This document shows positions 1-37,053 of a DNA stretch of 37,053 bases, piece by piece. Position 1 is the first letter of the stretch. The number at the start of each line of letters is the position of its first letter. Made by a program: the position numbers and the translations under genes. Source of the DNA: Armatimonadota bacterium (GTDB lineage Bacteria > Sysuimicrobiota > Sysuimicrobiia > Sysuimicrobiales > Humicultoraceae); contig JAVHMA010000030.1 of NCBI GenBank assembly GCA_031081715.1, positions 1-37,053 of the forward strand, written 5' to 3'. The notes under the pieces are model-generated. The model was not told the DNA's origin. It made no database searches and saw nothing but the letters and a program-made list of their open reading frames with translations.

Positions 1-45
1 TCTGGATATTAGTTGATTATTACTCATCATTAGTTGAAGTCCCAG
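1..45. repeat. AT-rich window edge with 9-bp direct repeat
   Basis: The first ~40 bases are strongly AT-rich in an otherwise GC-rich window. ATTAGTTGA occurs at 8-16 and again at 29-37, a spacing of 21 nt. RsmG similarity stops where this stretch begins. It may be a contig-edge artefact or the start of an inserted or low-complexity element; one and a half repeat units are too little to classify. Confidence 0.5.
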
Positions 46-630
46 TTTCCGGACCAGCCCGGCCGCAGCCGACAACTGCTCTGCGGCCGATGGCCCCTTC
101 AGCAGCACACACCACCCGCAGATCGCAACAAACGGCGCGCACAGTTCGATCGCGGCGGCCAGGCGCGCGGTGGCACGCTCCACCGCGCAGTCGTAGCGCT
201 CGCGGTGATCCGCCTGCCGCGCCAGGTCCTCGGCCCGCCCCCAGCGAACGACGAGGTCATCCAGATCCAAGGTGTCGCGGAGGTACTCGAGGAACGCCAC
301 CCGCCGGCGCGAGGCCTCGATCAACGTCACCCGCAGGTCGGGGCGCGCGATCTTCATCGGGACGCCCGGCAGGCCGGCGCCGCTGCCGATGTCCACCACC
401 GAGGCGCCGGCCGCCAGCTCGACCGCGGCGAGCGGGAGCAGGGAGTCGAGCAGGTGTCGGTCGACCAGCTCGTCCTCACCGGACGCGTCTACCAGGTTCA
501 GGCGCGACCGCCAGCGCACGAGAGCGGCCAGGTAGCGGTCGAAGCGGTCCAGCGCCGCCGGACCAAGGCGAACGCCCAGCGCGCGGGCGCCTCGCTCAAT
601 CCGGGCGGTCGCGGGGCTACGTCCTGGCAG
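1..630 (-). CDS. rsmG: 16S rRNA (guanine-N7) methyltransferase RsmG, 3' end cut by window edge
   Basis: RsmG methylates a guanine in the 530 loop of 16S rRNA using S-adenosylmethionine. Read on the minus strand, the frame contains the family signature VVDIGSGAGLPGVPMKIARP (SAM-binding glycine loop), then LIEASRRRVAFLEYL and a LLKGP segment. The reading frame is open but has no ATG, GTG or TTG before the conserved N-terminal helix. The best-supported start is CTG at 630, because GAGGA lies 5-6 nt upstream of it; ATT at 600 is an alternative without a ribosome binding site. The gene overlaps the end of jag by about 14 nt, so it is probably translationally coupled to it. The last codons in the window (positions 1-45) are AT-rich and no longer resemble RsmG, and the true C-terminus is not seen. 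The family call is secure; the start is tentative. Confidence 0.86.
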   Translation of the reverse strand, partial: MPGRSPATARIERGARALGVRLGPAALDRFDRYLAALVRWRSRLNLVDASGEDELVDRHLLDSLLPLAAVELAAGASVVDIGSGAGLPGVPMKIARPDLRVTLIEASRRRVAFLEYLRDTLDLDDLVVRWGRAEDLARQADHRERYDCAVERATARLAAAIELCAPFVAICGWCVLLKGPSAAEQLSAAAGLVRKLGLQLMMSNNQLISR

Positions 631-1252
631 GCGCGTCCTCGCGGGGGATGATGACGACGTGCCGGTGCTCGTCCTCGCCCTCGCTGGCAGTGGTCACGCG
701 GGGGTCATCGCGCAGTGCTAGGTGCACAACCCGGCGCTGCTTCGGGTCCATAGGGTCGAGTGCCACCGCCGTGCCCTCGCGGACGGCGCGGTCGGCGGCC
801 TCCCGGGCGGCGTCGACCAGCGTCTTCTCCTGCTGGGCTCGATAGCCGGCCGCGTCCACCGCGACCTGCACACGGCGGCCGAGCCGGCGCTGGAGGTGCA
901 GGGCCGTCAGGACCTCGATGGCGTCGAGCATCTCGCCGCCGCGGCCGACGAGAGCACGGACCGGGGCGCCGGCCAGAGTGAGCGAGAGCCCCTCATCCCG
1001 CTCGGCGACCTCGACCTCGACGCGGTGCCCCATCAACTCGAAAACCTGGGCCACGAACGCGGCGGCGACGTCAGCCGGTGAGGGACGCCGGGTGACGCGC
1101 ACGCGCGCCTCACGACCGCCGAATCCGAGCAGGGCAGGGCGAGGGTCCTGGAGCACCTCGACGTCCACGTCGTCCCGGGCCGCGCCCATCTCGGCGAGGG
1201 CACGCTGGACGGCCTCCTCGACGCTACGGCCGGACGCCTCGACGCCGTTCAC
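617..1252 (-). CDS. jag: Jag/KhpB-family RNA-binding protein
   Basis: Jag (KhpB) is a cytoplasmic RNA-binding protein linked to cell elongation and division in Gram-positives, usually encoded next to yidC. The 211-residue product has the full three-part layout: a Jag-N domain (about 1-52, with the LLGFGGREARV motif), a KH domain (about 75-140) with an intact GRGG loop at 103-106, and a C-terminal R3H domain in which R174 and H177 of KQRRVVH match the R-x3-H signature. The start is GTG at 1252, 10 nt after the yidC stop. There is no clear Shine-Dalgarno, so translation is probably coupled to yidC. Its last codons overlap the likely start of rsmG. Confidence 0.93.
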   Translation of the reverse strand: MNGVEASGRSVEEAVQRALAEMGAARDDVDVEVLQDPRPALLGFGGREARVRVTRRPSPADVAAAFVAQVFELMGHRVEVEVAERDEGLSLTLAGAPVRALVGRGGEMLDAIEVLTALHLQRRLGRRVQVAVDAAGYRAQQEKTLVDAAREAADRAVREGTAVALDPMDPKQRRVVHLALRDDPRVTTASEGEDEHRHVVIIPREDAPART

Positions 1253-1262
1253 CGCAGGGGCC

Positions 1263-1979
1263 TCACGACGCGTCCTTCGGGCCGGCCTGCCGCGCCTTCG
1301 CGGACCGGCGCTCGCGGGGCGGCGCGACCCGGACCGGCCGCGGCGGCCCGACCACCAGATAATACTCGGCGATGTAGACGACCGTCGAGATCGTCCAGTA
1401 GATCGACAGCCCCAATGGGAACCAGCCCGCGACCGAGGTGTATGCGATGAAGAACGGCATGATAATGAACATGCGCGCCTGTTGCGGGTCAGTGATGGTG
1501 AGGTTTTGCTGCCAGTAGGTGGTGAGCCCGACCAGCACGGGCACCAGCAGTAGGCCCGGGTGGCTGAGGACCATCTGGAACGTGACCGCGGTCTCGAGGG
1601 CGACGCCGAAGAGCTGTTCGCCGCCGAAGGCGTTGGGCCGTCGCAGCAGGTCGAACAGCGCGTAGAGGATGGGCAGCTGCAGCAGTAGCGGTAGACACCC
1701 CCCCAGCGGGTTGGCGTTGTTCGCCCGGTACAGGCTCATGATTTCCACGTTGAGCTGGCGGGGGTCGTCCTTGTACTTGCGCCGTAGCACCTCGATCTGG
1801 GGCGCAAGGGCCTGCATGGCCTTCATGGACCGGAGCTGCTTGCGCGTAAGGGGGTGGAGCAGGAGCCGGATCGCGATCGTCAGCAGGACGATGGCGACCA
1901 GGTAGCTGCCGGTGACGCTGTGGAAGGCGCCGAGGCCAACGGCGAGCAGCTCGACGATCGCGTTGAAGATCTCTCGCAC
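1263..1979 (-). CDS. yidC: YidC/OxaI-family membrane protein insertase (short form)
   Basis: This insertase places membrane proteins into the cytoplasmic membrane alone or with SecYEG. The 238-residue protein is the short form, without the large periplasmic P1 domain of proteobacterial YidC. It has about five membrane segments; the first (around 24-42) carries Arg38 in IAIRLLLHPLTRKQ, the positively charged residue of the hydrophilic groove. A basic, coiled cytoplasmic hairpin follows (about 43-75), then the conserved LGGCLPLLLQLPILYALF segment. The C-terminus is short and basic. No lipobox is present. GTG at 1979 follows TAGGAGGCAGG, a strong ribosome binding site that overlaps the yidD stop. 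It sits in the standard rpmH-rnpA-yidD-yidC-jag order. Confidence 0.96.
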   Translation of the reverse strand: MREIFNAIVELLAVGLGAFHSVTGSYLVAIVLLTIAIRLLLHPLTRKQLRSMKAMQALAPQIEVLRRKYKDDPRQLNVEIMSLYRANNANPLGGCLPLLLQLPILYALFDLLRRPNAFGGEQLFGVALETAVTFQMVLSHPGLLLVPVLVGLTTYWQQNLTITDPQQARMFIIMPFFIAYTSVAGWFPLGLSIYWTISTVVYIAEYYLVVGPPRPVRVAPPRERRSAKARQAGPKDAS

Positions 1980-1988
1980 CCCTGCCTC

Positions 1989-2198
1989 CTAGGGAACGGG
2001 ATCGTACCCGCCGGGATGGAACGGATGGCAGCGCAGGAGGCGGCGGGCCGCCAGCCAGGCCCCGCGGGCCGCGCCGTGGCGCTCGATGGCCTCGGCCGCG
2101 TACGTGGAGCACGACGGATAGAAGCGGCACGAGCGCGGCAACAGCGGCGAGATCGCCCGCTTATAGACCGTGATGAGCAGCAGCAACGCCCGCGTCAC
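1989..2198 (-). CDS. yidD: YidD membrane protein insertion efficiency factor
   Basis: YidD is a small peripheral membrane protein that helps YidC-dependent insertion. The product (69 aa from this start) carries the family core [20 protein letters not shown], followed by [12 protein letters not shown] and the C-terminal [13 protein letters not shown], so it is essentially complete. I place the start at GTG 2198, which gives a 4-nt GTGA overlap with the rnpA stop. An in-frame ATG-type extension to 2225 would add an arginine/glycine-rich stretch with no family resemblance and overlap rnpA by 31 nt. The overlap suggests coupled translation from rnpA. Confidence 0.94.
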
Positions 2199-2557
2199 GC
2201 CGGCGCCTCCCCGCCCTCGCCGCACAGGCCGGTGGCGGCCAGGGCCTCTTCGAGGGCCGCCCGTAAGGCTGGCGCCCCCGCGGCCGCGGCCCCCTCGCGA
2301 GGCACGACGACCAGGTCCACGCCCCCTCGCAGACGTCGCTGGGCCCGAACAGCCTCGCGCAGGCGGCGCCGCAGCCGGTTGCGCCTCACCGCGCGGCCGA
2401 ACCGCCGGCCGACCGCGATGCCGACTCGGACCGTGCCCAGCCGGTTCGGCCGCGCATGGACCACCAGCAGCGCGGTCGCGCGCCGCACGCCCTCACGGTA
2501 GACACGGCGGAACTCGTCCTCGCGGGCAAGCCGGCCGATTGTGCCGTCGGCAGCCAT
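2195..2557 (-). CDS. rnpA: Ribonuclease P protein component
   Basis: RnpA is the protein subunit of RNase P, which matures tRNA 5' ends together with the RnpB RNA. The 120-residue, very basic product has the RNR signature [16 protein letters not shown] at about 54-69 and the upstream [10 protein letters not shown] strand of the fold. Length is typical. The acidic, alanine-rich C-terminal tail (about 88-120) is not conserved and is probably lineage-specific. ATG at 2557 is preceded by AGGGG and begins 5 nt after rpmH, consistent with an rpmH-rnpA transcript from the promoter at 2728-2756. Confidence 0.95.
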
Positions 2558-2562
2558 CGCCC

Positions 2563-2703
2563 CTAGCCGGCGACGCTGAGCCGATACCTCCCCTTGGCCC
2601 GGCGTCGCTGCAGCGTGCGCCGGCCACCTGGCGTGCGCATGCGGGCGCGGAACCCGTGCGCGCGCCTGCGTGGACGCTTCTTGGGCTGGTAGGTACGCTT
2701 CAC
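2563..2703 (-). CDS. rpmH: Large ribosomal subunit protein bL34
   Basis: bL34 is a small structural protein of the 50S subunit. The 46-residue, arginine-rich product starts [20 protein letters not shown] and continues with [19 protein letters not shown], the diagnostic bL34 sequence. The start is GTG at 2703 with GGAGGGG (complement of 2709-2715) spaced 5 nt away. It is the first gene of the leftward operon and faces oriC, its usual place in bacteria. Confidence 0.97.
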
Positions 2704-2727
2704 GCGATCCCCTCCGACGCAGCGCCT

Positions 2728-2756
2728 ACTATAACACAGGCCCCAGGGGCCTTCAA
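2728..2756 (-). promoter_or_regulatory. Sigma-70-type promoter for the rpmH operon
   Basis: On the minus strand there is a -35 TTGAAG (2751-2756) and a -10 TATAGT (2728-2733), separated by exactly 17 nt and pointing into rpmH. The spacer contains the perfect 13-bp palindrome GGCCCCAGGGGCC (2739-2751), which overlaps the edge of the -35 and could bind a dimeric regulator. Start of transcription is expected about 15-18 nt upstream of the rpmH GTG. Confidence 0.78.
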
Positions 2757-3158
2757 TCGACCGCCGGGACCGAAGGGCCCGTGTGCGCTTCTTGTGGACA
2801 ACCGGACCTCCTGTCCACATCTTGACGGTCAGTCTGTCGAGTCGCCCACCAAGTCGGTGCGACCACATCGGCCCATCCGCCTGGCTTATCCCGATGATGA
2901 TCATAGTCATCCACAGGGTTCTCCACACCTGTGGACAACCGCGCAAAGCCGCCCCCGGGGCGTGCCCTAGCGCGGATACGGTTGCGGAGGAGAACCCCCT
3001 GGGCGCCACGAAGCCCATTACGTTCGCTCCTAGTTGTCCACAGGTGTGCCAAGCCGGTGAACTTCTCCGGATCGGCGTGAACACTCGCCGCTTCCGGGAC
3101 TTGCAGGTAGGAATCCTCGCGTGAGCGGCCAACGATTCGGGTGCACACCAGATCGTCC
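2757..3158. other. Chromosomal replication origin (oriC) region
   Basis: The intergenic region between rpmH and the ATPase-HTH gene/dnaA is rich in DnaA-box-like 9-mers close to TTATCCACA/TTGTCCACA. On the plus strand these are 2811-2819 (CTGTCCACA), 2907-2915 (TCATCCACA), 2919-2927 (TTCTCCACA) and 3034-3042 (TTGTCCACA). On the minus strand they are 2793-2801 and 2930-2938 (each TGTGGACAA as read on plus). Three boxes are packed into 2907-2938, just after the AT-richer stretch 2886-2906, which includes the palindrome ATGATCAT (2897-2904) and is a candidate unwinding element. Gene orientation diverges here, as expected at an origin. No protein-coding gene is apparent in this stretch. Confidence 0.9.
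2924..3048. repeat. 15-bp perfect inverted repeat within oriC
   Basis: CACACCTGTGGACAA (2924-2938) is repeated in inverted orientation as TTGTCCACAGGTGTG (3034-3048), with 95 nt between the arms. Each arm consists of a DnaA box plus the same six flanking bases, so the identity extends beyond what the box alone would explain. Confidence 0.85.
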
Positions 3159-3947
3159 ATGTCGATACGTGCGCTGATCGCGCGCTTGGTGGAGGAGCGG
3201 CGCACCGCTCCGCTACCCGCCGACGGCGACGAGCCCGAGGTCAGGCTGGCGGTGTACGACACGCCGCTCGCGGCGCCCCGGGTGGTGTCGCTGCGCGGCG
3301 ACGACTTCCACACGTTGGTCGGCGAGCTGGCCGCGCGCACCTACGAGGTGTCGCGCGAGCGCGGAGGGCGCGTCCCCTACGTGGTGATCCGGGAGATCAT
3401 GGAGAACCTGATCCACGCGTACTTCCGCAACGCGACGATCACCGTCCTCGACGAGGGGAACACGATCCGCGTCGCCGACCAGGGTCCCGGCATCCAGGAT
3501 AAGGACCGCGCGCTGCGGCCGGGGTACTCGACCGCCACCGCGGAGATGCGACGCTACATCCGCGGGGTGGGAAGCGGGCTGCCGGTGGCGCACGAGCAGA
3601 TGGCGTTCCTGGGCGGCTCGCTGGTCATCGAGGACAACCTCGAACAGGGCACCGTGATCACCCTCAGCGTGCGGCGGGACCCGCCCGCGCCAGCGCCGGC
3701 GGGCGAGCCGCCGGCGCGCCACGTGCCCGAGGTCACCCCGCGCCAGAAGAAGGTGCTGCTGCTCATCGCCGAGCTCGGTGCCGCCGGGCCGACGACGATC
3801 GCCAAGGAGCTCGACATCAGCCACAGCACGGCCTACCGCGAGTTGCAGGTGCTGCGGGGCCTTAACCTCATCACGGGCCGGGGACGAGGCAGACGGACGC
3901 TCACCGAGGAAGGCATCGCCTACCTCGACGAGGTTTTCCGCTCCTGA
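3159..3947 (+). CDS. Histidine-kinase-type ATPase domain fused to winged-helix DNA-binding domain
   Basis: The product (262 aa from ATG 3159) joins a GHKL ATPase domain to a winged helix. The ATPase part has an N-box ([11 protein letters not shown]), a G1 box (DQGPGI) and a G2 box ([19 protein letters not shown]) ending in a GTVITLSV strand. It lacks any phospho-acceptor histidine or sensor domain, so it resembles SpoIIAB/RsbW-type anti-sigma kinases more than sensor kinases. A proline/alanine linker (about 175-190) leads to a C-terminal HTH ([20 protein letters not shown]) with a basic wing. It lies between oriC and dnaA, 38 nt upstream of the latter and in the same direction, so it probably shares control with dnaA. 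Function is not known to me; an ATP-dependent regulator acting at the origin or on dnaA is an inference. GTG 3141 is an alternative start; neither start has a strong ribosome binding site. Confidence 0.83.
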
Positions 3948-3985
3948 CCCCGCCGGCGGGGCACGGATCGAGAGAGGAGTGCGCT

Positions 3986-5326
3986 GTGTCGATCGAAGTC
4001 TCCCCCACGGAGCTGTGGACCGACGCGCTGCGCCGGATCGAGGGACAGCTCAACAAGCCCACCATGGAGTCGTTCCTCAAGGTCATGCGTCCGGTTGGCC
4101 TGGACGGTGATGTCTTCGTCTTCACCGTTCCCAACCGGTTTGCCAAGGACTGGGTCGAGCAGCGGCTGATGACCGTGGTGCGCGGCGCCCTGCGCGCCGC
4201 GGTCGGCCGCGCGGTCGAGGTGCGGATCGGCGTGGCCGACACGCCGCCCCCGCCGCCGGTCCGTGTGGCGCCGGTGACCGCGCCGCGCGGGATCGACGGG
4301 CTGCACCTGTCGCCCAAGTACACGTTCGAGACCTTCGTGGTGGGCGGCGGTAACCGGTTTGCGCACGCCGCGGCGCTGGCGGTCGCCGAGGCGCCCGCGC
4401 GCGCCTACAACCCCCTGTTTATCTACGGCGGCGTCGGCCTGGGCAAGACGCACCTGCTGCAGGCGATCGGGCACCGCGTGCTGCAAGCCGGGCTGGCCCG
4501 CGTCGCCTACGTGAGCAGCGAGAAGTTCACCAACGAGCTCATCAACTCGATCCGCGACGACAAGACCTTGGAGTTCCGGCAGCGGTACCGCAACGTGGAC
4601 GTGCTGCTCATCGACGACATCCAGTTCCTCGCGGGCAAGGAGCGGACCCAGGAAGAGTTCTTCCACACCTTCAACACGCTCCACGAGGCCAGCCACCAGA
4701 TCATCATCTCCTCCGACCGGCCGCCCAAGGAGATCCCGACGCTGGAAGACCGGCTGCGCAGCCGCTTCGAGTGGGGGCTGATTGCCGACATCCAGCCGCC
4801 GGACCTTGAGACCCGCATCGCCATCCTGCGCAAGAAGGCTGAGACCGAGGGGATCGCGGTGCCCGACGAGGTGGCGGAGTTCATCGCCCAGCGCATCCCC
4901 ACGAACATCCGCGAGCTCGAGGGCGCGCTGGTGCGCGTGGTGGCCTACGCGGCGCTCACCCGGTCGCCGATCAACGTGGCGCTGGCGGGCGACGTCCTGC
5001 GCGACCTGTTGCCGCCCGCCCGGGCGCGGGTGGTGACGATCGCGGCCATCCAGCAGGCGGTGGCGGAGTTCTTCGGGATCCGCGTGGAGGAGATGCGCGC
5101 CAAGCGCCGCACCAAGGGCGTGGCGTTCCCCAGACAGGTGGCGATGTACGTGGCGCGCGAACTCACGGACGCCTCTCTGCCGCGCATCGGCGAGGAGTTC
5201 GGGGGCCGCGACCACACGACGGTCATGCACGCCTGCCAGCGGGTGCGCGACGTGCTCCGGCGCGACACGCACCTGGCGGCGAGCCTCAAGCGCCTGATGG
5301 ACGACCTGCAGCGGCAGGGCGGATAA
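3986..5326 (+). CDS. dnaA: Chromosomal replication initiator DnaA
   Basis: DnaA binds DnaA boxes in oriC, forms an ATP-dependent filament and opens the duplex. The 446-residue protein has domain I (about 1-85), a very short linker with a proline run (PPPPPV), the AAA+ core with Walker A GGVGLGKTHLL (Lys154) and Walker B VLLIDDIQFLAG (Asp210-Asp211), and domain IV with the box-binding signature DHTTVMHACQRV (from about 409). GTG at 3986 is preceded by GAGAGGAG with good spacing. It is full length and follows the ATPase-HTH gene by 38 nt. Confidence 0.98.
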   Translation: MSIEVSPTELWTDALRRIEGQLNKPTMESFLKVMRPVGLDGDVFVFTVPNRFAKDWVEQRLMTVVRGALRAAVGRAVEVRIGVADTPPPPPVRVAPVTAPRGIDGLHLSPKYTFETFVVGGGNRFAHAAALAVAEAPARAYNPLFIYGGVGLGKTHLLQAIGHRVLQAGLARVAYVSSEKFTNELINSIRDDKTLEFRQRYRNVDVLLIDDIQFLAGKERTQEEFFHTFNTLHEASHQIIISSDRPPKEIPTLEDRLRSRFEWGLIADIQPPDLETRIAILRKKAETEGIAVPDEVAEFIAQRIPTNIRELEGALVRVVAYAALTRSPINVALAGDVLRDLLPPARARVVTIAAIQQAVAEFFGIRVEEMRAKRRTKGVAFPRQVAMYVARELTDASLPRIGEEFGGRDHTTVMHACQRVRDVLRRDTHLAASLKRLMDDLQRQGG

Positions 5327-5541
5327 CCTGTGCCCAACCCCTGCGCGCCGCCGCGCAAGCCAGCGGCCGGGCGGTCGCGGTCCCGGCGATCCCCGGGGCC
5401 GTCCACACCCCGTCCCCAGGGCGCCCACGGCCCGGACGGGCGGTCCGGGCGGGTTCGCGCGGTTGTCCCCATGCTCCCCAGCCCCTACTACGACGGCGGT
5501 GTTTTTCAACTACAATACCTACGTAGGAGAAGGAGCCCTCG
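5327..5541. other. dnaA-dnaN intergenic region with degenerate DnaA-box-like sites
   Basis: This 215-nt, C-rich spacer shows no gene. TTGTCCCCA at 5463-5471 differs from the oriC box TTGTCCACA by one base, and CCGTCCACA near 5400 differs by two. A few degenerate boxes here would fit a bipartite origin, but the evidence is weak. The right end contains the dnaN promoter. Confidence 0.45.
5511..5527 (+). promoter_or_regulatory. dnaN -10 element with adjacent palindrome
   Basis: TACAAT (5511-5516) is a good -10 box 25 nt before the dnaN ATG; a matching -35 is not clear. It is followed at once by the perfect 10-bp palindrome CCTACGTAGG (5518-5527), which leads into the AGGAGAAGGAG ribosome binding site. 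The palindrome would cover the transcription start and is a candidate operator. Confidence 0.5.
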
Positions 5542-6651
5542 ATGCAGTTTACCTGCGCGCATGAGCACCTGAACAAGGCCGTGGGACTGGTCGGCCGGGC
5601 GGTGTCCACCCGCGCGACCATGCCGATTCTGGCCAACATCCTGCTCGAGACGCGCAAAGACGCCGTGAAGCTGGCCGCCACGGACCTGGATCACGGCGTC
5701 CAGACCGAAATCCCCGCGAAGGTGAAGCGTGGCGGCGCGATCACCCTGCCCGCGCGGCTCTTCGCCGAGATTGTCGCCAACCTGCCCCAGGCCCAGGTGC
5801 AGCTCCGCGGCGCGGAGTCGGGCACAGAAGTCGAAGTGCAGTGCGAGAACGTCACCTACGACCTGGTGGGACTGCCCGCCTCGGACTTCCCGCTGATGCC
5901 CGAGCCCGACGCGGCTCCTGTGGCCGCGATCGACGCTGGGCTGCTGCGGACAATGGTGCGCCAGACCGCTTTCGCGGTGTCCACCGACGAGACGCGGGTG
6001 TTCCTCACCGGTCTCTACCTGGTCCTGGACGGGAAAGAGGTCCGGCTGGTCGCCACGGACGGCGGCCGGCTGGCGCTCCGCACGGGCACGCTCGGCAAGC
6101 CGGCCACGCAGAAGGTGGGCGTCATCGTGCCGGCCAAGACGATGCACGAACTCACCCGCGCGCTGACAGGCGTCGAGGGCGAGGTGGAGGTGGCGCTTGC
6201 CGAGAACCAAGTGCTCTTCACGATGCCCGGCGCCCGGCTGGTAAGCCGGCTGATCCCCGGGCCGTTCCCGAACTACCAGCAGGTGATCCCGCAGGGCCAC
6301 AAGCAGCGCCTGATCGTGGGGACCGAGCGGTTGCTCGCGGCGGTGCGGCGTGTGGCCATCACGGCGCGCGACTCCGCCAACGTGGTGCGGTTGCAGGCCG
6401 CCGACGAGGTGCTCACGCTGGCGTCCAACACGCCGGAGTACGGCCGCTCCGAGGAGAAGATCCCCGTGCGCACCGAGGGCGAGACCGTGGCCACGGCGTT
6501 CAACGCGCGCTACCTGCTCGACTGCCTGCAGGTGGTCGAGTCCGACGAGCTCACGCTCGAGCTGACTGGACCGCTCAGCCCCGGCGCGCTCCGTCCCGCG
6601 GGGCAGCCGGAGTACACCTACGTCCTGGCACCGGTGCGCGTTGCCACGTAG
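5542..6651 (+). CDS. dnaN: DNA polymerase III beta sliding clamp
   Basis: DnaN is the ring-shaped clamp that tethers replicative polymerase to DNA. The 369-residue protein spans the three clamp folds. It begins MQFTCAHEHLNKAVGLVGRA and contains TMPILANILLE, the FRLVATDG-like segment (VRLVATDGGRLAL) and the C-terminal PEYTYVLAPVR strand near the partner-binding cleft. Length matches the family. ATG 5542 has a strong ribosome binding site (AGGAGAAGGAG). It heads a run of overlapping genes dnaN-yaaA-recF-dciA-remB. Confidence 0.97.
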   Translation: MQFTCAHEHLNKAVGLVGRAVSTRATMPILANILLETRKDAVKLAATDLDHGVQTEIPAKVKRGGAITLPARLFAEIVANLPQAQVQLRGAESGTEVEVQCENVTYDLVGLPASDFPLMPEPDAAPVAAIDAGLLRTMVRQTAFAVSTDETRVFLTGLYLVLDGKEVRLVATDGGRLALRTGTLGKPATQKVGVIVPAKTMHELTRALTGVEGEVEVALAENQVLFTMPGARLVSRLIPGPFPNYQQVIPQGHKQRLIVGTERLLAAVRRVAITARDSANVVRLQAADEVLTLASNTPEYGRSEEKIPVRTEGETVATAFNARYLLDCLQVVESDELTLELTGPLSPGALRPAGQPEYTYVLAPVRVAT

Positions 6652-6907
6652 GCAGGTCGTCGCGATCCGCACGGAGACGATCGCGCTGGGCGCCCTCCTC
6701 AAGTGGGCGGGCGTGGTGGCGACCGGGGGCGAGGCGAAGACGCTGATCGCGGGGCGCCGCGTGCTGGTCAACGGCCAGGTGGAGACCCGCCGCGGCCGGC
6801 GGGTGGGCGCCGGCGATTTGGTGGCCGTGCAGGGCGGGCCGACCCTGGTGGTCGAGCGGGCAGACGGTGTTCCGCATCCGCCGGCTCTGGCTGCGGACGT
6901 TCCGTAA
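6641..6907 (+). CDS. yaaA: S4-domain RNA-binding protein, YaaA type
   Basis: Small S4-domain protein of the kind found between dnaN and recF in Bacillus and relatives; it probably binds structured RNA, role undefined. The core TETIALGALLKWAGVVATGG followed by EAKTLIAGRRVLVNGQVETR and GAGDLVAV is the S4 fold. From TTG 6641 it is 88 aa and overlaps dnaN by 11 nt, but that TTG has no ribosome binding site. ATC at 6665 begins nearer the conserved region and follows GGCAGGT, so the true start is uncertain. Its 3' end overlaps recF by 41 nt. Confidence 0.85.
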   Translation: MPRRQVVAIRTETIALGALLKWAGVVATGGEAKTLIAGRRVLVNGQVETRRGRRVGAGDLVAVQGGPTLVVERADGVPHPPALAADVP

Positions 6908-7985
6908 CTACGCGCTGGCTGACCTGGCGCTGGCCGAGGGCGTCACGGTGTTCGTGGGGCCCAATGGGCAGGGCAAGTCCAACCTGCTGGAGGCCGCCTA
7001 CATGGTCTCCACCGGGCGCTCGCACCGTACCGGGCAGGAGGCCGAGGTGATCCAGCGGGGCGCGACCGCCGCCCGGGTGCGCGCGGCGATCGCGCGTCGA
7101 GGCCGGGAGGAGGAGCTCGAGGTCACGGTCGCGTTGGAAGACGGTCGCGGCAGCGTGCGGATGCGCCTGAACGGTGCGCCGAGCGCGCGCGGCGCCGTGC
7201 TGGGGCGGCTGCCGGTGGTGCTGGCCGCGCCGTGGGACCTGGAGCTGGTGCGCGGGGGAGGCGCCGGCCGGAGGCGGCTGATGGACGCAGCGCTCGCGCA
7301 ACTCTCCCCGGCATACTTCTTCGCCCTGCACCGCTACCACCGGGTCGTGATCCAGCGCAACGCTGTGCTGCGCGGCCGGGCCGGCCCCAGGGCGACGGGC
7401 CTGGAGCCGTGGGACGCGCAGCTCGTCGCGCTCGGCGTGCGCATCACCGCACACCGCGCGGCCTACGTCGAGCGCCTGCGCGGCCCCGCGGCGGACTGGT
7501 TCGGGCGCCTGGGCGGCGCGGGGACGCTGGAAGCGCGCTACCGGCCGTCGTGGACGGGGCAGGGGGACGAAACCTTGGCCGCGGCAGGGAGGGCGCAACT
7601 CGCACAGCGGCGGGCCGATGAACTCCGGAGGGGGCTGACCCTGGTCGGGCCCCACCGGGACGACTTGGAGCTGCTGCTCGACGGCGTGCCCTTGCGGGCG
7701 ACCGGCTCGCAGGGACAGTGGCGCACCGCGATGCTCGCGATGCGGCTCGCCGAGCGCGACGTCATGGCCGCGGACCTGGGCGCGCGGCCCGTGCTCCTGC
7801 TCGATGACGCGCTGGCCGAGCTCGATCCCGAACGGCAACGGCGTGTGCTCGACGTGGACGGCGAGGGCCAGGTGCTCGCGACCGCGACGGCGCTGCCCGA
7901 GGCGGCGACCTCCGCCCGGGTGATCGCGGTGCGCGCTGGCACACTGGAGGAGGCCGCATGGTCACCCCGATCCGCGACATCCTGA
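6867..7985 (+). CDS. recF: DNA replication/repair protein RecF
   Basis: RecF is an ABC-type ATPase that loads RecA at gaps through RecFOR. The 372-residue protein begins FRIRRLWLRTFRNYALADL. It has Walker A GPNGQGKSNLLEA (31-43), the signature region LTLVGPHRDDLELLLDG and Walker B VLLLDDALAELD (from 309). All essential motifs are intact. The start is GTG 6867, nested in the end of yaaA; the last 28 nt overlap dciA, implying translational coupling along the block. Confidence 0.96.
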   Translation: MFRIRRLWLRTFRNYALADLALAEGVTVFVGPNGQGKSNLLEAAYMVSTGRSHRTGQEAEVIQRGATAARVRAAIARRGREEELEVTVALEDGRGSVRMRLNGAPSARGAVLGRLPVVLAAPWDLELVRGGGAGRRRLMDAALAQLSPAYFFALHRYHRVVIQRNAVLRGRAGPRATGLEPWDAQLVALGVRITAHRAAYVERLRGPAADWFGRLGGAGTLEARYRPSWTGQGDETLAAAGRAQLAQRRADELRRGLTLVGPHRDDLELLLDGVPLRATGSQGQWRTAMLAMRLAERDVMAADLGARPVLLLDDALAELDPERQRRVLDVDGEGQVLATATALPEAATSARVIAVRAGTLEEAAWSPRSATS

Positions 7986-8305
7986 AATCGGCCGCGCGGA
8001 CGTGGGGGATCGAACCGGCGGTCCGACTGGCCGCGGTCCAGGTCGCCTGGGCCAGGATCGTCGGGCCGACGCTCGCGGGCATGAGCGCGCCCATCGGGCT
8101 GCGCGGCCGACGGCTGCGCGTGGCGGTGATGCATCCGGCCGCCGCGCAGGAGATCAGGCTGCGAGGGCCGGCCATCCTGGCGGCCCTGGCGCGGGAGATC
8201 GGTGAGGGCGCGGTGAGCGAGATCGCCACGGTGAGCCGCAGGCAGATCCGGCCTGGCAGGACGGGCGACCGCCGCGATGCCAGCGGCTCGCGGAGGCGGC
8301 CTTGA
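7958..8305 (+). CDS. dciA: DciA-like (DUF721) replicative helicase loader/operator
   Basis: DUF721 proteins (DciA) are the ancestral partners that help load the replicative helicase DnaB in bacteria lacking DnaC/DnaI. The 115-residue basic protein has the family pattern VQVAWARIVGPTLAGMSAPI, LRGRRLRVAVMHPAAAQEIR and a C-terminal basic tail. ATG 7958 follows GGAGGAGG. It overlaps recF, and its TGA shares one base with the ATG of the next gene. Position between recF and gyrB is typical of actinobacteria and relatives. Confidence 0.88.
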   Translation: MVTPIRDILKSAARTWGIEPAVRLAAVQVAWARIVGPTLAGMSAPIGLRGRRLRVAVMHPAAAQEIRLRGPAILAALAREIGEGAVSEIATVSRRQIRPGRTGDRRDASGSRRRP

Positions 8306-8559
8306 TGTACGTGCACCTGGGCGACGGGCAGATCGCCGACGTGCGGGAGATCGTGGCGATCCTGGATGCCCGGCGACAGCCGCGGATTTGGGAGCCCGCG
8401 GCGCCCGCCAGACCCCCCGGCAGGGGCCACGCCGCCACCGCGCGCTCTCTGGTGGTGACCACGCGGGGCGTGATCGCCTCGCCCATCTCGCCATCCGCAC
8501 TGGCCGGCCGCATTCGGTTTCCGGCTCAGGCGTGGGGGCGTGAAACGGCGAAAAGATAG
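8305..8559 (+). CDS. remB: DUF370 / RemB-like (YaaB) protein
   Basis: The 84-residue product begins MYVHLGDGQIADVREIVAIL and later has SLVVTTRGVIASPISPSALA. This matches the DUF370 pattern of Bacillus RemB/YaaB, which also sits between recF and gyrB. The related RemA is a DNA-binding regulator of matrix genes; what RemB does is less clear. ATG 8305 overlaps the dciA stop (TGATG). The insert between the two conserved halves (PAAPARPPGRG) is alanine/proline-rich and probably disordered. Confidence 0.82.
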   Translation: MYVHLGDGQIADVREIVAILDARRQPRIWEPAAPARPPGRGHAATARSLVVTTRGVIASPISPSALAGRIRFPAQAWGRETAKR

Positions 8560-8580
8560 ATGGAGCAAGGGTTTCCGGCG

Positions 8581-8609
8581 TTGACACCCCTCGGTGCCTG
8601 GGGTACCAT
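8581..8609 (+). promoter_or_regulatory. Sigma-70-type promoter for gyrB(-gyrA)
   Basis: Consensus -35 TTGACA (8581-8586), a 17-nt spacer and -10 TACCAT (8604-8609). It lies 66 nt upstream of the gyrB ATG and is the best-matched housekeeping promoter in the window. It implies that gyrB-gyrA has its own transcript rather than depending only on readthrough from dnaN-recF. Confidence 0.8.
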
Positions 8610-8659
8610 AAGGGATGGGCATGCGCGAGCTCGCGTGTGCCTATTTGCTTGAATGTTGA

Positions 8660-10582
<1,923 letters not shown>

Positions 10583-10600
10583 CGCCGAGTCCGAGGGTCC

Positions 10601-13057
10601 ATGGCGAACGACGAAGAGCTGCGCATCGTCCCGCGCCCCATCGAGGAGGAGATGCGGACCTCCTACCTCGACTACGCGATGTCCGTCATCGTCAGCCGCG
10701 CGCTGCCCGACGCGCGAGACGGGCTCAAGCCGGTGCAGCGCCGCCTCCTCTTCGGCATGCAGGAGCTGGGCGTCCGGCCCGACGCCCCGTACCGCAAGAG
10801 CGCGCGCATCGTGGGCGACGTGATGGGCAAGTACCACCCCCACGGCGACGTGCCGGTCTACGAGGCCCTGGTGCGAATGGCGCAGGACTGGTCATTCCGC
10901 TACCCGCTCGTGGACGGGCAGGGCAACTTCGGGAGCATCGACGGGGACCCGCCGGGGGCGCAGCGCTACACCGAGGCGCGGCTGTCGCCGATCGCCGCGG
11001 AGCTACTCGCCGACCTGGACAAGGAGACCGTCGACTTCACCCCCAACTTCGACGAGAGCCTGAAGGAACCGACTGTCCTGCCTGCGCGGCTCCCCAACCT
11101 GCTGATGAACGGCGCCAGCGGGATCGCCGTCGGGATGGCCACCAACATCCCGCCCCACAACCTGGGGGAGGTCGTGGACGCGCTGGTAGCGCTCATCGAC
11201 GAGCCCAAGACGCCGCTCGAGGAGCTGCTGAAGATCGTCAAGGGCCCCGACTTTCCCACCGGCGGCATCATCCTGGGCCGCGACGGCATCCGGCAGGCGT
11301 ACACGACCGGCCGCGGCAGCATCGCGGTGCAGGCGAAGACCGCGTTCGAGGAGCTGCGCGGCGGTCGGGTGGCCATCGTGGTCACCGAGATCCCTTACAT
11401 GGTGAGCAAGGCGTCGCTGGTGCAGCGCATCGCGGAGCTCGTCCGACAGAAGAAGCTGCAGGGGGTCGCCGACCTCCGCGACGAGTCGGACCGTCGGGGG
11501 ATGCGTGTGGTCATCGAGCTGCGGCGCGACGCGAACCCGCAGATCGTGCGCAACCAGCTCTTCAAGCACACCCAGCTCCAGACGACCTTTGGCGCCATCA
11601 TGCTGGCGCTGGTGGACGGCGCGCCCCGGCAGCTTGCGCTGAAGGACCTGCTCGAGCAGTACCTGGCGCACCGCCGCAACGTGGTCGTCCGGCGCACCCG
11701 CTACGAGCTCCGGCGCGCCGAGGAGCGGGCCCACATCCTGGAGGGCCTGAAGGTCGCGCTGGCCCACCTGGACGACGTGATCGCGCTCATCCGTAAGTCG
11801 AAGGACACCCCGGCCGCGCGCGCGGGCCTGGTGAAGACCTTCAGGCTCAGCGAGGCGCAGGCGGACGCGATCCTCGAGATGCGGCTGCAGCGCCTGACCG
11901 CGCTCGAGCGCGAGAAGATCGAGGCGGAGTACAAGGACCTGCTCAAGCAGATCGCGCGCTTCAAGGAGATGCTGACGGACGCGACCTCGCCGCGGCCGCG
12001 GCTGATCATGGCGAGCATCCGGGACGACCTGCTGGCGCTCAAGGAGAAGTACGGCGACGCGCGCCGCACGCGGATCACCAGCCGCGAGGCCGACCAGTTC
12101 GAGGCCGAGGACCTGATCCCCGATACCGACGTGGTCATCACGTTGACACGCAACTCGTACATCAAGCGGCAGCCGCTGGAGACCTACCGGCTGCAGCGCC
12201 GCGGGGGGCGCGGGGTCACCGGGATGACTACCCGCGAGGAGGACGTGGTCGAGCACATCGCGGTGACCACGAACCACGCCTTCCTGCTCTTCTTCACCAA
12301 CCGCGGCAAGGTCTACCGGGTGAAGGCGCACGAGGTGCCCGAGGCCGGCCGGACCGCGCGCGGGTTGCCGGTGGTGAACCTGATCAACGTCGCGCAAGGC
12401 GAGCGAGTCACGGCCATCATCCAGCTCCGCTCCTTTGAGGAGGCCGGGTGGCTGTTCATGGCCACGCGTCGCGGCATGGTGAAGAAGACGGGCCTGATGG
12501 AGTTTGTCAACGCCAAGCGCGCCGGGATCTTCGCCATCACCCTGGAGGGCGACGACGAGCTGATCGGCGTTCGCCACATCCAGAAGGACACCGAGATCGC
12601 GTTGGCCACGCGGCTGGGCCGCACGCTGCGCTTCAAGGCGGGCCAGGTCCGGGAGATGGGCCGGACCGCCAAGGGCGTCCGGGGCATCCGGCTGCGGGGC
12701 GAGGATCGGGTCGTGGGCCTGGCGGACTCCGGTGAGGGCCGCGACCTGCTCACGGTGACCGAGCTGGGGTACGGGAAGCGCACGCCGTTCGCGCAGTACC
12801 CGGTGAAGCACCGGGGCGGCATGGGCGTCATCAACATCAAGATCACGAAGCGCAACGGCCCGGTGGCCGCGGTGCGGGCGGTGGACGCCGACGACGAGGT
12901 CATGCTGATCTCGGCGGCGGGTATCGTCAACCGGTTCACGGTGAAGGAGATCGCAATCCACGGCCGTCTGGCGCAGGGCGTAGCGGTGAAGCGCCTGGAG
13001 GCGGGCGACCGGGTGACCGCGGTCGCCCGCATCCGCGCGCGCGACGAGCGCGGGTAG
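10601..13057 (+). CDS. gyrA: DNA gyrase subunit A
   Basis: GyrA breaks and rejoins DNA; with GyrB it introduces negative supercoils. The 818-residue protein has the catalytic tyrosine Y123 in QRYTEARL, and the GyrA box QRRGGRG at 532-538 in the wrapping C-terminal domain marks it as gyrase rather than topoisomerase IV. In the quinolone-determining region, HGDVPVYE (81-88) has Val84 where E. coli has Ser83 and Glu88 where E. coli has Asp87; Gln121 replaces the usual Met/Ala before the catalytic Arg-Tyr. ATG 10601 follows GAGGGT. Confidence 0.97.
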
Positions 13058-13065
13058 CGCGGGCG

Positions 13066-13725
13066 ATGCGCGGGCGCCGCTGGCTCCAGGCGGTGGGCGT
13101 CCTGGCCGGCACGGTGCTCGTGCACGAGATCGCCCACGCGGTCGCCGCCCGCCGCGCGGGCGGCGAGGTGCGCGAGGTGGGCCTGGGGTTCGGCCCGCCG
13201 CTCGCCCGGCGGCGGGTCGCGGACGTGGACGTCACCCTGCGCGCGATTCCCCTGGGCGGCTTCGCAGCGATTGACGTCGAGCGGCTGCCGCCGGCGCGCC
13301 GCATTCCCGTGCTGCTGGCCGGGCCGCTCGCGAACGTGGCCGTTGGGCTCGCGCTGCGGCTGCTGGCCGGCCGTGCCGGGCCGACGACACTGCCCGGGCA
13401 GACGCGGCGCGTCGAGGTGGGCGGCATGCTCGCCGCCCTCGCCATGCTCACGCAGGCCTCGGCGCGCGGCCCGGCCAGCCTGCTGCGCGCCGCGGGCGAT
13501 GTCAACCTGAGCGTCGGCCTCGCAAACCTGGTCCCGGCCGTGCCGCTGGACGGGGGGCACCTGGCGGCAGCGCAGCTGGAGGCCCTGGGCGCCGGGCGCG
13601 GCGTCATCGCGGCGTTCCGGCAGGTGAGCGCCGCCCTGTTTGTGTCGTTCGCCCTGAGGGTGCTGCTGGCGGACCTGGCGCGGCTGCGGGGCACACCCGG
13701 AGAGCCCGGTCGCGGGCCGGCGTGA
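13066..13725 (+). CDS. M50-family site-2-type intramembrane metalloprotease
   Basis: Integral membrane zinc protease of the M50 group (RseP/SpoIVFB relatives). The 219-residue protein has the HEIAH motif at 20-24 in the first membrane segment, the internal LGGFAAIDVE stretch, a second segment LLAGPLANVAVGLALRLL, and the distal metal ligand motif NLVPAVPLDGGH. These are the two zinc-binding motifs in the expected order. There is no PDZ domain, so it resembles small SpoIVFB-like proteins. It starts 8 nt after gyrA and overlaps the next gene by 4 nt. Substrate unknown. Confidence 0.85.
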   Translation: MRGRRWLQAVGVLAGTVLVHEIAHAVAARRAGGEVREVGLGFGPPLARRRVADVDVTLRAIPLGGFAAIDVERLPPARRIPVLLAGPLANVAVGLALRLLAGRAGPTTLPGQTRRVEVGGMLAALAMLTQASARGPASLLRAAGDVNLSVGLANLVPAVPLDGGHLAAAQLEALGAGRGVIAAFRQVSAALFVSFALRVLLADLARLRGTPGEPGRGPA

Positions 13726-14555
13726 AGGCCGTCGTCGTCCCGATCGGCGAGTTCGCAGTACCCGACGCCGCCGCGCTGCCGCCCGAGTGGCAGGCCTGGG
13801 CCGAGGAGCCGGGCCGCGCGGTGCTCCTCCAGGACGGCGAGGAGACGGTCGGGGTGGTTTGCGTGGCCGTCGTGGGCCGCGGCGAGGCCTGGCTCGAGGG
13901 GCTGTGGGTCCGTCCGGCCGCGCGGGGCACCGGCGTCGGGCGCCGGCTCGTCGCCGAGGCCGAGGTCGTGGCTTGCAGCCACGGCGCGACGCTGGTGCGC
14001 ACCGCGGTGCCGGCGCGCGACTACGCCGCCCTAGCCGTCGCCGAGCGCGGCGGGTTCGCCCGGCTGTGCGAGGCCGTCGTGCTGGTCGCCGGCCTGCCCG
14101 CCTCACCGATGGAGATGCCTTACGACGCGCCGGTTCGCACCGTCGCGCCGGATGAGGCGCCGGCGCTGGCCCAGGCGCTGCTCGGGGCGGAGAGCCTGGC
14201 CGGGTGGCGAGGCCTCGTGCCGTTGGGGTGGCGGTTCAGGCGGATCGTGCCCGAGCTCGTGCGCGGCCTGGCGAAGGACCGGCGCGCGCTGCGCGCCGGG
14301 GCGGGCGGGGAGGGCGCCGCGCTCTTTGCGCTGCGCGGGGAGACGGCCGTGATCTCCGCGCTCGCCGGCCCGACCCAGCACCGCCAGGCGCTGGTCGCGG
14401 AGATCGCAGCCCGGGCCGCGGCCGCGGGCGGCCGCCGGCTCGTGCTGTTCGCGCCCAGCGCCGAGGCGGCCCAGGGCCTGCGCGCGGCGTTCGCCCCGCA
14501 CCCCTGGTGTCCCGACGGGCTGGTCGTGGTCGAGAAGATGGTGGAGGTGAGGTGA
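13722..14555 (+). CDS. GNAT-family N-acetyltransferase, likely two GNAT-like domains
   Basis: The 277-residue product has a clear acetyl-CoA-binding motif A, LWVRPAARGTGVGRRLVAEA (about 67-86), with R-G-T-G-V-G as the pyrophosphate loop. The second half (about 125-277) repeats the general strand/helix pattern (LFALRGETAVISALAG, then a helix, then RRLVLFAPS) without a good motif A, so it looks like a degenerate second GNAT domain. GTG 13722 overlaps the protease stop (GTGA). Substrate cannot be predicted. Confidence 0.78.
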   Translation: MKAVVVPIGEFAVPDAAALPPEWQAWAEEPGRAVLLQDGEETVGVVCVAVVGRGEAWLEGLWVRPAARGTGVGRRLVAEAEVVACSHGATLVRTAVPARDYAALAVAERGGFARLCEAVVLVAGLPASPMEMPYDAPVRTVAPDEAPALAQALLGAESLAGWRGLVPLGWRFRRIVPELVRGLAKDRRALRAGAGGEGAALFALRGETAVISALAGPTQHRQALVAEIAARAAAAGGRRLVLFAPSAEAAQGLRAAFAPHPWCPDGLVVVEKMVEVR

Positions 14556-14557
14556 GC

Positions 14558-15016
14558 ATGGACCCGCACGTTGCTCCGCACTGGCGCATGATCGAGGACC
14601 TGCGCCGGCAGGTGCTCGAGGCCGTGGCGCCGCTGGACGACGCGGCGCTCAACCGGCAGGTGCCGCCGCTGGCCAACACCATCGGGGTGCTGCTGCGGCA
14701 CATGGCCGGGTCCGAGCGCTACTGGGTGACCGAAGTCGCCGGCGGGCGGCCGGTCAACCGGAACCGCGACGCGGAGTTCGCGGCGCCGCCGGCGCGCAAG
14801 GCGGACCTGGTGGCGGAGCTCGAGCGCGTGCGCGAGGAAACTCGCGCCGTGCTCGAGCGGCTGACCGCGGCCGACCTGCTCGAGGAGGTAGAGGCCCGCC
14901 GGGTCCGGGGCGTGACGCGCGAGACCCGCGCCGGCGCCCTGCTACACGTGACCCAGCACCTGGCCTACCACCTGGGACAGATCCGTTACCTGACCAGACT
15001 CATGGCCTCGGGGTAG
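14558..15016 (+). CDS. DinB-family four-helix-bundle protein
   Basis: The 152-residue protein fits the DinB/YfiT-like superfamily of metal-binding helical bundles, which includes thiol-dependent transferases. It has the expected three histidines: H48 in GVLLRHMAGSERYW, and H134 and H138 in HVTQHLAYHLGQI. ATG 14558 is chosen because GGAGGTGAG lies 7 nt upstream; GTG 14552 is too close to that site. It ends the short gyrA-downstream run. Enzymatic role not determinable. Confidence 0.83.
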   Translation: MDPHVAPHWRMIEDLRRQVLEAVAPLDDAALNRQVPPLANTIGVLLRHMAGSERYWVTEVAGGRPVNRNRDAEFAAPPARKADLVAELERVREETRAVLERLTAADLLEEVEARRVRGVTRETRAGALLHVTQHLAYHLGQIRYLTRLMASG

Positions 15017-15045
15017 CGTCGGCCCGGGCGCGCGGCGCCGGGGCC

Positions 15046-15079
15046 GCGCCGGCCGGGAGCGTGTGCCCCCGGCCGGCGC
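15046..15079. terminator. Strong GC hairpin between convergent genes
   Basis: A perfect 12-bp stem, GCGCCGGCCGGG (15046-15057) paired with CCCGGCCGGCGC (15068-15079), with a 10-nt loop. It lies between the DinB-like gene and the convergent peptide-binding protein gene. No T-run follows on either strand, so it could be a bidirectional GC-rich terminator or transcript-end stabiliser. Confidence 0.65.
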
Positions 15080-15132
15080 CCGGCTGGTACCGTGATGGCG
15101 CCGGGGCCGCCCGCGCCCGGCGCGGCGGCAGC

Positions 15133-16707
15133 CTAGCGCGGCACCATCCAGGTGCGGCGCAGGGTCAGGTACGACTGGTTCATCTGATGCTCGAAGCCGA
15201 AGACGTTCCGGCGCACGGCCTCGAACGTCGTCGAGTGGAACAGCAGGACCATCGGAACCAACTCCAGGGCGCGGAGCTGTGCCTGGTCGTAGATGCGCCG
15301 GCGCTGCGCCTCGTTGGTGATCACCTGCCCGTCGTTGACGAGCTTGTCGTACTGCGCGTCCGAGAAGTTCACGAAGTTCCGCCGGTCGCCGGTCACGAAG
15401 TTGGAGTAGAGGTAGTCGTCGGGGTCCACCTGGCCCGAGGTGCCCAGGATCGTGAGCGCGTACTGCTTCGCCGCGACGGTGGGCAGGTAGACGCTCCAGT
15501 CCGCGGCGCGGATGCGCAGGCGGATGCCCGCGCGGGCGAGCTGGGCCTGCAGGAGCTCCGCCGGCGTGCGCAGGAAGTCGTAGGTGCTGGTCACGTAGAG
15601 CTCGGCCTCGAACCCGTTGGGGTGCCCGGCCTCTGACAGCAGCCGCTTCGCGCGGTCGACGTCGGTCTTGTCGTAGACCACCTTGCTCACGTGGTAGTAG
15701 TTGCCGGGCGGGATCACGAATCCGGTCGCCTCGATACCACCCACGCCGAACAGCGCGGTGTCGACGATCTCCTTGCGGTTCACGGCCCAGGCCATGGCCT
15801 GGCGCACCCTGACGTTGTTGAACGGCGCCACCGCGTTGTTGATGTAGATGGAACGGAAGTTGGCCGAGGGGCCGCCCACCACGCTGACGTTGGGGTCGGC
15901 GCGCAGCGCGCGCACCTCGGAGGACGGCACGTACTCGATGAAGTCCACGGTGCCGGTACGGATCGCGGTCGCCCGGGCCACCGCGTCGGGGAGGAAGATG
16001 AACTCGATCCGGTCCAGGTAGGGCAGCCGCCGGCCGGTGGCGTCGGTCTCCCAGTAGTCGCCGCTGCGGACCAGCGTCATCCGCTGCTGGGGCGTGTAGC
16101 CGACGAAGCGGAACGGCCCGGTGCCGACCGGGCTCGACTGCATCTCGTCGCGCTCCGCGACCTCGCGGGCGACGATCGCGCCCTGGAGCACGGACGACCC
16201 GAGCTTCGCGAGCAGCGGCGCGAACGGCTTCTTGAGCCGGAAGACCACGGTGTAGGGGTCGGGCGCGGTGAGGGTGTCCACCTCGGCGTAGTTGCCCGCC
16301 CACGGGGATCGGGTGGCGGGGTTGCGAATGCGATTGATCGAGTAGACGACGTCGTCGGCGACCAGCGCCCGGCCGTTGTGGAACTTCACGTTGCGGCGCA
16401 GCCGGAACGTCCAGGTCAGGCCGTCCGCCGACGTGGTCCACGACTCGGCCAGGCCGGGGATGAACCGGCCCTCGGGGCTGACGAAGACCAGGGTGTCGTA
16501 GATGTGCTCGAGCATGTTCTTCGACGCCGTGGCCGTGGACAGGTGGGGGTCGAGTCCCACCGGGTCCGTTTGCATGCCGATCCGGAGCGTCCCGCCGTAG
16601 CGGGGACCGGGGGCCTGGGCGGCGGCGGGCCCCAGCGGGGCGACGCCGGCGCCGAGCGCCAGGGCGAGGGCGAGCCCCAGCGCGAGGGCAAGTAGGATCT
16701 TGCGCAT
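15133..16707 (-). CDS. ABC transporter substrate-binding protein, family 5 (peptide/nickel type)
   Basis: Extracytoplasmic solute-binding protein of the DppA/OppA/NikA type. The 524-residue product has a Sec signal peptide (MRKILLALALGLALALALGA, cleaved near PAAAQA), then YGGTLRIGMQTDPVGLDPHL. Typical family segments follow: LAESWTTSADGLTWTFRLR, VKFHNGRALVADDVVYSINR, VRQAMAWAVNRKEIV. No lipobox cysteine is present, so the protein is likely free in a periplasm rather than lipid-anchored. ATG 16707 is preferred over GTG 16710, given GGAGGT 5-8 nt upstream. It is last in the dppB-dppC-binding-protein operon; ATPase genes are not in this window. Substrate is not predictable. Confidence 0.93.
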   Translation of the reverse strand: MRKILLALALGLALALALGAGVAPLGPAAAQAPGPRYGGTLRIGMQTDPVGLDPHLSTATASKNMLEHIYDTLVFVSPEGRFIPGLAESWTTSADGLTWTFRLRRNVKFHNGRALVADDVVYSINRIRNPATRSPWAGNYAEVDTLTAPDPYTVVFRLKKPFAPLLAKLGSSVLQGAIVAREVAERDEMQSSPVGTGPFRFVGYTPQQRMTLVRSGDYWETDATGRRLPYLDRIEFIFLPDAVARATAIRTGTVDFIEYVPSSEVRALRADPNVSVVGGPSANFRSIYINNAVAPFNNVRVRQAMAWAVNRKEIVDTALFGVGGIEATGFVIPPGNYYHVSKVVYDKTDVDRAKRLLSEAGHPNGFEAELYVTSTYDFLRTPAELLQAQLARAGIRLRIRAADWSVYLPTVAAKQYALTILGTSGQVDPDDYLYSNFVTGDRRNFVNFSDAQYDKLVNDGQVITNEAQRRRIYDQAQLRALELVPMVLLFHSTTFEAVRRNVFGFEHQMNQSYLTLRRTWMVPR

Positions 16708-16719
16708 CACAGCACCTCC

Positions 16720-17562
16720 CTAACCGACGTGCGTGTGTGGGTCGAGCGCATCGCGAATCCCGTCTCCGAGCAGGTTGAACGCCAGCACCGTGATCGTGAT
16801 CGCCAGACCTGGCCCGATCGCCGGCCAGGCCGTGAACGTCATCACCGTCCGGCCCTCGGCGATCATCTGCCCCCAGGTAGGCGCCGGGGGCTGCGTGCCC
16901 AGGCCGAGGAACGAGAGCGCCGCCTCGGCCAGGATCGCCAGCGCCAGGCGGAGCGTGCTCTCCACGACCACGGGCGCCACCGCGTTCGGCAGGACGTGCC
17001 GCCGCAGCACCCGCGCGTCGCCGGCGCCCAGCGCGGCCGCGGCGTCCACGTACTCCTCGTGGCGTACCGCCAGCACGGCCGCGCGGGCCACCCGCGCCAT
17101 GGGAGCAGTATAGATGATTGCGATGGCCAGGACGACGTTCCAGAAGCCGCCCCCCAGGAAGGCGAGCAGGCCGATGGCGAGCAGGATGGCCGGGAAGGCC
17201 AAAAGGACATCCGAGACCCGCATCACGAGGGCGTCGAACCACCCGCCCCAGTAGCCCGACAGCGCGCCCACGCTGCCGCCGGCGGCGAGCGCCAGGCCCA
17301 CCGACAGCGCGCCCACGGTCAGCGACAGGCGGCCGCCGTGGAGCAGCCGGGCGAGGGTATCGCGGCCGTAGAGGTCGGTGCCTAGGGGATGGGCCACGCT
17401 CGGTGGGGCCAGCCGCCGCTCGGGCGCGATCGCCACCGGGTCGTAGGGCGAGAGCAGCGGCGCGAAGACGGCGCCGGCCAGCACCATGATCAGCAACGCG
17501 CCGCCGACCCGCGCGCCGGAGTGGCGGAACAGGCGGCCGGCCACGCCGGCGCGCCGCCGCAC
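16720..17562 (-). CDS. dppC: ABC transporter permease, DppC type
   Basis: Inner-membrane permease of a peptide/nickel-type importer. From GTG 17562 it is 280 aa. It has a basic N-terminus, a first membrane segment (VGGALLIMVLAGAVFAPLLS), HPLGTDLYGRDTLARLLHGG, and the EAA loop EYVDAAAALGAGDARVLRRH followed by LPNAVAPVVV. FLGLGTQPPAPTWGQMI near the end is diagnostic for DppC. An in-frame ATG at 17607 would add 15 residues and overlap dppB; neither start has a clear ribosome binding site. The gene lies 10 nt downstream of dppB. Confidence 0.92.
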   Translation of the reverse strand: MRRRAGVAGRLFRHSGARVGGALLIMVLAGAVFAPLLSPYDPVAIAPERRLAPPSVAHPLGTDLYGRDTLARLLHGGRLSLTVGALSVGLALAAGGSVGALSGYWGGWFDALVMRVSDVLLAFPAILLAIGLLAFLGGGFWNVVLAIAIIYTAPMARVARAAVLAVRHEEYVDAAAALGAGDARVLRRHVLPNAVAPVVVESTLRLALAILAEAALSFLGLGTQPPAPTWGQMIAEGRTVMTFTAWPAIGPGLAITITVLAFNLLGDGIRDALDPHTHVG

Positions 17563-17572
17563 CGGTCGGAGG

Positions 17573-18523
17573 CTAACTGTAGCGGATGCGAGGGTCGAGG
17601 ACGCCATAGCAGAGGTCCACGGCCAGGTTGACCAGGGTGAAGGCCAGGGCGATCGCGAGCACCGCGCCCTGGACGACCGGGTAGTCGCGGAGATTGATGC
17701 CCTCCAGCGCGTAGCGCCCGATGCCGGGCAGCGCAAAGATCTGCTCGATGATCACGGTGCCGCCCAGCAGGGTGCCGAACTGCAGGCCGATCACCGTCAC
17801 CACCGGGATGAGTGCGTTGCGCAGCGCATGGTGGAGCACGACGCCCCGCTCGGCGACGCCCTTCGCCCGCGCGGTACGGATGTAGTGGCGGCCGAACACC
17901 TCGAGCAGGCTGCTGCGCACGATGCGCGTGCTCGCCGCGGCCAGGATGAGCCCAAGCGAGAGCGCCGGGAGGACCATGTGCGCCAGGTTCGCGCTCAGGC
18001 TCTCGGCCGGCGACACATATCCGGTCGGCGGAAGCCAGCCCAGCCGCAACGCGAAGAGCAGGATCAGGAGGATCGCCAGCCAGAACGACGGGACGGAGAG
18101 CCCGAGCAGCACGAAGCCGGTCGCGAGCACGTCGGCCGCTCGGCCGCGGTGCAGCGCCGCGACCACACCGACCGGCACCCCGATCGCCAGGGCCACCAGC
18201 AGGCCCATGAAGGCGAGCTGGATCGTCACCGGGAAGCGGCGGCTGAGCTCGCGGCCCACCGGCTGTCCCGTGCGCAACGACCGGCCCAGGTTGCCGCGCG
18301 CCAGGCCGGTCATGTACTCGCCGAACTGGACGTGGAGCGGCCGGTCGATGCCGAAGAGCCGGCGCAGTTCCTCCACCCGCCTGGGCGAGATCTGCCCCTC
18401 CAGGCCGATGAGCTGGGTGACCACGTCCCCCGGGACCAGGCGGATCAGCAGAAAGACGGCCAGGACCACACCGAGGACGGTCGGGACGGTGAGGATGAGG
18501 CGTCGGATCAGGTAGGCGCCCAG
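17573..18523 (-). CDS. dppB: ABC transporter permease, DppB type (apparent CTG start)
   Basis: Partner permease of dppC. It has FLLIRLVPGDVV, the FGIDRPLHVQFGEYMTGLAR loop, GNLGRSLRTGQPV, the EAA loop HYIRTARAKGVAERGVVLHH and VIIEQIFALPGIG, all DppB hallmarks. A GTG at 18469 would remove the first membrane helix. The in-frame sequence upstream reads GAYLIRRLILTVPTVLGVVL, the expected DppB N-terminus, and begins with CTG at 18523. GGAGGGG (complement of 18531-18537) lies 7 nt before that CTG. No ATG, GTG or TTG exists between the upstream stop and 18469. I therefore annotate 316 aa from CTG; a sequencing error is the alternative. Confidence 0.9.
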   Translation of the reverse strand: MGAYLIRRLILTVPTVLGVVLAVFLLIRLVPGDVVTQLIGLEGQISPRRVEELRRLFGIDRPLHVQFGEYMTGLARGNLGRSLRTGQPVGRELSRRFPVTIQLAFMGLLVALAIGVPVGVVAALHRGRAADVLATGFVLLGLSVPSFWLAILLILLFALRLGWLPPTGYVSPAESLSANLAHMVLPALSLGLILAAASTRIVRSSLLEVFGRHYIRTARAKGVAERGVVLHHALRNALIPVVTVIGLQFGTLLGGTVIIEQIFALPGIGRYALEGINLRDYPVVQGAVLAIALAFTLVNLAVDLCYGVLDPRIRYS

Positions 18524-18651
18524 CCGGACTCCCCTCCCCGGCGTCGCGCCGAGCGGCGGTCGGCGCCAGGTCCTCTAGAGATACGCTGGGGCTCGCGCGT
18601 CCCCTCTCCGGCCCACGTGGCGGACCGGCTTCCCGCCGCCGGCGCCGGCGT

Positions 18652-18768
18652 GTGAAGATGGGCCACGGGTTTCGCGAGGTGGACGTCTACCGCAAGCACG
18701 CGTGGCTCGACGGGACCTGGCGCGATGTGGTCATCATGGAGCGACTGATCGAGACCAACAGCCGCTAG
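18652..18768 (+). pseudogene. C-terminal remnant of a GNAT acetyltransferase
   Basis: A 38-codon frame reads GHGFREVDVYRKHAWLDGTW then RDVVIMERL. This is the usual last strand-helix region of GNAT acetyltransferases (GF-x-EVG-x-Y...DG-x-W-x-DVV-x-MER). Upstream in frame there is only an arginine run with no GNAT sequence, so the 5' four-fifths is missing. Its TAG overlaps the stop of the convergent MFS gene by 4 nt. Likely a gene remnant; translation as a tiny protein from GTG 18652 or ATG 18658 cannot be excluded. Confidence 0.6.
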
Positions 18769-20060
18769 CCGCCCGAGGCGGTCGCCGGGACGGGCTCGGC
18801 CCGGACGGGTGCTTGGGGCTGCGGGGTCTTCGGTCGGGTCCGGATGGCCGCCACCATGACCGCGGCGAGCAGCGCCATGGCCGCGGCCGAGTGGAACGCG
18901 GGCGTGTAGGTGCCGAACCGATCGTAGAGGAATCCGCCGACCATCGAGCCCACGGCCGCGCCGATCTGGTGCGAGAAGAAGATCCACCCCGACAGCTCGC
19001 CCACCGAGTAGCGGCCGAACAGGCGGGCGGTGAGCGCCGTGGTCGCGGGTACCGTGGAGATGTAGTTCAGCCCGAAGACCGCCGCGAACGCGAACAGCCC
19101 GGGCACCGTGCCGACATAAGGCAGGAAGATCAGCGAGAGGCCGCGCAGCAGGTAGTAGCCGGTGAGCGGCCCGCGGGCGCCGAAGCGGTCGCAGATCCAG
19201 CCCGAGGCGACCGTCCCCACGATGTTGAGGGCGCCCATCACCCCCAGTGCCTGCGCGGCCTGCGCGGCGTGGAAGCCGTGCTCGGTTGCGTGCGGGATCA
19301 GGTGGGTGAGCACCAGCCCCGAGGTCGTGTACCCGCAGACCCAGAAGCTGCCGGCCAGCAGCCAGAACGGCGCGGTGCGGGCGGCGGCCACGATGCCGGT
19401 GCGCTGGGCGGCCCTCGCGCCCGCAGGGACCGGGTGCGCTCCGGGCGTGGCTCCGTAGGGCGCCAGTCCCAGCTCCTCGGGCTCGTTGCGGACGATCAGC
19501 AGGACGAGCGGGGCGAGGAGCAGCGCCCCCAGGCCCACGGCCACATAGCTCGCCCGCCAGCCCCAGGCGAGCGTGGCGGCCATCAGCGCCGGCACGACCA
19601 GCAGCTGTCCGGCGGCCATCCCGCCGCCCGCGAGTCCCAACACCAGCCCGCGCCGGGTGTCGAACCAGCGCGCCACAAGCGAGGCGGCGACCGACATCGC
19701 GGCTGCACCGCCGCCGAGCGCGGTGAGCAGGCCCGCGGTCAGGTAGAGCTGCCAGAGCGCGCCGACCGTGGCGGTCGCCAGCGCGCCGGCCCCGAGCAGC
19801 GCAAGCGCGGCGGTGAGCACCCCGCGCGGGCCCCAGCGGTCCGCGAGCCGGCCGACGAGCGGCCCGACCGCGCCGTAGAGGAACAGGGACAACGCGGCGA
19901 CGGCGGACAGCGACGTGCGGGCCCAGCCGAACTCAGCTTCCAGGGGTTTGATGAAGACGCCGAATGACGAGCGGACGCCGGATGCCGTCAGCAGCACGAG
20001 CATGGTTGCGCCGAGCACGACCCAGGCGTAGTGCACGCGGGGCGGCGGGGACCGATCCAT
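18765..20060 (-). CDS. Major facilitator superfamily transporter (OFA/monocarboxylate-like)
   Basis: A 431-residue membrane protein with about 12 hydrophobic segments, opening HYAWVVLGATMLVLLTASG, typical of the OFA/monocarboxylate-like MFS subgroup. Loop 2-3 has the MFS motif GPLVGRLADRWGPRGVL, with a second copy (GWICDRFGARGPLTGYY) in the C-terminal half. A central loop (about 210-235) separates two six-helix halves. Ligand unknown; organic anion transport is typical of the subgroup. ATG 20060 lies 8 nt after a TAAGAT -10 box on the minus strand, without a ribosome binding site. Confidence 0.88.
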   Translation of the reverse strand: MDRSPPPRVHYAWVVLGATMLVLLTASGVRSSFGVFIKPLEAEFGWARTSLSAVAALSLFLYGAVGPLVGRLADRWGPRGVLTAALALLGAGALATATVGALWQLYLTAGLLTALGGGAAAMSVAASLVARWFDTRRGLVLGLAGGGMAAGQLLVVPALMAATLAWGWRASYVAVGLGALLLAPLVLLIVRNEPEELGLAPYGATPGAHPVPAGARAAQRTGIVAAARTAPFWLLAGSFWVCGYTTSGLVLTHLIPHATEHGFHAAQAAQALGVMGALNIVGTVASGWICDRFGARGPLTGYYLLRGLSLIFLPYVGTVPGLFAFAAVFGLNYISTVPATTALTARLFGRYSVGELSGWIFFSHQIGAAVGSMVGGFLYDRFGTYTPAFHSAAAMALLAAVMVAAIRTRPKTPQPQAPVRAEPVPATASGG

Positions 20061-20064
20061 GGCT

Positions 20065-20116
20065 CACCATCTTACTACAAGACAGGGCGGTGCCCGCGCC
20101 GCGTGGTAAGATGGTG
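20065..20116. promoter_or_regulatory. Symmetric divergent promoter region with 11-bp inverted repeat
   Basis: CACCATCTTAC (20065-20075) and GTAAGATGGTG (20106-20116) form a perfect inverted repeat. Each arm contains a -10-like TAAGAT: minus strand 20069-20074 for the MFS gene, plus strand 20107-20112 for the phosphatase. Each lies 8-10 nt from its ATG, leaving almost no room for a leader. No convincing -35 boxes are seen. The symmetry could also mean a shared regulator site. Confidence 0.6.
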
Positions 20117-20122
20117 CGCGGC

Positions 20123-20758
20123 ATGCCCGCCACGCTCGTCTACCTGATCCGCCACGCCGAGACCGTCTGGAACGTGGAACGTCGCATCCAGGGCTCGCTG
20201 GACGCGCCGCTCACCGAGCGCGGCCGCCAACAGGTGGCATGTCTCGTCGCCGCCCTCCGCGAGGTGCCGCTGGCGGCGCTCTACGCGAGCCCGCTGGAGC
20301 GCGCGCAGGAGACCGCGCGCCCCCTAGCGGCGGCGCGGGGCCTGGCGGTCGTGCCGGTGGACGACCTGCGGGAGATCGACCAGGGCGAGTGGGAGGCGCG
20401 ACGGCTCGACGAGGTCCGCGCGGAAGACGGCGAGCGCCTGCTGGCGTGGTGGAGCGCCCCGCACACCGTGCGGATGCCCGGAGGCGAGACCCTGGACGAG
20501 GTGCAGGCCCGCGCGCGGCGCGCGTTCGATACCATCGCGGCCCGGCATGCCGGCGAGGCGGTCGGGGTGGTGGCCCACGGTGGCGTGAACAAGGCGCTCG
20601 TGCTGGGCATCATGGGCGCGCCACTCGCCGCCTACTGGCGCATCCGGCAGAACAACGCGTGCATCAACCTGATCGAGGCCGACGGCCCGGCGAGCCGCGT
20701 GCTCTCCCTCAACGACACGATGCACCTGGGCGGGCACGCCTGGCACCCGCCGGGATAG
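20123..20758 (+). CDS. Histidine phosphatase superfamily protein (phosphoglycerate mutase-like)
   Basis: The 211-residue protein has the catalytic RHG-type motif [10 protein letters not shown] (Arg10-His11), [17 protein letters not shown], the second arginine in [11 protein letters not shown], the acidic EIDQGEWE and the C-terminal histidine in [12 protein letters not shown]. All four phosphate-pocket residues are present. It belongs to the broad GpmB/CobC/acid phosphatase group, and substrate cannot be assigned. ATG 20123 is 10 nt after a TAAGAT element, with no ribosome binding site; GTG 20114 in the same frame is a less likely start. Confidence 0.9.
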
Positions 20759-20807
20759 GGCGCGACGCTGCCAGGGGGTCCGCGGTCGGCGGCGTAATCC
20801 TCATGAC

Positions 20808-21935
20808 ATGCTCAGGTTCCTGACCGCCGGTGAATCACACGGCCGTGCGCTCGTGGCCGTCCTCGAGGGGCTGCCCGCCGGCTTGCCCATCGACGAGGAG
20901 TATATCAACGCCCAGATGGCGCGCCGCCAGTTCGGCTACGGCCGCGGCGGCCGCATGCAGATCGAGCAGGACCGGGCGGAGATCGCCTCCGGCGTGATGC
21001 GCGGCGCCACGATCGGCGCGCCGGTCGCGCTGTGGATCGGCAACCGCGACTGGCGCAAGGACGAGCCGGACATCACGCGGCCGCGGCCCGGGCACACCGA
21101 CCTGGTCGGCGCCCTGAAGTACGGCTTCGACGAAGTGCGCCGCGTGTTGGAGCGCTCGAGCGCGCGCGAGACCGCGGCGCGCGTCGCGGCCGGCGCGGTG
21201 TGCCGGAGGCTGCTCGAGGAGTTCGGCGTCCGCATCTTCAGCCACGTCACCGAGATCGGCGGCCAGGTCGTGCGCGAGCGGCCCGAGCGCTGGGAGGACA
21301 TCCCCGCGCGCGCCGAGGCCTCGGAGGTGCGCTGTGCCGACCCCGACGCCGAGCGGCGCATCAAGGCCGCCATCGACGCGGCCGCCGAGCGCGGCGACAC
21401 CCTGGGCGGCGTCTTCGAGGTCGTGGCGCTGGGCCTGCCGCCAGGGCTCGGCAGCTACGTGCACTGGGACCGCAAGCTCGACGCGCGTCTGGCCGCGGCG
21501 CTGATGTCCATCAACGCGATCAAGGGCGTCGAGCTCGGCCTGGGGTTCGAGGCGGCGCGCACGCCAGGCAGCAGGCTTCAGGACGAGATCTTCTACGACC
21601 CCGCGCGCGGGTTCTACCGCGGCAGCAACCGGGCCGGCGGCACGGAAGGCGGCGTGACGACCGGCGACCCGCTGGTGGTGCGCGCGGCCATGAAGCCGCT
21701 GTCCACGCTGCGCACGCCGCTGCGCTCCGTGGACATCCGCACCAAGGAGCCGGTGGAGGCCGTCGTGGTCCGCGGCGATGTGTGCGCGGTGCCGGCCGCC
21801 GGCGTCATCGGCGAGGCGATGGTGGCGTTCGTGCTGGCGGATGCGTTCCTGGAGAAGTTCGGCGGGGACGCGCTCGCGCACACCCGGGCGGCGTACGAGC
21901 GCTACCTGGTCGAGATCCGGCGGGCGCAGGCCTAG
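20808..21935 (+). CDS. aroC: Chorismate synthase
   Basis: AroC converts 5-enolpyruvylshikimate-3-phosphate to chorismate, using reduced FMN, in the last shared step of aromatic biosynthesis. The 375-residue protein opens [20 protein letters not shown] and contains the conserved [54 protein letters not shown] and the C-terminal [16 protein letters not shown] region. Length and motifs are complete. ATG 20808 has no obvious ribosome binding site. It is 14 kb upstream of other shikimate-type genes here (aroD, aroK/aroB, aroB) and is not part of that operon. Confidence 0.96.
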
Positions 21936-22401
21936 CGGCCGATCTCGAGCCGGTGCGCGCGCACGCCCGTGCGGAAGACGGCGAAGCGCGCAAGCGGCGC
22001 CGCTGAGAGGGTGCCGCGCGAAGGCGCGGTCCCAGGCGCGTCGCAGCGACTCCGGGTCGAGGGTGCCGAACAGCGTCGCTGAGAGCTGCTCCACGTAGAC
22101 GCCCGCGCGCGGCGCGCGCAGCGACTGCGCCAGCATCTCGGCCCGCATCGGCGCCAGGGGGTAGGCGTCCTCCACCTCGTACGGCGGCGCGCCGGCGAGC
22201 GCGGCCGCCTCGGCCGGCGCGATCCACCCCGCTGCGGGCGTCGGGCGTGGTGCTGAACGGGTCGGGGAGGAACGCCTCGGCGTGGCGTCGGTGGCGAGCC
22301 ACCGCGGCGCCTGCAGCTCCGGCGCGTGGGCGGCGCGCTGGGACGGATGCATCAACGGCGCGAGGGGGTTCTGATTGCGGCGGGCGAAACCCTCCTGCGC
22401 T
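21932..22401 (-). pseudogene. Decayed non-ribosomal peptide synthetase fragment (adenylation and condensation pieces)
   Basis: On the minus strand, about 22000-22220 encodes YEVEDAYPLAPMRAEMLAQS, RAPRAGVYVEQLSATLFGTL and DPESLRRAWDRAFARHPL. This is the first ~60 residues of an NRPS condensation domain (VEDIYPLSPMQ...GVYVEQLS...RAW...RHP). Further upstream, at 22231-22320 in another frame, AGAAGAAVAR and AEAFLPDPFSTTPDAR resemble the adenylation-domain stretch before the YRTGD motif. The catalytic HHxxxDG of the condensation domain is absent. The pieces are out of frame and separated by deletions, so this is a relic. It fills the space between aroC and the acetyltransferase gene; no intact gene is seen there. 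Confidence 0.6.
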
Positions 22402-22959
22402 GTGCTCACGCTCATCGGTCGGCGCGTGCACCTGCGGTCGGTCGGGCCTGGCGACGCCGCCTGGCTCGCGCGGGCCATGGCCCGCGGCTCCTGGTGGCGG
22501 CTCGAGTCGCCGTGGGAGGGGAAACCATCCGGGGCCGAGCTGCGCGCCGTGCCCGCGCAGGTGCGCGCGCTCGCGCGGGAGCGCGCGAGTCCGCCGACGC
22601 GCATGGTCATCGAGACGCGCGCGGCTGTGCCGATCGGCACCGTCACGCGCTACTGGGCCGACGAGCGCGCCGGGTGGCTCGAGGTGGGCATCGGCATCTA
22701 CGACGCCCGGCACTGGGGCAAGGGCTACGGCACCGAGGCGCTGGCGATGTGGGTAGACTACCTGTTCGAGACGATGAACCTCAGGCGGGTCGGCCTGCGC
22801 ACCTGGAGCGGCAACCGGCGCATGATGCGCCTGGCGCATCGCCTGGGGTTCCGGCGTGAGGCCACATTCCGCGAGGCCTGCCTGGTGGGCGGCCGGGCCT
22901 ACGACCGGGTGGCCTACGGGCTGCTGCGCCGCGAGTGGCGGCGGGGCCGGCGGCCCTGA
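22402..22959 (+). CDS. GNAT acetyltransferase, RimJ/RimL type
   Basis: The 185-residue product (from GTG 22402) starts VLTLIGRRVHLRSVGPGDAA and contains GWLEVGIGIYDARHWGKGYG, TEALAMWVDYLFETMNLRRV and the terminal NRRMMRLAHRLGFRREATFR. These are the classic motifs of RimJ/RimL-like acetyltransferases, with G-K-G-Y-G as the acetyl-CoA loop. Such enzymes acetylate ribosomal proteins, amino acids or antibiotics; the target here is unknown. TTG 22375 would extend it by nine residues into the NRPS relic. No clear ribosome binding site supports either start. Confidence 0.87.
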   Translation: MLTLIGRRVHLRSVGPGDAAWLARAMARGSWWRLESPWEGKPSGAELRAVPAQVRALARERASPPTRMVIETRAAVPIGTVTRYWADERAGWLEVGIGIYDARHWGKGYGTEALAMWVDYLFETMNLRRVGLRTWSGNRRMMRLAHRLGFRREATFREACLVGGRAYDRVAYGLLRREWRRGRRP

Positions 22960-23021
22960 GCCGCCGGGCGCGCCCCCGGCGGACCACGCGTCCAGAAGGT
23001 GATCGGCGCCTCTCCGCCTAA

Positions 23022-23043
23022 TATGATAATAGAATGGCATTCT
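23022..23043 (+). promoter_or_regulatory. Promoter and palindromic operator candidate for the tct gene cluster
   Basis: An AT-rich island in a GC-rich gap contains -10-like TATGAT (23022-23027) and GATAAT (23025-23030), followed immediately by the 13-bp perfect palindrome AGAATGGCATTCT (23031-23043). The palindrome would cover the transcription start, 31 nt before the tctC ATG. Its layout (GAAT half-sites about a short centre) resembles operators bound by IclR-family dimers, and an IclR gene lies in the cluster. No clear -35 is seen, which would fit an activated or weak promoter. Confidence 0.55.
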
Positions 23044-23073
23044 GTAGAGCGATACGAGAGGGGAGGGGGAGGT

Positions 23074-24105
23074 ATGCACGGAGCCCGAGGGCCGCGATGG
23101 AGCGGATTGAGCCTCGCGCTGATCGTCACCGTGGTGCTGATCGCCGGTCTCGCGCCGGTGAGCGCGCAGGTCTACCCGGCGCGCAGCCTGACCGGCATCA
23201 TCCAGTGGGGTGCGGGGGGGACGACCGACCGGGTGTCGCGCCGGGTCACGCCGGCCGCGGAGAGAGCGCTGGGCCAGCGGATCGTCCTCAGCAACATGAC
23301 CGGCGCGACCGGCGCGGTGGGCATGCAGTATGTCTACGATCAGCCGGCGGATGGCTACACGCTGCTGTATGCCGCCGAGAACCCAACGCTGTACGGGGTG
23401 CTGGGCATCTCCCCGCGGAACTTCGACGAGTTCGAGCCGGTCAACCTCATCGCGCGCAGTATCCCCGTGGTCGTGGTGCGGAGTGACTCCAGGATCCGCT
23501 ATCTCACGGAGTTGATCCACGCCGCCCGGCAGCAGCCCGGCCAGATCAAAGCGGGCTCGACGGGCATCGGCGGCGTGCCCTTCGTCGTCGGCGCCATGAT
23601 GAGCGCGGTCAGCGGCGTGCGGTTCAACGCGATCCCCTTCGACGGTGACGGCCCGGCGATCCCGGCGCTCCTGGGGGGGCACATCGACTTCCACGTGTCG
23701 GTTCTGGCCGCGGTAGCCGAGCACATTCGCGCCGGGCGGCTGCGCGCGATCGCGATCGTCGACAACGCGCCGTCCGACGTCGTCCCCACCGTTCCGGCCC
23801 TGGGTCAGATGATGCCGGAGTATCGCCCCTACCTGCCGTGGGGGCCGTTCTTCGGTGTCTGGGTCAAGAGGGGGACGCCGGCGCCCGTGGTCCGGAGGCT
23901 GGTCGACGCGTTCAGGCCGGCGGTGGCGGCGCCGGATTTCGCGGAGTTCGCGGAGTTGCTGGGCGCCACCCCGATGAACCTCTCCGGCGACGAGGCCGTG
24001 CGGTGGGTCAAGCAGTGGCAATCGGTAACCGCCTGGCTGCTCCACGACGCCAAGGCCACCCAGAAGTCGCCGGAGGAGTTCGGGATTCCCAGGCCCCGCC
24101 GCTAG
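23074..24105 (+). CDS. tctC: TctC/Bug-family tripartite tricarboxylate transporter binding protein
   Basis: Periplasmic receptor of a tripartite tricarboxylate transporter. The 343-residue protein has a signal peptide (hydrophobic LIVTVVLIAGLAPVSA, cleavage about 31/32, no lipobox). Bug-fold hallmarks follow: VYPARSLTGIIQWGAGGTTD, the GAVGMQYVYDQPADGYTLLY segment, and GGHIDFHVSVLAAVAEHIRA. Bug proteins bind carboxylated ligands through a water-bridged carboxylate site; the exact ligand is not predictable. ATG 23074 follows AGGGGGAGGT. It is the first gene of a tightly packed operon. Confidence 0.93.
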   Translation: MHGARGPRWSGLSLALIVTVVLIAGLAPVSAQVYPARSLTGIIQWGAGGTTDRVSRRVTPAAERALGQRIVLSNMTGATGAVGMQYVYDQPADGYTLLYAAENPTLYGVLGISPRNFDEFEPVNLIARSIPVVVVRSDSRIRYLTELIHAARQQPGQIKAGSTGIGGVPFVVGAMMSAVSGVRFNAIPFDGDGPAIPALLGGHIDFHVSVLAAVAEHIRAGRLRAIAIVDNAPSDVVPTVPALGQMMPEYRPYLPWGPFFGVWVKRGTPAPVVRRLVDAFRPAVAAPDFAEFAELLGATPMNLSGDEAVRWVKQWQSVTAWLLHDAKATQKSPEEFGIPRPRR

Positions 24106-24113
24106 GCCCCGCG

Positions 24114-24560
24114 ATGTCCGCCGGGTGGCAGAGGCTATCGGCGCGGTTGCAGGCCGCGGGCATCATCGCGCTGGCCGTGTTCGTTTTCTACCGGGCGAGC
24201 CGGATGTCGAGCTTCGGAACCGACCCCGGCTCGCCCGGGGTGTTCCCGGCCCTGGTCGCCCTGGTGCTGCTGGTGTGCGCGCTGTTGATCTGGCGGGAGC
24301 GTCCGGCTCCGGGAGGGGCCTCCCCGGCCGCTGACGGCGGGGGCGTGACCGCGACCGCCTTGATCGCCGCTCTCATGGCCATCGCCTATGGGGTGGTCCT
24401 GCGCAAGCTGGGCTTCATCGGTGCGTCCGTCCTGTATCTCGCCGCCTCCTTCCTCTGGCTCCGCGCATCCGCCTGGTGGAAGTCCATCCTGCTCGCGGGC
24501 GTGGCCGTGGCGATCACGTTCGTGGTGTTCCGGCACGTGTTCCTGGTGATTCTGCCCTAG
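24114..24560 (+). CDS. tctB: TctB small membrane subunit
   Basis: Small integral subunit of the tripartite tricarboxylate transporter. The 148-residue protein has about four hydrophobic segments, including AAGIIALAVFVFYRAS, the GTDPGSPGVFPALVALVLLV region typical of TctB (G-PG-FP-L) and a C-terminal hydrophobic pair. ATG 24114 is 8 nt after the tctC stop. Its TAG is embedded in the AGGAGG ribosome binding site used by tctA, so the two are probably coupled. Confidence 0.88.
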   Translation: MSAGWQRLSARLQAAGIIALAVFVFYRASRMSSFGTDPGSPGVFPALVALVLLVCALLIWRERPAPGGASPAADGGGVTATALIAALMAIAYGVVLRKLGFIGASVLYLAASFLWLRASAWWKSILLAGVAVAITFVVFRHVFLVILP

Positions 24561-24571
24561 GAGGCGCGGCC

Positions 24572-26104
24572 ATCGACCTGGCACTGCAGGTCTTCCGGGA
24601 GTTCCTCTCCCCCCAGAACATCGCGCTGTCGGCGCTAGGCGTGGTGGCGGGGATCGTCGTGGGCGCGGTGCCGGGGCTGTCGGTCACCATGGCCACGGCG
24701 CTGCTGGTGTCGCTGACCTACGCGTGGGACACCGAGCCGGCGCTGGCGATGATGCTCGGGATCTACGCGGGCGGCGTTTATGGCGGATCGCGCTCCGCGG
24801 TCCTGATCAACATCCCCGGGACGCCGTCGGCCGTCGCCACCGGCTTCGACGGCTACGCCATCGCCCAGCGCGGCGAGGCCGGCATGGCCATCGGGGTCTC
24901 GACCGTGCAGTCGTTCATCGGCGGCGTGCTCGGTCTCGTGGCCCTGGTCATCGCCGGCCCGCGTATCTCCGAGTTCGCGTTGAAGTTCGCGCCCCGGGAC
25001 TACTTCCTGCTCGTAGCGATGGGACTGTCGCTCGTCAGCCGGCTCGGCGCCAGGTCCATGCCGCGGGCGCTCGTCGCCGCGGCGGGCGGGGTGTTGGTCG
25101 GGCTGATCGGCATGGATCCTGTAACCGGCGAGGGCCGGTTCACCTTCGGGGTGCCCCTGCTGATCGGCGGCGTGCACTTCATCGCCGTCCTCATCGGTCT
25201 GTTCGGCCTTTCCGAGGTGTTCTACCAGCTGGGCAAGATCGGTCGCGGCCGCGTGGCGCAGATCCAGGTCCCGGAGGTCGGTCGGATCTTGCCCTCGTGG
25301 GCTTTCGTCCTAAGGTTCCTCCCGCTCAGCCTGCGGACGTCGGTCATCGGGGTCATGGTCGGCGCGTTGCCCGGGACCGGCGGGGAGATCGCCGCGCTCC
25401 TCGCCTATGACCATGCGAAGCGGACGGTGCGCAAGCCCACGCGGCCCTTTGGACAGGGTGCCGTGGAGGGGATTGTCGCACCCGAGACGGCCAACAACGC
25501 CGCCATCGGGGGCGCCCTGATCCCGATGCTGACCCTTGGGATTCCCGGCGACGCGGTCACCGCGGTGCTGATCGGCGCCCTGTTCATTCACGGGCTGCGC
25601 CCCGGGCCGCTGCTCATGGTCGAGATGCCGAACCTGTTCTGGTTCATCGTGGGGTCCTACGCGCTGGCCAATGTCTTCTTGCTCATCTTCGGCCTCATGG
25701 CGGTTCGGCCGTTCGTGAAGCTCGTCAATGTCAACAAGAAGATCCTGATGCCCATGATCGGGCTCATCTCGGTCGTCGGCACCTACGCCATTCAGAACAA
25801 CGTCTACGACGTGTTCTGGATGATCGGGTTCGGCGTCCTGGGGTACTTCATGAAGCTCGGCGACTACCCCGTGGGTCCCATGGTCCTGGGGGTCATCCTG
25901 GGCCCGCTCGCCGACATCAACTTCCGGCGGGCGGTGATCTCCGTCCACGGGAGTCTGCCCGCATTTGTCGCGGAGATCGTCCGGAACCCGATCAGCCTGG
26001 TGCTGGCGCTCCTGCTGCTCTCCGCGTTCGTCCGGTTGCCCGGGGGGGAGACGATGAATCGGCTGCGGCGCATGCTGCGGTTGGGGAAGAGGGAGGAGAC
26101 GTGA
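24572..26104 (+). CDS. tctA: TctA large membrane subunit (apparent ATC start)
   Basis: Large channel-forming subunit of the transporter, about 510 aa and 10-12 membrane segments. Family motifs are intact: VPGLSVTMATALL, GIYAGGVYGGSRSAVLINIP, ALPGTGGEIAALLAYDHAKR and the duplicated GIVAPETANNAAIGGALIPM with LTLGIPGDAVTAVLIGAL. The conserved N-terminus (IDLALQVFREFL...LGVVAGIVVGAVPG) begins at ATC 24572. AGGAGG (24559-24564) lies 7 nt upstream, ideal for that codon. The only canonical in-frame start, GTG 24476, is far inside tctB and adds a non-homologous 32-residue arginine/glycine-rich stretch. ATC is therefore the best start. Confidence 0.92.
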   Translation: MDLALQVFREFLSPQNIALSALGVVAGIVVGAVPGLSVTMATALLVSLTYAWDTEPALAMMLGIYAGGVYGGSRSAVLINIPGTPSAVATGFDGYAIAQRGEAGMAIGVSTVQSFIGGVLGLVALVIAGPRISEFALKFAPRDYFLLVAMGLSLVSRLGARSMPRALVAAAGGVLVGLIGMDPVTGEGRFTFGVPLLIGGVHFIAVLIGLFGLSEVFYQLGKIGRGRVAQIQVPEVGRILPSWAFVLRFLPLSLRTSVIGVMVGALPGTGGEIAALLAYDHAKRTVRKPTRPFGQGAVEGIVAPETANNAAIGGALIPMLTLGIPGDAVTAVLIGALFIHGLRPGPLLMVEMPNLFWFIVGSYALANVFLLIFGLMAVRPFVKLVNVNKKILMPMIGLISVVGTYAIQNNVYDVFWMIGFGVLGYFMKLGDYPVGPMVLGVILGPLADINFRRAVISVHGSLPAFVAEIVRNPISLVLALLLLSAFVRLPGGETMNRLRRMLRLGKREET

Positions 26105-27507
26105 CTCGGCCGATCACCCCCCAAGAAGCCGCCCAGGTGGACGAGCTCGTCGCCCGCGGGCGCGCGGCGCTCCAGGCGTTCGAAGGCGCCACCCAGGAAC
26201 AGGTCGACCGGCTCTGCCGGGCCGTGGCGTGGGCGGTTGCGAACGAGCAGACCTTCGCGCGCCTGGCCCGCATGGGGGTCGAGGAGAGCGGCATCGGTGA
26301 CCCGGAGAGCCGGGTCGGGAAGCGCTTCAAGATCATGGGCATCCTGCGGGATGTCCTGCGGCAGAAGAGCATCGGCGTCATCGAGGAACTCCCGGAGAAG
26401 GGCATCGTCAAGTACGGCAAGCCAGTGGGCCTCATCGCCTCGCTCGTGCCGACCACCAACCCTGAGCTGACGCCGCCCGGCGTGGCCCTCTTCGCCATCA
26501 AGTGCCGCGACGCGGTCATCTTCTCGCCGCACCCGCGCAGCAAGAATACGACGCGCGAGACCGTCGAGATCATGCGCCGGGTCCTGGCCCGCGAGGGAGC
26601 GCCGATCGATCTCCTTCAGTGTCTCGAGCGTCCGAGCATCCCCGCTGCCCAGTATCTGATGACCCGGGTCGATTTGGTCCAGGCGACCGGCGGGCGCGAC
26701 ATGGTGAGGGCCGCGTACAGCTCCGGGACGCCGGCCTACGGCGTAGGCGCGGGCAACTCGACGATGGTCATCGACGAGACCGCGGACGTCGTCGAGGCGG
26801 CCCGCAACACCCGGATCAGCAAGACGTCCGACTTCGGCTCCGGCTGCTCGGCGGACGGCAATCTCATCGTGGAGGCCAGCGTCTACGAGGCACTGCGTGA
26901 CCGACTTGTGGCGGAAGGGGGCCACCTCGCCACCGCCGAGGAGGCGGCGAAGCTGCGGGCGGTCCTCTGGGACGCCGAGGGCCGCCGGACGCCGGACACG
27001 ATCGCCATCTCCGCCCAGAAACTGGCCGAGAAGGCCGGCTTCCAGGTCGCCCCGGATCGTCGCTTCTTCATCGTGGAGCAGGTCGAGATCGGGCGGGGTA
27101 ACCCGTTCAGCTCCGAGAAGCTCGGCGTGGTCCTGGCGATGTTCCGCTACTCCGGGTTCGACGAGGCCCTGGAGATGGTGCGGGCCATCTTCGAGGTGGG
27201 CGGCAAGGGGCACTCCTGCGGCATCTACTCGTTCGACGACGATCACATCGACCGGCTCGCGCGCGTCGCGCCGGTGAGCCGGATCATGGTTCGTCAACCG
27301 CAGTCGAAGGCGAACGCCGGTGCCTTCAACAACGGGATGCCGATGACCTCGAGCCTCGGGTGCGGCACCTGGGGCGGGAACATCACCTCGGAGAACATCC
27401 ACCTCAAGCACTACATGAACACGACGTGGGTGAGCCGTCCGATTCCTGAGGATCGGCCGTCGGAGCAGGAGCTCTTCGGCGAGTTCTACGGGAGGCCCGT
27501 CGACTGA
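26101..27507 (+). CDS. CoA-acylating aldehyde dehydrogenase (SauS/AdhE-like)
   Basis: Predicted to interconvert an aldehyde and its acyl-CoA with NAD(P). The 468-residue protein matches the acylating ALDH branch (AdhE N-domain, EutE, SauS): PVGLIASLVPTTNPELTPPG, nucleotide-loop segment GTPAYGVGAGNSTMVID, the catalytic Cys249 in SDFGSGCSADGNLIVE, and the terminal SLGCGTWGGNITSENIHLKH. GTG 26101 overlaps the tctA stop by 4 nt. Sulfoacetaldehyde dehydrogenase (SauS) is one known relative, but the surrounding genes are not a standard sulfoacetate locus. The aldehyde used here is unknown. Confidence 0.87.
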   Translation: MTRPITPQEAAQVDELVARGRAALQAFEGATQEQVDRLCRAVAWAVANEQTFARLARMGVEESGIGDPESRVGKRFKIMGILRDVLRQKSIGVIEELPEKGIVKYGKPVGLIASLVPTTNPELTPPGVALFAIKCRDAVIFSPHPRSKNTTRETVEIMRRVLAREGAPIDLLQCLERPSIPAAQYLMTRVDLVQATGGRDMVRAAYSSGTPAYGVGAGNSTMVIDETADVVEAARNTRISKTSDFGSGCSADGNLIVEASVYEALRDRLVAEGGHLATAEEAAKLRAVLWDAEGRRTPDTIAISAQKLAEKAGFQVAPDRRFFIVEQVEIGRGNPFSSEKLGVVLAMFRYSGFDEALEMVRAIFEVGGKGHSCGIYSFDDDHIDRLARVAPVSRIMVRQPQSKANAGAFNNGMPMTSSLGCGTWGGNITSENIHLKHYMNTTWVSRPIPEDRPSEQELFGEFYGRPVD

Positions 27508-27541
27508 CGGTGCACGCGGCTGCCATGAGGAGGGATGCTCC

Positions 27542-27937
27542 ATGAGCGTGGCGCATCAGGCCGGCATCAAGGTGGTTCGCACCTATGTGGACGGCCGGGC
27601 GTACTGGATCGGCATCGACAACCCCGGTCATCGCCGCAAGGTTTTCCGGACCGTGGATCGGGAGCTGTGCGGGTCCGAGCATATGGTCGCCGGAATCACG
27701 ATCTTCCCACAGGGCGAGGCGAGCTCGCTGCACGACCACCCCGAGTCCGAGGAGATCAACGTCGTCCTGTCGGGCCACGGGGAGGCGGTCGGGAGCGACG
27801 GGAGCCGTTGGCCCTTCGGCCCGCACGACATGATTTTCATTCCCAAGGGCCTGCCGCACCAGCACGTCAACACCGGCCAGGAGCCGTTGGTGCTCCTGTG
27901 GTGCTACACGCCACCGGGAGAGAACCCGGCGAGCTAG
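27542..27937 (+). CDS. Single-domain cupin
   Basis: A 131-residue small beta-barrel protein with the two cupin motifs. Motif 1 is SSLHDHPESEEINVVLSGHG with metal ligands H64, H66 and E70/E71. Motif 2 is PFGPHDMIFIPKGLPHQHVN with H106 or H108. Such cupins act as isomerases, dioxygenases or ligand sensors. ATG 27542 has a strong ribosome binding site (GAGGAGGGA). Within this operon an isomerase or lyase acting on a sugar-like acid is plausible, but nothing in the sequence fixes the reaction. Confidence 0.85.
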   Translation: MSVAHQAGIKVVRTYVDGRAYWIGIDNPGHRRKVFRTVDRELCGSEHMVAGITIFPQGEASSLHDHPESEEINVVLSGHGEAVGSDGSRWPFGPHDMIFIPKGLPHQHVNTGQEPLVLLWCYTPPGENPAS

Positions 27938-27965
27938 GGCACGCGGCAGGCGGAGGAGGACGCCC

Positions 27966-28757
27966 ATGCGGCTGCAGGCCAGACGGCCCGTCAAGGTCGG
28001 GGAACGCCTCCTGGGCGGACCGGACGTCCTCACGTGTGTGCCGGTGCTGGCGGCGGACCGGCGCACGCTGCTGGAACAGGCAGCGCGGTTGGGCGCACTG
28101 CGGCCCGACTGCATGGAGTGGCGCGCGGACTTCTTTGACGGGCTGGAGCCGGACAACGTGCCGGGACTCCTCCACGCGTTGGTCGCGGCGTCGGGCTGCC
28201 CGCTGGTGTTCACCAACCGCCGCCAGGAGGAAGGGGGACATCGCGCCCAGTCCGAGGACCGTCGCGTCGCGATCCTCGAGGCGGCGGCCAGCACGGGCCT
28301 GCCGGCCTTGGTCGACGTGGAGATGGCCACCGCGGCGTCCCTGGCCCGCCGGGTGGTGGCGGCGCGGCGCGCGGGCGTGGCGATCATCCGGTCGTGGCAC
28401 GACTTCTCCGCCACACCGCCGCGAGCGGGCTTGCTTGATGCGCTGCGGGCGATGCAGGAGGCGGGCGCCGACGTGGCCAAGGTCGCGGTCACGCCGCAGG
28501 TACCCGAGGATGTGCTCACGCTGCTGGGCGCCGGGCTGGAAGCCCGCCGCACGTTCCTGGAGATCCCCTGTATCTCCATGGCCATGGGTGCGCTGGGAGC
28601 GGTGAGCCGTTTCGGCGGCCATTTCGGGTCCGACCTGACCTTTGCGGCTGGGGTGCAGGCCTCGGCGCCGGGCCAGATGGAACTCGAGCTGATGCGCGAT
28701 GGACTGCGTGCGATGGGGCTCGTGGGGGTCGAGCGCGCCGTGGCGGATCCTCGATGA
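27966..28757 (+). CDS. aroD: Type I 3-dehydroquinate dehydratase
   Basis: AroD type I dehydrates 3-dehydroquinate to 3-dehydroshikimate through a lysine Schiff base. The 263-residue TIM barrel keeps the full active site: E51 and R53 in CMEWRADFF, E119 in VDVEM, H145 in SWHDFSATP, the Schiff-base lysine K172 in AKVAVTPQ, R215 in GAVSRFGG, and S233/Q237 in SAPGQ. It should be catalytically competent. ATG 27966 follows GGAGGAGG. Its location with transport and catabolic genes, rather than with aroC, suggests a dedicated or catabolic role (quinate-like substrates), though it may serve biosynthesis. Confidence 0.92.
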   Translation: MRLQARRPVKVGERLLGGPDVLTCVPVLAADRRTLLEQAARLGALRPDCMEWRADFFDGLEPDNVPGLLHALVAASGCPLVFTNRRQEEGGHRAQSEDRRVAILEAAASTGLPALVDVEMATAASLARRVVAARRAGVAIIRSWHDFSATPPRAGLLDALRAMQEAGADVAKVAVTPQVPEDVLTLLGAGLEARRTFLEIPCISMAMGALGAVSRFGGHFGSDLTFAAGVQASAPGQMELELMRDGLRAMGLVGVERAVADPR

Positions 28758-29773
28758 CGCCGATGCGGGCGGCCAGGCTGCACGCGCCTCGCGACGTGCG
28801 CGTGGACGAGGTCCCTGTGCCGACGCCGCAGCCCGGAGAGGTGCTGGTGCGCCTGGACAGGGTGGGCGTCTGCGGCAGCGATGTGCACCTGTTTCGAGGG
28901 GACCGCCCCGCGGCGTACCCGCTGATCATGGGACACGAAGGGCTGGGGTGGGTCGAGGCGGCAGGCGGCGGGGTCAGTCCCGACCGCGTTGGCGACCGGG
29001 TCGTCGTGGAGCCGAACGTCCCGTGCGGTGTGTGCGCGTGGTGCCGGCGCGGACGGGGTTCCATCTGCCCGAACAAGCGGTCGCTGGGCGTGAACGCGCC
29101 CGGCGTGCTGGCCGAGTACGTCACCATTCCCTCCAGCCATGCCTGGGCGATCGATGAGTCCCTGCCATGGCAGGAAGCGGTTCTCATCGAGCCGCTGGCC
29201 GTGGCGGTGCACGCGCTGTCGGTCTCGCGGCTCGAGCCGGGAGATGGTGCGGTCGTGCTGGGGTGCGGGGCGATCGGGTTACTGCTCACCCAGCTGCTGG
29301 CGACGGTGCGCGTCAACGCGTACGCCATCGACCTGGACCTCCGACGGGTCGAGGCCGCCCGCCGCGCCGGTGCCGTGGAGGCGGCGGTCATGACCGGCGA
29401 GGCCGCGCCGGGCCTGGCGGAGCGGCTGCGCAGGGACGGTGCGTGGTCGGTCGTCTTCGAGTGTTCCGGGACCGCGTCCGGGGCCGCGTGGTGCCTGGAT
29501 GCGGCCCCGCGCGGGGGCACGGTCGTGCTACTGGGGCTCGCGGTGGAGACGATCCCGTTGCAGCCGCTGCGGGTGGTCCGGGAAGGCATCACTGTCGTGG
29601 GGTCGATCATCTACGACCACCCCGACGACTTCCGCCGGACCATCCGACTCGTCCACGATGGGATGCGGGTCGGGCATCTGGTCGAGCACGAGTTCTCGCT
29701 TCAGGAGGTCGAGCGGGCTCTGGTTGACGCCGGCGGGGTCTTGGCCGGCAAGGCTGTGGTGCGGGTGCGCTGA
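28754..29773 (+). CDS. Zinc-dependent medium-chain alcohol dehydrogenase
   Basis: Predicted NAD(P)-dependent dehydrogenase of the sorbitol/threonine-dehydrogenase branch. In the 339-residue protein the catalytic zinc ligands are C40 (GVCGSD), H61-E62 (MGHEG) and a later Glu (EPLAVAVHAL). The structural zinc site is complete (C91, C94, C97, C105). The nucleotide fold has GCGAIGLLLTQLLATVRVN. A polyol, cyclitol or hydroxy acid substrate is typical. ATG 28754 overlaps the aroD stop by 4 nt (ATGA), so the two are translated together. Confidence 0.92.
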   Translation: MTPMRAARLHAPRDVRVDEVPVPTPQPGEVLVRLDRVGVCGSDVHLFRGDRPAAYPLIMGHEGLGWVEAAGGGVSPDRVGDRVVVEPNVPCGVCAWCRRGRGSICPNKRSLGVNAPGVLAEYVTIPSSHAWAIDESLPWQEAVLIEPLAVAVHALSVSRLEPGDGAVVLGCGAIGLLLTQLLATVRVNAYAIDLDLRRVEAARRAGAVEAAVMTGEAAPGLAERLRRDGAWSVVFECSGTASGAAWCLDAAPRGGTVVLLGLAVETIPLQPLRVVREGITVVGSIIYDHPDDFRRTIRLVHDGMRVGHLVEHEFSLQEVERALVDAGGVLAGKAVVRVR

Positions 29774-29817
29774 GCGCGCGGCACCGTCGCAGAGGCCATC
29801 GGACGGGGTGATCGGGC

Positions 29818-31545
29818 ATGGGAGCCAGGCCGCACAACGTCGCACATCAGATCGCGCGGTTCCTGGACGCCATCGGTACCCGGTACGTGTTTGGCCTCTG
29901 CGGGCACACGGTCATCGCCATGCTGGATGCCTTCCAGGGTAGCCGGCTGCGCTTCGTGATGAACCGCCACGAGCAAATCGCCGCGCACATGGCCGACGGC
30001 TATGCCAGGGCCTCGGGGGAGTGCGGGGTGCTGCTCACCCATCTCGGCCCCGGGTTGACCAACGCCGCCACCGGCGTGGCCAACGCGGCCCTGGACTCCG
30101 TCCCGATGCTCGTCCTCGCCGGAGACGTGCCGGGGTACTTCTTCGGACGGCACCCCCACCAGGAGATCCAGTATCACACCGACGGCGACCAGTCGGCGAT
30201 CTACCGGCCTTTTGTCAAGCGCGTGTGGCGGGTCACCAGCCCGCGAGGAATCGCGCAGATCCTGGAGCGGGCCTACCTGCTGGCCGTCACCGGCCGCCCC
30301 GGACCGGTGCTGATCAGCGTGGCCATGGACGTGTTGTCGATGCCGGCCGTGGATGCCGACCCGCGGGCACCGACACCGCCCGCGCGCCCTGGGCTCGATC
30401 CGAGCATGGCTCGCCGCATCGCTGAACGGCTGCTGCGAGCCCGACGCCCCGTGCTCTATGTTGGCGGTGGCGTGATCACCGCGGACGCGGCCGAGGAGCT
30501 GCGCGGGGTGGCAGAGCACCTGAGCGCGCCGGTGGCGTACTCCCTGATGGGGAAGGGCGCGCTGCCGGATGACCATCCGTTGGCCCTGGGCATGACGGGC
30601 TTCTGGGGGACGGAGCTGACCAACCGCGTGACCCGTGAAGCGGACGTCCTCCTCGCCGTGGGCACACGGTTCGCCGAGGCGGATGCGAGTTCATGGGATC
30701 CTCGCTTCACCTTTGCCATCCCGCCGACCGAGCTGATCCACATCGACATCGACCCGGCCGAGATCGGACGCTCCTACCCCGCCACCATTGGCGCGGTGGC
30801 GGATGCCCGCGCGGCGCTGCGGGCCGTGCGGGAGGCGCTGGACGCGCTGGCGCCCGGGGGCGCCAGGGGGCACGCCGACCTCCCCGCGATTCAGGCCGAG
30901 CGGCACGGATGGCGTGAACGCATCGTCGTGCCGATGCGGTCGGACGCGTTCCCGCTGGCACCGCAGCGGATCCTGGCCGACGTCCGCGCCGCGCTGCCGA
31001 GAGAGGGGATTTTGGTGACCGACGTCGGATGGAACAAGAACGGCGTGGGCCAGCAGTTCCCCGTCTATCTCCCACGGACGCATCTGACGCCGGGGGGGCT
31101 CGCCACGATGGGGTTCGGACCGGCCGCGGTCATGGGCGCGAAGCTCGCCAGGCCCGATCGCCCGTGCGTCGCCATGGTGGGCGATGGCGCGTTCAGCGCC
31201 AACCCCTCGGTGCTGGCGACCGCGGTTGAGCAGGGCATCGCGGTTGTGTGGGTCGTCATGAACAACCGCGCTCACGGCACGATCGCGGGGCTCATGGGCC
31301 AGCACTACGGGCACTGTCTCGGGTGCGAGTTCCAGAGGGACGGGGAAGCCTACAGCCCGGACTTCGCCGCGGTGGCCCGGGCCTACGGCGCGGAGGGTGT
31401 CCGGATCGAGCGGGCGGAGGACCTGGCGCCAGCGCTGAACCGCGCGCTGGCCGCCGGCCGGCCCGTCGTGCTCGACGTGCCTATGACCAACGACCCGGTT
31501 CCCACGGCCGGACACTGGGACATCAACGACATCTACCGATGGTGA
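29818..31545 (+). CDS. Thiamine-diphosphate-dependent enzyme, acetolactate-synthase-like
   Basis: A 575-residue ThDP enzyme with all three domains. The PYR domain has catalytic Glu52 in MNRHEQIAAHMADGYARAS; the central domain has a LYVGGGVIT fold; the PP domain has the cofactor motif MVGDGAFSANPSVLATAVEQ, ending near N482-N483. Relatives include acetolactate synthase, glyoxylate carboligase, sulfoacetaldehyde acetyltransferase and the cyclohexanedione hydrolase IolD; I cannot choose among reactions. A decarboxylase or C-C hydrolase feeding the operon's acylating aldehyde dehydrogenase would make sense. It starts 44 nt after the dehydrogenase and its stop overlaps the IclR start. Confidence 0.88.
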   Translation: MGARPHNVAHQIARFLDAIGTRYVFGLCGHTVIAMLDAFQGSRLRFVMNRHEQIAAHMADGYARASGECGVLLTHLGPGLTNAATGVANAALDSVPMLVLAGDVPGYFFGRHPHQEIQYHTDGDQSAIYRPFVKRVWRVTSPRGIAQILERAYLLAVTGRPGPVLISVAMDVLSMPAVDADPRAPTPPARPGLDPSMARRIAERLLRARRPVLYVGGGVITADAAEELRGVAEHLSAPVAYSLMGKGALPDDHPLALGMTGFWGTELTNRVTREADVLLAVGTRFAEADASSWDPRFTFAIPPTELIHIDIDPAEIGRSYPATIGAVADARAALRAVREALDALAPGGARGHADLPAIQAERHGWRERIVVPMRSDAFPLAPQRILADVRAALPREGILVTDVGWNKNGVGQQFPVYLPRTHLTPGGLATMGFGPAAVMGAKLARPDRPCVAMVGDGAFSANPSVLATAVEQGIAVVWVVMNNRAHGTIAGLMGQHYGHCLGCEFQRDGEAYSPDFAAVARAYGAEGVRIERAEDLAPALNRALAAGRPVVLDVPMTNDPVPTAGHWDINDIYRW

Positions 31546-32297
31546 CCCACACGGCGCGACGCAGCGCAGCGCACGGCGCCGGCGTTGCGGCAGTTGATCG
31601 CGCGCTGCGCGTGCTGGCGGCGTTTCGCGAAGGCGACAGCGTGCTCACCCTCGCGGAGATGGCCGAACGCACGGGGATGTACAAGAGCACGATTCTTCGG
31701 CTCTGCGGGTCGCTGGAGCGACATGGGTACCTGCAGCGCCTCGAAGGCGTGGGGTACCGCCTGGGCCCCACCCCGATGAGGCTGGCCAGCCTCTATCAAC
31801 GGTCCTTCCGCCTCGGCGACCTGGTGGTCCCGGTGCTGCGCGATCTGGTACGCCGCAGCGGCGAGAGCGCGTCGTTCTACGTGCGGGAGGGCACCGTCCG
31901 CGTCTGCCTGCACCGCGTGGATTCCCCCCGCGCTGTCCGGGAGCACGTGCGCGAGGGTGACCATCTTCCGCTCGATCGGGGCGCGGCCGGGCGGGTACTC
32001 CTCGCCTTCGGCGGAGAAGAGGGCGAAGCCTATGCCCGGATTCGCCGCCGCTACGTGACCGCCACCTTCGGCGAACGGGATCGAGAGACCGCGGCCGTGG
32101 CGGCCCCGGTGTTTGGGATCGGTCAGGACCTGGCGGGCGCACTGTCGATCTCCGGGCCGGTGCACCGGTTCTCGCCCAGGACGGCCGCCCGCCTCGCGGG
32201 GATGGTGCTCCAGGCCGCCGCCGACCTCACCGCCGCGCTGGGCGGCGACCGGCTGCCGATGGACGAGAGGCTCAGGCGTCATGTCCGCGCCACTTGA
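31539..32297 (+). CDS. IclR-family transcriptional regulator
   Basis: The 252-residue protein has an N-terminal winged helix (about 15-80; VDRALRVLAAFREGDSVLTL, then MAERTGMYKSTILRLCGSLE) and a C-terminal IclR effector domain (about 90-250; ESASFYVREGTVRVCLHRVD, LPLDRGAAGRVLLAF). IclR proteins bind short palindromes as dimers and respond to pathway metabolites. The gene sits inside the operon, overlapping the ThDP gene by 7 nt and the CoA-transferase by 17 nt, which fits local autoregulation. The palindrome at 23031-23043 is a candidate target. Confidence 0.93.
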   Translation: MVTHTARRSAAHGAGVAAVDRALRVLAAFREGDSVLTLAEMAERTGMYKSTILRLCGSLERHGYLQRLEGVGYRLGPTPMRLASLYQRSFRLGDLVVPVLRDLVRRSGESASFYVREGTVRVCLHRVDSPRAVREHVREGDHLPLDRGAAGRVLLAFGGEEGEAYARIRRRYVTATFGERDRETAAVAAPVFGIGQDLAGALSISGPVHRFSPRTAARLAGMVLQAAADLTAALGGDRLPMDERLRRHVRAT

Positions 32298-33483
32298 CGG
32301 GATCCGCGTGGTCGACCTCACCAACGTGCTCGCCGGGCCGTTGTGCACGTTCCAGCTCGCCCTGATGGGCGCCGAGGTCATCAAGGTCGAGACCCCGGGG
32401 ACCGGAGATCTGGCGCGTCAGCTCGGCCCTGACCCAGCGCTGAACCGTGCCCTCATGGGCGCCTCGTTCCTGGCACAGAACGCCGGCAAGCGGTCGGTGA
32501 CGATCAACCTCAAGCACCCAATCGGGCGCCGCCTCTTCGAGCGCCTGATCGCGTCCGCCGATGTACTGGTCGAGAACTTCCGCCCGGGCGTGATGGCCCG
32601 TCTCGGCCTCGGGTACGAGCCGCTCTCGACCATCAACCCGTCGCTCATCTACTGCGCGATCTCCGGATTCGGTCAGGATGGGCCGCTCGCCAGCAACCCC
32701 GCCTATGACCAGATCATTCAAGGGATGGCGGGCGTGATGGATGTCACCGGAGACGACGGAACCGGACCGCTGCGTGTCGGCTTCCCGGTTTGTGACACCG
32801 TCGGTGGAATAGCCGGGGCGTTCGCCGTGGCCAGCGCCCTGCACCAGCGACGGCAGACCGGGCGCGGGCTCTTCATCGATGTGTCGATGCTGGAGGTTAC
32901 ACTGACCGCGATGGGCTGGGTAGTGTCGAACTACCTGATCGCGGGTGAGCGCCCGACGCGGATGGGCAATGAGAACGTCACGGCCAGTCCGTCGGGTACG
33001 TTTGTCACCGGGGATGGGCTCCTGAACATCGCGGCCAACCGGCAGGAGCAGTTCGAGTCCCTGTGCCGGCTGATCGCGCGTCCGGACCTCGCCGAGGACG
33101 CGCGGTTCGTCCGACGCGACGACCGGCTGCGCAACCGGCACGCCCTGAAGGTCGAGATCGAGCGGGCACTGGCGGCGCGGCCGGCGGCCGAGTGGGAGCT
33201 ACTCCTGAACGAGGCGGGTGTACCGGCCGGGCGCGTGCTCTCGGTTCCCGAGATTCTCGCACACCCTCAGGTCGCCGAGCGCGGGCTCACGCAGCGCTTC
33301 GAGGAGGTCCCCGGCGCCGGCCGGGCCGTGACCGTGGCCGCCGTCGGCTTCCGGTTCTCCGGCATGCGCCCGCGGGCCGCGGGACCGCCTCCCCGGCTCG
33401 GCGAGCACACCGACGAGGTCCTGCGCGGCCTGGGGTTCACCGACGCGGAGATCACGGGGTTTCGAGGGGAGGGAGCCGTATGA
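32281..33483 (+). CDS. Class III CoA-transferase (CaiB/BaiF family)
   Basis: The 400-residue enzyme should move CoA between carboxylic acids. It starts LDGIRVVDLTNVLAGPLCTF and has GAEVIKVETPG, the DVLVENFRPGVMARLGLGYE signature and the catalytic aspartate D172 in FPVCDTVGG, aligned with Asp169 of formyl-CoA transferase. ATG 32281 lies within the end of the IclR gene; its own stop overlaps the next ATG by 4 nt. Paired with a citryl-CoA-lyase-like gene and a tricarboxylate transporter, it may activate the imported acid. Confidence 0.92.
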   Translation: MSAPLDGIRVVDLTNVLAGPLCTFQLALMGAEVIKVETPGTGDLARQLGPDPALNRALMGASFLAQNAGKRSVTINLKHPIGRRLFERLIASADVLVENFRPGVMARLGLGYEPLSTINPSLIYCAISGFGQDGPLASNPAYDQIIQGMAGVMDVTGDDGTGPLRVGFPVCDTVGGIAGAFAVASALHQRRQTGRGLFIDVSMLEVTLTAMGWVVSNYLIAGERPTRMGNENVTASPSGTFVTGDGLLNIAANRQEQFESLCRLIARPDLAEDARFVRRDDRLRNRHALKVEIERALAARPAAEWELLLNEAGVPAGRVLSVPEILAHPQVAERGLTQRFEEVPGAGRAVTVAAVGFRFSGMRPRAAGPPPRLGEHTDEVLRGLGFTDAEITGFRGEGAV

Positions 33484-34295
33484 CCGATCCGGCATCCGAC
33501 GTCGCGCGGGCCTGGTGGCGGACGGCCATCGTCGATGTCGCCCCCGGGATGATCCGCATCCGCGGATACCCGATCGAACAGCTCATCGGAGGGGTTCCCT
33601 TCCCGGTCATGATCTGGTTGATGTTGCGCGGGGAGCTGCCTACCGATGCACAGGCCGCGCTACTGGACGCGGCGCTGGTCGCCGCGGTCGATCATGGGCC
33701 GCAGGCCCCCTCCATCGCGATCGCGCGAATGACGGCCACCTGCGGGCTCGGGCTGAACGGCGCGGTGGCTGCGGGCGTGAACGCCCTGGGGGACGTGCAC
33801 GGTGGGGCCGGGCAGCAGTGCATGGAGCTGTACAATGCTGTGGCTGATGCGTGGACTGGCGGCGTGTCGCTGGCGCATGCCGTGGACACCCACCTCGGCG
33901 CCGTCCGCGGCTACGTTCCAGGCTTCGGCCATCGGTTTCACCCGGTCGATCCCCGGGCCAGGCGCCTGCTCGACCTCGTTGAGCAGGCGGCTTCGGCCGG
34001 CGCAGTCTCCGGCCGGTTCGCTGCGATCGGTCGGGCGATCGAAGCATGGCTCGCCCGGCGCAAGAGGCGGCCGGTTCCCATGAACATCGACGGTGCCACA
34101 GCGGTCGTGTTCTGCGAGCTGGGCTTCCCGCCGGACCTGGGCCGGGGACTCTTCATCCTCTCGCGCACCGTCGGCATCGTGGCGCATGCCTGGGAGCAGA
34201 CGCGCCAGGGCGAGCGCATCAAGGGCCCCATGCCGCCGCAGGTCGGCTACACGTACGAGGGGCCAGCACCCCGATCGTACGCGGCGGGCGCTTGA
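33480..34295 (+). CDS. Citryl-CoA lyase / short citrate-synthase-like protein
   Basis: A 271-residue member of the citrate synthase superfamily that has only the core. It keeps the three catalytic positions: His in LGDVHGGAGQQCMELY, His in VPGFGHRFHPVDPRA, and Asp in MNIDGATAVVF, then the LSRTVGIVAHAWEQ segment. Short forms like this include citryl-CoA lyase, which splits citryl-CoA to acetyl-CoA and oxaloacetate. Together with the CoA-transferase it suggests activation and cleavage of a tricarboxylate or a related acid. ATG 33480 overlaps the previous stop (ATGA) with GGGGAGGG upstream. Confidence 0.88.
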   Translation: MTDPASDVARAWWRTAIVDVAPGMIRIRGYPIEQLIGGVPFPVMIWLMLRGELPTDAQAALLDAALVAAVDHGPQAPSIAIARMTATCGLGLNGAVAAGVNALGDVHGGAGQQCMELYNAVADAWTGGVSLAHAVDTHLGAVRGYVPGFGHRFHPVDPRARRLLDLVEQAASAGAVSGRFAAIGRAIEAWLARRKRRPVPMNIDGATAVVFCELGFPPDLGRGLFILSRTVGIVAHAWEQTRQGERIKGPMPPQVGYTYEGPAPRSYAAGA

Positions 34296-34323
34296 AACCC
34301 GCTACCCCACCGCCTAGGCTATC

Positions 34324-34338
34324 CCCTGACGGTCAGGG
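34324..34338. promoter_or_regulatory. 15-bp palindrome before the aroK/aroB fusion
   Basis: CCCTGACGGTCAGGG is a perfect inverted repeat around a central G, placed in the 55-nt gap upstream of the kinase/synthase fusion. It is the only sizeable gap in this part of the cluster. It could be an operator or a small attenuating hairpin; no clear promoter boxes accompany it. Confidence 0.5.
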
Positions 34339-34350
34339 AGGCTGGCTGAG

Positions 34351-35973
34351 GTGAGAGGTATTGCGCTGATCGGAATGCCTGCGACCGGAAAGAGTGCGGT
34401 CGGGCGGCAGCTCGCGTTGATTCTCGGTCTGCCCTTCGCGGACACGGACGAGATGATCGAGAGCCGCGAAGACGCCTCCATTGCGGAGATCTTCGAGACG
34501 CGCGGCGAGGCGGAGTTCCGTGCGCTGGAGGAAGCCTTGATCGCAAAGGTCGCCGCGGCGCCGGGCGTCGTGGCGACCGGCGGCGGGGTGGTGGAACGCG
34601 AGCACAACATGCGGGTCCTGCGGGACTGGGGGTGGGTTGTCGCGCTCGTCGCCTCGCCGGACGTCCTGGCGCGCCGGGTCGGGCGGGCCGATCAATGGCC
34701 GCTGCTGAAGGGCAACGTAACCGAGAATCTCGAGCGGCTGTGGAAGCGGCGCGAGCCGAAGTACCGGACCGCCGACCTCGTGGTGGATGTCGGGAACGAA
34801 GATGTGGACGGTGTCGTCCGGAAAGTCCTCGCGTTCCTGGCCGAGCGGGAGCCGGCGGCGTCGCTGGAGGTCCGTCCGGGTCAGGGGTCGCCCTACCGGG
34901 TGGTCGTGGGCGAAGGCATCCTGGGGCTAGCCGGGTACTACGCGCAGGAGGCGGGGCTGGCAGGGCGGATCGGTATCCTGGCGCCGCCCGCGGCCAGCCG
35001 GCGGTACGGCGAGCAACTGTGCGACGCGCTGCAGGGCACCGGGTTCACGCCCGTGCTCATCGAGATTCCGTCCGGGGAGAGCGCCAAGACCTGGGATGCC
35101 GTCGGCCGGCTCTGCGGCCGGCTGGTGCAGGAGCAGATCGACCGCACGGGATGCCTGATGGCGGTTGGCGGCGAGGAGACGCTCGACGTGGGCGGGTTCC
35201 TGGCCGCGACCTACATGCGCGGCATCCCCATCGTGCACGTTCCGACGACGCTGGTAGCGCAGCTCGACAGCTGCATCGGCGGCAAAGTCGCCCTCAATCA
35301 CGTCCGGGCTAAGAACCTGATCGGGCTCATTCATCACCCACGGCTGGCCGTGGTGGACGTGCAGGCCGCGCGGGCCAGCGGGGCCCGCTCCATCCGTGCC
35401 GGGCTGGCCGAGGCCGTCAAGTACGGGGTCATCGCGGATGCTGAGCTGTTCGGCTTCCTCGAGGAGCACGCCGGGGCGCTCGTGGAGACCGATGGGCGCC
35501 AGCTCGCGGATCTGGTCGCCTGGTGCCTGCGGGTCAAGGCACGCTTCGTGGAGGAGGATGAACTGGGCACCGGCCGCCGGATGTTGCTCAACTATGGGCA
35601 CACCTTCGGGTATGCGATCGAGGCATCCACGGGATTCCGCCGGTACACCCATGGCGAGGCAGTGGCCATCGGCATGACGCTGGCCGCCCGGGTCGCGGCC
35701 GCCATGGGCCTGGCGCCGGCATCGCTGGAGGCCAGGCAGACCGCACTGCTGCGGCGGTTCGGTCTGCCATGCGACTTTTCCGGTGTGGCGGCGGCGCGGC
35801 TGGTGGAAGCGCTGTGGCGCGACAAGAAGCGGCAGGGGGACCGCCTGCGCTTCGTGCTGCCTACCGGGATCGGCCGCGGGGAGGTTCGCAGCGACGTGCC
35901 GATCGACCTGGTGGCACGCGTCGTGCACGAGCACGCCGCCCCCGCAGAGGCGCCCCTCGGCACGGGACCATAG
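34351..35973 (+). CDS. Shikimate kinase-dehydroquinate synthase-like fusion with altered motifs
   Basis: A 540-residue fusion. Residues 1-170 are a shikimate-kinase domain: Walker A GMPATGKS (8-15), DTD (31-33), R57 in EFRALEE and ATGGGVV. However, the lid arginine of the usual RPLL is Trp116 (DQWPLLKGN). Residues about 175-530 are a dehydroquinate-synthase-like domain with zinc-site motifs LAEAVKYG, NYGHTFGYAIE and THGEAVAIG retained. The NAD loop reads VGGEETLDVGG (272-282) where the neighbouring aroB has LGGGVVGDLAG. So the third glycine is Glu275, and GGKVALNH replaces GGKTAVNH. AroKB fusions are known and bifunctional, but these substitutions suggest a changed substrate, altered cofactor use or loss of activity. 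GTG 34351 follows GGCTGAGGT. Confidence 0.88.
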   Translation: MRGIALIGMPATGKSAVGRQLALILGLPFADTDEMIESREDASIAEIFETRGEAEFRALEEALIAKVAAAPGVVATGGGVVEREHNMRVLRDWGWVVALVASPDVLARRVGRADQWPLLKGNVTENLERLWKRREPKYRTADLVVDVGNEDVDGVVRKVLAFLAEREPAASLEVRPGQGSPYRVVVGEGILGLAGYYAQEAGLAGRIGILAPPAASRRYGEQLCDALQGTGFTPVLIEIPSGESAKTWDAVGRLCGRLVQEQIDRTGCLMAVGGEETLDVGGFLAATYMRGIPIVHVPTTLVAQLDSCIGGKVALNHVRAKNLIGLIHHPRLAVVDVQAARASGARSIRAGLAEAVKYGVIADAELFGFLEEHAGALVETDGRQLADLVAWCLRVKARFVEEDELGTGRRMLLNYGHTFGYAIEASTGFRRYTHGEAVAIGMTLAARVAAAMGLAPASLEARQTALLRRFGLPCDFSGVAAARLVEALWRDKKRQGDRLRFVLPTGIGRGEVRSDVPIDLVARVVHEHAAPAEAPLGTGP

Positions 35974-37053
35974 GTGCGTCGCCTGCGCGTGGACCTCGGC
36001 CCGAGGTCCTACGACGTGCTCATCGGTGCCGGCGTGCTCCTCCTGGCGGGCGCAGACCTCCAAAGCATCGGCGCCAGGGGACAGGTGGCGATCATCACGC
36101 AACGCCCCCTGGTCGCGCGATTTGGTGCCCGGCTGGGGGCGGTGCTGGAAGGGGCCGGGTTCGCGGTCCGCACCTTCGTCGTGCCGACCGGCGAACGGGT
36201 CAAGAGCCTGCGGCAGGCGACGAACCTCGTCGACGCGCTCGGCACCGCGGGCTTTGCGCGGTCGGATACCATCATCGCCCTGGGCGGCGGCGTCGTGGGC
36301 GATCTGGCGGGCTTCGTCGCCGGCATCTACATGCGCGGCGTGCGTCTGGTGCAGATCCCCACGACCCTGCTGGCCCAGATCGACAGCGCCATTGGCGGCA
36401 AAACGGCGGTCAACCACTCGCGCGCGAAGAATCTCGTGGGCGTGTATCACCAACCGGCCCTGGTGATCGCCGATGTGGACACGCTGGCCTCGCTGCCTCG
36501 CGACGAGCGCAGGGCCGGGCTCGCCGAGGCCGTGAAGTACGGGATGGTGCTGGACGCCGACCTGTTCGATCGGCTGGCGCAGAGCGAGGCGGCAGCCGCG
36601 CTGTCAGGCACCCCTTCCTCGCTCGAGGAGATCGTCTACCGCTGCGCCGCGCTGAAAGTCCGCGTCGTCGCGGCCGACGAGCGGGAAGAGGGCCCGCGCG
36701 AGGTCCTCAACTACGGTCACACGGTCGGGCACGCGGTTGAGACGGCCTGCGCCGGGAGGTTCGTGCACGGAGAGGCGATCGCGGTCGGCATGCGCGTGGA
36801 GGCTGCCATTGCCGTGCGGCTCGGTGTGCTCGATCCTGGCGCCGCCGCGCGGCAGGACGCGCTGCTGCGGGGGTTGGGGCTGCCCACGGCTGTACCCTCC
36901 GTGCCGATCGCGGCGATCATGGACGCGATGCGTCTCGACAAGAAGCGCCGCGAAGGGAGGATTCGCTGTACCCTCCCCGAAGGCATCGGCCGTGCGCGGC
37001 TGGGCGTGGAGGTGCCCGAGGCGCTCGTCGAGGAGGTCGTGCGCGCGTGCCAG
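35974..37053 (+). CDS. aroB: 3-dehydroquinate synthase, end cut by window edge
   Basis: AroB cyclises DAHP to 3-dehydroquinate using NAD and a metal. The 360 codons visible are nearly the full family length; the stop lies beyond the window. Motifs are canonical: ALGGGVVGDLAGFVAGIYMR (from 102), IPTTLLAQIDSAIGGKTAVN, HSRAKNLVGVYHQP, RRAGLAEAVKYG, NYGHTVGHAVE and VHGEAVAVG, so the NAD loop and metal ligands are intact. GTG 35974 directly abuts the stop of the fusion gene. A normal dehydroquinate synthase next to a divergent paralogue implies a division of labour. Confidence 0.95.
   Translation, partial: MRRLRVDLGPRSYDVLIGAGVLLLAGADLQSIGARGQVAIITQRPLVARFGARLGAVLEGAGFAVRTFVVPTGERVKSLRQATNLVDALGTAGFARSDTIIALGGGVVGDLAGFVAGIYMRGVRLVQIPTTLLAQIDSAIGGKTAVNHSRAKNLVGVYHQPALVIADVDTLASLPRDERRAGLAEAVKYGMVLDADLFDRLAQSEAAAALSGTPSSLEEIVYRCAALKVRVVAADEREEGPREVLNYGHTVGHAVETACAGRFVHGEAIAVGMRVEAAIAVRLGVLDPGAAARQDALLRGLGLPTAVPSVPIAAIMDAMRLDKKRREGRIRCTLPEGIGRARLGVEVPEALVEEVVRACQ

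Follow-up and report, generated by a model that had tools for sequence, protein, structure and literature searches.

A conserved GHKL ATPase-winged-helix gene between oriC and dnaA

Gene order and upstream DNA

The window (the whole stretch of DNA that was analysed, 37,053 nt) belongs to the candidate phylum CSP1-3, now Ca. Sysuimicrobiota (PMC11604079). Between its DnaA-box cluster and dnaA there is a 262-aa ORF, which runs on the plus strand from an ATG at 3159 to a stop at 3947 in the ORF list of the window. The features of this region are:

1263-1979, minus strand: yidC
1989-2225, minus strand: yidD
2195-2557, minus strand: rnpA
2563-2703, minus strand: rpmH, which bounds the origin interval at its other end (ORF list; relatives)
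2793-3042, no strand: DnaA-box cluster (oriC) of six DnaA-box-like sites, conserved in relatives; boxes at 2793-2801 (minus), 2811-2819 (plus), 2907-2915 (plus), 2919-2927 (plus) with 2930-2938 (minus) as an inverted pair, and 3034-3042 (plus)
3079-3133, plus strand: spaced block that follows the last DnaA box and precedes the gene, consisting of GAA (3079-3081), N25, GTAGGA (3107-3112) and GGCCAAC (3127-3133)
3159-3947, plus strand: GHKL ATPase-winged-helix protein, 262 aa (ORF, Pfam, relatives, predicted model)
3237-3677, plus strand: GHKL (Bergerat) ATPase domain, about residues 27-173 (PF02518, invariant columns, fold match to 3lmm over residues 23-174), with the N box E79/N83/H86, the G1 box D107-x-G109-P-G111 and the G2 box G136-V-G138-S-G140-L
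3678-3722, plus strand: linker, about residues 174-188, of low confidence (pLDDT below 50 at 174-189; alignments)
3720-3944, plus strand: winged helix, residues 188-262 (Pfam, alignment, model, structural superposition)
3986-5326, plus strand: dnaA, with its GTG start at 3986, 38 nt downstream of the ATPase gene

The six DnaA-box-like sites of the cluster compare with 15 in the entire 37-kb window, and the corresponding intervals of the same phylum contain on average 3.2 perfect DnaA boxes. The inverted pair, whose boxes are two bases apart (TTTTCCACA-cc-TGTGGATAA; 2919-2938 in the window), is found in 15 of 30 origins of the phylum and is likely a core element of oriC. The first-pass annotation placed the ATPase gene in the origin itself, 38 nt before dnaA and co-directional with it. 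The distance and the strand are as described; the gene, however, lies between oriC and dnaA and outside the DnaA-box cluster.

All 95 loci that could be measured have the ATPase gene and dnaA in the same orientation. The median gap between them is 42 nt in the window's own phylum, 10 nt in the Geothermocultor class and 10 nt in the rest (typically 10-42 nt), where the lengths hinge on the start codon chosen and a few genomes contribute more than one locus. In several loci the two genes overlap by 4 nt. The single strand, the small gaps and these overlaps suggest that the ATPase gene is co-transcribed with dnaA and sometimes translationally coupled to it. No terminator-like site is found in the 38-nt gap of the window. 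In the loci whose ORFs were inspected, no sigma or STAS gene lies beside the ATPase gene, the neighbours being rpmH/rnpA/yidC and dnaA/dnaN. Farther downstream in the window, a DciA-like ORF (7958-8305, recognised by eye) is found between recF and gyrB.

The spaced block was identified post hoc from an alignment of 23 dereplicated origins of the phylum, 18 of which contain GAA-N24-26-G.AGGA (mean in shuffled sequences 0.31). Of seven held-out genomes, four show this pattern as well (0.08 on average in shuffles). A gap-position pattern for CCAA, the third part of the block, proved too strict and failed in the held-out set, which leaves that part as no more than a lead. In most members of the phylum with a clear start codon, the block ends at a nearly fixed distance of about 45 nt before it. 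The block differs from a normal sigma-70 promoter and is a possible promoter, operator or unwinding element. A leader peptide following the AGGA motif is ruled out, because no start codon follows the motif at a uniform distance and no frame is kept. Also ruled out is an RNA hairpin or riboswitch upstream of the gene, since the members fold differently and give no credible Rfam match. Across phyla no common operator motif is found upstream of the gene, and DnaA boxes are the only shared element. In eight Rubrobacter-type origins, a common CTGCAAAA is present just downstream of the DnaA boxes.

Domain architecture and ATP site

PF02518 (HATPase_c) matches residues 75-173 with an E-value of 7.5e-11 and 42.9 bits, above its curated cut-off of 26.4. 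Several winged-helix models of Pfam match residues 194-259, every one of them under its cut-off (e.g., TrmB with 21.1 bits for a cut-off of 25.6, HTH_20 with 20.9 for 27, and IclR with 19.2 for 22). The region of the recognition helix reads S221-x-STAYRELxxL. In a structure predicted with AlphaFold via ColabFold (22 sequences, mean pLDDT 73.5), a GHKL fold at about residues 27-173 is followed by a putatively disordered linker and a predicted winged helix-turn-helix (wHTH) at 188-262. The wHTH (75 residues) superposes in VIA-align on structures of MarR, CggR and Csa3 with Z-scores of 11-13, mostly at 1.1-2 A rmsd. The fusion of a GHKL ATPase to a winged helix, which had been proposed from the letters of the window, is thus borne out by the HATPase_c match, the AlphaFold model and the structural superpositions.

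A Pfam scan at E-values up to 1 returns HATPase_c and HTH models only. It detects no histidine-kinase dimerisation domain (HisKA/DHp), receiver or sensor domain, in agreement with the earlier description of a protein that lacks receiver, sensor and phospho-acceptor, and the stretch preceding the GHKL domain is short. HATPase_c is found in all 35 members of the family that were compared, and wHTH-type models, TrmB and IclR among them, match most of these. The length of the linker varies among relatives. Members of Coriobacteriia type (ten loci) have long Pro/Gln-rich linkers between ATPase and HTH, the whole protein reaching up to about 450 aa; DnaA is diverged in the same loci.

Eight residues of the ATP site (E79, N83, H86, D107, G109, G111, G136, and G140) are invariant in the 35 members, which were drawn from all groups and range from 34% to 78% identity. 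The remaining invariant columns are G122, I134, L141, G153, G164, L232, and R246. The N, G1 and G2 boxes are therefore intact, and a degenerate ATP site, named beforehand as a finding that would speak against the proposal, is ruled out. Conservation at 34-80% identity, together with the invariant active-site residues, also rules out a chance ORF or a misannotation. With its E-x-x-x-N pattern and the distance from N83 to D107, the protein fits MutL-type GHKL ATPases (positions 21-68 of the TIGR00585 profile on residues 73-119). In ATPases of this type, the glutamate four residues before the asparagine is the general base for hydrolysis. In an HMMER alignment with the histidine kinase 3d36, E79 falls on the asparagine of the kinase, one helical turn off the MutL-type register. 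Sequence alone does not settle the exact register of the N box. From these motifs we infer that the GHKL domain binds ATP, and it probably hydrolyses it.

Distribution and conservation of place

In the window's own phylum, the gene is found in 38 of 43 genomes, and in 28 of 28 when only genomes with a completeness of 90% or more and a contamination of 5% or less are counted. The order rpmH (minus), interval, ATPase gene (plus), dnaA (plus) is kept in 29 of 29 relatives among the matches listed. Of the five genomes without the gene, three have no dnaA match and two have only a dnaA fragment at a contig end. Since dnaA is missing or cut off in each, these misses are assembly gaps, and absence of the gene from close relatives is ruled out.

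The gene is also found outside this phylum. Ca. Geothermocultor quzhuomuensis (Actinomycetota in NCBI) has it at the equivalent place with 46% identity, and 30 of 36 genomes of its class carry it. Among Actinomycetota sampled evenly, 60 of 149 genomes have the gene, which adjoins dnaA in every checked locus where the contig extends far enough. A third phylum, represented by three genomes, has the gene in all three, again at dnaA. Because gene and position recur in at least three phyla, the association is far beyond chance. The annotation had called for a check of this neighbourhood across phyla: the place is kept in every relative that can be checked, and loss of the position in close relatives, the other finding it had named as adverse, is not seen. 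No relative lies away from dnaA at the thresholds used, each genome giving a single match. In two overlapping domain-wide samples (291 and 386 genomes; E-value 1e-20) the gene is not found outside the above groups, so it is missing from most bacteria sampled. A spread by plasmids is not supported, as there is no match among 72,556 plasmids.

Three cultured strains would be among the carriers: Rubrobacter xylanophilus DSM 9941 and AA3-22, with chromosomes of 3,225,748 bp and 3,022,875 bp (PMC6706694), and Cryptobacterium curtum, with 1,617,804 bp (PMC3035227). The genomes assigned to DSM 9941 and C. curtum have dnaA at the start of the record and the ATPase gene at its very end.

Three genomes of 1.2-1.3 Mb (G058, G059, and G067) keep rpmH, the interval and dnaA, and the gene is absent between them. 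These are true losses, in effect natural knock-outs, implying that some reduced genomes can do without the gene and that it is not universally essential. In another genome (G064), a transposase-like ORF is located directly upstream of dnaA, at the place where the gene is expected.

Possible roles and known systems

The reading that we lean towards, if only by a little, is that of a nucleotide-switched DNA-binding regulator belonging to the oriC-dnaA locus. The GHKL domain would bind and probably hydrolyse ATP, and closure of its lid or dimerisation, dependent on ATP, would alter DNA binding by the tethered winged helix. The most likely target would be the gene's own upstream region, from the DnaA-box cluster to the start codon. 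Such a regulator could set the expression of the operon with dnaA, access to the origin, or both. DNA binding and the target site are putative, and the protein may either repress or promote. The domain content, the invariant ATP site, the kept place, the geometry of likely co-transcription and the agreement of the protein tree with that of DnaA favour this reading, as do the spaced block at its nearly fixed distance from the start codon and the MutL-type spacing from N box to G1. The three losses with dnaA kept, the absence of the gene from most bacteria sampled, the winged-helix scores under their cut-offs and the lack of a common operator across phyla count against it. Note also that the locus is syntenic, so that location alone may persist. 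As the gene lies outside the DnaA-box cluster and is missing from some reduced genomes, we class its product as a modulator, not as a core factor of initiation. The suggestion that it couples the energy state of the cell to initiation or to transcription of dnaA may hold, energy sensing being one option for such an ATPase.

Path lengths in the tree of the protein and in that of DnaA correlate with r = 0.67, the maximum in 2000 label permutations being 0.26. Both trees, which are quick trees with some long branches, recover the same groups, and Sysuimicrobiota form one clade with a support of 99 in each. The rate of evolution of the ATPase-wHTH protein is about double that of DnaA. Vertical descent and transfer jointly with dnaA each fit these trees. 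Co-evolution of this kind is also what an interacting pair would give. The GHKL domain might bind or phosphorylate DnaA or a partner directly, the winged helix merely docking at the origin, and the constant neighbourhood of dnaA, with reading frames that often overlap or nearly touch, would suit such contact. SpoIIAB is an example of a GHKL serine kinase, and TIGR01925, the model for anti-sigma F, is among the better matches of the protein (E-value 1.4e-5). Its score, however, is only 25.0 bits against a family cut-off of 135, shared descent explains the co-variation equally well, and no known DnaA-binding domain is found. We consider direct contact with DnaA unlikely.

Lower still in our estimation is an anti-sigma or partner-switch regulator like SpoIIAB and RsbW, with its true target elsewhere and its vicinity to dnaA a matter of old synteny. 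Its ATP lid and G boxes resemble those of SpoIIAB, and the rpmH-dnaA region is among the most stable gene neighbourhoods in bacteria, where a gene could hitch-hike. A gene kept in place by synteny alone should sometimes move, but none is seen elsewhere at the thresholds used; moreover, a winged helix of DNA-binding type is retained across phyla, and the inspected loci show neither STAS nor sigma neighbours. It is improbable that the protein, instead of being a transcription factor, acts at oriC as an architectural or remodelling ATPase that helps to unwind the origin or to load the helicase: the MutL/GyrB-type N box and the location at the origin agree with such a role, but dnaA looks ordinary, genomes that keep dnaA and the interval have lost the gene, the predicted architecture would be that of a small regulator, and the DciA-like ORF in the window makes a missing helicase operator an unlikely reason for the gene.

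Returning to the nucleotide-switched regulator, we put forward a wider reading tentatively: a so far undescribed family of origin regulators in which a GHKL ATP-clamp gates a winged helix at oriC, so that initiation is set by the ATP state. Conceivably, and on a footing just as modest, the family would belong to an early line of Actinomycetota, to Sysuimicrobiota and to the third phylum, with later loss from some genomes, and would form a layer apart from the ATP cycle of DnaA. Replication timing is largely unknown in most bacteria beyond Escherichia, Bacillus, Caulobacter, and a few others. A direct handle on it is offered by this gene, which three phyla or more keep between oriC and dnaA and whose product combines a DNA-binding domain with an intact ATP site. 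Its place is the same in several deep bacterial lineages separated by large evolutionary distances, and this makes it a good candidate switch linking chromosome replication with the state of the cell. With R. xylanophilus and C. curtum, one can conceive of deletion, ChIP-seq and ori/ter assays in cultured organisms, beyond the uncultured phylum where the gene was noticed, and the gene doubles as a synteny marker for the origin.

Among known proteins, the best structural match by Foldseek is DIP2311 of Corynebacterium diphtheriae (PDB 3lmm; E-value 2.3e-7), and residues 23-174 of the model superpose on its GHKL part in VIA-align with a Z-score of 13.2. DIP2311 is presumably one of the 'predicted transcriptional regulators' of COG2865 type (AlbA_2-GHKL-winged helix), and we take 3lmm to carry a wHTH after the GHKL domain. 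Both proteins thus have a GHKL domain and then a winged helix in one chain. However, identity is about 17%, DIP2311 is twice as long and has no known tie to dnaA or oriC, and, unlike the COG2865 type, the window protein gives no match to AlbA_2 (Schlafen-like) in Pfam at E-values up to 1.

The structural search favours no single GHKL subfamily, and the matches by sequence fall among histidine kinases, BCKD kinase, CheA, MutL, and SpoIIAB. With SpoIIAB and RsbW the protein shares a GHKL domain without a histidine phospho-acceptor, and there are weak matches to TIGR01925 and to PDB 1l0o, 1til and 1th8. It differs from them by its winged helix, its lack of a sigma or STAS neighbour and its genomic setting. 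The E-x-x-x-N N box and the spacing from N box to G1 are those of MutL and GyrB (the TIGR00585 stretch; MutL chains), while the transducer domain and the C-terminal parts of MutL or GyrB are replaced by the wHTH. Two-component histidine kinases have the GHKL ATP-binding domain in common with it, but not the HisKA/DHp domain with the phospho-acceptor histidine. The C-terminal 75 residues match MarR, TrmB and IclR (also Csa3 and CggR) in fold and superposition; the scores are under the family cut-offs, however, and in place of the ligand or dimerisation domains of those families the effector would be the GHKL ATPase.

These are known domains in what is apparently a new combination and setting, that is, an apparently undescribed conserved family. 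The review PMC5295017 makes no mention of GHKL. In the openly available literature, nothing relevant is found on this gene, on genes upstream of dnaA in Rubrobacter or Coriobacteriia, or on GHKL in combination with oriC. DnaA and oriC are regulated by SirA, YabA, Soj, Spo0A, and DnaD in Bacillus and by Hda, SeqA, and DiaA in E. coli. To our knowledge, none of these is a GHKL ATPase, and none has its gene between oriC and dnaA. The protein described here would do comparable work, the control of initiation at the level of oriC or DnaA.
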